Positions 1 through 64,000 of a DNA stretch of 64,000 nucleotides are shown here, one piece after another. The notes under the pieces are model-generated. The model had not been told where the DNA came from. It did not search any database and saw nothing but the letters and a program-made list of their open reading frames with translations. Both the position numbers and the translations under genes were made by a program. Each line of letters begins with the position of its first letter. Positions within the stretch are counted from its first letter, which is position 1. Origin of the DNA: Amyelois transitella (lineage: Eukaryota; Arthropoda; Insecta; Lepidoptera; Pyralidae); the NCBI RefSeq assembly GCF_032362555.1, contig NC_083507.1:8249001-8313000 (forward strand), written 5' to 3'.

Positions 1-276
1 GGGGTTTACAGCACTCAGAGATATGGGCAAAATTATGGGCAGAACTACGGGCAAAATTATGGACAAAATTATGGAGGTTATAGTTCTTACGAGATGCCGT
101 TTATGACGAATATTAGAGATTATTGTATGAACCGGTCTCCTCAAGTTGGGATTTGGGTGGACAACCTGATGGGTATGTGGTATGGAGTGGAGTTCATCCA
201 GCACCTGGCCGGAGACGCGAGGGTGGACTACGCCAGATCCTGCATCGTTGTTCACATCTCCGAGCCGGTGGATCAG
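1..276 (+). CDS. Lipocalin-like 5' exon (partial, runs off window start)
   Basis: The frame is open from base 1 and ends at a good donor (CAG|GTGAGT) after base 276, in phase 0. The first residues form four Tyr-Gly-Gln-Asn repeats, a low-complexity stretch. They are followed by a block with Cys, then Gly-x-Trp (MGMW) exactly 18 residues after that Cys, then a second Cys. Gly-x-Trp near the first strand is the classic lipocalin signature. The exon at 2851-3147 has the same Cys-to-Trp spacing and the same CxxR start, so the two are homologous. No matching downstream exons lie between 277 and 2850. This exon either belongs to a gene using the exons at 6807 and 7809, or is the remnant of a duplicated gene. 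Its true start is upstream of the window. Confidence 0.6.
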
Positions 277-403
277 GTGAGTGAATTTATTTAAACAGTG
301 GAATGTTTTTGGGTTCAGTAGGCAAATGTAAAAAACGGAACATATTGTTCCGACATGTTATATAAAATTGTGCATTATTATTTTGATAAATAAAATTAAG
401 TGT

Positions 404-655
404 AGTTCCCGGCACCAATGAAAAAAAAGAATAGGACCACACCATCTCGTTCCCATGGATGTCGTAAAAGGCGACTAAGGGATAGGCTTATAAACTTGAG
501 ATTCTTCTTTTAGGCGATGGGCTAGCAACCTGTCACTATTTGAATCTCAGTTCTATCATTAAGCCAAACAGCTGAACGTGGCCTATAAGTTTTTCAAGAC
601 TGTTGGCTCTGTCGACCCCTTAAGGGGTAAAGACGTGATCATATATGTATGTAAA
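404..655 (+). repeat. SINE family A copy
   Basis: Starts in the 5' module TTCCCGGCACC, contains the internal blocks GGCGACTAAGGGATAGGCTTA-like and GCGATGGGCTAGCAACCTG, and ends in GACGTGAT plus a TATG-rich tail. The same order is found in the well-bounded copies at 18992-19258 and 47348-47620. Confidence 0.8.
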
Positions 656-935
656 ATTAAGTACTAGGTACTCGTAAGCAGCTGCACTCCGAACATGTAA
701 ATGAGAGTTGATTTTTTTTTTGGAGTATGTAACCTTAAATTTACTTACGTGCGTTTGTCCTTTTCTAACTCTTTATCATTCACATGAAGTGGTCTTTTTC
801 TACTCTCGGCAGAAACCGCACAAAGTACGACTGAGTTTTATAAGTTTCGTCCAAATTTTCTCTACGAATAATGAAACAGTAGGAAACGTGTATCCATTCA
901 TATAATTTAGTAGTTGTAGGATTATATTTGATTAC

Positions 936-1440
936 TAGTTGTTGCCCGCGACTTCGTCCGCGTACATTTCGTGTTGCATGTACAATAATGTGAAATAAAT
1001 CAATATACCTACTAATCATATGAAATATTTACTTAAATATGTGACCTTACCGAGTAAATTATTTTTGACCAATAAATAAATATAAATATGTATGGCAAAA
1101 CCAGGATATTATCAAACTGATTTTCACTTATATGTATATGTTATAGGTATAATGCTGTCATACAGTGATAAATGACTTATTTGCAGGCAAATGAACTTAT
1201 TTGCAGGCAAACTTATGCCTTGAGTTCATTTGATTAAATTGATGATAACTTTATTTTTAGTGAACCGATTTTGATGAAACAAACTTTGAATATTTTTCTG
1301 AGTTAAAACAAAGCAATTGGTGAAAGTTTTAAGTATATCAGTTCAGTTCTTTCGAAGATAGCGTGATCATACATACAGACAGACAAAAAATTCAAAACAA
1401 AAATTTTTGCTTCCTATTATTCATTCTAAGTGTTCCGCTA
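936..1440 (+). repeat. Decayed LINE-like 3' sequence
   Basis: Contains TTGCCCGCGACTTCGTCCGC (944-963), a phrase common at the 3' parts of lepidopteran LINEs. It is followed by 'accgattttgatgaaa' and a 'catacagacagacaaa' tail. Boundaries and clade are uncertain. Confidence 0.4.
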
Positions 1441-2175
1441 TCCATTTCAGTAAAAAATACTAAATGTACAGACAAAATATTTTTACTGTTTTATTATATG
1501 TATAGATATGCAAAAAACATTATCTTTGACTGAAAGATGACAGTTTGATCGTAACGTGTAGAGTGCAACTCCGGAACAACAGGACGGATTTTGATGAAAC
1601 TTCTTTGATTGCAAAGCCAATAAGCCTGGGCAATATATGAGATTAAATTTGACAAGAACACCATCACGTAAGATTCTGTCACGCATACAAAGTTGCGGAC
1701 AACAGTTAATAATTTAATGTTTATTATTTTACACTAACATTCGATTTATACTGAATTTACTTGAGATATGAGTTCATGAGAAATAACCTTAGATAAACAT
1801 TTCTTGTGAGATGATATGAATCATCACAAACCTAGCATAATTATTTCAACTAACGTTCATTTCAACGAATGTTTTATGAACATCAGGAGAATGATTAAAT
1901 ACCTTTGTAGTTAGCTAATGGAAACTTAGATTTAAAGCAATAGCGAAATTAGTACGAAAAGTAATCCGATTTTAATTTTTTTTTTAATTTTTTTCGATTT
2001 TAATTTTTTTGTTAATTTTTTATTGGTCCTTATCCCGGCATAATGCAAAATACATATTGGGGAAATCTGCCTCAAATCGCAACTAGTTTGCAAATTAGAT
2101 ATTTAAGTACCTCCTTTTCGAACGGTGTGGTTTGTCAGTTGGTGTACTGTTTTAATGTCTGATATTTTGATAATA

Positions 2176-2412
2176 TACAAAGGAAGTGTGAATGGGACTG
2201 TTGGAGTGGGAAGGCCTACAGGAACGTACTTGATCAAATCGGAGACGTTCTAGCAAAAGGTCAGCTCAAGAGTACTCCAAACCGACGAACTTGCATGAAG
2301 AGAGTAATGAATGTGGATGAAGCGAAAGAAGTATGCAGGGATCGTGGCAAGTGGAAAGATAAGGTCTCTGTCTACCCCTCCGGGAAAGAGGCGTAATTTA
2401 CATATATGTAGT
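2176..2412 (+). mobile_element. 5'-truncated RTE-like LINE, 3' end only
   Basis: Translated fragments match the C-terminus of the LINE at 60908-63352, including the CMKRVMNVDEAKEVCRDRG block, the PSGKEA stop and a CGTAATTTACATATATG tail. It contains stops and is a dead copy, inserted in the opposite orientation to the large LINE. Confidence 0.8.
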
Positions 2413-2850
2413 ATGTATTTTGATAATAAATTTCCCTCAATATCTATAGTAAAAATATGGTTAGTGTAAACTTATTACATGACATGTCACCGCACAGCCC
2501 AAACATCTGGGTAAAATAAAGACAATAATATATTTATTGGTTAAAGTAAAATTGTCTTATAGGTTGTAAGGATTTCAAGAAATTCCCACGGAAACAGATA
2601 ACCGTGGAGTTTCTCTTTTGCGCAGGTAAAGCCGCAAGCGCACTCTAGTATAGGTTACGTGGGTAGCGATATGAGTATGTATAAGTGCGATATTCCATTC
2701 CAATGGTAAGTGCAAGACGCGAATGGCGCGTGCGCGCTGCCTCTGCCAGTCGACTGCCGGCAGACAGACGTGTGCGCAGTTCTTGAAACAAATCAAAACT
2801 TCTTCATAATTCAAACTTCGACAACGAAATGTGAATTCAAATATTTAAAT

Positions 2851-5800
2851 ATGGAACTGCGCGTTTTAATTTCATGCGTTCTTTTATTTTGTGCGGTCGT
2901 GACTAGCAGCAATGAGTTTTCAAATAATGATTCGGACTCCAGGTTTTCAAACTTTACCGAACATAATATAACAGTAAAATGTCCTGAAAGACATGAAGTT
3001 GAAGATATTGATATAATGGAAGTGATGGGCAAATGGAAAGCCGTTGAGTTGTACATGCACCTGAGCAAAGAAGGTGTAAACACGTACAACAGCTGTCCTC
3101 TTGTTACCATTTGGGAGTCTCAAGAAATGCCAAGGACTACTTTCGGGGTATGTTAAATAATAATCTTTTCAGATTAACTAAGATATACTAGAACAAAAAT
3201 GTTTTTTGCCTCTTTATCTTACAAATGGTTAAGGTAACTTTACATTAATATAAAAGTACTGAACTGACTTCAAATGTAGATCTGATTTATATATATAAAG
3301 CTTACGTAACTAATAAGAATATTTTTTATTGACTTCAGAGAAATTATTATCTAATGTTTAACAAATTAATTATTAAAAACATCACGCACTGTCTATGATT
3401 GTATATCAAGTAGCGACGATAACGACGATAGAGAATATAATTTAAAGAAACTCATTCAGTGATCGTATTGTGTAACTTCTCAATTGGAGCAAATTATTGT
3501 AATCTACGAACTATGCGCGTGCGGTACATCGAACTACCAAAGAACACAATTCGCAATATTGAATTGTAACTGGTCAGAACCTGTTACAGGACTTAAAATA
3601 TTGAAAATGTTCTTCTATTAGGAATCTTAAAATATTTAACCCATGTCCAAGTCCATGGCAAAACCCTAACTCTTAAAGCGAAAAAATTAGGTTTTCTTTT
3701 CACGCACATAAATGAACAAAAGCTAGAATGTTGTATTTTTTTTTCTCATCTTTAGAAAGAAAAATGTTGTTTAGGCAAATTGATCGCAGAAATTTTTCTT
3801 TTTACATCTACAACTCTACAAGAAATTAACCAAACATTAGGGACTGTTCGTGAGTATACATTTTTTTAAACCATTAAAGTTGTCGAAAATTATGACACTG
3901 AGAAATCAATGCATCTTGTTACAGTATACCCGGTAGTAAGTAACCGGGAACGAGTGTAACCGGAATAATGCATTATTAGATTTTTATTTTGACCGTGAAT
4001 ATTATTGTCATATTGTTGAATTTTTTTTACTACATTTTTTAGTCCTCACGACCTTGCATTAAAACGAAATGAAATGTATCGGTTTGCGGTTGACGTTATA
4101 TAAACAAAGTGAAGAATAAAATGTGGAAACCAAGGTTGCCGAATATTGTTTATTTATTCACATCAAAGGTATAATTTAACGGACACGCGATTTTGTATGT
4201 ATGTAGGTATTATGGCAATATACTCTAGCATAATTTTTTCCGCGGTTTTAACTATAATACTATGATGTATGTATTAATATTATAATACTTATAAAACACT
4301 TTTATTTACATATTACGTTTATATCCCTTGCGGGGTAGACAGAGCTAACAGTCTTGAAATTACTGAAAGGCCACAATCAGCGGTATGCCTTTATGTTGGA
4401 ATTGAGATTCATATAGTGACAGGTTCCATCGATCCATCGCCTACAAGAGGAATTTCAAGATTATAAGGCAATCCTTTAGTCTCCTTATACAAAATTCAGG
4501 GTAAATACATGGGGTGGACTTTAGAATAAAAATTCTAAAGTGCCGGTAACCACACGACATACTTTAGGTAATTGAACTGAACTTCTGTGAAAACCGTAAC
4601 TTAGTTTTCGACTCAACAATTATTTGCCGATATGAGAATATTAAATTCGTTTTCTCGGGAATCGAACCGGTACCGTTACCAAGGCAAAAGAAATGGGGAA
4701 GGCTGGCCAGCGACGTCGGCTATGCACCTGTACTCCTCTTTACTTGAATCGGGAATACAAAACTAGATGTGTTTTAGTAATTAGACATCACAGTTTATTT
4801 ACTGCAATGTTTATCAATATGGCATAATAATTCACATCTATCAGCGGGTAATTTGCGACGATAACCGGGAAGCCCCCACTGTTCCTGTGTGTCCCCTGAC
4901 TAGTTATCCGGTGTCAATCGCCCTTTTGTCATATTTAACTCTTCCTTATTATGTTCAGGTTGTTTCTTTTAATTGGTTGTGAAACATTTCAGCAAATTCA
5001 GTGATTGTGTGAAAAACATTTACTTGTTGAACATTTCAGAAGGTAGGTACTCGTACCTATTTAACTTTTAGGTAGGTTTTTGATATTGTACCCTTAAGTG
5101 TGTTTGATATCAGTGAAATTGTTGTCTATGTTAGACCTAGGTGCATAATTATTTGACTGTTATCTTAAAAACTTTATAAATAGATACCTTATCCTTGGTT
5201 TTATGCGCAGATCAGTTTTTATATGATTACGTGAGGTGACGTTTTATCTCCTTTACATAAACATATACTTATAACATTGTCAAATTACCAACAGCCAAAT
5301 GACGCTTATTTCCCAAAATATGAATCAAGTTCTGTCATCATACCTATACTTACAAAGTTATAAAAGGTTCTTTCCAGACACCGAAAATTGGTGTTTGTGA
5401 CATTACTCGTATTGTGTCGATAAAATAATTCTTTGTCGGTTCGTTGCGTTCGCAATGATTGTCTGTCATACCTAAACATATGAGTCAGTATAATCAATGG
5501 CTCTCAACCATTGTATCAGTGGTATCAAAGCCAATAGACACAACGGTTTATATAGCTTGGCCACTAATATTTGATCGTTTGCCTTGCGCTAAATTTCGGG
5601 TTTATAAATAACTGATCAATGAGGAAGTTAGGACTTAGGCTTCGTTTCACGGCTTCAATATCGTGAAAGATACAGGACTCGAAGGATACTTTTAGAAGGG
5701 TAAGCATATGTCAAGACCGGCAAATAAAAAATATTTTATTCAGTTTCAAAATTATCCCTTAGAATAGAACTATTACTGCATCTTTTTCCCACTGATGTTG

Positions 5801-8125
5801 AAAAAAGCGACTTAGGGGTAGGCTTATAAAATTTGGAGTTTTCTTTCAGGCGATGGGCTAGTAACCTGTCACTATTAGAATCTGAATTCCATCTTTAATC
5901 CATACAGCTGAACGTGGTCTATCATTCTCTGTGAGACTGTTGGCTATGTGACTATGTGTACCCCGTAAGTGATCAACGCGTGATAATATGTATGTAAGTA
6001 CTAAATTAATTAAAGCTAAAAATAAACGTAAATAAAACTAATTAATTTGCTTTTCAAAAATTATTAAGCCGGAGGCAAAGTTAAGTAGTATAGTATAGCA
6101 ATGATATTTTTGGAGGGATAGAGTAGATACTATGTGTCATATAAGTAATATAATTTTCGCACTCTATTATTTTTTTCCTTGTTACATCAAAGTCGAACAG
6201 TTGAAACTGGACTGGGCAAGTAAATTTTGGGAACCAACTGGTCCTAACAATAGTCCAATTACACGAAACCCACGTCTAGACTTAAGTATAGCTGAACTGA
6301 AGTGTATATAGCGGTATCTTAACAAGTTATCACATGTCCAATATCTCTGGTTAATTGTCTTTGACCCGTGACGTTAAGCCTCACCTCTTGTGATACAATG
6401 AACTGACTCATGTAGTTGGCCATCTACATTTTAGAGGTCAAATGGCCTGACCTATTTAATCTGATCTTAAGATGTTTCTAGAATAAATGGTACAAATTTA
6501 AACGATGTAGCAATAAATTCTTACATACGAGTCCTACCTATTCATTACTTACCTACCTATCTCTATTTTCCATAAAACCATCTCACAAGTATAATAGACT
6601 AAACTCGAATTTCAATGTTCTTTTTTCTTACGAAATTCTCTTTATTTCCTTACATCTTGTAGAATTTATGTTGCAATAATCCTTATGGCGCTGAATTTTT
6701 TTATTTCGCATATCGATACCTACCCAATCAATCAAGGGTTTTTAGTGCTCACTGAATAAATATTTTATATATTATTTATTTATTATTCGTGGTTGTTGTA
6801 TTCCAGCCATCTACTGAGAATCAGCTGTTCCACGTTCAGCACATCAACGCCAAGTTCCGCCAGGATTTCCGTCACCTGCGCCTGTTGTGGGACGAGGCCG
6901 GTCAGACTACGGAGTACGGGCTGTACTTCAGGAACGACTCTGCTGGCTATTGGCAGGTCTTCGATGGACAAAATGGTAAGTATTTAAAATTCACTGAGAA
7001 AAGAAATTCCTAAAGTTACGAAAAAGTTATATCGCATCATAGATTGAGGTAGGCCGCTCAATGTTAGTTTGAGAATCTCGATGAAAGTAAGAACCTAACT
7101 TATTTTGTGACTGCCTGTTTGGCGCAGTGGTAGTACCCTCTTTAAACTACCTACCAGTATTTGATTCCCGTTCAGGAGCTGATAAAACGAACTATTTACT
7201 AAATTATGAAAGTTTTCTGATTGGTCTGACTCTTGGACCTACACATAATTAATTTTTTTTTACAAAATATTGTAGTATAATAAACACGACTCCGGAATTT
7301 CGCCACAACGACTTAAGTTATACATTACTACATCTAAAACAAAACCAATTTCTTGCCCTGACACTAATTCAACTCGTAGCAATTCTTTGCTCATTTCGCC
7401 AATGTTTGATGATTCTAATGTAATTTGAAGAGTTTATCCTAAAAATTAAGAACTGTAGATATTGCTCAAGTGGTCGTCACTCACGACTATTTTTTGTAAT
7501 TTATTATGCCCATTGGAAAAAAGCAAGATTTCAAGTGTCAAATCTCTCAACAAAACCAACCATTATTTATTAATTCTCTTATGTTTAAAGTATGTTTTGA
7601 ATAAATAATAGTAAAATTTATGATTCCGGGAGTTAATGTCAAGTGCCTTTAAAAAAAATGAAAGTAGACTTTAACAAAAAAAATCATGTTGTTAAATTAC
7701 AAAATAATATCTGTTTGATTAAGTATGTATTCACAAACATCAGTTTAACCAGTTTTATGTACCTAGTGGTAGTTTCATTTGTCTTTCTCATCTCACATTT
7801 TTTTTCAGGAACATTGACAACCCGTCCTAACTACCAGCAGTTCAGCGGTTCAATACAAGTGCTAAAGGCGGTGAGCGGTCACTTGGTGCTCAACTTTTGT
7901 CAAGAACCTAAAAACGGAAGGCCCGCGCAGTTATATTCCGTCCTTTTTTCTCGTGATCCTGGCGCCATGGCTCGGTGGGAGATAGACTCTATTCACAGCA
8001 TGCTGCAGAATAAGAAGTTGTCTGTGGCATCTAGAAGAATGGTGTGTGGTAACAGCGCTGAAAGAACACTGCAAAGTATATTTGTCTGCTTCATATTACT
8101 TATTCTTGGCAAGTCCACGTCATAG
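2851..8125 (+). CDS. Lipocalin-like secreted protein, possibly membrane-anchored
   Basis: Exons 2851-3147, 6807-6975 and 7809-8125 join in frame (phases 0 and 1) at GT-AG sites, giving about 260 residues. ATG 2851 starts a signal peptide (MELRVLISCVLLFCAVV). The frame is also open upstream, but only this ATG gives a leader. Then come a Cys, the lipocalin Gly-x-Trp motif (MGKW) 18 residues later, and a second Cys. The third exon ends with a hydrophobic tail (SIFVCFILLILG) close to the stop, after small polar residues. That resembles a GPI-attachment signal, as in the insect lipocalin Lazarillo; this is inference. Lipocalins bind small hydrophobic ligands; the ligand here is unknown. The exon at 1-276 is also phase 0 and could use the same 3' exons, so which 5' exon pairs with which 3' exons needs transcripts. 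A family D-type lipocalin is most likely, but similarity is weak outside Gly-x-Trp. Confidence 0.6.
4315..4560 (-). repeat. SINE family A copy, diverged
   Basis: Reverse-oriented: starts at CCCTTGCGGGGTAGACAGAG and runs to the CCACACGACAT 5' module. It has a small insertion and many substitutions. Confidence 0.7.
5783..6000 (+). repeat. SINE family A copy, diverged
   Basis: Has GCGACTTAGGGGTAGGCTTA, GGCGATGGGCTAGTAACCTG and CAGCTGAACGTGG in the family order, ending in a TATGTATG tail. The 5' module is lost. Confidence 0.7.
7108..7260 (+). repeat. tRNA-headed SINE (family B), diverged
   Basis: GTTTGGCGCAGTGGTAGTAC (box-A-like) and a degraded box B (TTTGATTCCCGTTC) are followed by the 'ttttctgattgg' body also seen at 39481. 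It lies in the intron between 6975 and 7809. Confidence 0.5.
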
Positions 8126-9637
8126 TTTTATGTTTGACTGATTGAGTTCTACAATGATCTCGCTCGACTCGTCTCTTTTCAAAAACTTCAAAAAACGAAA
8201 ATGTTCGTAATTCGACTGTTTGTTTTCCAATAGAGCCTTGCGATGTGTTTTTGTTACTAATACTTACAGAGAATGATAAATTTTATATATACATAATATA
8301 TTTATGAGATAAATAAAGAAAAAAATCCTAGAATTTAATTGCAGTTATTTCAATCTTTAAAAAGGGACTAGTATTAGTGAAGTAGATGCAAGAGCTTTAT
8401 GGTAAATGTCAATTGAATACTCATATCATTATGATGACGAATTCAATATTTATAAATGCAAAAAAAATATTATCCGTCCCAATAAGTGTTCACGTTAGAC
8501 GTTGACCGAATATTTTCATTAAATATTGTATGAAAAATTTTGTTATGGCCATAATAAGTACAACACAAATAGGTATATCTTATCAGACGTATGACAGCAA
8601 AGAAAAAAAATTCGTCGAACATCAATAATTTGTCTAGTAAATAGAAATGTTTGATGAAATATAAATTGTTGTATGATTTGTATATTGCACAATATAATAA
8701 AAGCACAAAAATAATGTATTAACTTGACGATTTTATCATATTTTTAAATCATAAACTTGGGTCAGTAAAAAAGTGTCTACTTCATTTGTATGAATTGCAT
8801 GGAATAAATGCATTTCTAATCACATATTATTTGTTTTGTATTAGTGATAGATAATTACATGAAAACCAAAGATAATTAAGTATTTTAAAGTTGTAAAGTT
8901 TTACCTAAAATATTTATGAATGAATTAAGAAATAAAATACAGAATTCACAAGTAGTTTTATTAGTAAACAGCCGTAACCGATTTGATAATTTTGTTTTTC
9001 TTCTACAATCACAGACTTTAAAGTAATTTTGAAAGTATAGGTACATACAAATTATGTAATTACAGGACATCGTCGGCGGCCCGCACGTGATTTCAGGTAA
9101 TTTCTCTTCCCGCTGGAATTCCGGGAAACATATTTGCTTCTCTTTTTCTCTAGACCCCACGGTTTGGGCTATGCCTTGAGTCAGTCAGTGTCATCTTTGT
9201 ATTTTTTTAGGGTAAGGGTGTCTGTAAAGGGGAATACCGCAACGGTTCCATTTTATTCAGCTATGACCTAGGTGCAAACGGATCAACCAGTACACTTAAA
9301 ACTCATGAAGACTCGTACTTACGTGATTCACAATTTAAGTAAAATTGTTTAATGATGTTAACAAGATTACTTAAGTTTACAAATAAATATAACTGAATAA
9401 ACATACTTATATGGCTTCGGAAGCACCCACGCCCCAAATCCAGTTAGTACAGAAAATCTAATTTTGGTGTTATTAAACTGACTTGATAACGTAATTTCTA
9501 AATTAAGAAATTTTGGTATTTAAATAGGTACTTAATGTTTTAGAAGTAAATAGTCTTTAGGGTTATGCAGAACTTCATACATAGGTTGTAAATAAGTAGG
9601 TACTCGTAGTTATGCAATCGAAGTAGCCAACTAAGTA
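8126..9637. other. Intergenic stretch
   Basis: Holds the poly(A) signal of the lipocalin gene (8312). At 9060-9200 a short block (CCCCACGGTTTGGGCTATGC, then GAGTCAGTCAGTG) resembles a common lepidopteran dispersed repeat. Nothing else was seen. Confidence 0.4.
8312..8317 (+). terminator. Poly(A) signal AATAAA for the lipocalin-like gene
   Basis: Canonical AATAAA about 187 nt after the stop at 8125, in an AT-rich 3' UTR. Confidence 0.5.
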
Positions 9638-10459
9638 TTATTTATCTTCTGGAGTTAATCTCACTATTTGATCTGGATCTGAAAATATAATGTTATTTTC
9701 ACTGTCGAATGTTAATCCAAATATGTCTTTTTTGTCTGCTATTTTCTCTAAAATATGATGATGTTTATTCGCGACGTATATCTCATTTTGTCCACAAAAA
9801 TAAGCGTTTCCTTCATGATTTATCTCAATTGCTCTGAATATCTGCGCTCCTTTGAATAATATACGTTCGTTAGTCCCATTTTTTATCATAAATAATCCAG
9901 TTTTATTCGTGATAAATATATCTTCATCTTTATCTATTACGAATTGATATATTTTTTCATGGATATGTTTTTGAAGTCTTGGTCCCTTTGAAATTTTGTA
10001 TAATCTCATAGTTGGGTAACGGATAAAATATAAATGATGTCTGTAAAATAAGTCCCATACATCAAATTTTAAATGTACTGGATGGATATCTTTTGAATCG
10101 GTAAGATTATCCATGAAAATACCTTCACTGCCACCAAAGTAAATAATATCGTTTTTGTGATCAATGGCAGTGGCAAATCCATTGGTGACATTAACTGGCG
10201 TTGGGATCTTTTGATGTTTCCCAATATCTATGTAACCGATTTCAAAAGTACTTGTGTTTTGAAACCCCACATTGTAACTAAAGTAAAGTCTATCAGTACT
10301 GTTCGAATATGATAGTTGATACGGCCGGTTTAATCCATTTGTTAGGACTTCTGCTTTGTGGCATTTTCCATGCACAAGAAAGCCATCACATTTATGGTCG
10401 CTCGTATGCTTAGCTACAACTACTGCTATTACACTATAGAGAATTAAAAACAGATTCAT
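9638..10459 (-). CDS. Ommochrome-binding protein-like secreted protein
   Basis: A single open frame of 273 residues. ATG 10459 is chosen because it opens a clear signal peptide (MNLFLILYSVIAVVVA). The frame remains open for 210 nt upstream, but those residues are not leader-like. After the leader come two Cys in a short spacing (KCDGFLVHGKC), then repeated hydrophobic/aromatic units such as GLNRPYQLSY, RLYFSYN, IIYFGGSEGI, NAYFCGQNEIYVA and NIIFSDPDQIVRL, fitting a six-bladed propeller of the SMP30/yellow-like kind. This pattern and length match the ommochrome-binding proteins known from moth haemolymph and epidermis, which bind visual and larval pigments. Several N-x-S/T sites suggest glycosylation. 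Absence of introns is unusual next to its intron-rich neighbours and could mean retroposition. No AATAAA was found just downstream. Confidence 0.75.
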   Translation of the reverse strand: MNLFLILYSVIAVVVAKHTSDHKCDGFLVHGKCHKAEVLTNGLNRPYQLSYSNSTDRLYFSYNVGFQNTSTFEIGYIDIGKHQKIPTPVNVTNGFATAIDHKNDIIYFGGSEGIFMDNLTDSKDIHPVHLKFDVWDLFYRHHLYFIRYPTMRLYKISKGPRLQKHIHEKIYQFVIDKDEDIFITNKTGLFMIKNGTNERILFKGAQIFRAIEINHEGNAYFCGQNEIYVANKHHHILEKIADKKDIFGLTFDSENNIIFSDPDQIVRLTPEDK

Positions 10460-10669
10460 GTCTCTTACATGCAGACCACTGACGTGAACTGGCCTTCGCT
10501 TCATATTTGCGCTCAAACCATATGTCGTTATAATCGGTTCATATTTCATTACATGTGTTTGGTAATATTGATTTCGAGTATTAAATTTTGTCGCCATTAT
10601 TGCTCTATAAGATAATGTCCTTTTAGTTAAATAAAATGCTAAGATGCTATCGTTAATTTGTGGCGCCAT

Positions 10670-11835
10670 TGAGAGACGGTACCAATTTTCCTACTCTAGT
10701 AAGAAACCCATGGTACCAGGATATCATAAACCACTAGGGAGTAAGAATGAAAGAGATGCACCAAACGTATATAACTATCCCATTCGAGGCGCCTTCAAAC
10801 CTTGATTTTCCCTCATCCCTAGATTTCAACGACCAATCAGAAATTACAAAGCAACCCCTCAATGAGAGGGTTGAAGAAAATCAATATCTCTCGTATTTAC
10901 CGCGAAATCTGCGTCAGAAGTTTTAAGGTTATTTAACTCATATTATCTCAGAATTAAATATATTTAGCGACTTTACTTATGTATTCTTAATGTTTCAGTG
11001 ACATTTATGATCAGGCAAAAAGAAAATAATTCTTATGTTAGGTAGCGACCTAAATAAAAATATTCTATATCCTATCTGTGAGTTTCTGGTCTCCTAGTAC
11101 TTACTATCGACGTGGTTTAATAAGAGGAAGCCCATTTAAAAAGCTCGAATGCCAATCCATATTTATTTTTATTTATTTAATAAAGTAACATCTTTTGTAC
11201 GGATAATTATCATATTTGCGGCGATAGAAATGTAGTAGTACATTTTTAGTAATTATAAAGCTTTCACGGCGTTTATTATTTTCTGTTGTTATTGTCAAAT
11301 GTTATTATATTTTTTCATCTAGCTGTAATATAAATTATACTCTCGTATACATTGTCCCCTTAATTACTTAATATACGCGCTACATAGAACGCAATTAATA
11401 TACACAGAGAACAATTTCCCGGCTACGTTTCAGTCTTCCTTGCCCTGTTTGACTACTGGACAGTGGTCAAGATGGGAAAAATCAAAATTTCTTCCGTAGA
11501 ATGTCGCGAAATCGTCAGCAGAGGTCGATTTGACTGGGATTTCATAATATTGTAGGAGTTTTAAATATTGGAAAGGGGGAAATGTTCATCGTGGGAATGG
11601 AATGTTTCAACCTCTTGCTAATTCTGGGTTCCTAGTATTGTGCACAACTTTTGAAATATTTTTGCTATTCGGAAATGCCAGGCATCAAAGATGAAGCAAA
11701 ACTTGTACACGTATGAGCGAGCTTAGAAATTAAATTAATGATAACAAGTGTTAGTAATTCATACTATTTAATTAGTTAATATAATAAAATATTTGAGAAT
11801 AACATGTATTAATTATTTCTTACACTGAATTCTAA
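10670..11835. other. Intergenic stretch, nothing identified
   Basis: AT-rich sequence between two minus-strand genes. A TATATA string on the minus strand (10768-10775), about 310 nt upstream of the ommochrome-binding-protein ATG, is the only promoter-like feature. No coding signal was seen. Confidence 0.4.
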
Positions 11836-13206
11836 CTATACTTCGCAGGCACCTGCAGATGAAACCGTAACAGTTCCCTTCACATACGTCACGCCGTCTC
11901 TGCACTCACAACCATCCTGAAAATATTGACCTATTTTTAACAGCTATTAGTTTAAAAATATGAAATGCATGAATGCCCTTTGAATGAATGAAAATACGTT
12001 GATCGATACGTATTTGCAATACTTTAACGTGGTATGAAGGTAAACTAATTGGCCATGTATTTTTCAATAGGGAACTAAACATATGGCTCACCGCCTGAAG
12101 GTAACTTGGGACGGTTATGTGTTATTATTACCTATGATTAGGAAATTAATTGAAAATCATGTTAGTAAAATGCACTAGCTTAGTTATAACTAACGTTTTT
12201 AAATATAGTAACTTAAAAAAGGGTGTTTGTATTTAATGATCAACTTACAAAAATGTCCACAGCCGTGGCGCAACTTTGGCTCTGTTCGTAGAACTGCACT
12301 TTCTCCAGATTGTGCCGTATGATTTCCCCTGAAGGTCTTCTGTCGTCGCTGAATGACATCAGCTTCGGCACCAGGCCTTTATTGTTCCTCTTCACCACCA
12401 AGTGATCCATATTGACATTCTCCATCACCACTGGGCTGCCAAAAATGGCGTTATCCAAATAGGTGCAATAGTTATCTTGATTATTCTTTGGTATTGTATT
12501 GTTATTTATGTTTATTTCGTTTTCAACTACAGTATTGACGTCTCCGTTGCCTAAATAATTTTGGTATAGATCAGGACTTTGATCAGATTTATTAGTTTCG
12601 CGTCTTGACCGTGACCTCCGAATTTTGATGTACATGTCGGTCATGTATTGGAATTTTAGGAAGTATGCAATAGCATCGGCCACGCTTGCTGAACCGCTTT
12701 TGTTGCTCTTATTGTGCATGAGGCAAAAGTGTCTTGGGGGCGAAACTCCGTAACTGATATCTGAAAATAAATTTAGAGGAGTTTTGAGTTTGTTTTTTCC
12801 CGTTCACTCGAATCACTCAAAAATGTAGCCTTTAAAATAAAAATAATTTAATTCAAGTTTTTTGTTGACAACCACCGCTTCTAAAAATGAGTGAAGAAGA
12901 AAATATTTCCACAATAAGTTATTGCTACGGTTTTCTCAAAACATACCAATACTGTGACAAGCCAAAGGATGATGATGTGTTTGTATAATGAAAAATTATA
13001 TAATGCCTACCATTCCTAGAGAGACAAGAGCACGGAGTGAGCAATGGGGAGCGGTCAGTGACTCTGGTGGGCGCACTTCGTGTTCTGCAGAAGTGCTGGC
13101 TGTTCCACGTGGTGTCCGTGTAAGGAATGGAATCGCACATGGAATCTGAACACTGGACCCATTTTGCTGACTCGCGGAGTGAGAAGAAGGTTAAAGTGAC
13201 CACTGC
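11836..13206 (-). CDS. Unrecognised Cys-containing, probably secreted protein (5' exon missing)
   Basis: Three exons join in frame at GT-AG sites: 13206-13011 (phase 0 in, 1 out), 12760-12249 (phase 0 out) and 11916-11836 (stop TAG). The first begins with the hydrophobic run AVVTLTFFSL, likely the end of a signal peptide whose ATG is on an upstream exon I could not find. Eleven Cys are visible: six in the first exon, including CSDSMC and CSC; three in the second (HFCLMH, NYCTY, QSCAT); and three in the last (GCECRDG, GAC), with one codon split ambiguous. The middle holds a basic stretch (IKIRRSRSRRE), a possible dibasic cleavage site, then an Asn-rich segment. I do not recognise the family. 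It could be a secreted ligand or cuticle-associated protein, but no function is claimed. Confidence 0.6.
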
Positions 13207-14466
13207 CTAAAAAGAAACCAATATAAGTTATAAATATATAACTTTAGTATAAAGAGAACCGCCTCCAATCGATATCCACCATTTTGTAGTACGCCGGTAA
13301 AATTTCTAAAACCTTCTCTTGTGTAACGTGATAAACAAAGTGTAAAAACACTTTCCTGAAAACCGCATCATAATTGGTTCAGCGAAAGGCGAGATATTCA
13401 GATAATCGCGGGCAAATATTCTGGTACATACAGGTCAAAGTGAGAACACAGTCTTTTGAACACGGCCAAAAATGAAGGCAATTTTCCTCCATTTCAAGAT
13501 CCGAGAAACTTGAACGGAATTGACATTCGTTATTAATACTGAAGTGAGTTTTGTAAGAAATAAATATGGCTGAAAAAAAGTTGGTCAGTACGTAGGTATT
13601 CTGTGTCAATACTCAATACCTATTCTTATTATAACTGTAACCTTATAATATTTGTACTCCATTTGTTCAAACTTCATTACTAGGTTTGTTCAAGAATTTC
13701 CACTACTAACAATGGTCGCTAGGGATTACTCGAGATTCAATCAACGTGCACTGACCTTTCTGTTTTATTTAACCTTTCCATTAATGGATATGAAATACTT
13801 ATGTGTAGTTATATTTAAGGTCATTGAGGGGGTGTAATGCTTTTATGATTTATCGATTGTGCATTGTGCTGGTAACAGGATTTCTAATCCTAATTCCTTC
13901 TAATTCTAATAGTGGACCATCTCCATCCGTAAAACATATATAAAAACCTTCATTCAAACGATCAACATCTTTTGTTAACCATAGTCTTCAAACCTCTGTC
14001 CATGGCTAACAGTATAAGATATGCGCCCAAGTAACAAATACAATAATTACGAATCAAATACGATAATTTCAACAAGGTGAATTATAGCTTAATGTTTTTG
14101 TCAAGGTAAAAAAAAAATCGGATTACACAATAGAAAAGCCATATTTAACTGGAAACTATATGGAAATGACATTATGTCCCCTTGCATCACACGCAATCAC
14201 AGAATCAAAAACTTTAAATTTTTTGAAAGTTTGAAGAGATTTGAGAATTGAGATGCTACATGAAAACATACCACTCATATGACTGCATTCGGCACAGGAA
14301 GCAGTAAGCGCTTACTATCTCTACAGGGTGGATTTTTTGTATAAGTATTTTCACAGCATGTTTGTACGATGAAACTGAGTTTGGTTACAATAAAAACAAT
14401 TTTTAACTCTCCCATACTTACAAATTGGTTGATCATCTGATCGGCCTTAGTATGACAAAGTAAATA
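13207..14466. other. Stretch between two minus-strand genes
   Basis: Should contain the missing first exon of the Cys-containing gene and perhaps the last exon of the SLC18B1-type gene. A possible exon (14272-14318, minus; GAGTG|GTATGT donor) would continue the transporter with a Cys-rich hydrophobic segment, but its acceptor is weak. No other gene was seen. Confidence 0.3.
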
Positions 14467-15440
14467 TGATATATATGTTCAAAGAAGTTTGAAATGTTAT
14501 ACAAACTATTTCTTGTTATGTTCTTGTTTATCTGTGGCGCGGCATCCCATCCTCGTCGCCAAATGATATATTTAAGTTGGCAGAGATTGTGAGGAGGAGG
14601 AAAGTGAGAGAATCATTGAAATTCAAAATGACTCCTCAGCCGAGCATAGTTCTGAGCAAGTGCAGGGCGTCAGTAGCGATGCAGCGGTGGTAGATCCGCC
14701 GGAAACTCTCACTCGCCCTAGACGAAATGTTCCACGGGTTGATTACAGAAAGTATTTGTAATTAATATCTACTAAAAATAACAATAGATAGTTTAGATGA
14801 ATATTGTATCAGGCATGTTGATCAACTGCTTAATTATACCGGCGGTGAGAATGAAGTAGCTGATGGCCATCTACTTGATGATGTTTCTTTATCGAATCCT
14901 GTTACTGCTGTCTCTTCCCAAGAACCGGCTGCGATAACTCTAAGTGATGAAACTCAAATGAGTTCACAACCTCAGCATGTAACAAATAATAGAGACAGGG
15001 AAGTTGGCAGAGATTGTGAGGAGGAGGAAAGTGAGAGAATTGTTGAAATTCAAAATGACTCTTCAGCCGAGCATAGTTCTGAGCAAGTGCAGGGCGTCAG
15101 TAGCGATGCAACGGTGGTAGATCCGCCGGAATCTCTCACTCGCCCTAGACGAAATGTTCCACGGGTTGATTACAGAAAGTATTTGTAATTAATATCTACT
15201 AATTTAACAAGTTGTTATTTTTAGTTTAAATGTATTTAATAAGTATTATGATTAATGTACATAATTTTCAACAGGTTCTCAAAATAAGTGTGGAGGAATG
15301 ATATATATGTTCAAAGAAGTTTGAAATGTTATACAAACTATTTCTTGTTATGTTCTTGTTTATCTGTGGCGCGGCGTCCCATGCGCGCGCATCTTAAAGA
15401 TACATGGCATTCGTGTCCAAGCTATCCTGTGGTTTTATTG
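14467..15440 (+). mobile_element. LTR retroelement remnant (Ty3/gypsy-like) with duplicated polyprotein tail
   Basis: Two LTR-like blocks starting TGATATATATGTTC occur at 14467 and 15299 and agree almost perfectly for about 80 nt. The second follows a purine-rich tract (GTGTGGAGGAA) like a polypurine tract. Between them are two copies of a polyprotein C-terminal tail ending RPRRNVPRVDYRKYL and a stop (14578-14763 and 14958-15188). The second is preceded in frame by RHVDQLLNYTGGENE, typical of the end of gypsy integrase. All of gag, protease and RT is missing. It lies about 120 bp beyond the last identified exon of the transporter gene. Confidence 0.65.
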
Positions 15441-15562
15441 TATGATTATTTATAAATATCTATAAATATATCAAAATACCAATAAAATTTATATCTTCTG
15501 TATATTTTTGCATTATTCCGGAATGGATATGATTCAACATGAATTATAGTTTGAGTATTTAC

Positions 15563-18500
15563 CATGGAGAAGCAAGCTGCAGCGCAAAGAGAAGCCGTCA
15601 GTGGGAACCCGTAATACTGGGAGAGCACGCCGCCTAGCGCTGGTCCTAGGACTTCGCCCAGCGAGTAGCAGCATGACCATAACCCTGCCACGGCGCTGTA
15701 CGTGGCCAACGCTTCGGGGCATCCACCTTCGTATCTACAGAAGAATAATAAATCAAGATTGATCTCAAAACTATAAAATAGTGTCGTTGAATCATTTCAG
15801 TTTTGACCACCTACAACTTAGCTCTGTGGCGTGGTAATAAAGGCGATTCGATCGATTTGTAATGAATTTGGGAAGGTTGATATGCTGTTGATTCAAGGAA
15901 TCAAGTTATTATACTTATATTAAAAACACTCACACGCTCCTTGATTAGTGGAGTGATTGTTTACGCTTTTTGAAATACCTAAAAAATCTGTAAGTGGATG
16001 CGTAAAGTGATAATGCTGCTTATTGTTCTAAAGCATTGTACTCTGTTTTTTCTAGTAAAATAAAGAACTTGTTTTCATAAAAAGATCTTTGTCTTTCAAT
16101 CCTTTTAAGAAAGCTCACGCGACTTTTGTGGTCACAAAAATAAATCTCCTTTTCTCAGTTAACGTATTTTAGATATAAAGAAAATAAAACTTACATTGAA
16201 CTAGTAAGTACTCCTTGGAATGTCGGCAGCAAAGTTAACGCCACAGACATTCCCAAAATAGACAGCGCTACTAGATCCAACCATAAATCACTGAAAAAAT
16301 ACACCAATAAATTTAACATTCAGAAGAAATGCGAAGATCAACTATAAATAAATACATACATATAACAAAATATACACGGAACAAATTACCAAGATTTTGC
16401 TAGACTTACAGTAAGTTTAAGACTTATGTTGGGTAATTAGGATAACTCAAGAATAGTATATTTTTAATAAAATACTTTATGTAGTTTAGATAAATATTGA
16501 AGTCCTGGCTGGGGATCAAACCCGGGCTTGTCTCAGAAGAAAGAATGCGGCCACTGTGTTACACAGGCCACCAAACATCTTTCTTGTAAGTTTCCTGTGA
16601 ACATTACACTGGATTGGTATAGGTATAACTAATAATAAATTTTATAAATTCTTACCCTGGTAGGCCAGGAATGTAAGGACAAGGCCCCAGCAATAGCAAC
16701 CCAATGCTGGACAGAAAAAGTCCCCACACCATCATACACCAGTGATTATGGACCCTGTAACATTATTTTACATTTACAAACCGGGACCTGTGGTTTGAAG
16801 GGAAGACAAGAACATCCAAAGAATCTTAATTTTGCATGTAGGCATACCTTCGCGAGAGGCAACAATCTGTTTATAGAACGTTTTGTCGTCCAGGGAAAAG
16901 TAGAAGGTTCTAGACGGCACGGAAGGTAACCTACGCGCTGGACCGACCAAACAAAGTCTGTTGTGGACTACTCCATTAACAAGTGCAGAAGGATGACTTC
17001 TTCTACACTGGAATGGACTAGCCAGCAAAGAATAATGGCGAAGCGTTTTATCTGACCCTCACAACATGACGACCACGACCACTCTGTCAAAAGTGTATCG
17101 ATACACTTCACAAGAAATATACAAGCAAAATTGCTATAGTCTATCTATAGAGTGGTTTATATTAAAAAAAAAAACTAAATTGTATGTTTTATCACATTTT
17201 ATACCTACCTGTCTGCAACCCATCCCCAAATTGGACTGAAGATTCCGTATAAACTGGAGAAAAGCAGGAAAATTAGTCCGATTTGTTTTGTTGATAGGTT
17301 GAATTGGCGTAGATGTGGCTCCAAGGTTGGGTCCAAGAACGCCCACGTATTGGATACTATGACTATCACCAAGCCAGTGATGATGATTGATGGAATCTTC
17401 ACCAACTGCATTATCGACGCAGTTTTAGATCCATACACGTATTCTGAAAATATACGTAAAATTTAACGAAATAATCAGCGAGAAGACTTAGGCATTTTTT
17501 AATATAAAAATTGAATGTAACCTACAAAGTGAGAGCATTATACTAGACATACATAGCAGTTTTTACTATTTTTATGATAAAAATGATCGCTTAATGCACT
17601 CAACAGATGTTACTTAAGGTTCTCTCTACCATGTATGAGGGATAATACGTGGAAATGTATGTATAGCTCGTCGCGGGCTCTTCTTACGCTACGCCCAGGC
17701 TACGAAATCTCTAAAATTGCTACTCTTGCTACAGTATGGCTACGACGTCTACAATGGCTACGCCCAGGCTACGAAATCCCTAAAATTGCTTCTCTTGCTA
17801 AAGGATGGCTACGATGTCTACGATTGCTACGGCCCGGCTATTTTAATTGAATATTTTAAGATTATTAAATATATCGATGGAATCTTTGATTACCCACGGC
17901 TAAGAACAACACAGGCTTCCGACTCCGGAAGCCGTGTTGCTTGAAGAGCTCTAAGCTGACAGTTGCGTACATAATTCAAACAATTAAATAGTATTTTTTA
18001 CATTGAAAACGTAAGATTCATTTTCAGTTATACCTTAATTCAAACAGGCTTTTTAAAAGCCAGTGGTGTAAAACAATGTACGTTCCGAATACTGAATTAA
18101 AATAAATAAATCAGAATTACCTTCACAGTCAATAAGCAAGAAGTAGTTTATAGGCACGGTGAGCACCATCACCACTCCCAGACAATAGAATGGGAGACCG
18201 AAGCCCCCGATCTAACTGAAACATTAAAATATCTAATATAAAAGTAGCAGTATTCGTTACCCTTTGAGAATAGGAATCCCTGTCCATAAATTGTCCCCGA
18301 CTTTATATTTTTTGGTCTGCCAGTGACCGCAATTTCAGAAGCGGGTTAATGTATGTAGAATAGCGGGTAGAGAGTTAAGGATGGCTCTTCTTTGTAAAAT
18401 AAACGTTAGTAAAAACTTATAGAAAACACGTACATATTACAGATAGTTTATTTCTTTGAGACCTATCGTAAAACAAACACACGTTCGTTTCGTTTCTTAT

Positions 18501-21500
18501 CTTGTGGAATTCTCCAGGTTTAGCGGTCTGGGCTAGTCTTATATTACCTATGTATAATTTCTGTATGCTTAAGAGTAGGTTTCAGTTTGAATGAGGATAT
18601 TTTTACTCTTAAACTCTGATGACATTCCCTGTTCCATAAGTAGCATGTATTTAACCAACTACAAAGGATGGTTATGTACGCAAACGTAAGGAGCTGTCAC
18701 AACAGTTACCCTATTTCATTAGGCCCCCAACTGTTTAACTAAATAACTACTCCAATTCGTACCGAGTACAGCAGTCCACCAATAGCAGGCCCCACAGACA
18801 TGCCAAGGCCGACGAAGGTTTCCAGGATGCCAAGCACCGACCCAATACTCTCAGGGAAAGCGTTGACCACAAACACGTAGCTGGCGGTCGCGTACGCACT
18901 CGCCCCCAGAGCCTCGAGTCCGCGCACCACGAAGCACAGAGCAGTGAACGTCGTCTTGTCCTCCACTAGAACTAGTGTCCTGAAAATAATTACATACATA
19001 CATACATACATATGATCACGTCTATATCCCTTGCGGGGTAGACAGAGCCAACAGTCTTGAAAAGACTGAATGGCCACGTTCAGCTATTTGGCTTAATGAT
19101 AGAACCGAGATTCAAATAGTGACAGGTTGCTAGCCCATCGCCTAAAAGAGGAATCCTAAGTTTATAAGCATATCCCTTAGTCGCTTTTTACGACATCCAT
19201 GGGAAAGAGATGGAGTGGTCCTATTCTTTTTTGTAATTGTGCCGGGAACCACACGGCACCTGAAAATAATTTAATACTGGATTAATTTGTTTATATTATA
19301 CGTGTAACTTAGTAGAGTGAAAAATGTACAGAAGATGCAGTCATTACGAACGGGGATTAGACGAAATGGAGACGATAGAATGTCGGTTCGCTACTAAAAT
19401 GTTTCATTTTTGTTGTTATGTATTTATCATAATTATCTTATGAGCATGTCTTAAGTCCGACAGGACAAAGGCCGACAGGGCTTAGGCTTTGTATTTTTTT
19501 GGCTAAGAGGAAAATTTATTAATTTTTATTGGAAAATGTCTTTAAAAGTAATAAACCGTTAGGATATTTATATTTCATCGATATAATCGATGGTGTACCT
19601 ACTTTTATGATAAGGTGATGGCAGGCTCAAACACGTGTTGTCTATATAATCGTGAGGACAGTCTGATAATCTATAGATAAAAACTGACTGAACTTTACCC
19701 AAACAGGACGTTGCAGGCGCCAGCCATAAACATGCCCGCAGTAAACAGGAACTTTGCACCAACTTTTGGTAACTGAAAAATAGAAAATATATTTTACTTT
19801 TAATATAACTCTTTTACTAAAGCGAATGCTTGTTGTTTAGTGCTCAGAGGGAAAAAGGATGAGTACGTATGTGATAACAATATAGATATATAAGTAACGA
19901 AAACCTTATACAATCCGAAAAGGATAAGTACAGGAAATTAATTAATCACATAAATTACTACAACATTGATGATTGCCGACCTTCATCGTTGAAGATGGCA
20001 CCGTAAGAAGAGAAAAGAAAGTGACAATACCGTCTAGGATGCGGCATGTACCGTCACTAGACCGATAAAGAAAATCGGCATGTAAGTATTGACATATGAG
20101 TCTAAAATTTTTAATTCTTTACAGTTTCTTTAACCCACGTAAGTTTCCCACCTCCAGTTTGGTGGATCGGATAGGGTTGTCGTAACATAATAGGTTTAAG
20201 TATATCTGAAATTTCTCAAAACTTAAAGAGTAAATAATGTTTTTTGGCAAAATTTATATTAATTTTCGTCATTGGCTTAAGTAGTCAGAGAAGAGAGTTT
20301 GAAGTTGACTGTACAATAAAAATCATATAAAGTCGACCTCCTATCACTAATAACCTGTGCCTGATAACTATTACCCATTTGCTATTACATATAGCACCTT
20401 CCATTTGCGTAACATAGCGAATACTACCTAGTTATTTTCCTGGAATAAAAGCCGTAACCTATTTGCCGAATCACGTGGGTCCCTGCTAATTCCCGAATGT
20501 TAGCAAACGAACGCTTATGTAGGAGTAATTTTAACATGAACATTGTAGTGGGACTTTACTTACTAAAGTAATTACTTAGGGCCAGAATTACAACATACTA
20601 TTATTACATTATTCGATTAGTTTCTTATTGCTGCGTGTTTTTGGAAGAAAGATACGGTAATTAAGTAACTATGTATTTATTTTATTACAAAAGGTCAAGT
20701 TAAAATACTCTGTGAAAATACTATTACAATTCTGTACCTTAGTTGGATGAGTTCTCCCACGCGCTACTACAACGTTTGATAAGGTCATGGTCTTTTATGT
20801 TCCTAGCATTGAAATAATTGTGGACTCAGTCTTTCATTACCGAATAGTTAAATTTAATGGTTATCCAGGTACATAGTCTATAAAAAAGTATTAACAATTT
20901 TCTACATTTTATAACTTTGCATGCATTTAAAATGCATGCAAAGTTATAAAAGGATAAATAGGTATAACTACCAATGGTAGTATATATAGGTATAAATACC
21001 TAGTATGGTTTTTATTAAAACCCTAAACTGACGATCTGCAATAAAAGATTACTCATTAAATTTGGATGAATTAAAAATATATTGAATCAATGGATCAATG
21101 GAAAAATGTTGTCTGCCCTGTTCTAAGAATTGTAAAAGTGTGAATTTAATAGCAATCCCCAAAAATACTTACAAATTTCCCAAAAACCGGGGAAGTAACA
21201 AACATGACGACCGCGTAAAAACTGAACACCACTCCGCACATTGTGTCAGAGAGGCCCTTCATGGAGGCTTCTCTAGGGAAAAAAGGCGCCATGATGCTCA
21301 TTGAGCAGAAGCTCATGAAATCCACCAAGGCCAGGGACGCGAGTGTCAGCCGCTGTCTTCGCGATAGCAGCCTCACGGCTCCCGGCCGCGGCATGGTTTG
21401 TGTCCTTACTAACCTGTTGACAGTTACTATTAATAATTCTGTGCCTATAGGGCATTAGTGGCCATGTCATTCAATATATTTAAAACAAAAAGAGGTATTT

Positions 21501-23838
21501 TTTTGTATATACGGACATATGAGCGAATAACCTTCTCTCCAGAAAGGTGAGGACGTAACCATACTAAACTAACACCAAGAACATGATGATGATAAGGAGG
21601 TCAGGCTAGGAGTACCCTAAACCGGCGAGCTGTATGAAGAGAGTGATAGGTAATTCTAGAAGAAGCAATGCAGACATCGTGGCAAGTGTAAAGAAGTATA
21701 GGTAACTCTGCCTACTTCTGTACTTATGGGTTATACTAGTTTTGATAACCAAGGAACGTTGGCTATTACAAGCAAATGCTATCTGTTTGACGAACGTCGT
21801 GTATCTCTCGTTAAAAACTAATTAATATGTAGGTAAGTCAAAAATATCGACAAGAATTATTAAAAAATATAATCCCTACTCTAAAAGAGGTACACTGTTA
21901 GCCACAAGCTAAAACTATTCAGGGGACTTGCAGCATAAACTTTTTACAATGCAACTCAACTCGACTAGTCTGACCTCCGCAAAATCTGCAGGCAATCTCA
22001 GCGGCAGTTGCAGGTTTTCCTACAATGTTTTCTCTTTCACAGTAAGAGCAACGGTTAGTAATTAAACCAATGCATAACTCTATAACTTGGCCTCCCTATG
22101 TATGATGCATCACGGTTTTAGCCGAATGCGACAGAAGGAGTTACAGAAGTTATTATTCGATGTTAACCGTTCGATCACCAAAGCTTTTGGAACTACGTAC
22201 TACAAATATTGCGCCATAATAATTAATTAATTGGGTTCACACCCCCACTGATTGTCGTGCCTACTGTCTGACCATATCTGCGTCTACACACATGACTGCA
22301 GATAAACATTCGAGTTCACTGTCATCGTTCCTTTACGACATACTCGTACATATTACATTACTCCCTTCTCTTTGCACAACATGTACGGATTCTTTCCTAG
22401 CAGTGACGGTGGTACCTATAATACCTACATAGCAAACATACCATATACATACCTAACATTTATATACCTTATTTACTTAGTTATTTTTATTCATCAACGT
22501 ATGATTACTTACTTGAACTAAGGTTCTCTACAAAATTGAGGTATAAAAAATTGTATTTGGAGACTCCAATACATGTACCTACACCTAGCTGAAACAGTTG
22601 ACAGTACCTAAATAACAAGATCTTCAGAAGTTACTTATGCCTATATTTCAAGTGCATCCCTGGGTCATATTTATGGGTCAGTTTTTAAGTATCTAATTAA
22701 ATTAAAAGCGGTGGATATGAAATTTAGGGTATGTGTATCTTAATAACAATTTGTTAACGACACTTTTGTGGGAGTAACCGGCGATTTATACGTGGGCTGA
22801 TTTTAAATTTTGGTCTTGGATCTTAAATAGGATCCAGGCATGCAAAAATTTTTCGGCTTAATTATGTGGAACTACTGGTGTCGGTAGTAAATCAAATCTT
22901 TAGTCACTACACGTACAATATATCTACGTTGAAGTTATCTTTAAATACCTACTTCGTCTAGAAGTGATCGGAAGATAAGGAACGATAAGCTTAAAAGTAC
23001 ACCAGTTTTTTAAATACCTACTAGGTAAATTACAAATCAGTTTTGTCGTAAACCGTAAACTAAGCTGCATATGAGTTCCTTATACAAATGTGCAATATAC
23101 CTAAATAGATTTAACTTAACAATGTGCATTTTAGTTAAGATTAGCTGAAGCAATAGAAATTTAATATTGGCAATAAACAATCGAATAAGGAATTTTACCA
23201 ATAATACTTGTGAAACTAAACAAAAAATATATAATCCCTTCAATTATTATTTTTTATATTAGTGATCTAGTAGTATTTAGTAACACTTGCTTATTGTTAC
23301 CTCTTATTTAGCAAGTACATAACATTTATGTATATACTTAATTGTCAGCAAATAGGAGTGCATATTTGTATGTAGGTATTTGAAGGACTGAACTGTTAGA
23401 TATTATCTTTGAAAAATTATTATAATTTGATTATCGTTGTAATTGAGTGATAAGGCGCAGATAAGTAGATATTAACGTAACACCGAAATGCTAAAGATAC
23501 AAAAGTATGATAACTTATTTTAGTAAACGAGTGCTTTGAAATAAAAATTGTTACCGTTCTCTCAAAATCCTTATTTCCGAGCCCCCATCATCTGGTGGCC
23601 CACCAGACCAGGAATGAACCCGACGTAACCTTCCCGAATCGGGAAGAGATCGCCGGCCTCCCCACGTGGCCGCGAGATCATCTGCTTGAGTAGATGTCTT
23701 CATCATTCTGCTATCAAACACTATATCCACTGACGACTTGCCGTTGCCACTCACTCACGATTCACTACTCCTAGTTCTTTCAAAACCTCTGTCCAAAAGG
23801 CGAGTGCTCTCGTCACTTTCCTCACAATCTTTATCCAT
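15563..23838 (-). CDS. SLC18B1: MFS transporter, SLC18B1-type (vesicular polyamine transporter family)
   Basis: Nine exons join in frame: 23838-23759, 21413-21173, 19772-19699, 18979-18763, 18211-18121, 17443-17209, 16754-16656, 16290-16195 and 15734-15563. They give 435 residues; the final C-terminal piece is not located. The protein starts with an acidic cytosolic tail (MDKDCEESDESTRLLDRGFE). TM1 follows (LTLASLALVDFMSFCSMSI) with the family phrase MAPFFPREASMKG, then RGLEALGASAYATASYVF, LETFVGLGMSVGPAIGGLLY, TWAFLDPTLEPHLRQF, FGIFSPIWG-like and LGEVLGPALGGVLSQYYGF motifs. Human SLC18B1 has about 456 residues and transports polyamines into vesicles; substrate here is inferred only. A second donor at 23555 is also phase 2 but would include an in-frame TGA. 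A SINE sits directly upstream of the 18979 acceptor. Confidence 0.85.
16497..16582 (-). repeat. tRNA-headed SINE fragment
   Basis: The reverse strand reads GGTGGCCTGTGTAACACAGT, then a box-B-like GGGTTTGATCCCCAGCC. It is in an intron of the SLC18B1-type gene. Confidence 0.45.
17689..17835 (+). repeat. Minisatellite, two ~69-bp units
   Basis: CTACGCCCAGGCTACGAAAT starts at 17689 and again at 17758, with the rest of each unit about 90% alike. Each also holds a GGCTACGAYGTCTAC sub-repeat. Intronic. Confidence 0.75.
17907..17939. repeat. Short inverted repeat
   Basis: Arms CAACACAGGCTTCCG and CGGAAGCCGTGTTG pair with one bulged base around a 4-nt loop, ACTC. Confidence 0.7.
18992..19258 (-). 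mobile_element. SINE family A, intact copy at a splice acceptor
   Basis: A full-length copy in the same orientation as the host gene, ending in an ATAC/TATG microsatellite tail. It is flanked by a perfect 13-bp target-site duplication, CCTGAAAATAATT, at 18979-18991 and 19259-19271. The duplicated site contains the complete 3' splice signal of the transporter exon that begins at 18979. Confidence 0.9.
20907..20951. repeat. Perfect 21-bp inverted repeat
   Basis: Two perfect 21-nt arms, each containing TTTGCATGCATT or its complement, flank a 3-nt spacer (TAA). Located in an intron of the SLC18B1-type gene. Confidence 0.9.
21590..21735 (+). mobile_element. Decayed LINE 3' fragment (RTE-like)
   Basis: Resembles the 3' end of the LINE at 60908: 'gtaccctaaaccggcgagct', then 'atgaagagagtgat' and 'catcgtggcaagtg', with stops and frameshifts. 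Confidence 0.6.
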
Positions 23839-24374
23839 ATTGCCTCGGAGAACGTTCGTCCGGCAGTCAGTCACGCTGCACGGAATTTACTAGATAATGT
23901 GCAAGTATTATTAGACGGTAAACATATCGGCGCAGTATCGGCCAGTGTCAATACACCGAGCTCCTTACGTACTGACTATTGTGACATATCATTTTTAATC
24001 GATATCTAATCGGTGTAAATAAAACTTTGGAGGATATATGGCACTTGTTTTGTAAATGGCCGCGATTAACGGGTATTTTGGAAATGACAGATGTTATAAA
24101 ATGTTAGCTACCCTTGAATAGACTAACCATTAGGTATTCCAACATGTAGGTAGTTATCTTTGTAGATACCTTCCTACTTCATAAGGTCTATCTGCAATTT
24201 CTTAAGGTTCCTACACAATACAAACTTTATTTATATACTATTTAGTTATAAATAGTTTATTCAAGATAGTTATACCTATGTAGTTTGTTGTTAATTCGTT
24301 CGTATCTACATTCTTTGCGTTTAGGCGTAAAAGCCGAATAGCCAGTTACTTTCAATTTATCATATTACACTAGA

Positions 24375-24500
24375 AATCCGGCCCGGCTTTGCACTGGTAG
24401 CATTATAGATATATTCCTTCCTCAGAAAACCTTATTTCCAACATTTCAAACAAACTCCGTCCACAACTTTCCGACATGAGTGCATAGATACATGCAGACA
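24375..24500 (+). repeat. Decayed LINE-like 3' sequence
   Basis: CCGGCCCGGCTTTGCACTGG is followed by a 'gacatgagtgcatagatacatg..cagacagaaaaag' type tail, a pattern typical of lepidopteran LINE 3' ends. Confidence 0.4.
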
Positions 24501-26047
24501 GAAAAAGGGGGACTTTATTATATGTATACTTATATTATATCTATGGCGATTGTAGGTATTAAGCGTAGTTACTGTGTGTTATTAAATATTTTAGTGCTGC
24601 TTGCGTTGGCATAGTGAACTTCAAAGAAAATCCAAATAAATAAGGAGGTAAAGTTTGTCTGCCTTTGACTCTTGCTAATTAGTTCCGTTGACTTTTGTAG
24701 TTCACTGCTGGACCTAAGAAGACGCCTGCATCCAGGTTCAAGCATGATATGGTTAACTACAGGGTATTATTCCTATGTTGCCCTTTATAAGGTGTCACCT
24801 ACATTAATAACGGTATCTAAATGATCCCTAATTAGGCGCCCGCTGGAAATAAAACTCAATGGAATTTCACGAAATAATCCATAATACGAACCAACAACTA
24901 GTCCATGACGTCCCTGATAACGCGTGGGAATTCTCCAGAAATGACTGGAATTTTTTTTCGAATATAGTCGAATACAGTCATTACGGTATTGATATAAAGT
25001 TTATTTTGGTCAGTGTTATACTATATGAAAATTTGGGCCGTAGTCAATAACTGATAGCAGTATTTACAAGGCAGAATAACCTTAATATAACCAATGACCA
25101 GTCAAGAACATGTCAACCTACCCAAATTCATTGCGAATTCGTCTTTATTACCACATCTTAAGATGCGCAGATGCAGGATGCATGAGAATAATATTTGCAA
25201 CTTGCTTTTATCCGCAGTTTCGCCCGATTCGGTATTATTTATAAATAGTAAATGCAACACGAAAGTTTAAAATTTGTAGTATTATAGATGTTTTATACAT
25301 AGGTCACTTTTTTATATATCCCTCGTGTGCAAATCCCTGAACTCTAGTTATGCACTAAAGATATTAAGGCTGTGAACAAAAAGACTTTAATATTTTTAAT
25401 ATTTTTTTTTAATTACATAACGTATATATATTTATTTATTGATAACAATTATGCAAGATTCTTTAAATAAGAAAATTTAAAAAGTCAAATTTATTTTGAT
25501 GTTATTTGTATGTTTGTACATTTCAAAGTACTATTTTAAGGCATGTTCCGGAATACAGACTTATCCCTGAAAAGAATTCCGTACAAATTCAGTTATCATC
25601 GACCCGTCACAATGCCGTAGAAAAAGTATCCGAACCAAACGAAATCATGTGTCCTTTCGAAAATAGATCTTAAAGTATTGAAATTAACAGTAGTTTAACA
25701 TTTAAGGATTGTCTGCTTTGTTGTAATACATTAACATCCATTTTTGAATGGTAAACATCTTATAAAAGTTCGGACGCTTTCTTTGATTTTGCTCTCATCA
25801 TTTACATATAATATGTTTTAAGTATACATATTTCATTATTAAGCGCCAAAAATAACAAAAATCGACTTACATAATAGTAAAAAAATAAACACTTATTCTT
25901 AAATGAAACCTAACAAAAATTCATTTAAGCAGTCGTATAAAACTGTCACTAACGTAGGACATAAAATTACCGCAAAACCGACCGACCGTTGAACAAAATA
26001 TCATCGCGTATACAATAGTGTGTAAATGCTTGGAAATAAGTTATTTT

Positions 26048-26053
26048 TTTATT
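26048..26053 (-). terminator. Poly(A) signal for eIF2A
   Basis: AATAAA on the minus strand about 100 nt after the eIF2A stop codon. Confidence 0.5.
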
Positions 26054-26153
26054 CAAATTAAATAATGGCAGTCAAAAATCGAATAAGTCTCATATTTGCA
26101 GTAACGTAGTATCCTACAGTGCAGTACTCTAAGATCGTCAAGTATAATTGACA

Positions 26154-29100
26154 TCATAATCGTAGCTGAGCCAACTCATGCAATAGAGCTTGTTCGTTTT
26201 CAATCTTGGCTAGTTGGTTCAACTCCAGTTGCTTGCCGGCTGCCTTCTGTTGCTTCAACTTGTCTATGTCACTAAGTTTCTGAAAATGAAGAAAAATTAA
26301 GAAAATTTAAGATCTTTGTCTCGTGACTAATATTGCAAGTAAATATACAATTTCATTCATTCATTAACAATAAAAAGGTCGTGCAGTCTGCTTATTACCG
26401 AACATTGACAATACATATGTCTCATTTTCACTCTTTCTGTCACTTCCTATAATCAAATACAAATTCCTTGCCCAAGTTTGCAAAATATACGCCACGCCTT
26501 TTTGTCCTGGGGTTTCCCAAGACAGAAATTCGCGGAGTAAAGAAAGTTGGAGTAAAGAAAGAAAAGAGTTAAGGCTATTATCTATAATAAGTATTCCTTT
26601 CACTTAACAATCGTTACCTTATTGATGTTCTTAATTTTCTTATCAGTTTCCGGATCGCCAGTAGAGACGAACGCGGGTCGCGGTAAGGCGGGGGCGGGGG
26701 CGGGGGCGGGCGCGTCGCCGACTCCTTGCGCGCGCTCTTCTGCCTTGCGCTCTTTACGTGCTTCGCGCTTCTGCTTCTGCTTCAATGCTTGTTTCGACGG
26801 CGCAGCTGCAGAGTTTAATTACAAAAGGCTCAAATCCTCGCTCTGGAGACATCAGCAGTTTCCAATTTTAAATAAGTAATTTAATCACCGACACAACAAT
26901 TATCTTAAAAGATTTACCAAAAAAGTGTTATAAAAAGCTCAGCTTTCTATTATTAGTAATTTTCAAACAAGCACGTGGACGCATAAACTGATGACGGACG
27001 AGGCGAAACCTGAACCCCAAAAAATAAAGGAAACTTACCAGAGGAACTTTCTCCCGGCTTATGTGGCTTCTCATGTTCATGTAACGTGAAGGTCGACGGT
27101 TTATTCCTAGCCCCGGGCGGCCTGTAAGCGCCTACTGCTTTAGGAGTGGAATCCTCGATGCCTTTAGGAACAGTCTTCGATAGTTCACTCTTTGGGTAAC
27201 TGCCTGGGCGGTAGCTGATCGCCAGGAGGTTTTCTTTCTCTTGACACACCCGCTTGTGCATAAGAACGCCGGTGTAGTGCCAGATTTTGTAGCTATAAAA
27301 ATAAATAATTTGATAAGGTCAGTTATAAAGTTTGCATTTGTTAGAGTTCTCTTTCCAACCTTTTTATTCTCTTTATCCGATCGGCCCCATGAACAGTATT
27401 TAGACCATTATTATTATTCTTGACGCCAAGCCAGGATTTCTTCGACCTGCCACTTTTCCCTGAACCCAGCGCAGGCGTTGGGGCAGACATTAGTTTGCCA
27501 GACAGTCTGTAGGTTTCCGCAAAATATATGGCCGTACCAGCATGCCTATGTCACGGATGTGTAGGCTGCCACGAATAAGGAAACTAATTATTAATATAGT
27601 AATGCTATATTAAAATATCGTACCCGTTCCCGACTGTCAGTCTTGGATAAGTAGTCGCAGTAAGAAAGGTTTCCCCTCTTGGGTCCCATTGTAAGAAAGT
27701 AGAGTCGGGCGCCGCACAGGACCCCAGTTTCTTGTAGCCGCGCATGTCCCATATTTCTATGTTACCACCAGCTATGTTTCCGAATCCGCCGATTAGGAAG
27801 TGTACAATGGAGTTAAAGATTTTACAGGACTTATAAAGGAAAAATAAATAGAAATATAAATTAAAAAAAAAGTTATGTAAGTTCGAATGCGACCTATTTT
27901 AAACATAAAGACAATAATAGTTTTAAGCGTCCGCCATCTCGGTCGTTCTGCCTATTAGTGTTATGAGAACATCTTCTATATATAGTATATATATCTATAT
28001 ATAGTATATATACCTATACTCGTACTATACATTCAGTCAGAAAAGTATCGGGAATGGATTATTTATTTATGGTTCCAAATTCAAATTTTTGTTTTTTTTG
28101 TTGTTGTTAGATTGGCACAACTGTTTTCCATTTTGGCGCGGAGTTTGAGTTGCATCTGTTGTTTACATTAAATACAGTGCTATTTTTAGTTATATCATAT
28201 CTAGTGTGTATTGCTAATTTCATAATGGATAAAAACATCGAACAAAGAGTTTGTCTTAAATTTTGCATTGCCAATGGAATATCGTGTTCGGAGTCACTGA
28301 AAATGTTACAGAAGGCTTACGGTGAATCGACTTTATCAAAAACTCGTGCTTATGAGTGGTACAAAGCGTTCAAAAGCGGTCGAGATGTGATGGAAGATTT
28401 GCCTCGCTCTGGTAGGCCATCAACGTCTGCAACTGAAGTTAACATCGCAAAAGTGAAGGAAATAGTGACTGAAAATCCTCATTCAACTTTGAGAGAGATA
28501 GCCACCGAACTTTCTGTATCTCACGAATCGATCCGTACCATTTTAACTAATAATTTGGGTATGAAACATGTTGCCGCTCGGCTAGTCCCAAAAGACCTGA
28601 ATTTTTTTCAAAAACTCAATCGCATGAGAGTCGCTGAGGACATGCTAGAACGAGTCAATTCCGACCCAACATTCATGAAACGCATTGTTACTGGTGACGA
28701 GACGTGGGTTTACGAGTTTGACATGCAAACTAGTCAACAAGCTTCGGAGTGGCGCCTTCCAACTGAACCGAAACCGAAAAAACCACGCCAAAGTCGTTCA
28801 AAAGTCAAAGTCATGTTAACTGTTTTCTTTGACTATCGCGGTGTTGTGCACTCGGAATTCTTGCCGGAAGGTCAAACGGTAAATAAGGAATATTATTTGA
28901 GTGTTATGCGGCGTTTAAGAGAGCAAATCCGACGAAAAAGGCCAGATTTGTGGAAAGAAAATTCTTGGATTTTGCACCATGATAAAGCACCTTCGCACAA
29001 GGCCATCATTGTGAACGAATTTTTAACCAAACACTCAACAAATACCATCGAGCAACCACCATATTCACCAGATATGGCTCCAGCCGACTTTTTTCTTTTT

Positions 29101-32100
29101 CCTAAACTCAAATCCCAACAAACATTTAGGCGACGATTAGAGCTTATTTTGTTACTTAGTGGGCTACAAAGGCATTACAGTAGCAACACTTATGACTATT
29201 GGCGATAAAGTGGCGTACCAAGTAACGTATATCACTTCTACTTATAATACAGAGTTACAAGCGCGACAATTAGGCGAGCTTAAAGGTTATGGATGTATTA
29301 TGGCAAATCTTAACACTGTTGTACATGCACAGCATTTTGTGTTATAGCTTTAAGTGAATCTTAGAACTCTAAGATCTAAATAAGAATAAGAATTAGCTAC
29401 TACCTCCAAAAGTGCTATGCAGGTGATAATAAACTCTTTACAAGAACCTAAAGTTGCACAATAGCGTTAATAAGCGCTACCAGCCTTACAATAGTGTTTA
29501 TTTAATCTTATATAGAACCAAATGCTTGAAGTTATACAAAACCCTCTTGCATTACCTTAAGTCAAATAGGAGTATAATTTTTCGCTATAACAGATCCTAT
29601 AGCGACTATTGTTACTTTTTTGTGACTAAAGGTAAAGTAATAGCGCTTAAGGTCACTACTGTATTTCTTATATTGACTACTTGTTTTTGACAATGGCGTC
29701 GCAACCAAAATAAACAAAAATTGTTGTAAATACGTGGAAAAGTTTTCAGTAAATAGACAACATACATCGGGCGCTCGAATTATTTGCCAATAAATATGTA
29801 ACATATTCACAGTGTACTTCCCTTCGCAGCAAAAATATGCTTCCTTTCTCACCATACAATATCACTTTTTGTTGTTTAATATAAAAATCATTAGTCGTAA
29901 ATTTATAGCCATTGAAAATAAAATTATTTATTATTAGATCACAAAATTAGTTTAATTATCTTGAATAGCGTTCAGACCGTTACAAAACACCTCCCTTTTA
30001 GCGCTTGAAAATATAATTAACGCCTTTGTATCTCTACTGTACCGCTTAAGGAGTCCGTTGACGCTTATTTACCCCTCTTGTATCGCTAAGAGATCCTGTT
30101 ACCGCTATAATAACTTTCTTATAGCACTAATTGTACCTCTTAGCCAATTACCATAACTCTTGTATACCGTCATTATACAACCTTAAGTAATATAAAAATT
30201 GTGCCCAATTCGGGGGTAAAGTAGGGTTAGAGCGCGCTCTAACACTAATTTGTTACACCCATAAACCACTTTAGAATCTAGTTAGCGCTTTTATAGACTT
30301 ATTATAAATCTTACTTTAGCGCCTAATTGTTACTTGGGATTACCACTTCGTGGCACCCGTTTTCAATCGGTAGAAGACATAAAAGAGAATTCGCGGCGAG
30401 AACTGACCTCAATTCCGGAAACAGCGTTTAAAAAATGTTTTGATGATTGGATTATTCGTTGGCGTAAGTGTATCGTTTCTAAAGGAGCATATTTTGAAGG
30501 TGATAAAATAAATTTGGATGAATAACAAACAGTTTGTGTATTATTGATCTTTTCCTGCTACTTTCTTGACAGAGTAGTATATATATATATATATATATAT
30601 ATATGTCTGATATCGGAGGATCAGTATCCTCCGATATCAGACATACATTGGTATAAATATTACGACACAGTTGTCGTAATATTTATTCAGATTTGTTTAA
30701 TTAATCCAAATTCGGCGTTAACAAAACGTACTATTCTTAGACATTTTCAAAGGAGTGACCACAGTCTTTATCCTTCAAGTCTCAAATTGAGATTCACGGC
30801 AGCGAAGCCCGGTCTAATATCGACATAGAACATTATTATTAATGTACCTCATGTTATTAAAATTCTCAGCCCAATTATACTCAGTACAATATTGAAAACT
30901 ATCACAAAAAGGATATGATTTCCTTCAGGCGGGAAGTATATCGAGTTCCAAGCGCCCGTCCCGAACTCGTATAGCGGCTCGCACTTGGCATTAAAGAGAG
31001 TAGCCTTGGCTGGCGCGTGGCCGTACACCGCCACCCACTCGTTAGAATTGCTGGGGTTCCAGGCTAAAGAGTGGATCGGGCCTTCCTTGCCTGCAATAGA
31101 AAATACACACACCTCTTCACCAGTTACAGAGTATACAGTAATTTTTTTTTACTTTCAAGCCATGTTTGTCTAAATGGCTGAAAAATAGAATTGAGATTCA
31201 GAGATAGTGATAACTTTAAAGAAATATTGTTTGTTATGTTGGCGTGTGAGATGGACGGACATGAAAGTATAGAATTTGGAACAGGCACAAGACATGCTGC
31301 TACCTGCCTGCTATCAATTTTAATTCGCGGCCCGATCCGGCAGTGCACACAGTTTTATGTTATTTTCCAAAGATTTATCATCAGTAATATATTTTAGAAA
31401 TAATTGGACAAAAGTGTGTAATAGGTACGTACTGAATGTCATGTTTCCGGATTTCCCTTTTACGTCACCGTGTGATAATGATTGCTTTCCGTAATACGAT
31501 CCACCAGTCTTGTCTACCTGAAATTAATATGTAAAAGTCAGTCTACGTATGATCATTAAAAATCTCTTTCGCCTGACAAAGGTCTGACGAAATTACATCG
31601 CCTACATAAAAATAATTGATTGCATTGCACTTTTAATTATATGAAACTCACATCTGTCTGAGTCAGGACGAACACATTAGTGCCCCGTCGGTTCCAGTGG
31701 AAGGCGGCTTTGTCGGCCTGGAACGAGGACCGCGTGATGACAGCATGGCCGCTGTCAAACTGAGGGAACCTGAACACGCGCCACACAGAGGGCTGTCCTT
31801 GCTTACCTTGAATTAAAAATAAACTATTGGTTTATAAGTTGCCAGTAAAACATGATAATAGTAAAAAATTTACTAATTCTTTTATAATATTTTTGGCTAT
31901 AAAAGACTGGTCATCTCTTTAAAAAATAAAATATTTCCTTTTTTTCTTAAAGCAAAATGCACTATGTAACATAACATAATATACCTTGTGTTACTGACTG
32001 ACTAAGTGGCTGATGACAACATATCTATTGAGTTTGGTTGAAATTTTGGTCCCTGTTTTTCAAAAGTGTAGGGGAGTACCTATACCTGAACTTTCCAGGG

Positions 32101-33694
32101 AATTTTATTTCTTGATCTAAATGATAAAACACTCACCTAATGTAAACACTGCTATATAGTAATTGGGTCCTGGACTTGGTGAAAAGCTGAATGACTTAAG
32201 TTTCTCCTCTTGTATATTATATGTGTAGCGATCTAACTGTCCATTTTCATATAATAGTATCCTGTTGTTTGCTTGGATGGCAAACAACTTCTCATCTGAT
32301 GACCATTGGGGTTCCCTGCAATATTTATTTAATGAAATTTAAAATTATACATGCATTTTATTTAAAATTGAATTGAATGTGGCTTTATAACAGAGTTGCA
32401 AACAAACTTTACTTGTTGCGAAAAGATTTGGGAGAGTTCTACAATATGATATCAGTGGCTGGCTCAGTCAGTCAGTGTTTAGTTTTAAAATATATACATA
32501 TATAAAGTCAAGTCTATATTTCTTGCTGGTAGACAGAGCCAACGTCTTGAAAAGCTGAACATGAGCTGAACAGCTCAATGGTAGAATTGAGATTAAAAAA
32601 GTGGGAGCTTGCTAGCCCATTACCAACATGAATCCCAAGTTTAGAAGCCTTTCTTTAGTTACCTTAAGCAACTAAAAATTTAGTTTTAAAAGTAAGCAAT
32701 TGAAATGTAAGTACCATCCAGTCTGATTCTTCTGAGTAAATGAACCCACAACTGCACCAGTATCAGATTTGTAAACATGGAGATTTGGTTTTCCCTGTAA
32801 TTAAAATAATATTCATGTAGTCCAAAGTTACTTCATCAACTATTTAACAATATTGCACGCCATCACATCATTACAGTAAAGTGATTATATCACAAATACA
32901 AGTTATTTAAGCTTATTAAAAAAAGAGCAAGCTCTGCTGGAATTTAACCTAAATATCATTCGATATTAACTTTTTTGTGAAATTACTATTCCTATTTATT
33001 GGATATTATAAACAAAGATGAAGCAGACAAATCACACAGATTGACTTAGCCTCAATATAAGTATGGAAAGTGTACTACATACTTACTTAATATAACTTAA
33101 TTTATGAACTTACCTTCAATAAAACTAAAAAATATTTTAAGTACCTGTGGGTTTTCTTTTGTCATAGCAAACAGTTCCCAAACCATGAAGTAATTATCCA
33201 GAGGAGAGAAGAACATGTCTTTGATATTGCCATTTATGGTAGCTGCCACAGTCCAGTCTGAGCATTTTAAAATTTCTGCCCTAAATGAAAGATGATTATG
33301 TAGAGGTAACTTCTAATGAGAAAATGATTATACCTAAAATTTATGCACTTTATTGGAACTCATAAGGCCAAAAATATTTTTTTACATACCTACTGTCGTT
33401 ATTTTAACTTCTAATTTTGTTTCTTTTATATATTCAAGTACTCACTTTTTATCTGTTCTATAAGCAAGATAGGTGCCTTTAGGACTGTATACGATGCTAC
33501 GTATGTTTGGAGTAGTTTCATCTCTAAGATTTTGTTCTCCAAAAGGCTCTTTAAATTCGACAAGAAATATATTCCTGTTGGTAAGTCCTGGAAAGTAAAA
33601 CATAACCTACATTAAAACATTGCGGAAAGGCAACATGCTAGAGTAAAAATATCTTGATCAGGTTCATACCCGTAATATGCGGTAAAGTACTCAT
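26154..33694 (-). CDS. eIF2A: Eukaryotic translation initiation factor 2A
   Basis: Twelve exons join in frame to 573 residues (human about 585): 33694-33670, 33587-33446, 33280-33145, 32794-32715, 32315-32137, 31806-31652, 31517-31433, 31090-30917, 27801-27624, 27292-27039, 26805-26618 and 26279-26154. The first ~430 residues form the WD-type beta-propeller; recognisable blocks include KEGPIHSLAWN, VYGHAPAKATLFNAKCEP, YEFGTGAWNSIYF, GGFGNIAGGNIEIWD and NGYKIWHYTG. Then comes the conserved AYRPPGARNKP (about 440-450), a basic Lys/Arg/Glu helix, an Ala-Pro repeat and GDPETDKKIKNI (about 520), with a final coiled coil. eIF2A delivers initiator tRNA in GTP-independent, often non-AUG or stress-related initiation. 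All introns are GT-AG except intron 8, which fits AT-AC. The gene shares a divergent promoter region with ARMC7. Confidence 0.95.
28225..30525 (+). pseudogene. mariner transposase (D,D34D), disrupted by insertion
   Basis: Coding parts 28225-29112 (296 codons) and 30340-30525 (61 codons plus stop) are in the same frame once the insertion between them is ignored. ATG 28225 (MDKNIEQRVCLKF) is preferred over the upstream in-frame ATG because it matches the usual mariner start. An N-terminal helix-turn-helix region is followed by RSGRPSTS, LVPKDLN (the WVPHEL position), TGDETW (first D), HHDKAPSH (second D) and YSPDMAPADFF, whose last D is 34 residues beyond the second. No stop or frameshift is seen in either part. 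The C-terminal part (LPLRGTRFQS to INLDE) lies beyond the insertion. The protein cannot be made intact. Confidence 0.9.
29113..30339. mobile_element. 1,227-bp inverted-repeat element nested in mariner, family unassigned
   Basis: Interrupts the mariner between codons AAA (29110-29112) and TTA (30340-30342). Ends are imperfect inverted repeats, TCCCAACAAACATTTAGGCG on the left against TCCCAAGTAACAATTAGGCG (reverse strand) on the right, 16 of 20 alike. There is no target duplication, or only a 2-bp AT depending on where the first base is placed. It has no coding frame. Its interior is rich in TAGCGC/GCGCTA and CTTATAGC/ACCGCT-like short motifs on both sides, like subterminal transposase-binding repeats. 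Probably a non-autonomous DNA transposon. Confidence 0.75.
30576..30604. repeat. (AT)n microsatellite
   Basis: Uninterrupted alternating A/T at the right edge of the mariner. A similar TATATAG-rich tract lies at its left edge (27980-28012). Confidence 0.9.
30602..30645. repeat. Perfect 20-bp inverted repeat with CAGT loop
   Basis: Arms 30602-30621 and 30626-30645 are exact complements around CAGT. Confidence 0.95.
30653..30686. repeat. Perfect 15-bp inverted repeat with CAGT loop
   Basis: Arms ATAAATATTACGACA and its exact complement flank CAGT, the same four bases as in the hairpin 7 nt to the left. Confidence 0.95.
32494..32670 (-). repeat. SINE family A copy, truncated
   Basis: Reverse-oriented: TCTATATTTCTTGCTGGTAG, ACAGAGCCAACGTCTTGAAA and TTGCTAGCCCATTACC are in family order. 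It is in eIF2A intron 4. Confidence 0.7.
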
Positions 33695-33820
33695 TTCTAA
33701 TGAATTGATAAAGTGAAATAAAAAAATCGAGTTTTATATAAATTTATAATAAAATCGCATGGTCGTCAGTAGGTAGTATTTTGCGTAGTGTTGCCGATCC
33801 AGAGCCCATTTTCGATAAGC

Positions 33821-33866
33821 TATCGATAGTTGAGTAACAGCAATGGTATCTATAGGACTATCGATA
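33821..33866. promoter_or_regulatory. Two DRE-like sites (TATCGATA)
   Basis: Perfect palindromic octamers at 33821-33828 and 33859-33866, 127-172 nt upstream of the eIF2A ATG. TATCGATA is the binding site of DREF, which drives TATA-less housekeeping promoters in Drosophila. Confidence 0.65.
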
Positions 33867-34091
33867 GTATTGACATTGATACTATTGCTGCTGACTTTTG
33901 CAATAACTTCTTTCCCTCTCAAATATTAAAATGTCTCCTGGTGTCTCGCGCATAACAGGAAGTACCAATCATAATATTACTATTGAATCACGGCCCACTG
34001 TTGATAGCGTAAACATATCTATATTATCGATTTTATTGTAGTTTATTTATGTTGTACCAAAGTGATAGGGTACATGATTTTCGAGGTTAAC

Positions 34092-34114
34092 TATCGATAG
34101 TAAAACTATCGATA
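34092..34114. promoter_or_regulatory. Two further DRE-like sites (TATCGATA)
   Basis: Perfect octamers at 34092-34099 and 34107-34114, centres 15 bp apart, about 510-535 nt upstream of the ARMC7 ATG. Confidence 0.65.
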
Positions 34115-34626
34115 ATTTGTCAACTCTAAGCTTGTGCTAACCTAAAACTTTTTGATGGTTGTGTTCGTTTGACTTTGATGTTGACGTTGACTGAACCACG
34201 ACAGCCTGACGATACAGCTTCAACTGACAATCTTTTTACCTGACTACAACAGAAAGAGGGTAATGTGGATACACATACTTTTGAATAGGCATAACGCGAA
34301 TTGAGCATATTGCGACAAAGATATTAGACGAGTGTTTTTTGGTTGGACTACACTTTTGGTTGGATTACATACTCTTACGTTCTGCTGCCCTTGCTTCGAT
34401 GTTTAAACAATTTTGTCTTGACAGTGGATCCTTTGTCAGATTGACAATGACAACCGACCGAATGCGGAGAACTTTCAAATCAAAATGGCGTTTGCATTTA
34501 TGGCGCGTTAGAAAAAGTGCTAAAATAATGCAATATTGGGAATAAATAATCATTATTTTTGTGATAATTCAACATAGTTTTGCACCTTTAACTGGAACCC
34601 TCATATACTTACCTAACTAATCATCA

Positions 34627-35957
34627 ATGTTCAGTAGTAAATATCAACTTCGTATACGTACCCCTGAAAATGGCACAGATCGTGAAAACTTCTTGTCATT
34701 ATTAGTGGATGAATTTTTAAACTCAAATTCATTTGGTAAGTCATGTATTTAATTTGAATAATTATTATTGTAGCAATGATATTCTTGGTTATTGTAAAAA
34801 AATATTATTTATAACTTAGTTTACTGCCTAATGTTACTACCAGTATGAACAAAGTATGTACACAAATTTTATTGTGTTTTAGAATTCTTAGCTTCAAGCA
34901 GCTATTAATCTTAATAGGATTAGGACCTAGTATTTTATAACAATATGTTGTTTACATTTTTTAATGTGTACTCTTGAATATGAATAACCCCAACTATGAT
35001 GGTTTATTGACCCACTTTTGAATTAATTGTTTTATTTTCAGATGCTAAATGCCAAGTTTTAGCTAATTTGGCGAATTTTGCTTACGATCCAGTCAACTAT
35101 CATTACATAAGGAATGTTGGAGTTTTGGATATATTTCTACATGTCATTAAGAATGAGTCAAATAACACACTCTTAAAATTTGCCTGTGCTGGTGTCAGCA
35201 ATCTTTGCATTGGTAAGAACTTATCAATTGGTATTTTATTTTGACATTGTATGTATTTAGTAGAGGGGTGTTCGTGGTGGAATCGGTTAGGTGTCCAGTT
35301 CCCGAATCCCACCTCGGCCAAGTACCAATGTCTATTTTTTAAATTATGCACTACATTAGTTTGATTACTTACTATGGATTAGGTTCCCCTGTAAATGTTG
35401 CAGAGGTCAAATGGTGTAAAGACCTGACTCACCCATTCCTCATTCACTCCTCTCCAGAGTTGTGCAGATGCAACCTGGACTAAAGCCAGGAGGAAGTAGA
35501 CTGTATGTATAATTTAAACAAAAACTCTGATCAGTGGAATTTTGTGAAACTTCTCTTTCTCAAAGTTTTGTTTTCTTGTGTTGGCCAACCTATCAAAATG
35601 TTGACTTCTGTTCTGCATCAGTCCATTATACTTTTATCATGACATTTCTATATCCACAATTTTGTATTTATCATTTTGATAACAAACTTTCAATTCATAT
35701 TTTCAGATCCCTTGAATGCTGAGTACATCTTGAAACATTTGGGATTGAAACACATAAAAGATTTACTGAACTCTGAGGAAAGTGAAACAGTGGCAAATAC
35801 CATTACAATCTTAATATATCTTTGTACTGAGAAGACAAAGTCTGAAATCAACTCTCCTCAGGTTTTTCAAGTTATGCAGAGATTAAAAGATTCAGAGAAC
35901 AAAGTACTGTCCAATTTGGCAAACATTTTCCTACAAGATGTCTGCAACGCGCATTAA
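34627..35957 (+). CDS. ARMC7: Armadillo repeat-containing protein 7
   Basis: Three exons, 34627-34735, 35042-35212 and 35707-35957, join in phase 1 at GT-AG sites to give 176 residues (human ARMC7 about 198). The block [20 protein letters not shown] at residues 37-56 is very close to the corresponding vertebrate block. It is followed by [24 protein letters not shown] and [13 protein letters not shown], fitting two to three armadillo helical repeats. ARM repeats mediate protein-protein binding; the cellular role is not established from the sequence. It starts from the divergent promoter shared with eIF2A, and its stop lies 43 nt before the ATG of HTD2. Confidence 0.92.
35262..35500 (+). repeat. 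SINE-like repeat in ARMC7 intron 2
   Basis: Contains GTTCCCGAATCCCACCTCGG (box-B-like), TTAGGTTCCCCTGTAAATGT, AGGTCAAATGG and 'aaagacctgactcacc'. A related fragment occurs at 42845-42960. Confidence 0.45.
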
Positions 35958-35961
35958 TTGT

Positions 35962-35967
35962 AATAAA
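35962..35967 (+). terminator. AATAAA just after ARMC7 stop
   Basis: Starts 5 nt after the ARMC7 stop; cleavage 10-30 nt downstream would fall just before or at the HTD2 ATG (36001). Confidence 0.4.
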
Positions 35968-36000
35968 TATTCAAAGAAGTAATTGAAAAGCTTTTTCGAG

Positions 36001-36477
36001 ATGAACAAAATACTTTCTAATAGGTTCCCCTACATAGCGGTGAACAATAAGAACTATCAGAAGATTTGTAAGTTACATACACCTACGTTTAGTAGCACTG
36101 CTTTCAAAGCTGGGGACAAAATTAGAATACAGAAAACATTAACACAGAAAGACCTGGACACATTTTCAAACCTAACAAGTGATCATAATTATTTGCATAA
36201 GAATAATGGTAATAAGAGGCCCATAGTTCACGGTGCTCTCTTGAATGGACTAGTTGCTGGTCTGATTGGTACCCATCTCCCCGGACCTGGTACAGTGCTG
36301 GTTTCACAGACTATGAAGTTTCCAAATAAATGTTTTGTGGGTGAGAAACTCACTATTAGTGTGGAGCTTGTTGATGTGAGGAAGATTCTCAAAGTTAAGT
36401 TTTTCTGCATTGTGGAAGAAGAAAAGAAGGTTGTGTTTGAGGGTGAGGCTAAACTTATATTAGCTAAAGACAGTTAA
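36001..36477 (+). CDS. HTD2: Hydroxyacyl-thioester dehydratase type 2, mitochondrial
   Basis: An intronless frame of 158 residues from ATG 36001. The start is the first ATG after ARMC7 and gives a Lys/Arg/Asn-rich leader without acidic residues, fitting a mitochondrial targeting peptide. The rest is a MaoC-like hot-dog domain: the Asp/His hydratase motif is in SDHNYLH (about residues 60-66), and IVHGALLNGLVAGLIG with PGPGTVLVSQ is close to the vertebrate enzyme. HTD2 dehydrates 3-hydroxyacyl-ACP in mitochondrial fatty acid synthesis, needed for lipoate and respiratory-chain assembly. In vertebrates HTD2 is translated from the second cistron of the RPP14 mRNA; here it follows ARMC7 closely with no obvious promoter of its own. 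Confidence 0.9.
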   Translation: MNKILSNRFPYIAVNNKNYQKICKLHTPTFSSTAFKAGDKIRIQKTLTQKDLDTFSNLTSDHNYLHKNNGNKRPIVHGALLNGLVAGLIGTHLPGPGTVLVSQTMKFPNKCFVGEKLTISVELVDVRKILKVKFFCIVEEEKKVVFEGEAKLILAKDS

Positions 36478-36593
36478 AAGAGTGTCCTCTATTGTTATAA
36501 GTAATTTATTTTTAATTAAGCCATACTTTTAATCTTTATGATTCTACAAAACAATAATACTTATTATATACAATATTTTAAAATTATCAAATC

Positions 36594-36615
36594 AATAAAT
36601 GAATGTGCCAATAAA
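36594..36615 (+). terminator. Two AATAAA signals downstream of HTD2
   Basis: AATAAA at 36594-36599 and 36610-36615, about 120 nt after the HTD2 stop. Confidence 0.6.
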
Positions 36616-37568
36616 CTATGTGAGAGTCAGATCAAACCAACATAAGATAATTAAAAAAGTACAATTGAGGTAAGATAGAAAATCTATCTAAACATTAGTA
36701 AGTATACATATAATTAAATAGTAGTAGTCTTATTAAAAAAAAATTACAAACCAATGTTGAATTCTGTCCATTTTTTGTCCATTATTATACAATTAGTAAC
36801 TAATTAAGACTGATAGTCCCTAGCATTGATTTAACATTTTTAATTTTTATTATTTTCAACATGTCTGACTATTCAACCATATTGAACAGTACCATTTTAT
36901 GCATTTTCCCATTTTCGTAAAACAATTTTAAGTGTTTTTTAAGAGACATGCACATATGATTAATTCCCAAGGTTGTTTTTTTTCAGAATCTAAAAGTAAT
37001 ATTTTTTTAATTTTTAATATGTTTTTTATTTTATTTTGACACCTTATATCCAGTTAAACATAAAACCTATTTAGTATGTTAACCCAGAGTAACTATTGAA
37101 TATAATAACTGAGAATGCAAACGGAAAAACACTGAAGAGAGACGGAGAAAGAGAATAAGGCATGGAAATATAAACCTGAAATAGTTATGGTTTGAGTGTT
37201 ACAACTATTATGTGTTTCCCTTAATATTTTTTAATTTGATACACATATATGATGTAATAGATTGTCTTAAATATTGTCGAATGTTTTTGTATAAAGTTAA
37301 GAATTCTACATAAAATATAGGTCTTATTTTTAAAGTTTTAGCATTTTAATCTCAGTCAATTGTTGAAATCTGTTATAAAAACATTTTGTTTGGTACCTAC
37401 TTACCTACTTTAATGTTTTCTCATCTTTTTTATGTTATACTCTAAATGTATTTTTATTAAAACACTTGTTAAATTTGTTTTTTTTTTCTTTTTTTTTGCA
37501 TTTATGAAAGGAAATATAGGATAGATGGCTTGTAGAATAACAATTGAATTTTACATATAAGCTGATTT

Positions 37569-37700
37569 TATTACAGTATTAGATTAGATGTTAGTATTTT
37601 CAGATTTTATTCAAATTTAGTAGTGATATGTAGTGCTTTTATAAAATACATATTGCTCTAGTTTCAGAGTCGCAAATGGCTGTGACTTAAAAATTTCATA
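37569..37700 (+). repeat. Dispersed repeat, partner at 51475-51600
   Basis: Shares TTCAGATTTTATTCAAATTT, CTTTTATAAAATACATATTG and TTTCAGAGTCGCAAATGGCT with 51475-51600 in the same order and spacing. Family unknown. Confidence 0.8.
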
Positions 37701-37794
37701 GAATTTTTATGAATGTAACTTATAAAATATATTTGAATTTTACTGTAAAGATTTAAGAGTCCGTATTTCTGAATCTCAATTTTATAACTAAACC

Positions 37795-37865
37795 ATTAGC
37801 TGGATAGCTTTTGGGTTTTGCTGCTACTAGCTCTGTCTACCCCATAAAGGATAAAGCCATGATGT
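37795..37865 (+). repeat. SINE family A 3' remnant
   Basis: CTAGCTCTGTCTACCCCATA and 'aaagccatgat' match the family's 3' end. Confidence 0.45.
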
Positions 37866-38418
37866 GGAGTGTACAGGTAGTATCGCTGATACCATGGACA
37901 TTCAATATTTACGCATTTATGATCATTTTGGGTCAAGTCCAAAAAGTTAATGGAATAAAGTGTTACACAATTTTTTATCAAGTAAATTTAAGTATTACAA
38001 CTAATAAATTCATCAATTTATGAACTCTCAGAGAATTATTTTATTTAATCCTCAAGTTTTGGTTTTACAATGTCCGAACATGATCAGCCTATGAGGTAAT
38101 AAATAGACTTCCGGGGCTTTTCTGCCCCTGTGGCATGGCACGCGCGACGCTGTTTTTATCTCTCAAAACTCGCTGTCTCGTTTCGCGTCGTAATAAAAAG
38201 CGATAGTTTTTTCGCGCGATCAAAATGGCGGCTGCTCCTCTTCTTTATCCCATCCCATCTTCGGGATGTTTAAGACTAAAATAGGAAGACAATGCTGTCA
38301 AAACTTAATGAGAAATAAATAAAAAAAATGTAGGTGTACCTACGTAGGTTTATGTGTTTCTCAATGTTTTACTACGCAGGCATGGATTGCACTAGTGGAG
38401 ATTTGCAAATATCCTTAA

Positions 38419-39231
38419 CCCTTTACAGGACAGAATACTGAACTCAAATTACACAGGGTGACACTCCGGTTTTTCATACAAAAAATCACCACGTCTATAG
38501 CAGTACTTATTAAAATGACTACTAAAATATCAATATACGTCTGTAGCTACGGGCATACCCGCTGTACGGATACAACCGGACTGTTATTATAAATAGAAAC
38601 TTAAACCAACAAGACGGTTAGTTAGCCTCAAAAGGGTCTGTTTCAGTATTTTCTGATGTTTCAAATAAACTATCATCGTCGGTATCTTCCGGGGTCGACA
38701 CATCCTCCAACAGTTTTTTGATTATTCTCTTCGTCTTTATTCATCTATGACAAAAAGTGAACTTGAGCAAATCACACAAATTGAGCTAGCCCCAAAGTAA
38801 GTTCGAGATTTGTGTAATGGCATTAGTATGGATACTATATTTTATAACAACATATGTACATATGAATCTTATAAGAATGAGTAAAATACTTACGTTTTCT
38901 GTCACAAATTTTTGCGACACTGACTTGATGTTTCAAAGAATGTTCTAGGCGAACTAAACGGCTATTGCCGTGGTGTCACTATATCAACTACTTTTTTGTG
39001 GTTCTACACGATGTAAATATGTATGTATTTTAGTTCTTAGATTTGACAGTAACAATGTTTGAATAACTTGTAGATATACAGTAAATCTTGTTCTTTACAA
39101 TGATAGTATGAACGTAGCACGGTGCCCACCGTAGCGCTCTTTACGCTATCTTTTAAAACGACTGCGGTGCCCGGGCTGTCAACCTTCTAAGTTTTTAGCA
39201 CACTGCTATAACCGTACTGTCCTGTAAAGTG
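38419..39231. mobile_element. piggyBac-like non-autonomous element (813 bp)
   Basis: Flanked by TTAA on both sides (38415-38418, 39232-39235). The 15-bp ends CCCTTTACAGGACAG and, on the reverse strand, CACTTTACAGGACAG differ by one base. TTAA target duplication is the piggyBac signature. On the minus strand (about 38740-38615) an acidic stretch (LLEDVSTPEDTDDDSLFETS) then a stop looks like the N-terminal relic of a piggyBac transposase. No catalytic domain remains. Confidence 0.8.
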
Positions 39232-39480
39232 TTAATCTATCTACTTTATCATGCAATCTAGCTACCTATAGCTGGATGGCATGATATGATATGAGTGCTG
39301 TGCTTAGTAAGTACTAGTGACCGTTTCCTCTGTTTTTTCCCTGAGATAAGACCAGGTGTGTGGTTGTCGCATCGTGTTTGTTTCTTCAAAATTTAAGCGT
39401 TTCATTTACCTTCTACCGGAAGAACATCATAATTTGTGCTACTTTATTTTATGGATATTTTACATTTTATGGACCTTAGA

Positions 39481-39712
39481 CGGCCTCTGTGGCGCAGCGG
39501 TAGTACGCTTGTCTGTGACACCGGAGGTCCCTGGAAAAAAACTTTTTCTGATTGGCCTGGGTATTGGATGTTTATCTATATATATTTATATAAGTATTTA
39601 TTATAAAATATAATATCGTTGAGTTAGTATCTCGTAACACAAGTCTCGAACTTTCTTCGAGGCTAACTCAGTCTGTGTGTGTCCCGTATATATTTATATT
39701 TATACCTTGTCG
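39481..39712 (+). repeat. tRNA-headed SINE (family B)
   Basis: Starts GGCCTCTGTGGCGCAGCGGT (box A region), continues TGACACCGGAGGTCCCTGG, then the body TTTTTCTGATTGGCCTGGGT, 'gttagtatctcgtaacaca' and a TATATTTAT tail. Part of box B has been deleted. Confidence 0.75.
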
Positions 39713-40053
39713 AAATCCTAGTCAACCACACTCAACGGACCACGACAGTTTCGATTTATAGTACTTGTTCTGTTTGAAATGTTTAAGAACTACCTATCTT
39801 CCTATCGTAGTTCAAGCTCTATATTCTAGACTAAGTTATTCACAAAACTTCTTATAGCTTGATATTCGTACACATTACTACTCCTAGGTTTATCATCATA
39901 CATCACGAGATAATCAACTTTCTAATATTCAGCACATCATTATCATTTGTTTTCGATCTTTATCTTTTCATTAGTTCCATAGGGTCACGTACGAGATCTG
40001 CAGGAATTCGAAGCACGTTTGAGCGCTCTACAATTTGCGACGTGAGCATTCTT

Positions 40054-40160
40054 TATAAATACAGAAATATGTGACGTTCACCCCAAAGTTGAAGTTTCAA
40101 CCTCCATATTCACACCTCTTGTTTGCTCGTCGGTGGTGGTTGGTGGCCGCTTATCCATTG
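40054..40160 (+). promoter_or_regulatory. TATA promoter and 5' non-coding exon of the Fcp3C-like gene
   Basis: TATAAATA at 40054-40061 is followed about 30 nt later by a presumed start. A good donor, CCATTG|GTGAGT, follows at 40160. It could splice to the acceptor TTTTTTGCAG at 40706, whose exon contains the gene's ATG at 40731. This is inferred from signals only. Confidence 0.4.
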
Positions 40161-40730
40161 GTGAGTTAAATTGTCATTAATCTTAATCTCAGGTGCCTTT
40201 GAAAATGTTGTTACCATGTTTGCCTAAGTTGCGGTACTAGCGAAGATACTGCTGAATTGTCATAGCCCGTAAATATAGTGAACATGGCGTCCCTGCCAGG
40301 ACTCAGGATTCTAAAGTTCCTAGCATATCCCGGGACCCGAAGCATATAGCAGTGGAGAGAATAGATGAGTCAGAGAGTCTATACGCAGAACATATTAATT
40401 TCCGGCAGTAAGATTGCGAGGTTCGTAAAGGATTTTAACGTCGCAAAAAGTTTGAGCCGTAATAAAATGATGGGCGAGTTATTAACTTACGAACAATTCT
40501 CGTACCCTCATAGACCTACACTTCCTAGTTGTTTTTTTAGTGTCCATTAAAATCTAAACTATTAGGTATATCTTCAAATTAGGATTGGACTAAAAAGTCT
40601 CTCAGTCCCTGGGGTGCGTAAGAAAGTCATGGAATGTTCAATTTGTTCTATGATTGAGATGTTCATTACACGCCAAGAAGGTCACATGTTGTATTATTTT
40701 TTGCAGGCTACAAGTTCAAAGCATAACAAA

Positions 40731-42674
40731 ATGTTCGGCATGAAGAGATGGAGTCTCTTAGTCGTTCTTTTATGCCTATCTGTTGGTAGTGAGTGCCGGA
40801 GGAAGTTGAAGAGAGATCAGTATGAAAGCCTCAAGTCGGTAGAAGAAGTTGAAATGGTTGAAGAGGAGGACCACGAAGATAATGGAGATTACGATGAGGT
40901 ATATTATGTTATCAGTTTTACATTAATTACTAGATGCTACTCGCGGCTATATACGTACGTACATGTGGTAGAGTAAGTAAATCAGGAGTTCTATAGTTAC
41001 CAAAATTAATGGTAGGACCCTAAATATTGCCTAAGCAATTTGCTTTTACAAAATAAGTTTCGGGACCCTTAGGGTCTTACGAAAAAATAAGTGTGTGTGA
41101 GTGGAGTGGAATACTTCGTTTGTAATTTTTTGAATACTTACTTTACTTTTTTTCTCAAGTGCCTGCATATATACTACTTACTATAAATACCTACCTAAAT
41201 GATTTTAACATGGATGAAACAAAAAACTTGACATCAGACGGGTACAGCTCTTGGGCGTGTCGGACATTAAAATGATGATGACGAATCAGTCAGGTCGGAG
41301 GGTTATGTTCTCGATTTTTGTACTGCTATACTAATCATTTAGTTGTTTGTAGAACGAAGTTTTAAGAGGGATAACTGTATGGACCACGGAACTGTATTAT
41401 TTAGTGTTTTATGGAATTTTTAAGGTAATTTTTTTTAGTTTGAATACCTTAAATTAAGAAAAATATATCCTTTAATGTATACCACAGAAATAAAAACCCA
41501 ACTGGGTAACGCATAACTTCCTTCCTTCCCTTTCCTTTAATCCCGTTCCCGTTCCTTTCCTTTAATCCAGTTCGTAGCTGATCTTTGTAAGCCAGATACG
41601 TACATGGATTTTTTCTTGCAGTTACGAAAACTTTTAGCATGGTCGGAAAAAATAGCTATTAGCCAGGAAAACTTAACTTAGAAGTTAGGTAAGACCGTAA
41701 GACGCGTAATAGGTACTTACGTGATAGGCGTATTTCATCACTATACTATACCTAGTTACCTAAATATCTTATTTTGTTTCTACTTCATCAATCTATTACC
41801 AGGTTTCCTTATTATTCTAGACATAAAAATGGTGTCAACTGCAATAAGTCAATATTATCGTCAATGAATTTGTACGTGCGTGAATAACCAAAATAAATAC
41901 GAATTGTTAGAATAGTATTCTCTGGAAAAAGTTTTGGTAAAGAGTATTTTCACATAAAAGTGTCGATTTCTTCTTTTACATCCAAGATTCCTTTCATTCC
42001 AGTTGGAGCCCTGCCAGTGTGGGGTCTTCATGTCCCAACAAGTGGGAGTTAAAGAGGGGGTCCGTCGGGCCCGGCCACGGGGCCCGCCTCAAGGTGAACC
42101 CGTGGTCACCTACGACACCGACTCGCCCAGCTTGCCCTGTGGTTCGGGGGGCTTCAAGCATTGTGTCAGCAAATGCCTTGATGTGGTAAGTTAATTATTA
42201 CAACTTTATCCAAGCAAAAGTTATTAAGCAAATTTTATTTTTCCATTTGCATGATCCAAAAACCAAATTTTAAGTATGATTTCTTTCTTTATTCATTTCT
42301 GGTTGCTCTTTGGGGTAAAATATTAAGAATTGAAAATGATAGTCTATGTTAATTAATGACTTAATCTATTGTGATCATTTGTTAAAAACGTCAGTTTGTT
42401 CCCAAAATAATATGTCTGCAGATCTGTCTGCCTATCCCTAACTTATATAGCCTATCCCTGTTTCTAAAACCAAATCCAAGAAAATAATATTCTCTGTCAG
42501 ATCCTGAAATACCTGCCCCGTGCCGGCCCCGTGATCTGCGGCGCAGTAGAACGTGATATCCATCGGGAGAAGGCGTTCCTCTTCATCAAGAACTGTGGCG
42601 GCGAATGGCAGCCCACTAGCTTTTCCGCCGGCAAGGAATTCTGCTGCACTGACGGACAGCATCACAAGTGTTAA
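40731..42674 (+). CDS. Fcp3C: Follicle cell protein 3C-1-like secreted protein
   Basis: Three exons, 40731-40898, 42003-42185 and 42501-42674, join in phase 0 at GT-AG sites to give 174 residues. A signal peptide (MKRWSLLVVLLCLSVGSEC; the preceding MFG is the first ATG) is followed by a basic then strongly acidic linker (EEVEMVEEEDHED). Next comes a Cys-rich domain: CQCGVF, LPCGSGGFKHCVSKCLDV, VICGAVERDIHREKAFLFIK, NCGGEW and FCCTDGQHHKC at the end. This Cys pattern and the 'ERD..(K/R)E(K/R)AFLFIKNC' block match the insect follicle cell protein 3C-1 family, secreted proteins first seen in ovarian follicle cells. Function is unknown. The acidic linker has no Cys and is probably flexible. Confidence 0.75.
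40899..42002 (+). other. First coding intron of the Fcp3C-like gene
   Basis: GAG|GTATAT to TTCCAG, 1,104 bp. No repeat or nested gene was identified in it. Confidence 0.5.
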
Positions 42675-43202
42675 TATTATGGTAATATTTCAACCTGTCA
42701 CTATCTGAATCTCATCTCTCTAGCGTTATACGAGTACATAATGTAACTGCGCCTTTCAGTCTTTTCAAGACTGTTGGCAACACTGATATATATACTTAAT
42801 TATAGAATATCCGCTCTCAACTTTTGCAATAATTATGATTATTTATGATAAAGCTGGGCTAGGTTCCCCTTTTGTTACGAAGGCCAGAGGAGAGTTGCTT
42901 TATATAATACAGGTTGGGCCTTGGATCCTACCCAAGGGAACAACCACGATTACCGCCATGATTCTGATGCACTGAAATATTTTCGTATCTTAAACGATGT
43001 ATCGCGTAACATACAGCAGGCTTCCCGTTCTACAAATGTGTTAATTCAGTACGTTAATTAATAGTTACCTAGCGCGGAACTAGGGGGCCCGCCGTCTCGG
43101 TATGGCGAAGTCAGTGGCCTGCGTGCGCGTCGCCTTTTATTGGGTTGTCTAGCTTCTGACACATCATCATTTTTTTTTGCCAGCCAGCCAGTTCCAGTCT
43201 AC

Positions 43203-43245
43203 CTAGGTACCGTATTTATTATTACCAATAAAAAACGGTACCTAG
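43203..43245. repeat. Inverted repeat, ~18-bp arms
   Basis: CTAGGTACCGTATTTATT pairs with AATAAAAAACGGTACCTAG around ATTACC, with one mismatch/bulge. Confidence 0.85.
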
Positions 43246-44394
43246 TGAGTTTGTAATTTATAACAGTCCATTGACCATGATGATTTTTTTTCTTTTCAGA
43301 TTTAATATCAATGAATAGACAAGTTTAACCTAAGGTTGCACCAATAATACTTCTCAGTACTCTTTACACACACGAAATTTTACTTAACTTTATTAAAGTC
43401 CCTACTTACTTATTTTTTAATCAAACTACACTAACAGGCCAAATAATACTACTAAAAATGTCTTCAATTATTGCTACATTCAAAAACTTTATCTGAAGTG
43501 CGACATAAAACATCACATTATTATAAGAAAGTGGACACGTACCTACATTACTTTGTTAATTACGATTTTTATTAAGTCATACTTATATGTCTAAGTCTAT
43601 ATTGATACCAAGAAAGTTTAGACTCATCTTCATTATTATTTCGAAATTGTGGTGAGAATAGTTTTTAATATGATTGTATTCTATAGTAAATTTCTTTTAC
43701 AAGTCGTCAGTAAGATAAGCACAATTAATTGTACTTAATATGTAAGTAAGAATTTTTAATTTTTTTATAATAAACCATTTCGTAATTTCAAATTACTGAG
43801 GAGTTTTATTCTTAACGTTGTTTCGGATTCTTTTTTAATACAATTTCTTCTATTTTGTCCAAATATTTCAACAGGGTTGACAACTTGATCAGCTAAAAGG
43901 AACTTGAATTAACAAATTGCCAACCTGGGTCTCTCCCATGAATGAATTTTTGCATATGTCCTTTTTATGATCGCATTTTTTCTTTGAGCATCTACTTATA
44001 CCTATTTATACTTATAACATAGGTATTGAATGAATCAAATTTAAATAGGTTGAATCGCTGATAAGGAAGAATCCGTCCCGAACTAAATAGCTTTAGGCTT
44101 TTGTGACAGTTACTGAAACAAACCTGCACCATTTTCAAATATACCTAATATTTAAAGTATCAAATAGGTAAGTTCTATTATTGAGAGTCCGAACCTCACG
44201 TCCATATAATGGTTGGCCTGGTAGGTATAGCAATGTTAATGAATTCCTTAATGTATTACATAATTGCATACATTTGTTGGCAGTAGTCATGTAGCATTCG
44301 AGCAAGTTTAGCCTGTAACCGGCCTCACCCATTATGGTGTCAATGGAGTTCCCTTATCAAGGATCCTACTTACTGACAATTGTAGGCAGTAAGT

Positions 44395-44530
44395 ACTAGA
44401 CGGCGGGGGCTGGGGGAGGGGTGCGGGGGGCGCGGCTGACCCGGATCGCGCAGGGTGAACAACCCCGACACGTGCTACTTTCTAAAAAGAAACGCGTCGC
44501 CCGCGCATCCTTGCGTGGACAGCGGGATCA
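44395..44530. promoter_or_regulatory. CpG- and G-rich patch
   Basis: Strongly G-rich (GGCGGGGGCTGGGGGAGGGG) then many CpGs in an otherwise AT-rich region. It could be a CpG-type promoter or a G-quadruplex-prone site. No exon was linked to it. Confidence 0.25.
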
Positions 44531-45377
44531 CTGGTTTTCTATTAAAACGTCGGATTGCATCTGATGAGATTTAAAAATAACACGGTGTAGGTATTTTTAT
44601 ACTGGCGCTGTGTTTGTGAAATATGTGGAAGAAACCTTAAATTTTCGTGTTCGCAGTTCACCTGTTATGCGACAGACGACACTTATGCGAAAAAAATCAT
44701 TTCATTTCCAAAAAATAAAATAAAATTTGTAATAGCGGATCTCGGTTTCGGAAGCATATCTACCCACCAGCTAAGCATGGGAAACAAAAAAGAATCGGAA
44801 AAAATCATATTCAATTTACTATAGACAATGCAACGAACTAACGTGTATCCCTAAGGACAATTCCCGAGCTTTGATAAGACATAAGCCTTGATGAGACATA
44901 TGCCTTATCAAAAACTTCATGTGTTGGTCATGGATTCCATAACATCATGAATAACCGCATTGATCACAGACAAATACTTTTGATGGCGCTAGTTCTTCAG
45001 CTAGCTTTAGCCCTGAGCTCTTGCCTGTCATGCCTTTATGACTCAAAACCCCCAGAAATAATTACTTATGAATTATCCAAATATACGACTCAAAATACTT
45101 GTATCAGTACCTACTAATTAAATCCGTATTATAATAAACCTTTAAATCATGCAACCGCAATTTCTTCAATTGATCGCCCAAGGAATCTCCACACCCGTAT
45201 GGCCTATTTAGGTACTGCACGTGTGTCGAGTGCTAAAAGGAGTTTTTATTGATCGCCCTTCGCCCTTCACCCTTTGCTTCACTTATCTATTTACTATTTA
45301 TCTATACTATGTCAGCGAAATGAAGTTTTATACTTTACATAAATTATCTTCAAATTCACCATAGAATATGTCACATT

Positions 45378-45530
45378 GCTACGTTCCGTGAAAATTTCAA
45401 TGGAAACTGGGAAGAGGGGGAGGGGAATACCTCAAACCTCTTGGCCGACGAATATACAGAAAGACGTGAGAGTTCTGGGTCTAGAAATGGATGCATTCCA
45501 GCGGTACTCTTGGCGTCACATGATTATACA
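45378..45530 (+). mobile_element. LINE C-terminal fragment
   Basis: One frame reads RGRGIPQTSWPTNIQKDVRV then LGLEMDA, the 'GRP..TW..DI..D' tail found at the ends of RTE/jockey-type reverse transcriptases. It is different from the LINE at 60908. Confidence 0.5.
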
Positions 45531-47347
45531 AGTCAAACCCGGGTAACGGAAAGGGGCGAAGAAGAAGAGCATTTTTATAGCACTTGCAAAAATGAAGGAC
45601 AACACGAGAAATAAAATGTCTTCTGGTTGACCATATAGCATTTACAGCCCTGGCCGTTCTACGAATCAGGCGGGCATGACCCCTGCGCGGGCGCAGCGGC
45701 CGCCGCACGTAATGTCACGTTATTGTAATGCGTTGCGCAACCTGCACCCCCCTGCCCGCCAGCGAGCCAAGAACACTGCCCTCGAGACCTTGAAATTATT
45801 AACAGATAAAGGAGGATATAATGTACCTAGCGGGTGGGTTTTTAAATATCAGCTACATTTTGAGAAAATAGGTACATAAATTTTAACATGGGATATAAAA
45901 TCTGCCGACATTCCTTACGAGGTGGCAATAAACTAAACGCTCAATTTTAACAGAATGAACGAAAAATGACGGTGAGATTCAATCATGAAATAGTTCATTT
46001 TATCAGAAAATAAGATTGGTGGAAAAGACACGGAGTTGGCCACAATACATTTTAGTCCTCTGCTAAGAGTGGGGATATGCTTTCGGCGGTACTTTATTTC
46101 CTTACTTACAGAAATATTTTTATTACCACAGAAATATGAATAATTAGGTACCACAATTAAATTTTTTGTGTCATTTATGTGTAGGTACTGTGATGAGTTA
46201 GTATTGTCATCAGTAACAAAATATTGCAATGAACGTGCAACGTTTGCACAGATGTATGAACTCAATCATTTGTATGAGGCAGCACGTCCGGACATCCATT
46301 TGACCATTCACTTCTGCGTTCACAATATTTAATAGAAGTCATGATTCCCGAGGATTTGCGACAGATATGACACGAATTGAACAATTTATTTGAAGAATAC
46401 AAAATAATGTCTCAATGAGCGTGCGTCGGTGAAATAGTGACTATGGTACCAAAATTTTACTCGGCAAAAAGGGGCACCGAAAATACGCAAAGATTACAGA
46501 AAGAAAAAGGGAGAAACATTAGTTCCCCCATATACGAATCCTGTGTGTGTATTATCATGTATGCATGCGGATCATGAAAGTCAGATTATAGTTAGATACC
46601 GCAGTTAATTAAGAATTTCCTACTTTTGGATGATGGTAGAGGCCTGTTTCCTCTCTAGGTAGAAAAAAAATATATAAGCCTAAGTAGGTCTAATATAGGT
46701 AGATATATTTCATTAACTCTGAAGAATTTCGTAGTACCTAAGTGATGAACGTTGCTAGTAGGAAAACTATAAAATTCATACATGGTTTTCTATAGCAACG
46801 TTGGTGGGATGAAGGGGGGAAGGAGGCGCGGGGCGGGGCCGGTCGACACACTTTCTGAAGGGCTCTAAAACCCGGCTTTTGTGGCCACCTTTATGACCAA
46901 ACTATTCGTGGGCCTTTGATTTATCACGAATAGTTAAGACTTGTTTTCTTGGAAAAATTCTCTGATGTTCACAGATCCAACATTTTTTTCAGATTAAACT
47001 TTACCGTAATCAAGCTTTCTAATATGTGCTTTTGATTCTGAATTTTGCAGAAAATAACTCAACATCGTAGTTTAAATACTTCAGGTCGTTTTCTTTCATA
47101 AAATGAGGAATAATGATTATCTGTTTGTAGTAACGAATCCTAAGACTGTGAAAAGATACATAATTTTTTCGGGCTTCAGTTTTCCACGAATTTAATTTGG
47201 CTTTGTTGGGTTTCCTTTTTATTCAATTCTTATTCTAACTAATGTTTCTTAATCGCCTATAGGGTTTTTAACTTAACTTACGCAATGTACAGAAATTTAT
47301 TTCTTACAAATAAAAAAGAAATAAAGTTGTATAGTTTATCCAGATCC
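45531..47347. other. Gene-free stretch
   Basis: CpG-rich at 45690-45790 and G-rich at 46808-46845, otherwise AT-rich. No exon or repeat could be supported. Confidence 0.35.
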
Positions 47348-47620
47348 ATTTTTTGTAATGGTGCCGTGTGGTTCCCGGCACCATTACAAAAAAGAATAGG
47401 ACCACTCCATCTCTTTTCCATGGATGTCGTAAAAGGCGACTAAGGGATAGGCTTACAAATTTGGGATTCTTTTTTGGGCGATGGGTTAGCAACCTGTCAC
47501 TATTTGAATCTCAATTCTATCATTAAGCCAAATAGCTGAACGTGGCCATTCAGTCTTTTCAAAACTGTTGGCTCTGTCTACCCCGCAAGGGATATAGACG
47601 TGACCATGTGTGTGTGTGTG
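47348..47620 (+). mobile_element. SINE family A, full-length reference copy
   Basis: Bounded by a perfect 16-bp target-site duplication, TAGTTTATCCAGATCC, at 47332-47347 and 47621-47636. The 273-bp insert carries the GTGCCGTGTGGTTCCCGGCA 5' module, the internal blocks and the 3' end TCTACCCCGCAAGGGATATA, with a TG-rich tail. It defines the family limits. Confidence 0.9.
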
Positions 47621-47636
47621 TAGTTTATCCAGATCC

Positions 47637-50600
47637 TTTATATCATCAGCTTTTGTATGATTTTCCTCCACATGGCTTTTAAATTGGCTTGCATCGTAGG
47701 CTAGCTTATTATAATCACAAAAAATCGCAAGTCATATTAAATATATGTATATTTGAACAATAAAATAATAATTTCCTATTTTATACCTTTACGTACATCA
47801 AACTTGGCAAATAATAAATTAATTTCTTGGAATTTTACGATCTTTAAACCTTTCTCAGTTATGAAGTTACTCAACCCAGGAAGGACGATAGCAACGCGTA
47901 GGCAACTCTGAAGTATGTAATAAACATTTTACTTCCAATTTTACGAACTACCGTAAATGTTTTCACAATGAGGACTCGTTCACAGGGAGGAAATAGGATA
48001 ACGGTGTGCGCATCATAAGAACTTCTCAATATCTCGAACCGTTCCTTATAAGCGACCAACAATGTATCATTAAAAACATAACCAGTTGGTTTGAGCTTCC
48101 CATCTCCGCGAGCAGGTATGCTAATCAGAGAATATATGTGCGAGTCGCTGAGAAGTTAGATGTCTGTTTGAACTGGATGGTAATCCAAGTGGAAGCCGCC
48201 CGCTGTTCTATCGTTCACAACTTTTTGCCCGCCAATGGAAACTGCGGCGACAGTGGGGTAAATCGAGGCCGATTTGCGCGAGTGGTACAGAAACGAAACT
48301 GAGAGAAAACCTTAGTTAAATCCGAGCCAATGACTCATTACTTATTATAATGACTAGCTGCTGCCCGCGGCCTTGCCCGTGGGTTTACAAGGTACTGCCC
48401 GGTGTGCACAGACAGCGTGGCAGCCGCACTATATTAAGTATCCGTATTATTAAAATACAAATGGTTAGATTTAAACCGTATGGTTGTTCTTTATCATTTA
48501 AATACCTACAAATAAAGACTTATTTTTTTCTTAGGCGAAAAAAAAATCTTCTGTTGTAACTGGTTACGTTAAAGTAGACGAAGTTATAGAGGAAGGGATT
48601 CACGGTACCAAAACTACATGCATGCATACGTGAATAAAAAACTTCCACAAATCACTAAAAATAACTAAATAAAATAAGTAATCAGTTTAATTTCTGAAAG
48701 ATAGTACATACTTCGTTAAGGAAATCTTAATTTATCTATTAGTTAATTTTTATCCGCCTATTGAAAAACTAGCCCTTTATTCAATTGTTTTATTACTTAC
48801 TTTTATACTGATAGTTTTACACTGATGTCTGCTGTTGTCGGAGAAATTAGTGAAAGGACCTAAGGAATACCGAATTCTGTAATGGGAGCTAGCTAAATTC
48901 AATTCCATCATCAACATCAATTAAGTATTCAATTAATGTGTCTTTTTAAGCTTTGCTCTGTCAACCCCGAAAAGGACATAAGAAATAAAGAACATGATTT
49001 GTATGTATGTGTTGGGAGCTAGATGAAAGGCAGCGTGAGAAGCACTTCAACATTGCTTGTCGACATAGCACATTTAAGTGTGTTCTAAGAGTTATGCGGG
49101 AATGCTCCACCCAGTCATTGGAAACATAGAATGTTGCATTGTGTGTCTAAACAAAGACAAATTCTGTAAATTGGGAATAAAATAATGTTTGTATTTTTTG
49201 AAGATTCGTCATGAACATTTTTGGTCTCACGAACTTATAGTTCACAAATTAATCAGTTTATCTGATTGTGTGGCTGATCATTATTTAAATCATTATAATG
49301 TAGTTCAATTTTAAACATTAAATTGAACTTCATTATCTTCTTGATATCTGATTTGTTAAACATGTTGTTAACAAGGATATTAGGGTTGCAACAAATAATT
49401 GAAACCTAACTAACAATTACTTACTTATAAGAAAAGTCGATTGATATAATTTTAATCTACGGAGATATTAGAATCACTGAACGGATTTTCTAAAATTGTC
49501 CAACATATATCTAATATGACGTAGGCATACAATTAATAACGTTTTATCACCATGGGGCGATGCAATGTGCTAAAGCGATATATATTATGTTATTTATAAT
49601 AAACTTTATTGCTGTAAGTTTAAATCATATTTGTAACCGGGTTCTCCTTTTAAATAATTACCCGTGTTAAGAGATTTTACTCTTCAATAACAAGTTACAA
49701 AACAGCTAGTTTTGCATAATGGCTAAGCCAAAAGTATCATGAATGGTAACTATTTACTGAACTTGAACTTCAATCTGCCGTGGCACGTTGACAAAATTGG
49801 TACGGTCGTATAATTATGCATAATGTCTTCAAGTTCTACAGATAATAGCATCCGGTCCCGTAGAGCTTCGATATAAACCGTACAACCGAAAGAGTTATAG
49901 TACAGTGAGACCAGTACTTAAAAAAAACCTTAGAATTTGAAAAATACTTAAAATTAATAAGATAAAATGCAGACAAATAAGATTGAATAACTATGATATT
50001 GAAGAAACGTTTGATTAAGGCACATTCGTCTAGACCTTGTGGTTCCCGGCATTTTTTTTATATGACCACTCGTGTCTCATTGGTGTCAAAAAAGATGACT
50101 AAGGGAATCAGCACATACGTTTAGTGCATAATCTTAAAGTGCAGTATTTAGGTACTATGACTTAATATGGGTTCAATGGGTCCTCTTCAGGTGAGGATGT
50201 AAAAGAAGTAAAAAAATTTCGTTCATCTAGGCCTTCCCCTTGCATGGTTTACTCTCTTACAATAAACATTGTACTATGGCAGAGGTTCACTCACACGATT
50301 GGAACACGGAATGCACCGGGTTGCGCAAGCCAACGGGCTCGGATCCGGCGCTGTCCGAGGGGACATAAAAAGAAATATTTTATTACAAGCCACAGCTCAC
50401 CGGTACTAAATGTTCGGTTTAGGATAGATACAGTATGGCGTGGGTGGATATCGCCTTGAACTTTCCTTATATGGTGATTTAATTATTCATTCAATGTGAA
50501 CGAAAGTTCCTTTTTGCACATAAGGATTAAAACAAAATTACCGAATGTTAATGTTACGAATATTAAAATTGACGCACAAAAGGTATGAAGTACATATGTT

Positions 50601-52889
50601 TCAGGCATCCTGTAGGAGATGGCGTGAGAGAGATAAAATGTAGGGCGTTACAAATATTATCAATGACTACGTTAAAATATTACTTTTATTTCGCGTTCCC
50701 AAGGAAATTTCAGGATATCCTTTCGTAGTGCTGTCTACACATCTCAAGTAATATCATGACAAATTTCAGTCTCTTACTTACGTCCAGTATTTTCGGCTAG
50801 TGTAGATACCTCAGTCAGTTACTACTTGTTTAATTTTTTTTAATTGAGTTTCCCCGTTACTTTTTTAAACATTTTATACTGGGGCGAATAAAACTATTAT
50901 GGGCAAGTAAAAGATCTCACTCACACATTAAAAAAAACATCTAGATATGTCACAAGAGAGCAACATAACCTTGATCACTTTACAACGTCATATAATTACC
51001 TATATTTATATGTATATAGTACAAAGAGACAAAGACGATCTCTCAGGACATGCGAAGGTCGCGATAGTCGCCCACATAGACCCTCCACTCCGGTTTTTAT
51101 GACGTCATCATAGTTTACTGTCAGATATATATTATATAAATAGTTAATTGACATTTTCCTGTCTTTTGGTCGGACCCGAACATGGTGGAGGTCGATAATT
51201 TGAGGAACGTCATTGATTTTTCGTCAAAAATCTGTCCTTCTCTCGTTTCTCTCGTCATCGTAAGATCATCAGTAACCAAACTAATGTAATCCATAAAGCC
51301 TTACACAGCTACATATAACAAAACGAGGTGCTATCCATCGAAATCAAACATGATTACAGAAGATCGTTCGCGCGACCTTCGCTAGGTAGTACCGATTTTC
51401 CGCCAGTTACATATCGACTCGACGCAGGTAGTTCATAGTATTTCCATCTATTAGATAATTTAAATTATTATTACAGTAGATGTTAGTGTTTTCAGATTTT
51501 ATTCAAATTTTGTAGCTTAAATAAGCTTTTATAAAATACATATTGCTCTATTTTCAGAGTCGCAAATGGCTATAACTTAAAGATTGCATCGCATGATTTA
51601 TGAATTGAAAAAATATATATTTATTTATAAATTTTACAGCACAGGAAATGACAGGATCAAAGAATTTTTAAGTGTTTGCCTTACTTTCGATACTTGCCTT
51701 AAACTTTTAGGCAAGTTTTGTGAAAAATATATAACATATGTAAACTCAGATAATAATACTCAATTATTGAATTGAAACTACCGGACAGCATGCTACTCAC
51801 TCTATGAGCCTCGTCTAAAACACACACCAGGATAGCTGATACTTAATCTGTGCCATCTACTTCCTTGGTGGACGGGGTCGTTCCACTGGGGTTGATGAAA
51901 CATATTTTTCCCTACCGTCCCGTCCCGGGCCGACAACTGGGACAGTTGAGAATCATTGGTGCCAACAACCCCATATTTCTCCGAGACTGAAACACCGGGA
52001 TCGTTCAGTTGTTCCCAAACGTTCCGTCACCGGGGCAGGTTCACCGGGCCGGATGGGAGTTACCTGTATTTTAATGCTAGCGGCCTGCGTGATAACTCCA
52101 AACTTTAAGATGTTTAAATGCTCTTACATATCATTCAAGTTATTTTAGTGAGCCTTTATCTAAATACATCCATAGATAACAGAATCTGAAGAAGATTTTC
52201 AGGGTGTGAAATGTTTATGCTGCCATTGTATCAACAATGCCACATAGGTTTTTACCACCATTTAAAATAAAATTCAATTTTGAATTCACAAGATAATAGT
52301 TTTCTCAAATTTAAATTACTTTTGAGTACTCTATCACACAACACTACACCAATACTCGGTTTCGCAGTGTCGTGTTTTCGTGTTTACATTGTTTGCTAAC
52401 AGAATACTGGAGTCAATTGTGTTACTAAACACTGTTCTTCTGTTCGCAAACAAGAAAACATATTACTACAGTGCCGGTTTAAAATTTTAATGTTTTAATT
52501 TTAAATATGATAACTTTAGTCTCATAAAACCTGCACAGATTTTATCATGTGAGGCTGTGAGGCCTTACCTGGACAGCTTAACCGAAACTTGGCTACGGTT
52601 CGGTAAGCAGAGTTATTTTGAGAACAACCCAATTGTTATTTTAATGACGTATAAGTACCTATTTTTTATTTTATTTAGATGTTGCGTAATTAATAAATGT
52701 CAAAATAATTACTATTAAAAATGATTAACGATCTTATATATTTATATACAAAAATAAGTAGCTCATCATTTGTTTTCACCAAAGTGCAGTTCCAAGATCC
52801 GATGGCAGTTACAATTATAAGATCATAAATAAGTCTATATTAATATAGCACTGCCGACCACCCGGCTATAAATGCGACTTGTCGCCGTT
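47637..52889. other. Gene-free stretch with scattered repeat remnants
   Basis: Contains LINE-like 3' phrases (48352-48420, CTAGCTGCTGCCCGCGGCC), SINE A remnants (48950-49010, 50035-50110) and the dispersed repeat at 51475-51600. Long frames here lack family similarity or splice support. Confidence 0.35.
51475..51600 (+). repeat. Dispersed repeat, partner at 37569-37700
   Basis: Same ordered blocks as the copy at 37569, with small indels. Confidence 0.8.
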
Positions 52890-53540
52890 AAAACACCTAA
52901 TTGTCGCATTAACGACGTCGCGACCTCAATAGGCGCTGCGCCTGCGCCCCGCGCCGCACCACCCTTAAGGATGCTCATTTCCTTGTAGCTGATTACGGCT
53001 CACGGACTAAAAAAGTACAATCATAGTGCTCTCCGGCGCGGAACGCACTGTCCTCATTTGAATACAAACGCAATGCGCGTGCGCACACACCCTTAACTGT
53101 ACACTTCCCTACCTCATCAAACGAATACCAATCAAAGCGATATAACCCTAGAGTTGAAAACCCGAGCTCGCCGATCAAATACGTGCCCTCTTTTCAAAGT
53201 CGAGAGAAGAGGGACTCTCGCGTGCGAGAATAGGAGGGGGCTATGCCGGAGGAGGACGGAGGACTTAAGGGCATTCACCCCGTACCCCGTGGGTTGCGAC
53301 TAGCGGCTCTACAAATGATGTACAAGCACATAGATGCCTTTCTCTATTTAGGTGCGCACGAGTTTCGAAATAGTGGCCGTGGAAGTTTTTGTTGGGAGGT
53401 GGATCCTGTTTGGGTTGCGTCACTGCCGATAAGTTTGGTGGAGACCGCGGCTGGGCCGGCGCAGGTGCGCGGGCGCGGGTGACAGCGCCCAGCGCCGTAA
53501 CCTTTCCAAAGCGAATTGACCACTCGCCCGCTCGGGACAT
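52890..53540. promoter_or_regulatory. CpG-rich region, possible promoter
   Basis: CpGs cluster in two blocks (52900-52965 and 53395-53530) within AT-rich DNA. Open frames exist on both strands but show no recognisable family. It could be the promoter or first exon of a gene extending outside what I can trace. Confidence 0.25.
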
Positions 53541-54169
53541 GCGTGTTCCGAAGACTACGATTTCAGAGAATTAATATATTTCGTCTTAAAAACTAACGTT
53601 GAATAATCATACTGAATAGAAAATCCCGTTTTCGCTATTAGAAGGTCATGCTACACTGATTGCGGAAGCTCTACCGTAATTTTTAAAATACAGTAAGTAT
53701 TATTGAAAAGTAGCCACTTAGAATGAAAATAAAATAAGACTAACTATCTAAACCAGATGTTCAATTGTTGAGATAATTTCTAAAATCAGCGGGGTGTTTC
53801 AGAGCAAATGTTTGATGATTGACAAAAATAAAATAAACACATGGCATGATTCAGTGGCGTTATCAAATGGCACATGTCTTTTGTTTTGACAGCACCAACT
53901 ATGGTGAAAGAGTCACGAAACTGGACTAGCGGGATATTAGTGTCAATAATTTAAAAAGAATTGGTCTTAGATGGGTCTTAGCATAAATAAAAGCTCCATT
54001 AAATGTTAATCTAACCAACACTACTGGGTTCTGTCACTCGGCGAAAATCTGTGACATAAGTAATATGTCAGCGCATTTATTATTTTTAGTATGTCCACTA
54101 TATAAATGTTTGCAATATCCGAAATGGTTGACAATGAAATTCTGTTAAATAAGTTTAAGACCTTTTAAA

Positions 54170-54375
54170 TAAAGTCACGTCTATATCCTTTGCGGTTTAA
54201 ACAGAGCCAACAGTCTTGAAAATATTGAAAGGCCACGTTCAGCTGTATGGCTAAACTATAGAATTGAGAATCAAATAGTGACAGGTTGCTACGATACTAT
54301 AGCCCATCGCCTACAGTATGAATCCCAAGTTTATTAGCCTTTGCCTTAGGCACCTTTTACCACATCCAATTGTAA
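54170..54375 (-). repeat. SINE family A copy, diverged
   Basis: Reverse-oriented: CACGTCTATATCCTTTGCGG, ACAGAGCCAACAGTCTTGAA and GTGACAGGTTGCTA, then GCCCATCGCCTAC. Confidence 0.75.
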
Positions 54376-54479
54376 AATTTTCCCAGGAAGAAATGCTGGT
54401 TAGTATACGAAAGTATTTTTCTTCGCTAATAGATTTTTTCTTTTATTTGTTAGTCGAGTCTCATAAATCGTAAAGCTTC

Positions 54480-54570
54480 GAATATGAAATGACGCTCCTA
54501 TACCGGAGGGTTAGGCAGAGACTGCTTCTTTCTACTTGCCACGACCCCTTCATTTTTCACCACACTTTTT
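54480..54570 (-). mobile_element. LINE 3' fragment (RTE-like)
   Basis: CGCTCCTATACCGGAGGGTT, 'aggcagagactgcttctttc' and CTTGCCACGA match the terminal 60 bp of the LINE at 60908 in the same orientation. Confidence 0.7.
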
Positions 54571-55044
54571 ATGCTATTCCATTCAGATTTGATTAAAGTT
54601 TAAGTTTTTTAATTATTATATCACTTTATTATTACAATGAAGAGTCAAAAATGATAACACAGTTACATTTTTGTAACAAAAAATAAAAAACGATAAGATA
54701 CAAGACATAAAAATATATTTTAAAGACAAAATATTTAACAAAATATTCTATGTATTAGTTACAAAAGTTATCATGAAGTAATTTAAGTAATGGAGTCAGT
54801 GACACATCCTCTGGTCTAGGGAGCAATGCCCCTTTTAGACGGTGTCAAGTGAACTGCGGTACATTTGAGGGAAAGGAACATATCGCTATAAATAGTGAGG
54901 ATGGTTAAATTTAAAGAAAAAATACATTTATCTAAAGTTACAAAAGTTATAGCTGTCGAAAGCTATATTTTAATGTAGCAAATATCGTAATTGTTTATAA
55001 TGTCATAATCAATGCCAGGAGCAGCTTATGATCATATTTATTTA

Positions 55045-55260
55045 TAACTAGTTGTTCGCAGTGAACTTAGACCACGCGACCGTTTATTAATTTTTAAAAA
55101 ATTGTAAACATCTCAAAAACTTAACCGATTTTGTAGATTCACCACGAACTTTAAAGTTATTTTTTTTTACCAACATACATTTTTAATTTTATCAATCAGA
55201 GCAACGATTCGAAAGTTATTGCGTTACAAACATATGTACATACCTACTATATAAAAATAT
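55045..55260 (+). repeat. Decayed LINE-like 3' sequence
   Basis: Starts near AACTAGTTGTTCGCAGTGAA; 'aacttaaccgattttgtaga' and 'aaagttattgcgttacaaac' are typical LINE 3'-tail phrases of Lepidoptera. Confidence 0.4.
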
Positions 55261-55519
55261 TTTTTCTACACTTAAACGACTATATATGACAATTGGTGGC
55301 GGTAAATTTAAAACAAAATCGATATGTCGTCAGCGCATAGAACTAGTTTCAGTTGTTGCGAGTCTTGCTAAAATTAGGTTCAGCTATACTTAAAAAAATA
55401 TTTTATTTTGTGATGCTTTGTAGATTAGAATAATAACTAGAAGGTTAAAGCAGACAGTCATCGTCATTTCAAAGTGAAATAACTTCTCCTTTTCCCGTGC
55501 AGATTGTTATTGTTAATCA

Positions 55520-55690
55520 AGGGAAAGGATAATAAACGTAGGATTCTTCTTTTAACCGGTGAACTAGCAAGCCTGCCACTATTTGAATCTTAAGCAAACC
55601 AGTTGAACGTGGCCTGTCTGGCTTTTGGGGATTGTTGACTCAGACTATCCTGCAAGAAGTAATGTACTACATGGATAAAATATTTATGTA
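55520..55690 (+). repeat. SINE family A copy, diverged
   Basis: GCCTGCCACTATTTGAATCT, GTTGAACGTGGCC and 'gactatcctgcaagaagtaa' are in family order. Confidence 0.6.
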
Positions 55691-55764
55691 AATAATAGGA
55701 ATATATCTTACATAAAAATCTCCTGAACCTAGATTTATCACACAGCGATGAAATAGCGCTATTC

Positions 55765-56061
55765 TCATTCCACCGATGACCTATATGAAGGACTAATCGA
55801 TGACACAGTACTCCCAGGTATTAATAGTGTTGGTAATATCGGCTGGTAGTTTTCCGATGGTATCGATCGGCGCAGATAAAGCGGGTCCTGGGGGTGGCGC
55901 ATCCCCGGTACATCAGTGATAGCGCCCGCATGCATTACCAATTGAGGGTGCCGCCCTGATATGCAATCATTGTGCGATATGGGAAACGGTTGATTAGGCG
56001 GAATATTCGGAAAAGCTTTGATGCGTTCAGTGATATAAATTGTATTAAATAGAAGAACCAT
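55765..56061 (-). CDS. Unrecognised open frame, 98 residues
   Basis: An open frame with balanced codon use and a Pro/Ser-rich C-terminus (PILPTLLIPGSTVSSISPSY). Contains SHNDCISGRHPQLVMHAGAI and MRHPQDPLYLRR. No family was recognised, and splice signals are not decisive. A transposase relic lies just upstream on the same strand, so it may be part of a decayed element rather than a host gene. Confidence 0.25.
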   Translation of the reverse strand: MVLLFNTIYITERIKAFPNIPPNQPFPISHNDCISGRHPQLVMHAGAITDVPGMRHPQDPLYLRRSIPSENYQPILPTLLIPGSTVSSISPSYRSSVE

Positions 56062-56124
56062 CTCATATGATTAATAAGGTCGTTTTATTGATTAAAAAAC
56101 TTGGTAACTCTAGCAACAATACTT

Positions 56125-56226
56125 CTCTCTTAAACGAGGTGTTTGGTGCGTTCTAGTGTATGGTGACAGTTTGCTTTGAAGAGGAGGGCTGACTCGTCAA
56201 ACCATATCACTCTTAGCTCCCTTTTA
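56125..56226 (-). pseudogene. Tc1-like transposase relic
   Basis: The minus strand reads LRVIWFDESALLFKANCHHT, then a stop. VIW.DES is the first catalytic Asp block of Tc1-type DDE transposases. Only this fragment is visible. Confidence 0.35.
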
Positions 56227-56299
56227 TTGAATCAGGTTCCAATAGCGATATAGTTACCAATTATGAAAATATATCTTTTTCCGTTATAAACAGCATGAC

Positions 56300-56420
56300 G
56301 AGAAACGAACTTTTTCTGATTGGATTTTCAGGTAGAGTTAGTATCTCGTAACACATGTCTTGAATTTATTTCGAGGCTAATCCAATCTGTGTTATTTGTC
56401 CCGTATATATTCATTCATTT
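56300..56420 (+). repeat. tRNA-headed SINE (family B), 3' part
   Basis: ACTTTTTCTGATTGGATTTT, 'gttagtatctcgtaacacat' and 'tcgaggctaatccaatctgt' match the 3' body of the copy at 39481. The head is missing. Confidence 0.7.
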
Positions 56421-57090
56421 ATTTAATAGAGATCTATTTTACACAACCTTTGGATATAATCTCATATATGTTATTCTAGTTGCATATCGATTATATATAA
56501 ATAAACCTTAAAATAAATATTTTGAAAGAGCCTCCAGCTTTGACCGCGTATTAAACTTGCCAATACTGTATAGATTCATGCGTATATTTACATCCTTATC
56601 GCAAGTTGTTATACTATAATAGGACGTAATGTTGTGAATCAAGATTTAGCAAAGATACTCTATAAATGTGGCTCTGGTGATAATTGGCCCTTTAAAGCTG
56701 CATCAATCTACTAGACACATGTTCTTTGAAATTTGTTCTTCACAAGTCAAACTCAGTGGTACTAACGAAATTTTTTGTATGTGAGTGGAATTAAAGTAAT
56801 GACAAGTCATATGATAAGAAAACCATGTATGATTTTAATTAAGCATAATTTTAATTAGCTTTCTTTAAAAACTACCAAATATACATGCTTCTCCTGGTTA
56901 CCTGGATCAAACAGCTTTAAAGTTGTCGGAAAATATTTATTGAACGGCGTCAAATCAATCATTCTGACGAAACTAACTAACTATAAATGCATTACACTAT
57001 CGTTCTTTAGAATTCCGAATTTAGGATTACCCTAATTATTTTGTGTATATTGAGACTGATTGTCCATAACATTGTCATTGTCCAAAACAG

Positions 57091-57230
57091 CCGAGACCAC
57101 GACGCAAAGCAACGAAACCAGCGGTCATCCCCCTCAGCCCAGTCCAATAAAAAGAACAAAAAGGGAACACCCGCCGTTCCCAGGAATGCTTTTTTCGTCC
57201 CCTTCCCTCCGAGAGGGATTTGATCGTATC
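57091..57230 (+). CDS. Candidate internal exon, unassigned
   Basis: Between acceptor CCAAAACAG and donor ATC|GTGAGA lies a 140-nt open segment, entered at phase 1 and left at phase 0. It reads as polar/Pro-rich ETTTQSNETSGHPPQPSPIK and then RTKREHPPFPGMLF. Codon use and GC content stand out from the surrounding DNA. No partner exons or family were identified. Confidence 0.25.
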
Positions 57231-57379
57231 GTGAGATTTTTCACGATCACGATGTTTTTTTTTTCAAATAAGAACTTCTTTTTTATTGAACCTTTCTTGA
57301 GTCCCGTTTTTATTGTTAGATTTCCTTGGAAGGTAAAAGCGCCCTACAAAATTAGTATATTAGCAAATGTCTATAAAAA

Positions 57380-58115
57380 CATACATAACATTTTGTCTTT
57401 ATCCCTTACAGATAGACAGAGCCAACAATCTCGTATCTCGAAGTTTTGGCTTAATGATGGAATTGAATTTTGTCTATAACAAGTGTCATAAAATTGCAAA
57501 AGTATATGTAACGCACACACTTGTCTCCAGATAATGCGTAGAAACTCTTATGGAATTTTTTTAACACATGCAATAATAGATGCAGAACATAATTTTTCAT
57601 AAGGATGCAACCAGAATTCGATGCGTGTTATTGAGATTTTAAGAGTAACAAATATCTCAAGATGCAAAACATAATAAAATCAGTTTAGTAATAAAACACC
57701 TAACGTCAAACGAGAACTTAAAATATAAAGAATAGTTGGTAGAAACGTAATTAGAAGGTACTTACATGTTTAGCTTATTAAGGTGACGCCACATATGTAA
57801 TTAGTAGTAATATAATAATCTTCATATTATAGTTACAAGGATACTCTTTTTTCTCAACAATTGCTAAAGCGAGCAAAATAAAAGTGTTGTAACACGATTT
57901 GTCAACTTTTGTAATACAAAAATAATTCATCAGAAATACTATAACAAAATAACACATCCAAACGAGATTGGGGAGTGATCTAATGTTCAAAAATTTCTAT
58001 ATGATATAGATGGAAATAAACATTATTTCCATTCCATATAATCACGTCTATATCCTTGCGGGTAGACAGAGCCAGCAGTCTTGAAAGACTAACAGGCCAT
58101 GTTCAGCTCTTAGCT
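57380..58115 (-). repeat. Two truncated SINE family A copies
   Basis: 57380-57478 and 58037-58115, both reverse-oriented, recognised from ACAGAGCCAACAATCTCG and 'cacgtctatatccttgcggg' with 'gacagagccagcagtcttga'. Confidence 0.6.
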
Positions 58116-59044
58116 CTTCATATTTTTATTGAGAAATGAAATTATTATTATTAAGATATGTTTATTTCTACATGGTTTACTTATATAATGAAAACTAACA
58201 CAGTCATTTGTCCAATTACTGTTTTAAAATACATTTGAGTTATTTTTTATAAGACGACAAAAACTGCAATGTCGCAAACGGAACGACCTTTGAGATTTCT
58301 AGTTTAACACGGCGCCACCTTTTAAATATTTGTATAGCTTCAAATGTGACGTCAAGTAAGTAGAGTATTATTGTAGAATACCCGCGGTCGCGACCGGTTC
58401 AGGACATGAATGAATTCGCCCCTTCCCTATCTAAAAGATATGCGATATGAGTGTGTGGCAAAAAGCGCATGTAAATTTCTGGAAAAGGCCATATTTCCTA
58501 ATTTATTTACACAAATCCTTACGGTGGTACATTCATATTGTTACAAAGTAGGTAGATACGTACAAAATATACTTTATCATTAATTACTCATAGGTTATAA
58601 GCATTTCACAAGATTTAGGCTTAGGAACAGGGTTCTTTACTGCTAAGATTTATTATTAAAGAACCCTGAAAGAAGAGGATATAAATTTTTACTAAGCGCA
58701 AGTCCGCTCAGTAAAAGTAGTTCTCAAAGAGTAATGATTGAGGGTGTAACTGTAAAAGGCAAAAATGATTTTAAAAAGGTTACTTACCAATAAAAAAGTA
58801 TAGCCGCTTCCAGTACCTTTAGATTCTCGTCGCAAATCGTAAAAACCACTGACACTTGTTGTGTGACACGAGACCCCCTCGGTAAATGAGGGAGGGTGCT
58901 TACAGGTTATTAATATTAACCGGCCGTGGGTGCGTGGGCGGATATTGCGATAAACTATCATTATAAATATGTTTGTGTGCCGAACTAGAAGAGAGTTCAT
59001 GTTTCATACATATATACATTGATAAAATTCTATAAATTACTTTA

Positions 59045-59185
59045 ACTCTCTCTACCCCGCAAGGCATATAGACGCGATTATGTATGTATGTATGTAAGTA
59101 GTAAGTATTCCATAACACAAGTCTTGAACTCTCTTTGGAGCTTACTTAATCTGTAATATTTTTCTCAAATATATATTTATTTATT
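59045..59185 (+). repeat. SINE A 3' end joined to SINE B 3' body
   Basis: CTCTACCCCGCAAGGCATAT with its TATG tail (59045-59095) is followed directly by 'ccataacacaagtcttgaac' and a TTATTTAT tail of family B. Confidence 0.6.
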
Positions 59186-59189
59186 TGTT

Positions 59190-60190
59190 TATTTATTATC
59201 CACATCCAAACCAATAATAAAGGAAAAAGATTTGTATTTTTGTATGTTTGTAACGAATAAACTCAAAAATTACTGGACTGATTTTCCCTAAATTTGGCTC
59301 AGATTTATTGAAATTTCCTACATTGTAATGTCCGTGATGCCGCAATAGGTTCTGGCTGAAAATCAGTGCTGAACATGTTCAGCGTATCACTGAGCAAGGA
59401 CCTGTTCTGGTATTCACAAATTAGGCTAAGTACTATTTGTATCACTTATTATAATGATTGTCGTAATAAACGATTTTCTTTCTTCTTTCTTAAAATATTA
59501 TGACACCGCCATATTAGTCTATATTAGTTCACGTGGCTGGAAACGTCATAAGTCTTAGCTGCATGTATAATATCTATCTTTTCTGATTGTTTGCATAATT
59601 CTAATGATTACGATAAAATTAAGGTAAGTTTACGATTTACTTTAGGCAAGGAATAATGATTTGTATAAACGATTAATTCAGTACCTGAGTACCTACACCT
59701 ACATTTGGAAACGGAACGTCGTAAATTGGTAGATCAATTTAATCTCAGACCGACATAAATTCCTTTAAATTTATATAATGTCATCGTAAATATGGTTTAA
59801 ACGTAGTTGTTTTTAATACATTTCTCACAAGAGATATTAGTAAGTGTATATTCTTTTTAACACACGCACGATACGTTTAGTTGTAATAATCATCTAAATG
59901 AATATACTAAAATGTAAAATTTATGAAACATTTTGTTTATACTGATATAGCAATTTTAACGGATCTTGTTTTGGATACTTATTATATATTAAGCACGCAG
60001 CTTCATCCGCGAGAATTTTCGCCGCCTACAAAAGAATACAGGTTTATACCAAATGCAAAGGTAGGTACCCTATATACTTCTCCAGATTTTTAACTATACA
60101 CGCGAAATTTCAACAAGATTGGTTCAGTAGAAACCCGTGAAGACGTAACAAACAAACAAATAAACTTACTTTCGTATTTATCATATTAGT
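59190..60190 (+). repeat. Decayed LINE-like sequences
   Basis: 59190-59310 and 60000-60190 carry 'aaaaattactggactgattt', GCAGCTTCATCCGCGAGAAT and 'acgtaacaaacaaacaaata', characteristic of lepidopteran LINE 3' tails. The sequence between has no gene. Confidence 0.4.
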
Positions 60191-60907
60191 TGGGATTGGG
60201 ATAGTTATAATAATATACATATAGTATGGATGCGTTAATTTAGACACACATACATACGCACGACATTCCAATGAAATAAGGCCTTATAGGGATCACAGAC
60301 AATTTATGTTTGAAAGAAAAGCATGAATGGCAGTAGCTGTAATACAGATTACATGTTGCAGGTATCTACAGGGCGCTACTGTGGTGTGGGAAGTGTTTTT
60401 ATTGTTTTGTCTAACTCTCTTCCAGATATAACGTAAATCACACGGAAAATAATACACTAACTGTATGCAATTAAATGGAACAATGATTTCGCTCGAACAG
60501 GATATGTTATTATAAAGACTTTTCCTGTAGGATTATTTGAACATTTGAAACTTGAACTATATCTCCAACTAGAACAATTTATTCACCTTTTCCAAAACCT
60601 TTTTTTTATTTTAATTTCTTCTATTCTTCTTCATCTGCCAAAGTTTTTTTTCATGCAACAGAAACTTTTTAGAATACAAACCTATATATAAATAGCTCCC
60701 CCCCCCCGAGGAGTTTCGGGGTAAAAAAAACTTATTTATTATTCCAGAATATATTCTACCTGTGTATCAAATTTCATTAAAATCTGTCTAGTTTATTTTG
60801 TGAAGAAGAGTAACAGACATAGGTACATCCTCACATCCTTACAAAGTTTTGCATTTATTAAATTAGTTGACAGTTTGGATGTACCACTCATACATACATA
60901 CATAAAA

Positions 60908-63352
60908 TCACGCCTCTTTCCCGGAGGGGTAGGCAGAGACTACCTCTTTCCACTTGCCACGATCTCTGCATACTTCTTTCGCTTCGTCCACATTCATAAC
61001 TCTCTTCATACAAGCTCGGCGGTTTCGGGTACTTTTGACCTGACCCTTTACCAGGACGTCCATAATTTGATCAAGATACGTTCGTCTAGGTCTTCCCACT
61101 CCGACCTTTCCCTCCACACTCTCCTTGTATATCTGCTTAGTCAACCTGCTTTCATTCATCCTCTCCACATGACCGAACCATCTTAACATACCCTTTTCTA
61201 TTCCTGTAACTACATCTTCTTTCACATCACAACATTCCCTTATCACGCTGTTCCTTATCCTGTCACTCAATTTCACACCCATCATACTCCTTAACGCTCT
61301 CATTTCCACTGCATTTATCCTGCTTTCATGCTTCTTTTGCCATACCCAACTTTCACTCCCATACATTAATGTCGGGACCAACATGCCCCTGTGCACAGCC
61401 AGTCGAGCCTTTTTGGATAGTTTCTGACTGCTCATAAAGGCATGCAAAGCTCCATTCACCATGTTCCCCGCGTTCACTCTCCTTTCAATATCACTATCAT
61501 ACTTGCCATCTGATGTAAACTTTGATCCTAGATATACAAACTCTTTCACTTGCTCCACTTTTTCTCCTCCAATCAAAATATTACATGCTGTCATTTCTTT
61601 CTCCATTTCAAAAACCAGTGTTTTAGTTTCACTTACGTTCACTTTCATTCCTTTCTCTTTTAAAGCTTCATGCATACAGTTTACCATCTCCTGTAACTCC
61701 TCCGCTGATGACGCCAGTATAACCTGATCGTCGGCATAGAGCAGACATTTGACGAGTAACTCATTCATCCTTAATCCACTTTTAGACTCTTTCAAATCTG
61801 TCAAACAGCTATCCATAAATAGGTTGAACAGCCACGGTGACGCAACACATCCTTGCCTAACGCCTTTCTCAATCTTAAACCACTCAGTGTGCGCTCCGTT
61901 TATCCTGACACAAGCACTCGAATCCTCATATAAGGATTTCAGTGCTCGTATTAAGAGACTGCTCACCCCATGCATAGAAAGTGCTGACCACAATTCATTC
62001 CTCTCAACTCTGTCATAGGCCTTTTCCAGATCTACGAATGTGCAATAGACTTTTTGACTCTTGGCCAAAAACTTTTCGGCTATGCACCGCAAGGAAAAGA
62101 CCTGATCAGTACATACCATTCCCTTTCGAAATCCCGCTTGAGCATCCCATATTTTGTCATCAGTTTCATTCCTGACTCTATTAATCAATACCTTAGCATA
62201 CAATTTGCCGACGACGCTAAGCAGGCTTATACCACGATAATTTTTGCAGTCCAGCTGTGACCCTTTTCCTTTGTAAAGTGGCACGATAACAGCCTTACAC
62301 CAATCTTTTGGTACTCGGCCGCTTCTCCAACACAAATTGAAAAGGCAGTACAACTGACTAGCTACTACGCCTTTTCCTGCTTTAAGCATCTCGACCGACA
62401 CTCTATCACACCCAGCAGCCTTTCCCGCTTTCATACTCTTAAGTGCTTCCACAATTTCGAACATTTCAATTTCGCCTTCCATCTCATTCTCTTTTTCTTC
62501 GCTATAGCAGAAATCTTTCTTATTTCCTTCCTTTTTTTCAAATAAACTTTCAAAATAGTCCTTCCATATCTTTAGTACACATTCTTCTCCTTTCACAACG
62601 CTACCATCCTGGCATCTGATCCTAGTCAGCTCTCTGGTTATAGTATTTCCTCGGGCTGACCTTACGGATTTCCAGAATACTTTCAGATTTGACTGAAAGT
62701 CTTCTGATAGCCTTTTATCAAAATCCTCTTTATACTCTTCTTTCTTTCTAATCACAGCTTTCTTAACCAAATCTTTCATTTTCTTATATTCCTTACGTGC
62801 TTCATTCACATCTTCATCTATAACCTCTTGCATTCTTAAGTTAGCTTTTGCTGCTAACAAATCCAGCCATGCTTTCTTCTTTAATCGCACAAGTTCTTGC
62901 ACATCTTTACTCATCCACGCATTTTTGTGATTTTTTCCTTTCCTTCTTCTACTTACACCACACACTTCAACAGCTACTTTCACAATTCTTTCTTTAAATT
63001 CCTTCCATCCATCTTCAATATCGCTCATTTCATCTAAATCTTCAAATTCATCCTTCAGTCTATTAATATACTTCTTACCTACATCCATATCTTGCAAATT
63101 TTCTACTTTTACTCTTTCCAAAGCGCTGGTTTGCTCCCTTACCCTGTGCCGCCAGCGATGGAAGATACCCCTTATCCGGGATATCACCAGTAAATGGTCC
63201 GAGTCAATGCCAGCACCGCGATATGCACGGGTATCCAGCACTTTGTTCTTCAATCTTTCATCTACAATCACAAAGTCTATCATACTTTTTAAAATACCTT
63301 CCACTCTTGTGTAGGTGTGGATCTCTTTATGTTGAAACATTGAGTTCGACAC
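60908..63352 (-). CDS. LINE reverse transcriptase frame (end of endonuclease plus RT)
   Basis: 814 codons without a stop. It starts within the endonuclease domain: TYTRVEGILKSMIDFVIVDE and the catalytic SDH in GIDSDHLLV. RT follows, with AVIVPLYKGKGS and NYRGISLLSVVGKLYAKVL, the FVDLEKAYDRV Asp motif (about residue 440), KGVRQGCVASPWLFNLF and the YADD catalytic motif (LLYADDQVILA, about 538). The C-terminus holds LRWFGHVERM, then RPRRTYLDQ and a basic tail ending PSGKEA. No RNase H was seen. The first ATG is arbitrary: the natural protein would begin in the upstream endonuclease frame. The long undamaged RT frame suggests a young copy. Confidence 0.85.
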   Translation of the reverse strand: MSNSMFQHKEIHTYTRVEGILKSMIDFVIVDERLKNKVLDTRAYRGAGIDSDHLLVISRIRGIFHRWRHRVREQTSALERVKVENLQDMDVGKKYINRLKDEFEDLDEMSDIEDGWKEFKERIVKVAVEVCGVSRRRKGKNHKNAWMSKDVQELVRLKKKAWLDLLAAKANLRMQEVIDEDVNEARKEYKKMKDLVKKAVIRKKEEYKEDFDKRLSEDFQSNLKVFWKSVRSARGNTITRELTRIRCQDGSVVKGEECVLKIWKDYFESLFEKKEGNKKDFCYSEEKENEMEGEIEMFEIVEALKSMKAGKAAGCDRVSVEMLKAGKGVVASQLYCLFNLCWRSGRVPKDWCKAVIVPLYKGKGSQLDCKNYRGISLLSVVGKLYAKVLINRVRNETDDKIWDAQAGFRKGMVCTDQVFSLRCIAEKFLAKSQKVYCTFVDLEKAYDRVERNELWSALSMHGVSSLLIRALKSLYEDSSACVRINGAHTEWFKIEKGVRQGCVASPWLFNLFMDSCLTDLKESKSGLRMNELLVKCLLYADDQVILASSAEELQEMVNCMHEALKEKGMKVNVSETKTLVFEMEKEMTACNILIGGEKVEQVKEFVYLGSKFTSDGKYDSDIERRVNAGNMVNGALHAFMSSQKLSKKARLAVHRGMLVPTLMYGSESWVWQKKHESRINAVEMRALRSMMGVKLSDRIRNSVIRECCDVKEDVVTGIEKGMLRWFGHVERMNESRLTKQIYKESVEGKVGVGRPRRTYLDQIMDVLVKGQVKSTRNRRACMKRVMNVDEAKEVCRDRGKWKEVVSAYPSGKEA

Positions 63353-63378
63353 AAAAAGATCCCACTCTAGACAAATTT

Positions 63379-63987
63379 CTAATACACTTCGTCACCAAAC
63401 GCACCAAGCACCTTTTCATATCCATCACGCTTTACACCCACCCATCCATTAAAATCACCTAACATAATAATCTTCTCATTTGGCTTGGTAACTTTCAATA
63501 CTTCTCTTACACTATTCCAGAACTCCTCGTTTTCGCTTTTTGCTGATGTTGTACCCCTCGAACCCACATCCCAAGGTGCATAAACACCTAGAACGAAGAT
63601 CCGAGTGATTCCAACTTTCAGCCTAATCCATAGAAGACGAGGGCTGACACACTCATACTCATTCACGCACTCAGCCATTCGTGCAGAAAGAATTAGACCG
63701 ACCCCTTGACAGCCTCGGCTGGTACTGGAAATTCCAGACCAATACGCCGTGTAAGGGCCGTGCTGCGTCGCGTCGCATCCTTTCCGCTTCGTTTCATTCA
63801 CGCACAACACATCCAAACGTCTTTCATCCATCATCTGGCATACTTCCTCAATCTTATCCTTCATTCCTCCTCTTACATTCATCGTCGCAAAGCGGCTTTC
63901 AGCAGACTGCATACCGCTCCCGCCGGGAACGAGACGTGATGGGGTGCGGACACCATCGCCGCCATTTATATGCTTTTTAAGGTTCAT
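63379..63987 (-). pseudogene. LINE endonuclease frame, broken at its 3' end
   Basis: 202 codons starting 13 nt from the window edge. An AP-endonuclease-like fold is indicated by FATMNVRGG, DVLCVNETKRKG (catalytic Glu), VLGVYAPWD and MLGDFNGWVG. After GAFGDE the frame meets a stop. The sequence that should follow continues in another frame (visible as LEICLEWDLFVSNS just before the RT frame). A small deletion plus frameshift near 63370-63385 therefore separates endonuclease and RT. Confidence 0.8.
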
Positions 63988-64000
63988 AATGCGATTCCCA

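Follow-up and report, generated by a model that had tools for sequence, protein, structure and literature searches.

A predicted U12-type AT-AC intron in the eIF2A gene of Amyelois transitella

How is the eIF2A transcript of this moth joined across an intron that appears to begin with AT and end with AC? The original prediction assigned this intron to the minor, U12-type class. We find a consensus 5' splice site, a well-spaced branch site, an ungapped protein, the four minor snRNAs and two control introns in the same genome, all in line with that assignment. Intron 8 of eIF2A is very probably a genuine U12-type (minor) AT-AC intron, with its splicing predicted from the genomic sequence. We infer that the eIF2A RNA is joined at 30917/27801, and that the minor spliceosome does the joining.

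The exon 8/exon 9 junction of eIF2A

The genome searched is a 327-Mb assembly of 33 contigs, and the window is the whole analysed stretch of 64,000 nucleotides (C3:8249001-8313000). Positions are those of the window unless a contig is named. The eIF2A coding gene lies on the minus strand at 26154..33694, and our gene model has 12 exons, 573 codons and a stop. The product matches two solved eIF2A chains, the human 8dys_A over residues 7-573 (E 2.2e-133) and the S. pombe 3wj9_A over 12-397 (E 1.3e-66). It scores 195.3 bits against PF08662. Ten of the 11 introns have GT-AG ends, with lengths from 82 to 399 nt; intron 8 alone is AT-AC. Upstream of eIF2A and on the opposite strand lies a MaoC-like dehydratase frame (PF01575, 35983-36477, plus strand). 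An NCBIfam scan of three neighbouring frames gave a single match, far under its cut-off.

Exon 8 (30917..31090, minus strand) ends in GAAGGAAATC, as placed by the gene model and by alignment to the two solved eIF2A chains. Exon 9 (27624..27801, minus strand) begins with ACTTCCTAATCGGCGG (ACTTCCTAATC) in the gene model. Intron 8 occupies the 3,115 nt between them (27802..30916, minus strand), is in phase 1 and reads ATATCCTTTTT...TCTTTAACTCCATTGTAC, a U12-type AT-AC pattern. Joining 30917 to 27801 reads PEGNHFLIGGFGNIAGGNIEIW and gives the peptide PEGNHFLIGGFGN, which includes GNHFLIGGFGN. The alignment to 8dys_A and 3wj9_A has no gap across this join.

To compare this join with its competitors, we enumerated all stop-free, in-frame junctions with GT-AG, GC-AG, AT-AC or AT-AG ends, with the intron starting at 31000-30701 and the next exon at 28060-27741. 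This yields 99 junctions: 64 AT-AC, 19 AT-AG, 9 GC-AG and 7 GT-AG. The 30917/27801 join has a score of 516, tied best among the 99. All seven GT-AG junctions score below it; the best of them, which adds 13 residues, reaches 482. The tie partner is a shifted AT-AC register, 30914/27800, which encodes the identical protein; its intron starts with ATCCTTTTT, not ATATCCTT. The protein stays the same in both registers owing to the repeats of AT and AC at the intron borders. Hence the claim that only one junction restores GNHFLIGGFGN needs a small correction: the proposed join does give the segment and scores best, but the shifted register equals it.

An intronless eIF2A retrocopy was sought in the assembly with PF08662. 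None of the four matches is a retrocopy: two are the eIF2A gene itself, and two frames on contig C11 are presumably eIF3B, judging from the eIF3B matches of the eIF2A product in the solved-chain search. The exon 8-9 peptide has no relatives in viral contigs, and its eight pattern matches in genome contigs include no confirmed relative.

Splice-site signals and rival readings

As originally predicted, the intron starts on the minus strand with ATATCCTTTTT at 30916 and ends with TCTTTAACTCCATTGTAC at 27802. The 5' splice site (30906..30916) equals the consensus octamer ATATCCTT, a near-invariant U12-type 5' octamer according to Lin et al. (PMC2831892), and the 3' terminal AC lies at 27802..27803. 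The putative branch site TCTTTAACTC (27810..27819, minus strand) can form nine pairs, one of them G-U, with GAGTAAGGA of U12, leaving one A bulged. Its core TCTTTAAC differs from the consensus TCCTTAAC at one base, which is the G-U pair with U12. Counted from the last intron base, the two branch adenosines are 12 and 11 nt upstream, which bears out the predicted distance of about 11 nt; a review gives 11-13 nt as the optimum for U12-type introns (PMC3584512). As expected of a U12-type intron, no distinct polypyrimidine tract directly precedes the 3' site: judged by eye, the final 11 nt, CTCCATTGTAC, are free of any long tract. A tract TTTTTCC lies farther upstream and precedes the AG at 27831-27830.

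How easily could such signals arise by chance? The octamer ATATCCTT occurs 7 times in the 128,000 positions of both window strands, the intron 8 site included. A suitably spaced branch-like motif is found at 33 of the 7,246 AC sites of the window, again counting intron 8, with a motif set that was written so as to include the observed TCTTTAAC. If the two are independent, the chance of finding both at a border defined by the protein is about 2.5e-7. Three 10-mers on both window strands pair with U12 as well as TCTTTAACTC does, and TCTTTAACTC is one of them. Genome-wide, a strict short AT-AC intron pattern gives no signal: 13 matches (9 + 4) vs 12 (7 + 5) in a reversed control. By themselves, then, U12 motifs are no rarity at genome scale.

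The upstream AG brings in a competing pair of sites. A major, U2-type GT-AG intron (30905..27830) could be spliced instead, making both exons longer and inserting 13 residues (GNHILFSCKIFNSIVHFLIGG). The GT at 30905-30904, which had been named in advance as an alternative, does exist and joins in frame, without a stop, to the AG at 27831-27830, where TTTTTCCTTTATAAG would be a plausible acceptor. However, its donor, TTT/GTGATA, is poor: with textbook frequencies it scores -5.75, under all ten other eIF2A donors (lowest -1.62), and on the minus strand between 34000 and 26001 it is equalled or beaten by 234 of the 422 GTs. The 13 added residues would also fall into a stretch that is ungapped against both solved eIF2A chains, and the PF08662 score would drop by 13 bits, from 142.9 for the AT-AC join to 129.8. 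We consider this reading very unlikely. Both pairs of sites could also be used, as in the twintron of Drosophila prospero, and yield two protein forms. The GT-AG pair is indeed nested in frame within the AT-AC pair, and prospero and dUrp provide precedents (PMC3584512). Yet the inner donor is weak, an open stretch of 13 codons easily arises by chance, and 13 extra residues would disrupt a conserved part of the propeller, so that a twintron is highly improbable here. There is similarly little reason to expect its regulated, lineage-specific version, in which minor-spliceosome activity would set the ratio of two eIF2A forms, one with 13 additional propeller residues.

An AT-AC intron need not belong to the minor class, since AT-AC introns of the major type are known (PMC8280824). 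The octamer ATATCCTT and the branch site of intron 8 are nevertheless those of U12 introns. An assembly artefact, in turn, is at odds with a gene that is otherwise intact over 12 exons. As explanations of intron 8, an artefact and the major spliceosome are both extremely improbable.

For the U12-type reading, the predicted course of splicing is simple. U11 would recognise ATATCCTTTTT, and U12 would pair with TCTTTAACTC, leaving one adenosine bulged. In the minor spliceosome U6atac/U4atac take the place of U11; after this exchange 30917 would be joined to 27801, giving GNHFLIGGFGN in the eIF2A beta-propeller.

Minor-spliceosome snRNAs and control genes in the same genome

All four snRNAs named above score over their Rfam gathering scores in the assembly: U12 at 99.1 bits, U11 at 89.5, U4atac at 78.6 and U6atac at two loci, with 76.3 and 74.9. 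The U12 gene of the assembly holds GAGTAAGGA, whose nine pairing positions (one G-U) are with TCTTT(A)ACTC. The 5' end of U11 has AAAAAGG, the complement of CCTTTTT in the intron 8 5' site. Both U6atac loci carry GAAAGGAGAGA, including AAAGGA, the complement of TCCTTT in the same site. One of these two same-core loci may be a pseudogene.

As controls we used three genes that carry an AT-AC intron in the fly according to Lin et al. (PMC2831892, Table 2): syntaxin-6, KCMF1-like and PHB2. Minor-type introns are found in two of the three (syntaxin-6 and KCMF1-like) and are lost in the third (PHB2). The syntaxin-6 intron (C31:9890061-9891194) is 1,134 nt long, reads ATATCCTTTTTT...TTCTTGACTCATTTACTCAA (TTCTTGACTC) and ends AT-AA. 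Its removal gives DTISIVEKN, in agreement with two solved syntaxin-6 chains (1lvf_A and 4j2c_A). The fly intron is AT-AC (PMC2831892, Table 2), and AT-AA is reported as the commonest non-canonical minor intron type (PMC10639083).

The KCMF1-like gene (C19, positions 59-657 of the segment from 5156758 onward) keeps an AT-AC intron with the end AACCTTAACGGCTTCACAC and the motif CCTTAAC; its branch site pairs more poorly with U12 than the branch sites of eIF2A and syntaxin-6. Two tandem U12-like 5' sites lie 12 nt apart: ATATCATTTC, which would give RDLDEPSG, or ATATCCTTTTT downstream, which would add ISFL. They may be an example of a moving 5' site.

The locus at C14:7868553-7869086, which we take to be PHB2, has one uninterrupted reading frame (307 codons, stop to stop) with no AT-AC intron in it. 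A PF01145 search gave ten matches, and eight loci were inspected; the seven besides PHB2 were taken for relatives, not PHB2. In fly and human the PHB2 intron is AT-AC (PMC2831892, Table 2). Since PHB2 is intronless in this frame, retention of minor introns is not the rule.

Transposons in intron 8 and comparison with known minor introns

Intron 8 contains a mariner at about 28027..30583 (plus strand, opposite to eIF2A), with limits taken from the pieces of a second copy on contig C22. The frame at 28111-29205 carries Transposase_1 and a Mos1-type HTH_48; the other piece, 30286-30525, had no match in Pfam. Nested in the mariner is a 1,225-bp element (29114..30338) with ends CCCAA/TTGGG and AT flanking both sides. 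It has at least 39 other near-full genomic copies at 98-99% identity, among the 40 of 1,424 candidates that were scored. The 2-bp flanks are identical in 27 of 29 inspected copies, as target duplications of varied sequence. Some copies are inserted within each other. The C22 mariner matches in three pieces at 99-100% identity, and both the intron 8 mariner and the nested element are probably young.

Together they account for about 2,557 of the 3,115 bp, close to the predicted 2.5 kb, and leave a remainder of about 558 nt. The transposons would then be a recent passenger that lengthens an intron of about 560 nt. We found nothing in support of the further suggestion that the load may tax splicing. 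The insert looks recent, and long insect minor introns are published: minor introns average roughly 200-1000 bp in species that have lost many of them, many insects included, and the median in Hermetia illucens is 4,019 bp (PMC10639083). With minor introns of such length on record for insects, the proposed tax is unsupported, though slower splicing would still be compatible with these observations. What intron 8 offers is a minor intron with its signals kept despite taking up two young transposons. It also carries an annotation warning, as a predictor restricted to GT-AG would break the eIF2A gene or add a false insert.

The intron was first called notable because minor introns are rare in insects. 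This is fair, but the point is modest: translation is already among the functions listed for minor-intron genes (PMC6865273), and a wider survey attributes their functional biases largely to gene age (PMC10639083). Our search of the full-text literature found no paper on a minor intron of eIF2A, judged by title and start of abstract among the matches listed, and a search within the texts of selected papers gave none either; a published database or supplementary list may already include this intron. It is one more case of a well-known class, U12-type introns.

Like other animal U12-type AT-AC introns, such as those within the fly set of 19 U12-type introns (D. melanogaster; PMC2831892, Table 2), intron 8 has the 5' ATATCCTT and an AC end, a branch TCTTTAAC close to TCCTTAAC, and adenosines 11-12 nt from its end. 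Its host differs: eIF2A is absent from that table. The intron was therefore either lost in flies or gained in this lineage. A lineage comparison is informative because only one minor intron gain is reported by Lin et al. (PMC2831892), a gain that a review gives as the sole example known (PMC6865273).

Within the assembly, intron 8 shares its ATATCCTTTTT-type 5' motif and short branch spacing with the syntaxin-6 and KCMF1-like introns. It differs from both, as the syntaxin-6 intron ends in AA and the KCMF1-like intron has two possible 5' sites. In the prospero U12/U2 twintron the GT-AG pair lies within the AT-AC pair. Intron 8 has the same order of nesting, but its inner donor is poor, and use of its nested pair is putative.
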